Origin: Desulfobacteraceae bacterium
Lineage (GTDB): Bacteria; Desulfobacterota; DSM-4660; Desulfatiglandales; HGW-15
Reading direction: 5' to 3'
DNA: 7,953 nt
Assembly (NCBI GenBank): GCA_003819975.1
Contig: RPPU01000190.1
Coordinates: 1 to 7,953, forward strand
Shown piece by piece: positions 1 to 7,953 of this stretch. How positions within the stretch are numbered: the first letter of the stretch is position 1; each line of letters opens with the position of its first letter. The notes beneath the pieces are model-generated. The model was not told the origin of the DNA. It was given only the letters and a program-made list of their open reading frames with translations, and searched no databases. Position numbers and translations under genes: made by a program.

Positions 1-1
1 C

Positions 2-208
2 AAAGAATGCAAACTGGAATTAACGGATGCCAAACAAGTTCTGTCGCCGTTGATCAAGATGGCCGGTTTGCATTTCGAATGTAAAATCGTTTTAAAAGCA
101 CCCATGGACCCGGCCATCATGCACAAAGACCTTGAAAAATTATATTCGCAAAAAGATTACCACACCCTTTATTTTGGTGAAATTAAGGAATGTTATCAAA
201 CGGAATAG
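2..208 (+). CDS. 3' end of an unrecognised protein (partial)
   Basis: An open frame enters from the left edge and runs for 68 codons to a TAG at 206-208. The visible C-terminus is mixed and charged, with no membrane segment. It contains the stretches LSPLIKMAGLHFECK and KAPMDPAIMHKDLEKLY and ends in FGEIKECYQTE. I do not recognise the family. The composition (a hydrophobic core, an ordered pattern of charged residues and no low complexity) looks like a genuine folded protein, not a chance frame. The stop lies 16 bases past the start codon of the glycosyltransferase remnant at 190, so the two genes overlapped and were probably translationally coupled. The 5' part is outside the window, so length and function cannot be judged. 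Confidence 0.6.
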   Translation, partial: KECKLELTDAKQVLSPLIKMAGLHFECKIVLKAPMDPAIMHKDLEKLYSQKDYHTLYFGEIKECYQTE

Positions 209-416
209 AGCCGGACTCCGCTTCCCTGCGTAGCCCGGAGATACGCCTTCCGCGCTTTTCGCTTGTGATTCCGGCTTATAACGAAGAAAAGTATTCGACC
301 GCTTCGGCGACTGGCATTATCCGGGCTTGATGCTGCGCGGCGTTTTTCATATGCTGTTTCCCGGCTATGCCATGAAAAAATTCACGCAAAAATATGGGTA
401 CGATGAGTCGCGATAG
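190..416 (+). pseudogene. Family 2 glycosyltransferase remnant with internal deletion and frameshift
   Basis: The frame from ATG 190 encodes about 35 residues ending in RFSLVIPAYNEEKY, the characteristic first beta strand and nucleotide-binding loop of GT2 (GT-A fold) glycosyltransferases. Directly after the tyrosine codon (292-294) the homology jumps. The frame beginning at 294 reads FDRFGDWHYPGLMLRGVF and then GYAMKKFTQKYGYDESR, ending at TAG 414-416. It looks like the C-terminal tail usual for these enzymes. The catalytic centre (DxD, acceptor and ED motifs) is absent. GT2 enzymes of this type are normally well over 200 residues, so roughly 150-200 residues are missing. The two ends are out of frame: the N-terminal frame stops at TGA 328-330. 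The only ATG overlaps the upstream gene by 19 bases and has AAGGA touching it. The remnant cannot be an active transferase. The alternative is an assembly collapse. Confidence 0.75.
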
Positions 417-427
417 GCTTTTTCATC

Positions 428-586
428 ATGAAGGATATTAAAATAAAATCCGACCAACCCATTCCGCCGTTGTTCCTGAGCGACAAAGGGCTTGCAAAAA
501 TAAAAGAAGCCCGCGAAAGCAATAAAGGCATCTGGCCTGAATGGTTGCTCAAAGAAATAAAAAAGGCCGAAACGTCCGCCAAGTAA
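428..586 (+). CDS. Possible small basic protein, 52 aa
   Basis: An ATG at 428 opens a 52-codon frame ending in TAA 584-586. The product starts MKDIKIKSDQPIPPLFLSDK, continues through GLAKIKEARESNKGIWPEWL and ends in a lysine-rich helix. It is hydrophilic, with no signal peptide or Cys/His metal site. I do not recognise it. Support comes from its place between genes on the same strand and its sensible amino-acid composition; the longer minus-strand frames over the same bases look like nonsense. It starts 12 bases after the glycosyltransferase remnant and ends 22 bases before the decarboxylase gene. Against it, there is no clear Shine-Dalgarno sequence before the ATG (the preceding bases are T-rich), and it is more A-rich than the next gene. 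It could be a real small protein or the leftover of a longer gene. Confidence 0.45.
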   Translation: MKDIKIKSDQPIPPLFLSDKGLAKIKEARESNKGIWPEWLLKEIKKAETSAK

Positions 587-608
587 ATATCGATACAGGA
601 GCTTCTCC

Positions 609-1958
609 ATGAAAGACCTGCTTCAGGAAACCTTGAAACGCTCGCTCCGCTATCTGGAGAGCTTGCCGAACAGAAGAGTGGCCCCCTCTCCGGAAGCCGT
701 CGACCGGCTCAAGGAACTGGATTATCCTTTGCCGGACCAACCCACCGAACCCAAAGCGGTTTTGCGTCTGCTGGATGACTTCGGCTCCCCGGCCACGGTC
801 GCGACCACCAGCGGTCGTTTTTTCGGTTTTGTGGTCGGCGGTTCCCTTCCGGCGGCCCAGGCCGCCAACTGGCTGGCCGGGGCCTGGGATCAAAATGCCG
901 GCATGTTTGTCTTGTCTCCCATCGGCGCCGCCCTGGAGCAAATCGCCCTTAAATGGCTGACGGCTCTGTTCGGATTGCCGGCCGGTACCGGCGCCGGATT
1001 CGTGACCGGCGCCACCATGGCCAATTTTTCCGGCTTGGCCGCGGCCCGCCATGCCCTTTTGAAAAAACAAGGTTGGGACGTGGAATCCCAGGGGCTGTTC
1101 AATGCTCCCCCCATTACGGTCGTTGTGGGCGAAGAAGTTCATGTCAGTGTTCTGAAAGCTCTGAGCCTGCTGGGCCTCGGTCGTGACCGGGTGATCCGGG
1201 TGCCGGTTGACGGTCAGGGACGGATGCGGGCTGAGGCGTTTCCGCAATTATCCGGCCCGACGATTGTCTGTGTTCAGGCCGGTAATGTGAACACCGGCGC
1301 TTTCGATCCGGCCGGGCCGATCTGCGCTGCAGCCCGGGCAGCGGACGCCTGGGTGCATGTGGACGGCGCTTTCGGATTATGGGCCGCAACAACACCCCAA
1401 CGCTCTTATCTTCTGACCGGTTTTGAAAAAGCCGATTCCTGGGCCACGGATGCGCACAAATGGTTGAACGTACCCCAGGACAGCGGCCTGGTCTTCTGCC
1501 GCAAACCCGAACTTCTCCGGGCCTCCATGTCGGCCAATGCCGCTTATCTGGTGCAAACCGAAAACCGCGAACCGTCTCAACATGTTCCCGAAATGTCGCG
1601 CCGGGCTCGGGGCCTGGAAATCTGGGCGGCCTTGCTTTCTCTGGGTCAATCCGGTCTGGCCGACATGATCGAGCGTACTTGCCGGCATGCCGAACGGTTT
1701 GCGACCCGTTTACAGAAAGCCGGTTATGAAATTTTAAACGATGTGGTCCTGAACCAGGTTCTGGTATCGTTCGGCAACGATCAAAAAACGCTGCGCGTCA
1801 TTGAAAATCTGCAGGCCGAAGGCACCTGCTGGTGTGGCGCTACGACCTGGCAGGGCCGCACCGCCATGCGCATCAGTATCTCCTCCTGGGCCACCACCGA
1901 CCAAGATGTGGACCGCAGCCTGAAAGCCATGCTGCACATTGCCTCTTTGATCAAATAA
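609..1958 (+). CDS. Group II PLP-dependent decarboxylase-like protein
   Basis: This 449-residue protein belongs to the pyridoxal-phosphate group II decarboxylase family (glutamate, aromatic amino acid and diaminobutyrate decarboxylases), cytosolic and fold-type I. FVTGATMANFSGLAAAR (131-147) is the cofactor phosphate-binding loop. H178 in EEVHVSVLKAL is the residue that stacks on the PLP ring. HVDGAFG (250-256) carries the Asp that contacts the pyridine nitrogen. DAHKWLN (281-287) holds the Schiff-base lysine K284. RGLEIWAALLSLG (334-346) and MRISISSW (420-427) are further family blocks. The length fits the bacterial family. The start is set by AGGAG at 597-601, seven bases before the ATG. 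The usual NVPYDSG after the lysine is NVPQDSG here. Substrate cannot be read from the sequence, and some relatives are lyases or aldehyde synthases instead. The next gene follows after 43 bases. Confidence 0.9.
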   Translation: MKDLLQETLKRSLRYLESLPNRRVAPSPEAVDRLKELDYPLPDQPTEPKAVLRLLDDFGSPATVATTSGRFFGFVVGGSLPAAQAANWLAGAWDQNAGMFVLSPIGAALEQIALKWLTALFGLPAGTGAGFVTGATMANFSGLAAARHALLKKQGWDVESQGLFNAPPITVVVGEEVHVSVLKALSLLGLGRDRVIRVPVDGQGRMRAEAFPQLSGPTIVCVQAGNVNTGAFDPAGPICAAARAADAWVHVDGAFGLWAATTPQRSYLLTGFEKADSWATDAHKWLNVPQDSGLVFCRKPELLRASMSANAAYLVQTENREPSQHVPEMSRRARGLEIWAALLSLGQSGLADMIERTCRHAERFATRLQKAGYEILNDVVLNQVLVSFGNDQKTLRVIENLQAEGTCWCGATTWQGRTAMRISISSWATTDQDVDRSLKAMLHIASLIK

Positions 1959-1959
1959 C

Positions 1960-1973
1960 CCGGCCTGCGCCGG
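1960..1973 (+). other. Short GC-rich hairpin between two genes
   Basis: CCGGC (1960-1964) pairs with GCCGG (1969-1973) around a CTGC loop, directly after the decarboxylase stop codon. No T-run follows, so it is not a standard intrinsic terminator. It could reduce read-through into the next gene or protect the upstream message end, or be chance in GC-rich sequence. Confidence 0.3.
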
Positions 1974-2001
1974 AGCGCGGCCCTTTCAAAAAGGAGTATC
2001 C

Positions 2002-2763
2002 ATGAACAGAAAATACTGGCGCTTGACCATCAGCCTCGTCTTCCTGACCGTCTCCACGGTCCTTTATTTCATCCATTTCTTCATATTTCGGGATACCCAT
2101 CATATCTTTCTTTATCTGGTCGGCGACATCGCCTTTTTATTTACGGATGTTTTGATCGTGACCCTCATCATCGATCAGCTCCTGCACATCCGCGACAAAA
2201 AGACCCTGATGCAAAAAAGAAATACGATCATCGGCGTCTTCTTCATCGAAATCGGAAACGACCTGCTGAAACAGCTTTCCGCTTTCGACACCCGCGCCGA
2301 AAACATCCGTTCCGAACTTTCTACGGCCGCCGCATGGACCAAAGACGAATTCACCGGCCTCATCAGCCGCGTCAAAAATGTCCGGTACAAAATGGAAAGC
2401 CGCCGCGCCGATTTGCTCCCTCTGAAAACACGGTTGTTCGATAAAAAGGAATTCATCCTGCGTCTGCTGGAAAACCCGAACCTCCTGGAGCACGAGCAAT
2501 TCACCGACCTGCTCTGGGCCGTGCTGCATTTGACCGAGGAATTGGCCGCCCGCAAAACCTTGACCGGCCTTCCCGAAGCCGATTACAAGCACCTTTCGGG
2601 CGACATACAGCGCGCCTACGCGGCCCTGGTTTCGGAATGGCTGAATTACATGAATCATTTAAGGGAATTTTACCCCTATCTGTTTTCATTGGCCGTTCGC
2701 ACCAACCCCTTTGACCCCGAAGCGGTGGTGGAGATACAGGACGCAGGAAGTGCCAAAAGTTAA
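2002..2763 (+). CDS. Unknown membrane-anchored protein with two N-terminal membrane segments
   Basis: The 253-residue product begins with two hydrophobic stretches, at about residues 8-29 and 35-58, separated by a short RDTHH loop. A basic patch (HIRDKKTLMQKR) follows, and then about 180 mostly helical, soluble residues. The basic patch after the second segment suggests that both the N-terminus and the large C-terminal part face the cytoplasm. The soluble part has no enzyme motif I can name. It is rich in Leu, Glu and Arg with coiled-coil-like stretches (residues 85-150). AAGGAG at 1991-1996, five bases before ATG, fixes the start. The gene follows the decarboxylase after 43 bases, so co-transcription is plausible but gives no functional clue. 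The last codons and the stop lie inside a short intergenic-type repeat (2749-2789), so the native C-terminus may have been altered. Confidence 0.75.
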   Translation: MNRKYWRLTISLVFLTVSTVLYFIHFFIFRDTHHIFLYLVGDIAFLFTDVLIVTLIIDQLLHIRDKKTLMQKRNTIIGVFFIEIGNDLLKQLSAFDTRAENIRSELSTAAAWTKDEFTGLISRVKNVRYKMESRRADLLPLKTRLFDKKEFILRLLENPNLLEHEQFTDLLWAVLHLTEELAARKTLTGLPEADYKHLSGDIQRAYAALVSEWLNYMNHLREFYPYLFSLAVRTNPFDPEAVVEIQDAGSAKS

Positions 2764-2789
2764 GAGTGACTAAAGTGCCTAAAGTTAAG
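2749..2789 (+). repeat. Direct repeat, 16 bp, spanning a gene's stop codon
   Basis: AGTGCCAAAAGTTAAG (2749-2764) recurs as AGTGCCTAAAGTTAAG (2774-2789) with one mismatch and a period of 25 bases. The first copy supplies the last residues and the TAA of the membrane-protein gene. The style matches the text-like repeats elsewhere in the window. Confidence 0.7.
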
Positions 2790-2808
2790 GATTCAAGATT
2801 GCAGATTA

Positions 2809-2822
2809 CAGATTCGAATCTG
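2809..2822. repeat. 14-bp perfect palindrome in a repeat-rich spacer
   Basis: CAGATTCGAATCTG is self-complementary and sits in the 212-base gap before the DUF5661-like gene. Around it run variants of AGATT (CAAGATTGCAGATTACAGATT, and AATCTT twice downstream). The palindrome may therefore be part of low-complexity repeat sequence and not an operator. A regulator-binding site remains possible because it lies upstream of a gene with an excellent ribosome binding site. Confidence 0.5.
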
Positions 2823-2839
2823 ATGAATTTTACGAATCT

Positions 2840-2845
2840 TATAAT
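2840..2845 (+). promoter_or_regulatory. Possible -10 element (TATAAT) upstream of the DUF5661-like gene
   Basis: A perfect TATAAT occurs 130 bases before the ATG at 2976. No acceptable TTGACA-like hexamer is found 16-18 bases upstream (AATCTG and neighbours), and the surroundings are AT-rich repeats. This is only a weak candidate. Confidence 0.2.
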
Positions 2846-2975
2846 CTTAAATCAAAGATTTTCAACCGTGAACCGTGGACTTGGAACCTGATTCGGAGTA
2901 TCTATTACGAACGTCAAGAAGTAAATAAAATAATAAGCATCAAACATCGAACTTTAAATATGAAAGGAGAACATC

Positions 2976-3413
2976 ATGAAACTGCCTCAATACATTACGA
3001 CCGAAGAAGTAAAAAGAGTGTGCAAAGAACTGAAGATCGACGATTGGACCAAGAAGAAACAAGCCAAAGTCACTCCCCAAGAAGCCAAAATCATTCTAAA
3101 GGCGCTGGAGCCCAAAGACAAAGCCATTTCCCCGGAGGAATTCCGCCTCGGCCTGGAAGTGGAACTGGAACACGGTCTGCAGTTCAGGGATGCCAACGTG
3201 ACCAACAACCATCCCCTCCTGACCGGCCTGATTGTCCTGGCCCATTTCAAGGAGTCTCTGGATTATTACAAGTTATTGGATGTGGCCGAAGTCGAAGGCG
3301 ATCTGCTCAAGGCCGTGACCAAAGGGAATGTCAAAAAAATAAAACATTATTATGAAAAACTGGCCCATGCGCGAATGGCTCTTTGCCAAACCGAACTAAA
3401 ACGTTTAAAGTAA
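2976..3413 (+). CDS. DUF5661-like protein
   Basis: This is a 145-residue soluble, cytosolic protein with many charged residues. The central block resembles the DUF5661 signature: EVELEHG (61-67), NVTNNHP (74-80), a TG (83-84), LAHFKE (88-93) and DYYKLL (96-101). Family members, as I recall them, have a similar pattern of E-HG, then a TNVTNDDP-like stretch, then a TGKIALAHLKE-like helix and DYY. No biochemical function is known to me. The conserved His, Glu and Asp residues could bind a metal, but that is speculation. An additional basic helical tail (108-145, with KKIKHYYEKLAHAR) follows the signature. The start is well supported by AAAGGAG a few bases before ATG 2976. An overlapping frame beginning at 2960 is a shadow. 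The gene stands alone, with a 212-base repeat-rich gap before it and a 108-base gap to the lipoprotein's chosen start. Confidence 0.75.
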   Translation: MKLPQYITTEEVKRVCKELKIDDWTKKKQAKVTPQEAKIILKALEPKDKAISPEEFRLGLEVELEHGLQFRDANVTNNHPLLTGLIVLAHFKESLDYYKLLDVAEVEGDLLKAVTKGNVKKIKHYYEKLAHARMALCQTELKRLK

Positions 3414-3433
3414 TCCCGTCGGCGTATAAATAG

Positions 3434-3491
3434 CATACGATTTCTCTTCGTTGCGCTTCTCGTCATTTCGACCACAGGGGGAAATCGTATG
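3434..3491 (+). promoter_or_regulatory. 11-bp inverted repeat upstream of the TPR lipoprotein gene
   Basis: CATACGATTTC (3434-3444) is exactly complementary to GAAATCGTATG (3481-3491), with 36 bases between them. The right arm lies 30 bases before the chosen start (3522) and contains an alternative in-frame ATG (3489). It could form a stem in the leader RNA or be a two-half operator. The true Shine-Dalgarno sequence at 3510-3514 is outside the stem. Function is unknown. Confidence 0.45.
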
Positions 3492-3509
3492 TATAGATTA
3501 ATGGAACAC

Positions 3510-3514
3510 GAGGA
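3510..3514 (+). promoter_or_regulatory. Ribosome binding site that decides the lipoprotein start
   Basis: GAGGA lies seven bases before ATG 3522. This spacing, and the signal peptide beginning right at that ATG, favour it over the in-frame ATGs at 3489 and 3501. Confidence 0.65.
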
Positions 3515-3521
3515 TCTGCGA

Positions 3522-4625
3522 ATGTCTTATTCGTTCTATCGACAATTGGTCGTTCTTCTTGCCGCTCTGTTGATACTCGGCTGCGACTCTTCGTCAACCG
3601 CCCTGCAAATTGAAAAAAATCTTTCGGGGAAAGGTCTCAAAATCCATGCCAAGGCCCTAAAAGCTATTGATGTCAAACAATATGATCGAGCCGAAGCGTT
3701 GCTCCAAAATCTTTTAAAAGAAATAACGGATAAACTCGGCCAGACCCATCCCCTCCTTGTGGAAGTGAATAAAAACCTGGGCTGGTTGTATTTCAGCCAA
3801 GGACGCTGTTCAGCGGCGAAACATTATTATGAAGAAGCCCTGACAATCAAAGAATCGACCGGGGAACCCGACCGGCCGGAAACGGCTGAACTTTTAACTC
3901 GTTTGGCTGAAGTATACCGGAAAACAGGCCGGTATTCGCCGGCCCAAGCATTCTACCGGCGCGCGCTGGCCGTTATGGAAACAAACTACGGCCCTGAAGA
4001 CCTAAAACTGATTCCCGTGCTCGAAAATTGGGCCCTTTTATACGATCGCCCCGGTTCATACGGAGAAGCCGAAACATTATTCAGAAGAGCCCTTAAAATC
4101 TCTGAAAAAAAGTTTGCTCCGGACGATCCGGAAATAATTCAACTTCAGAATCAGATCGCTTATTTCTGCAATCACGAAGGAAAATATGCCGAAGCGGAAA
4201 AACTATATGAAAAATCTTTACGGGACCTGAAACAAAAAGTTGGTTCCGAACACCCGGATAGTGCCTTGACCCTGAACGGTCTGGCGCTTGTCCGGATATC
4301 GCAGGGCCGCTTTGCTCAAGCGGAACAACTGTTAAACCAATCCCTGGTCATGCTCGAAAAGAGCCTGGGTCCCGATCATATCAAAATCATTCCGGTCCTC
4401 GAGAATATGGAAACCTACTTGTTCATTTATCACCCAGAAAGGGCTCCAGAATTGGAAGCGGTTCACAAGCGGCATCTCGATTTGATTGAAAAAAACTTCG
4501 GGACGAACCATATCGATTATGTCAATGCCCTATATAAATTATCTTTCTTTTACGTCGCCATCCACCTGCCGCAAAAAGCGGAGGAAACCAGCCGACGCGC
4601 CGCGCAAATCGAAGCTTTGCTTTAA
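3522..4625 (+). CDS. TPR-repeat lipoprotein
   Basis: The first 21 residues form a lipoprotein signal peptide: MSYSFYRQ, a hydrophobic core, then the lipobox LILGC with Cys21 as the lipidation site. Asp follows the Cys, which in enteric bacteria would favour retention in the inner membrane; whether that holds here is unknown. The rest of the 367 residues is a solenoid of 42-residue tetratricopeptide repeats of the kinesin-light-chain type. Units begin near residues 80, 122, 164, 206, 248, 290 and 334, preceded by a half unit at 48-73. Typical motifs are GRYSPAQAFYRRALAV and GKYAEAEKLYEKSL. The last two units are degenerate. Such proteins are envelope-anchored scaffolds for protein-protein contacts; no partner is encoded nearby. 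An upstream start at 3489 would add 11 polar residues ahead of the signal peptide, so 3522 is preferred. It converges on the lut genes across a 573-base spacer. Confidence 0.85.
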   Translation: MSYSFYRQLVVLLAALLILGCDSSSTALQIEKNLSGKGLKIHAKALKAIDVKQYDRAEALLQNLLKEITDKLGQTHPLLVEVNKNLGWLYFSQGRCSAAKHYYEEALTIKESTGEPDRPETAELLTRLAEVYRKTGRYSPAQAFYRRALAVMETNYGPEDLKLIPVLENWALLYDRPGSYGEAETLFRRALKISEKKFAPDDPEIIQLQNQIAYFCNHEGKYAEAEKLYEKSLRDLKQKVGSEHPDSALTLNGLALVRISQGRFAQAEQLLNQSLVMLEKSLGPDHIKIIPVLENMETYLFIYHPERAPELEAVHKRHLDLIEKNFGTNHIDYVNALYKLSFFYVAIHLPQKAEETSRRAAQIEALL

Positions 4626-4654
4626 GGGTTTAAACCGGGAATCAAGAGAGGAAG

Positions 4655-4761
4655 AAAAGGATGAAGCATGAAGGCGGAAGGATGAAAAAATCCATTTTTT
4701 TTAATTCTCTCTTTTTCCGTTCCCCCTTATTCGTCCTTTATCCTTCAGCCTTTATCCTTTT
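4655..4761. repeat. Imperfect inverted repeat of GGATGAAG-type sequence
   Basis: The stretch 4655-4685 (AAAAGGATGAAG, then GCATGAAGGCGGAAGGATGA) and the stretch 4734-4761 (TCCTTTATCCTTCAGCC, then TTTATCCTTTT) are imperfect reverse complements flanking a pyrimidine-rich centre. This is one of the text-like low-complexity repeats of the spacer downstream of the TPR gene. It could fold in RNA, but the arms carry many mismatches. Confidence 0.5.
4680..4702 (+). terminator. Weak candidate intrinsic terminator after the TPR lipoprotein gene
   Basis: GGAT (4680-4683) can pair with ATCC (4690-4693) over a six-base loop, followed by A and eight T residues (4695-4702), 54 bases after the stop codon. 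The stem is only four base pairs and AT-rich, so termination would be weak. A longer stem with the surrounding inverted repeat is possible. Confidence 0.3.
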
Positions 4762-4859
4762 CTGCTGAATTCTGACTACTGGCTGCTGTCTTCTATCTCA
4801 TGTAACTGCGAACTCTGAACCTATTTTTTACCAATGTTTTTCTCTGGGTGATTGCATCA

Positions 4860-4931
4860 CTGGAGTAATTTCAGGATCTTTTTGAAATTACGTCCTCTGG
4901 AGTAATTTCGGGATCTTTTTGAAATTACGTC
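4860..4931. repeat. Tandem pair of 35-bp hairpin units
   Basis: Two copies, 4860-4894 and 4897-4931, differ at one base and are separated by two bases. Each begins CTGGAGTAATTTC and ends GAAATTACGTC. Inside each, GTAATTTC pairs perfectly with GAAATTAC around an 11-base loop containing GATCTTTTT. The pair sits between two convergent genes, so it might end transcription or stabilise 3' ends on either strand, but no T-run follows the stem on either strand. Confidence 0.85.
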
Positions 4932-4949
4932 TTTGGCGTCTATCCCGCC

Positions 4950-5036
4950 GTAGGGGCGACCCCCTGCGGCCGCCCATTCTGAGGGCAGGCGCAAGGCACC
5001 GTAGAGACGATTTTATGTCTCTACGCCTGCCCCTAC
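4950..5036. repeat. Palindromic dispersed-repeat element with GTAGGGGC / GCCCCTAC ends
   Basis: The 87-bp element starts GTAGGGGC (4950-4957) and ends GCCCCTAC (5029-5036). GGGCAGGCG (4983-4991) is also complementary to CGCCTGCCC (5024-5032). This resembles the small non-coding palindromic elements scattered in many bacterial genomes. A second palindrome (5000-5025) sits inside it and interrupts the region between GGGCAGGCGCAAGGC and the closing GCCTGCCCC. Confidence 0.65.
5000..5025. repeat. CGTAGAGAC hairpin, first copy
   Basis: CGTAGAGAC (5000-5008) pairs with GTCTCTACG (5017-5025) around an eight-base loop. It belongs to the same family as the hairpins at 5062-5110 and 5167-5192, and lies nested in the GTAGGGGC-bounded element. 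Confidence 0.75.
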
Positions 5037-5061
5037 ACCCTTGACCCCTTGGTCCCTCGAA

Positions 5062-5110
5062 CGTAGAGATATACGCGTAGAGATATTTTATATCTCTACG
5101 GGTCTCTACG
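5062..5110. repeat. Nested CGTAGAGATA hairpins, second and third copies
   Basis: An inner perfect stem, CGTAGAGATA (5076-5085) with TATCTCTACG (5091-5100), has a five-base TTTTA loop. An outer CGTAGAGA (5062-5069) pairs with TCTCTACG (5103-5110). Two copies therefore appear stacked one inside the other. Confidence 0.75.
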
Positions 5111-5166
5111 GACCCCTTGGACCCTATTCTTTAACCCTTGACCCCTTGATCCCTTGGCCCCTTGAA
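5110..5166. repeat. Degenerate CCCTTGA-type tandem run
   Basis: The run reads as variants of one short phrase (GGACCCCTTGGACCC, AACCCTTGACCCCTTGATCCC, TTGGCCCCTTGAAC). The same phrase appears at 5036-5061 and, across the lut fusion gene, at 7551-7588. No coding or regulatory role is evident. Confidence 0.6.
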
Positions 5167-5192
5167 CGTAGAGATATAAAATCATCTCTACG
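5167..5192. repeat. CGTAGAGAT hairpin next to the lutB-lutC stop codon
   Basis: CGTAGAGAT (5167-5175) pairs with ATCTCTACG (5184-5192) around an eight-base loop. It lies six bases beyond the stop codon of the minus-strand fusion gene, where it could act as a 3' end stabiliser or weak terminator. On the minus strand no T-run follows, so it is best called a repeat copy. Confidence 0.7.
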
Positions 5193-5198
5193 GACCCC

Positions 5199-7397
5199 TT
5201 ATTCTTCATAACAAAACACATGCACCTCGGCCGGACCGTGCGCGCCCAGGGTCAGGGTCATCTCGATATCGGCCGTACGCGAGGGCCCGCTCACCATAGC
5301 CACGGCCGAGGCTTGCCGAACAGCAGGAAGCTTTAAAACCTCCGCAAGATTTTCATGAATATCTCTTTCGCATAGCACCGCTAAATGAATCTCCGGCAGT
5401 AAAGATACGGTCAAGGGCTGACCGTGACCGCCGGGAATGATCAGGGTGCCGGTATCGGCGACGGCAGCCGGCGTGCCGGTTAAACCCACGCGGGTTTGGG
5501 AATCCGGTTTCTCCAGTACCTGTACTCCTTTTGCTTTTAAAAAACCGATTAAACCGGTCGGCAATTGTTTTTCCTCCCAGGCCGCGATCGTATCTATTTT
5601 CCTGGTTTTTAGTAACTCAAAAATTCGTTCGCCCAGTTCGCCGGATTTGCAGGTTACGACCTTGCCGTCCAAAGCGGTCCATTCATGGATAAAGCGGTCT
5701 CGCGGAGACCCGGCTTGCGTCAGGATCGGAGAGGAGAAAGTTGGGGGCTCGGAATTTTCGTGCACTTCCTTAGAATCTGCTTTTACATCCGCACTTAAAC
5801 CGGACTTGAACCGGGATCGAAAGGTTGACAGAGCCGGTCGGGGAAAATCTTTGCTAAAACCCCAGCGCGTAAAACCCGGCATGTTAATCCAGGTCGAAAA
5901 AGGAGCTCGGATAAGGCCCAGTAGAAAAAAAGTTTTTTGTGCCCGGCGGAAACGACTTGGGCGGATGCTGGTCCATTTATAAAATTTCAAACCACCTTTA
6001 AGGTAACGGGGTGCATTGGAACGATCTTTATTTTTTAAAAAATCCCCCCTGCCCCCCTTTTCCAAAGGGGGGTAAGAAAGAGAGTTCTTTTCCAAAGAGG
6101 GGTTTTGAAGGGGGGACGATTTCAAAGGGGGGAATCGAAGAGTAGCCGTTCTTTCTCCATCCCCCTTTGTAAAGGGGGACCGAGGGGGATTTGCCGTTGC
6201 ACAGGAGTAATCATTCAAAGAGTCCACATCTCCCGCCCGAACGCGCAGCAACAACTTCGGCAGATCGATATCCACCGGGCAAGCCTCCCGGCAAGCTCCG
6301 CAAAGAGTCGAGGCCCGAGCCAGATGCCCGAATGCCGGCATGCCGAAAAGCACCGGTGCGATCACTGAGCCGATCGGACCCGGATAGATACTGCTTTCTC
6401 CCTGTGGGCTCACATAGGCATGCCCGCCTATTTCGCGGAAAATGGGGCAAACATTTAAACAAGATCCGCAACGAATGCAGTAAAGCGCTTCAACTAAAGG
6501 CGATTGACGCAGGCGGCCGCGGCCGTTATCCAAAATAACGATATGCCGTTCGAGCGGCCCATCCGGATCATCCGGCTGCTTGGGACGATTCATTAAGCTG
6601 ACATAGACCGAGATCTTCTGGCGTGACGCTGCCCGCGGCAGCAAAGACAACATCAAGGCCAAATCCTCCATGGTGCGCACCAAACGTTCCATGCCCATTA
6701 AAGCGATATGCACGGGCGGCAGGGTTGTGACCATGCGACCGTTGCCCTCATTGGTCACGAGACAGAGCGTACCGGTCTCGGCCACGGCAAAGTTCACGCC
6801 GGAAATGCCGATGTCCGCTTTAAGAAAAATTTCCCGCAAAGTTTTGCGGGCCCATCCCACCATAACCGGGACATCTTGGGTCCGGGGCATGCCCAATTTC
6901 TCATGAAAAAGTTCAGCCACTTCCGTTCGATTCAGATGAACGGCCGGCGCGATAATATGCGAAGGGGTTTCCCCGCGCAACTGCACAATATATTCGCCCA
7001 GATCGGTTTCCTTCACATCGATTCCGGCTGCTTCCAGGGCCTGATTCAACTTGATTTCCTCGCTCACCATGCTCTTGCCCTTGGCGATTCGTTTGGCATG
7101 GTGCCGGCGGGCGATCTCCAGCACTGTTTGCGCGGCTTGGGCGCCGTCTTGGGCCCGATGAACAATGAAACCATTTTGCCGTGCCTGGGCAATAAACCGA
7201 TCGAGATAGGAATCGAGACCGGCAATCACCTCCGCCCGGAGATCATGCGCCCGTTGACGGCGTTCCTGATAATCGGGCAATGAAGCAAAAGCCTTGTCGC
7301 GCAAACGGAATTGTTTCTCCGTAAACGCGTCCAGGGCGGCCCTTAAAATGGGATTGCCGAGAGACTCTTTGATTTTCTTTCTGAATGTGTCGGTCAT
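5199..7397 (-). CDS. LutB-LutC fusion: LUD / iron-sulfur lactate oxidation protein
   Basis: This 732-residue protein joins two subunits of the LutABC (LldEFG) L-lactate oxidation complex, which passes electrons from lactate to the respiratory chain. Residues 1-300 are the LutB-type LUD domain, with AETGTLCLVTNEGNGR (206-221) and LPPVHIALMGMERLV (226-240). An iron-sulfur module follows: CIRCGSCLNVCP (C307, C310, C313, C317) and CGACREACPVDIDLP (C366, C369, C373). Residues about 470-530 resemble the LutB tail. From about 566 to the end is a second, LutC-type LUD domain, with ADTGTLIIPGGHGQPLTVSLLPEIHLAVL (647-675 region). Residues 402-453 are not native: they are the translation of an in-frame palindromic DNA repeat (6040-6192). 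Residues 532-565 form a low-conservation linker. GAGGA just before the ATG supports the start. lutA lies 141 bases upstream on the same strand. Confidence 0.9.
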   Translation of the reverse strand: MTDTFRKKIKESLGNPILRAALDAFTEKQFRLRDKAFASLPDYQERRQRAHDLRAEVIAGLDSYLDRFIAQARQNGFIVHRAQDGAQAAQTVLEIARRHHAKRIAKGKSMVSEEIKLNQALEAAGIDVKETDLGEYIVQLRGETPSHIIAPAVHLNRTEVAELFHEKLGMPRTQDVPVMVGWARKTLREIFLKADIGISGVNFAVAETGTLCLVTNEGNGRMVTTLPPVHIALMGMERLVRTMEDLALMLSLLPRAASRQKISVYVSLMNRPKQPDDPDGPLERHIVILDNGRGRLRQSPLVEALYCIRCGSCLNVCPIFREIGGHAYVSPQGESSIYPGPIGSVIAPVLFGMPAFGHLARASTLCGACREACPVDIDLPKLLLRVRAGDVDSLNDYSCATANPPRSPFTKGDGERTATLRFPPLKSSPLQNPSLEKNSLSYPPLEKGGRGDFLKNKDRSNAPRYLKGGLKFYKWTSIRPSRFRRAQKTFFLLGLIRAPFSTWINMPGFTRWGFSKDFPRPALSTFRSRFKSGLSADVKADSKEVHENSEPPTFSSPILTQAGSPRDRFIHEWTALDGKVVTCKSGELGERIFELLKTRKIDTIAAWEEKQLPTGLIGFLKAKGVQVLEKPDSQTRVGLTGTPAAVADTGTLIIPGGHGQPLTVSLLPEIHLAVLCERDIHENLAEVLKLPAVRQASAVAMVSGPSRTADIEMTLTLGAHGPAEVHVFCYEE
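6040..6192. repeat. 153-bp palindromic repeat inserted in-frame in the lutB-lutC gene
   Basis: The element begins AAATCCCCCC and ends GGGGGATTT. Its two ends, 6040-6071 and 6161-6192, are near-perfect inverted copies of about 32 bp. Each contains its own small hairpin: CCCCCTTT, a few bases, then AAAGGGGG. The middle has further AAAGGGG and TTTGAAGGGGGG blocks. 153 is divisible by three, and the minus-strand frame has no stop. It encodes NPPRSPFTKG at one end and PPLEKGGRGDF at the other, a translation style typical of dispersed bacterial repeats read in a coding frame. The exact borders could be off by a few bases. No target-site duplication was found by eye. Confidence 0.85.
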
Positions 7398-7411
7398 TTT
7401 TATTCCTCAAA

Positions 7412-7465
7412 GTTACAGAAACCGAAAAGGATGTAACGGCTTAAGTCGTGAGGCTCACGGTTACA
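7412..7465. promoter_or_regulatory. Three GTTACA hexamers ahead of the lutB-lutC gene
   Basis: GTTACA occurs at 7412-7417 and 7460-7465, and its complement TGTAAC at 7432-7437, giving two inverted pairs. CGTGAGGCTCACG (7447-7459), a near-perfect palindrome, lies between the last two. This is 15-70 bases upstream of the minus-strand start codon, where an operator or leader structure would be expected. The words GTTAC and CGTGA also recur in text-like repeats of this genome style, so it may be only repeat sequence. Confidence 0.3.
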
Positions 7466-7502
7466 AAAGACAGCAGAAAAAAAGTCAGCAGTCAGAATCA
7501 TC

Positions 7503-7542
7503 GTTCTTACGTTCTTACGTTCTTACGTTCTCACATTCTCAC
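7503..7542. repeat. Five tandem 8-bp repeats (GTTCTTAC) ending in the lutA stop codon
   Basis: Three perfect GTTCTTAC units are followed by GTTCTCAC and ATTCTCAC, directly adjoining. The last unit holds the TGA stop (7539-7541 on the minus strand) of lutA. The preceding bases (7466-7500) are AGTCAGCAG-type low-complexity sequence. Confidence 0.85.
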
Positions 7543-7953
7543 GTCGGTTTAACCCTTGACCCCTCGACCCCCTCGACCCCTTGAACCCTGCTCTCCAGTA
7601 TTTGTGCGATATGCACGGCTCTTTGTTTTTTGCCCTGCCGGTGCAGACCGCCGTTGATCTGGGTCAGACAGCCGGCATCGCAGGCCACGACCGTGTCGGC
7701 GCCGCCGGCTTCAATGGCGGCGATCTTACGATCCAACAGGGCGGCCGAGAGTTCGGGATGTTCGACGGAGAACACGCCGCCGAAACCGCAACACTCCCGG
7801 GTTCCGGCTAATTCGACGATCCGGGCGCCCCGCACATGGGCCAATAAAAGCCTGGGTTGCCGGTCCACTCCCAGCATGCGTAATAAATGACAGGAGGAAT
7901 GATACGTCAGCAAGCCGTCGAATTGCGCGCCCACATCGACGATGCCGAGTCGG
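7539..7953 (-). CDS. lutA: LutA (LldE)-type Fe-S subunit, C-terminal part (partial)
   Basis: The frame enters from the right edge and ends at TGA 7539-7541; the 5' part is outside the window. It shows the second CCG domain of the LutA/LldE/GlpC-like cysteine-rich family. YHSSCHLLR precedes LLLAHVRGARIVELA, then ECCGFGGVFSVEHPELS, then VVACDAGCLTQINGGLHRQG and VHIAQILES. These cysteines bind an iron-sulfur centre in the complex that oxidises L-lactate to pyruvate with LutB and LutC. RLGIVDVGAQFDG continues upstream of an internal GTG at 7934, as in full-length family members, so that GTG is not a start. The last residues, RVQGVEGVEGSRVKPT, are not family sequence: they are read from the CCCTCGA/CCCTTGA tandem repeat at 7551-7588, so the original stop seems to have been lost. 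The fusion gene follows after 141 bases. Confidence 0.9.
   Translation of the reverse strand, partial: RLGIVDVGAQFDGLLTYHSSCHLLRMLGVDRQPRLLLAHVRGARIVELAGTRECCGFGGVFSVEHPELSAALLDRKIAAIEAGGADTVVACDAGCLTQINGGLHRQGKKQRAVHIAQILESRVQGVEGVEGSRVKPT
7551..7588. repeat. CCCTTGA/CCCTCGA tandem run inside the lutA 3' end
   Basis: Short units AACCCTTGA, CCCCTCGA, CCCCCTCGA, CCCCTTGA and ACCCT follow one another. They are coding on the minus strand as the VEGVEG-containing tail of LutA. The same phrase occurs in the spacer at 5036-5061 and 5110-5166. Confidence 0.7.

Follow-up and report, generated by a model that had tools for sequence, protein, structure and literature searches.

A palindromic element lying in frame within a lutB-lutC gene

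The window, a stretch of 7,953 nucleotides, contains a 153-bp inverted repeat lying in frame within a lutB-lutC fusion gene, and this element was confirmed to be real. We consider it likely that it is a REPIN/BIME-like palindromic repeat, which came in frame once, in a common ancestor, and is tolerated as a disordered linker loop, as one case of a general turnover of repeats. The features discussed below are the following.

5199..7397, minus strand: ORF of 732 aa, a LutB-LutC fusion (LUD domain, 4Fe-4S module, LutB C-terminal helices, second LUD domain), with LUD_dom in two stretches (E 4.4e-74), Fer4_8 and TIGR00273
6267..6488, minus strand: 4Fe-4S dicluster module, residues 304-377, upstream of the insert, with cysteines 307, 310, 313, 317, 366, 369 and 373
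5907..6008, minus strand: LutB C-terminal helices of the predicted model, residues 464-497, downstream of the insert (counterpart 404-437 in the insert-free protein P0005)
7539..7952, minus strand: upstream partner gene, LutA-like cysteine-rich protein (CCG, PF02754), truncated by the window end
6040..6192, no strand: 153-bp palindromic element, in frame, codons 402-453 (inverted-repeat analysis and ORF translation)
6040..6071, plus strand: left inverted arm
6161..6192, plus strand: right inverted arm, partner of the left one
6052..6072, no strand: end hairpin with a perfect 9-bp stem, CCCCCCTTT/AAAGGGGGG, coding for PPLEKGG
6160..6179, no strand: end hairpin with a perfect 9-bp stem, TCCCCCTTT/AAAGGGGGA, coding for SPFTKGD
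6057..6146: three imperfect direct repeats of 30 nt (100, 70 and 63%), which are half-hairpin units and make up much of the element

The first-pass annotation had described an element of 153 bp with inverted ends of about 32 bp, each end being itself a hairpin, and this description holds: the two 32-nt arms, with 89 nt between them, are 81% complementary (26 of 32 positions paired), and both 9-bp stems are present. The unit reads approximately AAAT-CCCCCT-NNN-TCCCCCTTT-loop-AAAGGGGGA, with further half-units between the two inverted ones. It was also correct that about 51 residues are added with neither stop nor frameshift, the ORF being open throughout the insert, which begins at base 3 of codon 402 and ends at base 2 of codon 453, 51 codons' worth in all. 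Within the whole window, the words of the outer arms and stems are confined to this element.

The palindromy is beyond chance, since synonymous recoding almost never preserves it: among 20,000 random recodings with the same peptide and the ORF's own codon usage, both stems were retained in 0.005%, and none reached 26 paired arm positions (mean 14.8, maximum 23). The folding energy of the whole segment, taken by itself, was only mildly unusual (z = -2.00 as DNA, -1.96 as RNA). A search of Rfam with positions 4600-7953 gave no match above any family threshold; at E values of 1 or less there were 5 matches, each to a microRNA family and far below its gathering score, which were discarded as chance. 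Compared with plasmids, the insert DNA matched 6 records with 12-22% coverage, none of them credible. Inspection of the flanks by eye gave no clear target-site duplication, and no empty site was close enough for comparison.

The insert lies inside LutB, in a gene that looks intact

Judged from its sequence, the gene carrying the insert appears intact. The curated cut-off of TIGR00273 (LutB/LldF iron-sulfur protein) was passed, with 450.7 bits against 444.8, and that of LdhH (NF045670) was missed (438.4 against 800 bits). All 7 motif cysteines are present, and every column invariant in 75 aligned sequences is kept. Damage to the gene by the insertion, with the ORF a pseudogene either newly formed or in decay, is highly improbable given these conserved positions, the 732 open codons, and the existence of two relatives, about 60% identical, that have the insert in full-length proteins.

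The insert had been placed directly after the iron-sulfur module, between LutB and LutC. The first half of this placement stands, and the second does not. By our reading of the predicted model, helices 464-497, which follow the insert, would be LutB's own C-terminal part, and the helix opening the LutC LUD domain begins only at residue 565; the insert would for these reasons lie inside LutB and not at the junction of the two proteins. Most of it was modelled with pLDDT below 50 and without secondary structure, and on either side of it the structural elements agree closely with the model of the insert-free control P0005. Parts of the iron-sulfur region were modelled at low confidence both with and without the insert, so that the other earlier suggestion, a weakened electron transfer, draws no support from the models. 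These models favour the suggestion, made earlier, of a tolerated loop: the insert is probably a floppy loop in an enzyme of lactate oxidation.

The same linker in relatives

The first-pass annotation supposed that relatives continue without interruption at this place, and treated the case as singular. In fact the linker is hypervariable in length, with 16-57 residues in 117 database homologues and 11-41 in 80 loci, and it is one of three loops that bear repeats (see below). It reaches 77, 75 and 96 residues in the window protein (P0001) and in its two closest relatives, P0002 (jgi) and P0003 (ena), which are 62% and 59% identical to it and carry, in full-length proteins, a diverged version of the insert at the same place. 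The three form one insert-bearing clade (support 0.999), with about 63% identity outside the linker, and the insert is shared across about 0.64 substitutions per site. Its signature was unmatched in 117 of the 119 listed homologues, P0002 and P0003 being the two others that carry it. A peptide search with residues 401-455 as a region retrieved the query alone among 5 candidates; it also missed P0002 and P0003, and is hence uninformative on rarity.

Repeats are prone to misassembly, and an artefact of assembly or a chimera might be invoked, but the presence of the same family at the same place in P0002 and P0003, which come from other sources, leaves this hardly credible. We rejected an assembly artefact, a pseudogene and a conserved domain.

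The inserts of the three proteins have internal motifs such as LEKNS/LEKTS in common, and the spacing between RAG and the NPP of the element varies among them, at about 13, 15 and 2 residues. Counted by hand, the two ends of the insert, NPPxSPFxKG and KGGRGD, show about the same likeness among the three proteins as the catalytic domains do, in a stretch where alignment is otherwise difficult; the variable residue within SPFxKG is encoded in the hairpin loop. That an insert shared over some 0.64 substitutions per site should have perfect DNA stems is hard to reconcile with plain neutral ageing, and this counts against the explanation put forward above.

The element family in other genomes

A pattern search in 400 Chloroflexota genomes found the family at 28 places in 8 genomes, as compared with 7 places in 2 genomes for the reversed control pattern; one of the 8 (G387) has a single place with 2 mismatches, possibly due to chance. 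Of the 27 places that were read, 20 lay outside ORFs of at least 120 aa, 1 overlapped an ORF end and 6 were inside (5 ORFs); in genomes other than that of the window the family thus occurs outside genes, as Rickettsia elements do. It is found there as single units and inverted pairs (47 bp in L105, 48 in L109, 71 in L106, 160 in L103 and 220 in L104), the pairs ending with AAATCCC...GGGATTT. One unit in L104 comes directly after a DUF559 domain. The full-unit pattern was found in 0 of 20 LutBC-bearing genomes. That figure, together with the 8 of 400 Chloroflexota genomes and a dispersal known from other genomes, counts against the preferred explanation.

Two of the six places inside ORFs are the members of a single pair, in frame in the ORF of a DNA methylase, where PF01555 covers residues 94-411 and the insert follows from 424. 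This copy is read in a different frame from the LutB-LutC one, and therefore the DNA, not the peptide, is the unit. The methylase copy also speaks against the proposal that the insert is a functional protein segment, selected as a peptide, for instance as a docking or flexible-spacing linker. The likeness of its ends among the three proteins, about that of the catalytic domains, speaks for such a role, but the segment is predicted to be disordered, is unmatched in 117 of 119 listed homologues, and varies within SPFxKG precisely at the residue coded by the hairpin loop. We regard selection as a peptide as very unlikely.

A possible tie of the repeat to a Y1 transposase (RAYT, PF01797) was dropped: PF01797 was present in 2 of 7 family-bearing genomes searched, at 3 loci, none of them flanked by a unit within about 1.5 kb.

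Three repeat-bearing loops in LutBC

When the 80 related loci were compared, at least six types of repeat, unrelated to one another, were found in three places of the protein: the linker that carries the window's insert, another linker, and a loop near residue 97. The types were assigned by eye, with rule-based detection for hairpins and heptads only, and the linkers were set by alignment (a regular-expression pass recovered 22 of 80). Related bacteria having quite different repeats in the same three loops, the latter look like recurrent sites where repeat DNA is turned into protein. Hairpin density in 81 LutBC ORFs was 1.32 per kb in linker 1 (n=7, of which 2 are the window's own) and 1.08 in linker 2, against 0.06-0.12 in the domains; intergenic DNA had 0.91 per kb. 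Other genes held 1 of 46 hairpins, a biased control, the families having been named after LutBC was seen.

When words were compared within each genome, 12-30% of loop bases were covered by 13-mers of the genome's own intergenic DNA, the corresponding values being 3.05% for the LutBC core and 3.62% for other genes. Linker 1 was enriched almost equally (25.2% and 12.8%) when the intergenic DNA came from another genome, an effect of heptad repeats that the genomes have in common. This relaxed test was positive overall with 13- and 15-mers, loop 97 giving zero at 15-mers. A cross-locus 12-mer test showed no clear enrichment in the loops, and when 12-mers had to have four or more intergenic copies in the same genome, linker 2 of L050 alone was positive (25 of 627 linker-2 bases, five genomes). 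Strict repeat tests being negative or nearly so counts against the explanation that we favour, and so does the enrichment of linker 1 against foreign intergenic DNA. The CCCTCTCCC pattern was set aside as non-discriminating: all 20 genomes searched were positive, and one of them had as many as 31 control places on a strand. The GTAGGGGCG pattern was positive in 14 of 17 genomes, with 15, 14, 34 and 3 forward places in four carriers; it also occurred in several non-carriers (up to 9 places), and controls gave 0-2 per strand.

Loop 97 contains a unit comparable to that of the window. The LutBC copies of three genomes (G415, G418 and G424) are 94-100% identical to the L023 unit, and other full-length copies in these genomes are absent (G415, G418) or 78% identical (two in G424), which points to shared ancestry of these copies rather than to renewed insertion from inside each genome. 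This comparison weakens the case for independent gains in the three related proteins, by which the linker would be a preferred target, hit repeatedly in the same frame. The varying distance from RAG to NPP, the fresh look of the P0001 stems and the several repeat families that hit this linker agree with independent gains; a single insertion is nevertheless simpler, because P0001-P0003 are mutual closest relatives and share LEKNS/LEKTS. We therefore judge independent gains unlikely.

In L023 and L044, a 72-nt loop segment is 88% identical, versus 80% for all core bases and 52% for four-fold core sites. Of its changed codons, 5 are non-synonymous and 3 synonymous, and one stem pair has gone from T-A to A-T, with both sides changed and the pairing preserved; L057 has a more diverged copy. 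Such figures could mean that the hairpins are nucleic-acid signals (mRNA structure, attenuation, protein binding) kept by selection on DNA or RNA, the peptide being a by-product. In the window, the perfection of both stems in spite of the clade's divergence, and the predicted ability of the insert to fold into one long mRNA stem, go in the same direction. Against this are the divergence of the L057 copy, a folding z of only about -2 and the lack of any Rfam match above threshold in 4600-7953; moreover, unrelated families replace one another at the same place, which argues against one conserved signal. Selection on the nucleic acid is in our opinion an improbable reason for the insert's persistence.

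Proposed arrival and retention of the insert

The explanation that we prefer is an arrival followed by tolerance. An inverted pair of short palindromic units, forming a REPIN/BIME-like interspersed element, would have come into the linker between the iron-sulfur module and the LutB C-terminal helices, most simply by a single event in an ancestor shared by at least three known proteins, and would have been translated as a disordered loop and tolerated. Tolerance would come from the linker, like the other two repeat-bearing loops, being under little functional constraint. Since relatives gather further repeat families in these loops, the insertion would be one case of a general repeat turnover at permissive loops. 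Direct observations cover the element's structure and frame, the kept catalytic motifs, the sharing within the clade, the occurrence of the family outside genes in other genomes and the other families at the site. We infer that the element was once mobile, that an active protein is made from the gene, and that the insert is kept neutrally.

A broader proposal can be made tentatively, and we give it less than even credit: the three LutB-LutC loops would be gene-internal landing sites, where repeats of unrelated families (several of hairpins, and heptad arrays) land, replace one another and persist as DNA, with stems remaining paired, sometimes via two-sided changes, while surrounding synonymous sites are near saturation. 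If so, repeat DNA would find a lasting refuge in protein loops, and the insert of the window would be among the longest examples seen.

Comparison with known systems

The window protein resembles Chloroflexota-type LutB/LldF-LutC fusions in its domain order, its cysteines and its neighbouring LutA-like gene, and differs from other such fusions by the CCCCCTTT-family insert, shared with two of 119 listed. Named relatives of the neighbouring decarboxylase are a mixture of Desulfobacterales, Deltaproteobacteria, Anaerolineae and Chloroflexota, and do not point to one phylum for the host. MITEs are described as lacking coding capacity of their own, with terminal inverted repeats and a size of 70-300 bp (PMC3733652). 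The window element has all three properties, and its assignment to MITEs would involve a target-site duplication and a parent insertion sequence that are both putative.

REPINs are defined as REP doublets forming hairpins (PMC8049555), and the element likewise consists of two inverted hairpin units around a variable spacer; the family as a whole, with short hairpin units single or in inverted pairs, is like REP, BIME and REPIN sequences. It differs from them in that no unit-flanked Y1 transposase gene was found in 7 family-bearing genomes, and that no GTAG or CGTC tetranucleotide was found at the unit ends, which read AAATCCCCC / AAAGGGGGA in the window and in the copies of other genomes. The absence of CGTC also separates the element from the palindromic units of R. 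conorii, which have this end tag (PMC3733652). Intragenic REPs are known, with different REPs at about the same recB site in two Xanthomonas species, and insertions that fall in linkers or loops have been suggested to be potentially neutral (PMC3733652).

Rickettsia palindromic elements, of about 150 bp, lie in and between genes and are translated in frame in likely functional proteins (PMC10969869, PMC3733652). The first-pass annotation had likened the insert to them while assigning it to a different DNA family, and the comparison is apt: here too, palindromic DNA of about 150 bp is read in frame in a functional-looking protein, a repeat of a family dispersed in other genomes having turned coding in a tolerant linker. 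The differences are the DNA family, the host, which as far as relatives tell is not a Rickettsia, and the use of the same loop by several unrelated families. From Rickettsia, in-frame palindromic elements are known as a curious way of gaining new protein segments, with scattered intragenic REPs in other bacteria (PMC10969869, PMC3733652). LutBC offers many natural replicates in one ordinary metabolic enzyme, with three loops either empty or filled by different repeat families, which makes testable random arrival with selective filtering, retention as DNA versus protein, and the exchange rate of repeat-derived peptides. A word of caution also follows: what is called a "linker" in such proteins can be repeat DNA, and is not to be taken for a conserved motif. 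The best reading of the window element is that of a palindromic repeat in a permissive loop, like the Rickettsia palindromic elements but at a multi-family hotspot.

A palindromic element in an apparently intact gene

The gene that holds the element is:
5199-7397, minus strand: LutB-LutC open reading frame of 732 residues, with a LUD domain, a 4Fe-4S dicluster module, LutB C-terminal helices and a second LUD domain (LutC)

Judging from sequence and models, this gene looks alive. The LutB/LldF part of its product, P0001, scored 450.7 bits against TIGR00273 (cut-off 444.8), and a LutA-like cysteine-rich protein is encoded upstream. The seven cysteines of the two Fe-S motifs were read directly in the protein; presence of the columns invariant in the 75 aligned sequences holds by construction.

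At 6040-6192, the first-pass annotation had described a 153-bp in-frame element with inverted ends of about 32 bp, each with its own hairpin, and this description was borne out: the 32-nt arms are complementary at 26 of 32 positions and spaced by 89 nt, each end forms a perfect 9-bp hairpin, and the 153 bases keep the reading frame. Along its length the element contains three imperfect half-units of 30 nt, and, single-stranded, it is able to fold as one long stem. Among 20,000 random synonymous recodings of the insert peptide, both stems were kept in 0.005% and the arms in none. The structure therefore resides in the DNA and is not imposed by the peptide.

In the AlphaFold2 model, pLDDT exceeds 90 over much of both LUD domains, and falls below 50, without secondary structure, at residues 411-457. 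A control model of the insert-free relative P0005, built with the same 75 sequences, had a nearly equal mean pLDDT (78.7, versus 78.6 for the window protein) and a nearly identical succession of elements. The window model adds a short helix of low confidence (393-399), and the two models disagree on a few strands near the C-terminus. The shorter P0005 linker (390-403) is likewise below 50. These models favour the earlier suggestion of a tolerated loop, since most of the insert is predicted to be disordered and the domains are close to those of P0005. The Fe-S region is partly of low quality in both models, so that electron transfer cannot be judged from them.

Other repeats and genes were noted in the window. 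A heptad-type array of GGGGTCGAGGGGGTCGA encodes the tail (SRVQGVEGVEGSRVKPT, 7539-7600) at the C-terminus of the LutA-like protein; this tail is a second repeat-derived peptide beside lutBC. An octamer array, CGTTCTTACGTTCTTACGTTCTCA, lies between lutBC and lutA (7502-7541). A hairpin of GTAGAGAC...GTCTCTAC type recurs as inverted intergenic copies at 4999-5025 and 5167-5193, and also at 5085-5100. Between the TPR gene and lutBC (4860-4931) lies a 35-nt direct repeat in two copies of 97% identity, both of them internally palindromic as judged by eye (GTAATTTC...GAAATTAC), and just downstream of the TPR gene (4653-4763) a 37-nt inverted repeat, 78% complementary. A PLP-dependent decarboxylase, probably of an uncultured lineage, is encoded at 609-1958; three of its database relatives reach 88-92%, and the next is at 74%.

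Two relatives carry a diverged insert

Relatives had been said to continue uninterrupted at the insert site. This did not hold for P0002 (730 residues) and P0003 (751 residues), the two closest of 119 homologues other than the query (the top of 7,995 matches), which have a diverged insert at the same place, reading NPPQSPFEKGE...IKGGRGDF and NPPQSPFAKGE...IKGGRGDL, respectively. Without its 51 extra residues the window linker would have 26, within the range of 11-57 in the other 197 sequences of a 200-sequence tree. This tree (loops masked, 586 columns) united the three proteins with a support of 0.999, at distances of 0.64 (P0001-P0002) and 0.29 (P0002-P0003) substitutions per site. Outside the linker, P0001 is 64% identical to P0002 and 63% to P0003, which are 77% identical to each other. 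In SPFxKG, it is the hairpin loop that codes for the variable residue (T, E and A in the three proteins).

Other repeats occupy LutBC linkers and a loop near residue 97

A genome scan retained 80 of 118 confirmed relatives; Chloroflexi, Anaerolineae or genera of the Chloroflexota stand in the titles of these 80. All 80 loci were aligned, and linker DNA was read for the 46 longest. Other repeats sit at the position of the window insert, in linker 1 (between the Fe-S module and the LutB C-terminal helices): hairpins of CCCTCTCCC...GGGAGAGGG type (e.g. L008, L016, L068), GTAGAGACGTCCC...GGGACGTCTCTAC (L009) and CCCTAAAGGTTTC (L024), and heptad arrays of CAGTnAT, GACGGTG and CCAATTA types (e.g. 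L050, L033, L022). A hairpin similar to the GTAGAGAC...GTCTCTAC type of the window was seen in linker 1 of L009. By our own peptide signatures, which are incomplete (they miss L008, for example), the 200 sequences include 13 of CCTCTCCC type, 7, 8 and 3 of three heptad types, and 3 of the window family.

Hairpins with stems of at least 9 bp were counted in 81 LutBC ORFs. Linker 1 had 7 in 5.3 kb (2 being the window's) and linker 2 had 11 in 10.2 kb; the domains had 11, 1 and 4 in 95.8, 17.3 and 34.8 kb, and 1 lay upstream. After codon shuffling, the 81 ORFs together averaged 3.4 hairpins. In linker 2 of L007 (ORF from residue 488), two nearby copies of a CCCTCCCCAACGG...CCGTTGGGGAGGG hairpin yield a repeated YPPQRK peptide.

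Nine of the 11 first-domain hairpins fall in one loop near residue 97 (loop 97), a second repeat-bearing site, in the first LUD domain, that holds several unrelated families (L005, L004, L040, L058, L065, L025, L023, L044, L080, L051; DNA read in overlapping sets of 9, 19 and 8 loci). It exceeds 9 residues in 67 of 80 loci versus 11 of 120 database proteins. In one clade of 19 members it is short in 4 and carries inserts, of at least 5 kinds by eye, in 15. The LutBC frame of L004 (ORF from position 5000) has only 473 residues though its match continues to the query end, so that this copy is interrupted or misassembled.

Origin and maintenance of the loop repeats

Over the 80 loci, hairpins numbered 0.91 per kb in intergenic DNA and 0.20 per kb in LutBC. 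Other genes had 0.083 per kb (46 hairpins, versus 17 after codon shuffling). When up to 3 mismatches were allowed, the palindromic sequence ACTCCAACGTCTnnAGACGTTGGAGT was present at 2-12 places in 6 of 6 genomes whose LutBC carries it (L053 carrying a variant), versus 1 of 11 others; the LutBC copy itself may be among these places. A 63-nt two-hairpin unit had four further near-full-length copies (78-80%) outside LutBC, in 3 of the 6 genomes searched (G416, G013, G424). Loops and linkers were also compared with intergenic words (Table); two stricter word tests on loop repeats were negative or nearly so.

Table. Percentage of bases lying under intergenic words (own-genome test: 5 genomes, about 400 kb sampled in each)
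Region; own 13-mers; own 15-mers; another genome's 13-mers
Loop 97; 16.7; 0; 0
Linker 1; 30.2; 13.1; 25.2
Linker 2; 12.3; 10.1; 3.7
LutBC core; 3.05; 0.18; 2.4
Other genes; 3.62; 0.76; 2.6

Between L023 and L080, 2 of 72 loop-97 bases differ, both non-synonymously, with the core 87% identical at all bases and 70% at its four-fold sites. The loops of L023 and L044 are 88% identical (9 of 72 bases differ; core 80% at all bases, 52% at four-fold sites), with 5 non-synonymous and 3 synonymous codon changes, and ACACC...GGTGT in L044 versus ACTCC...GGAGT in L023 is a change on both sides that preserves the stem. L004 and L058 are 85% identical in the loop and 50% at four-fold sites, their differences being symmetric within a perfect palindrome. 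The L057 insert is more diverged (64-72%, by ungapped comparison with a shifted register), which argues against strict conservation. A shared origin under constraint, transfer, and recurrent arrival of a single variant would each fit these few cases. LutBC copies matched the L023 unit at 100% (G415), 97% (G424) and 94% (G418); other full-length copies reached 78% in G424 (two) and were not found in G415 and G418, where only partial matches occurred. This argues against simple homogenisation within genomes.

The window family in other genomes

Of 400 Chloroflexota genomes, 8 had matches to the family pattern TCCCCC-N5-CCCCCTTT-N3-AAAGGGGG when up to 2 mismatches were allowed, at 28 places in all (reversed control, 7 places in 2 genomes). 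Twenty stretches covering 27 of the 28 places were read, the place in G387 being left out. Units occur singly (AAATCCCCCTTAGTCCCCCTTTnnnAAAGGGGGA) or as inverted pairs ending GGGATTT, of 47 (L105), 48 (L109), 71 (L106), 160 (L103) and 220 bp (L104). Relative to ORFs of at least 120 residues, picked by length, 20 of the 27 places lie outside, 1 across an ORF end and 6 inside (5 ORFs). Pfam was consulted for two of these, L109 and L104; the other three (L091, L093, L094) may be wrong ORFs or starts. Both L109 places form one in-frame pair in a DNA methylase ORF (PF01555 at 94-411, KSPSNPPLLKGEVGGF from residue 424), which supplies residues that L247, the best homologue of this ORF, does not have, and which is read in a frame different from the window's. 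In L104, a unit follows a DUF559 domain ending at residue 118. In 20 LutBC-bearing genomes, nothing matched a fuller version of the pattern when up to 3 mismatches were allowed. A Y1 transposase domain was present in 2 of 7 family-bearing genomes, and the family unit was found at none of the 3 Y1 loci in these seven. At a contig end (L107, 1-400; G179:C8), a dense array of CCCCCTTT...AAAGGGGG units in both orientations is possibly an amplification or a misassembly.

Probable tolerated insertion, and known systems

Tolerated insertion in disordered linkers is the most likely working of the LutBC loop repeats. Repeats would reach genes genome-wide, most insertions then being lost, and a disordered linker would tolerate those that preserve the frame. 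Genome-wide arrival and tolerant linkers would together explain why the repeats concentrate in loops and belong to varied families, why their density is near-intergenic and why the domains are intact. Tolerance leaves perfect stems after long divergence unaccounted for, and these would require renewal or a nucleic-acid role.

No paper on LutB-LutC repeats or the window family was found by word matching in open-access full texts, which is weak evidence of absence. REPINs, as passages of one paper describe them, consist of two inverted REPs and a spacer, and are duplicated by RAYTs (PMC8049555); no such transposase association was seen for the window family in the genomes searched. In-frame palindromic elements have a precedent in Rickettsia, according to portions of two papers (PMC10969869, PMC3733652). 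The likeness to these elements that had been proposed, with a separate DNA family, stands: the window element is palindromic and in frame, and differs from R. conorii units (CGTC) and the GTAG/CGTC REPs in that neither tag was seen at its ends. Passages of PMC3733652 also report intragenic REPs in several bacteria, including two Xanthomonas recB genes whose REPs differ but occupy roughly the same position, and suggest that insertions in linkers or loops are possibly neutral. The window element works like the in-frame palindromic elements of Rickettsia, intragenic REPs and REPINs.
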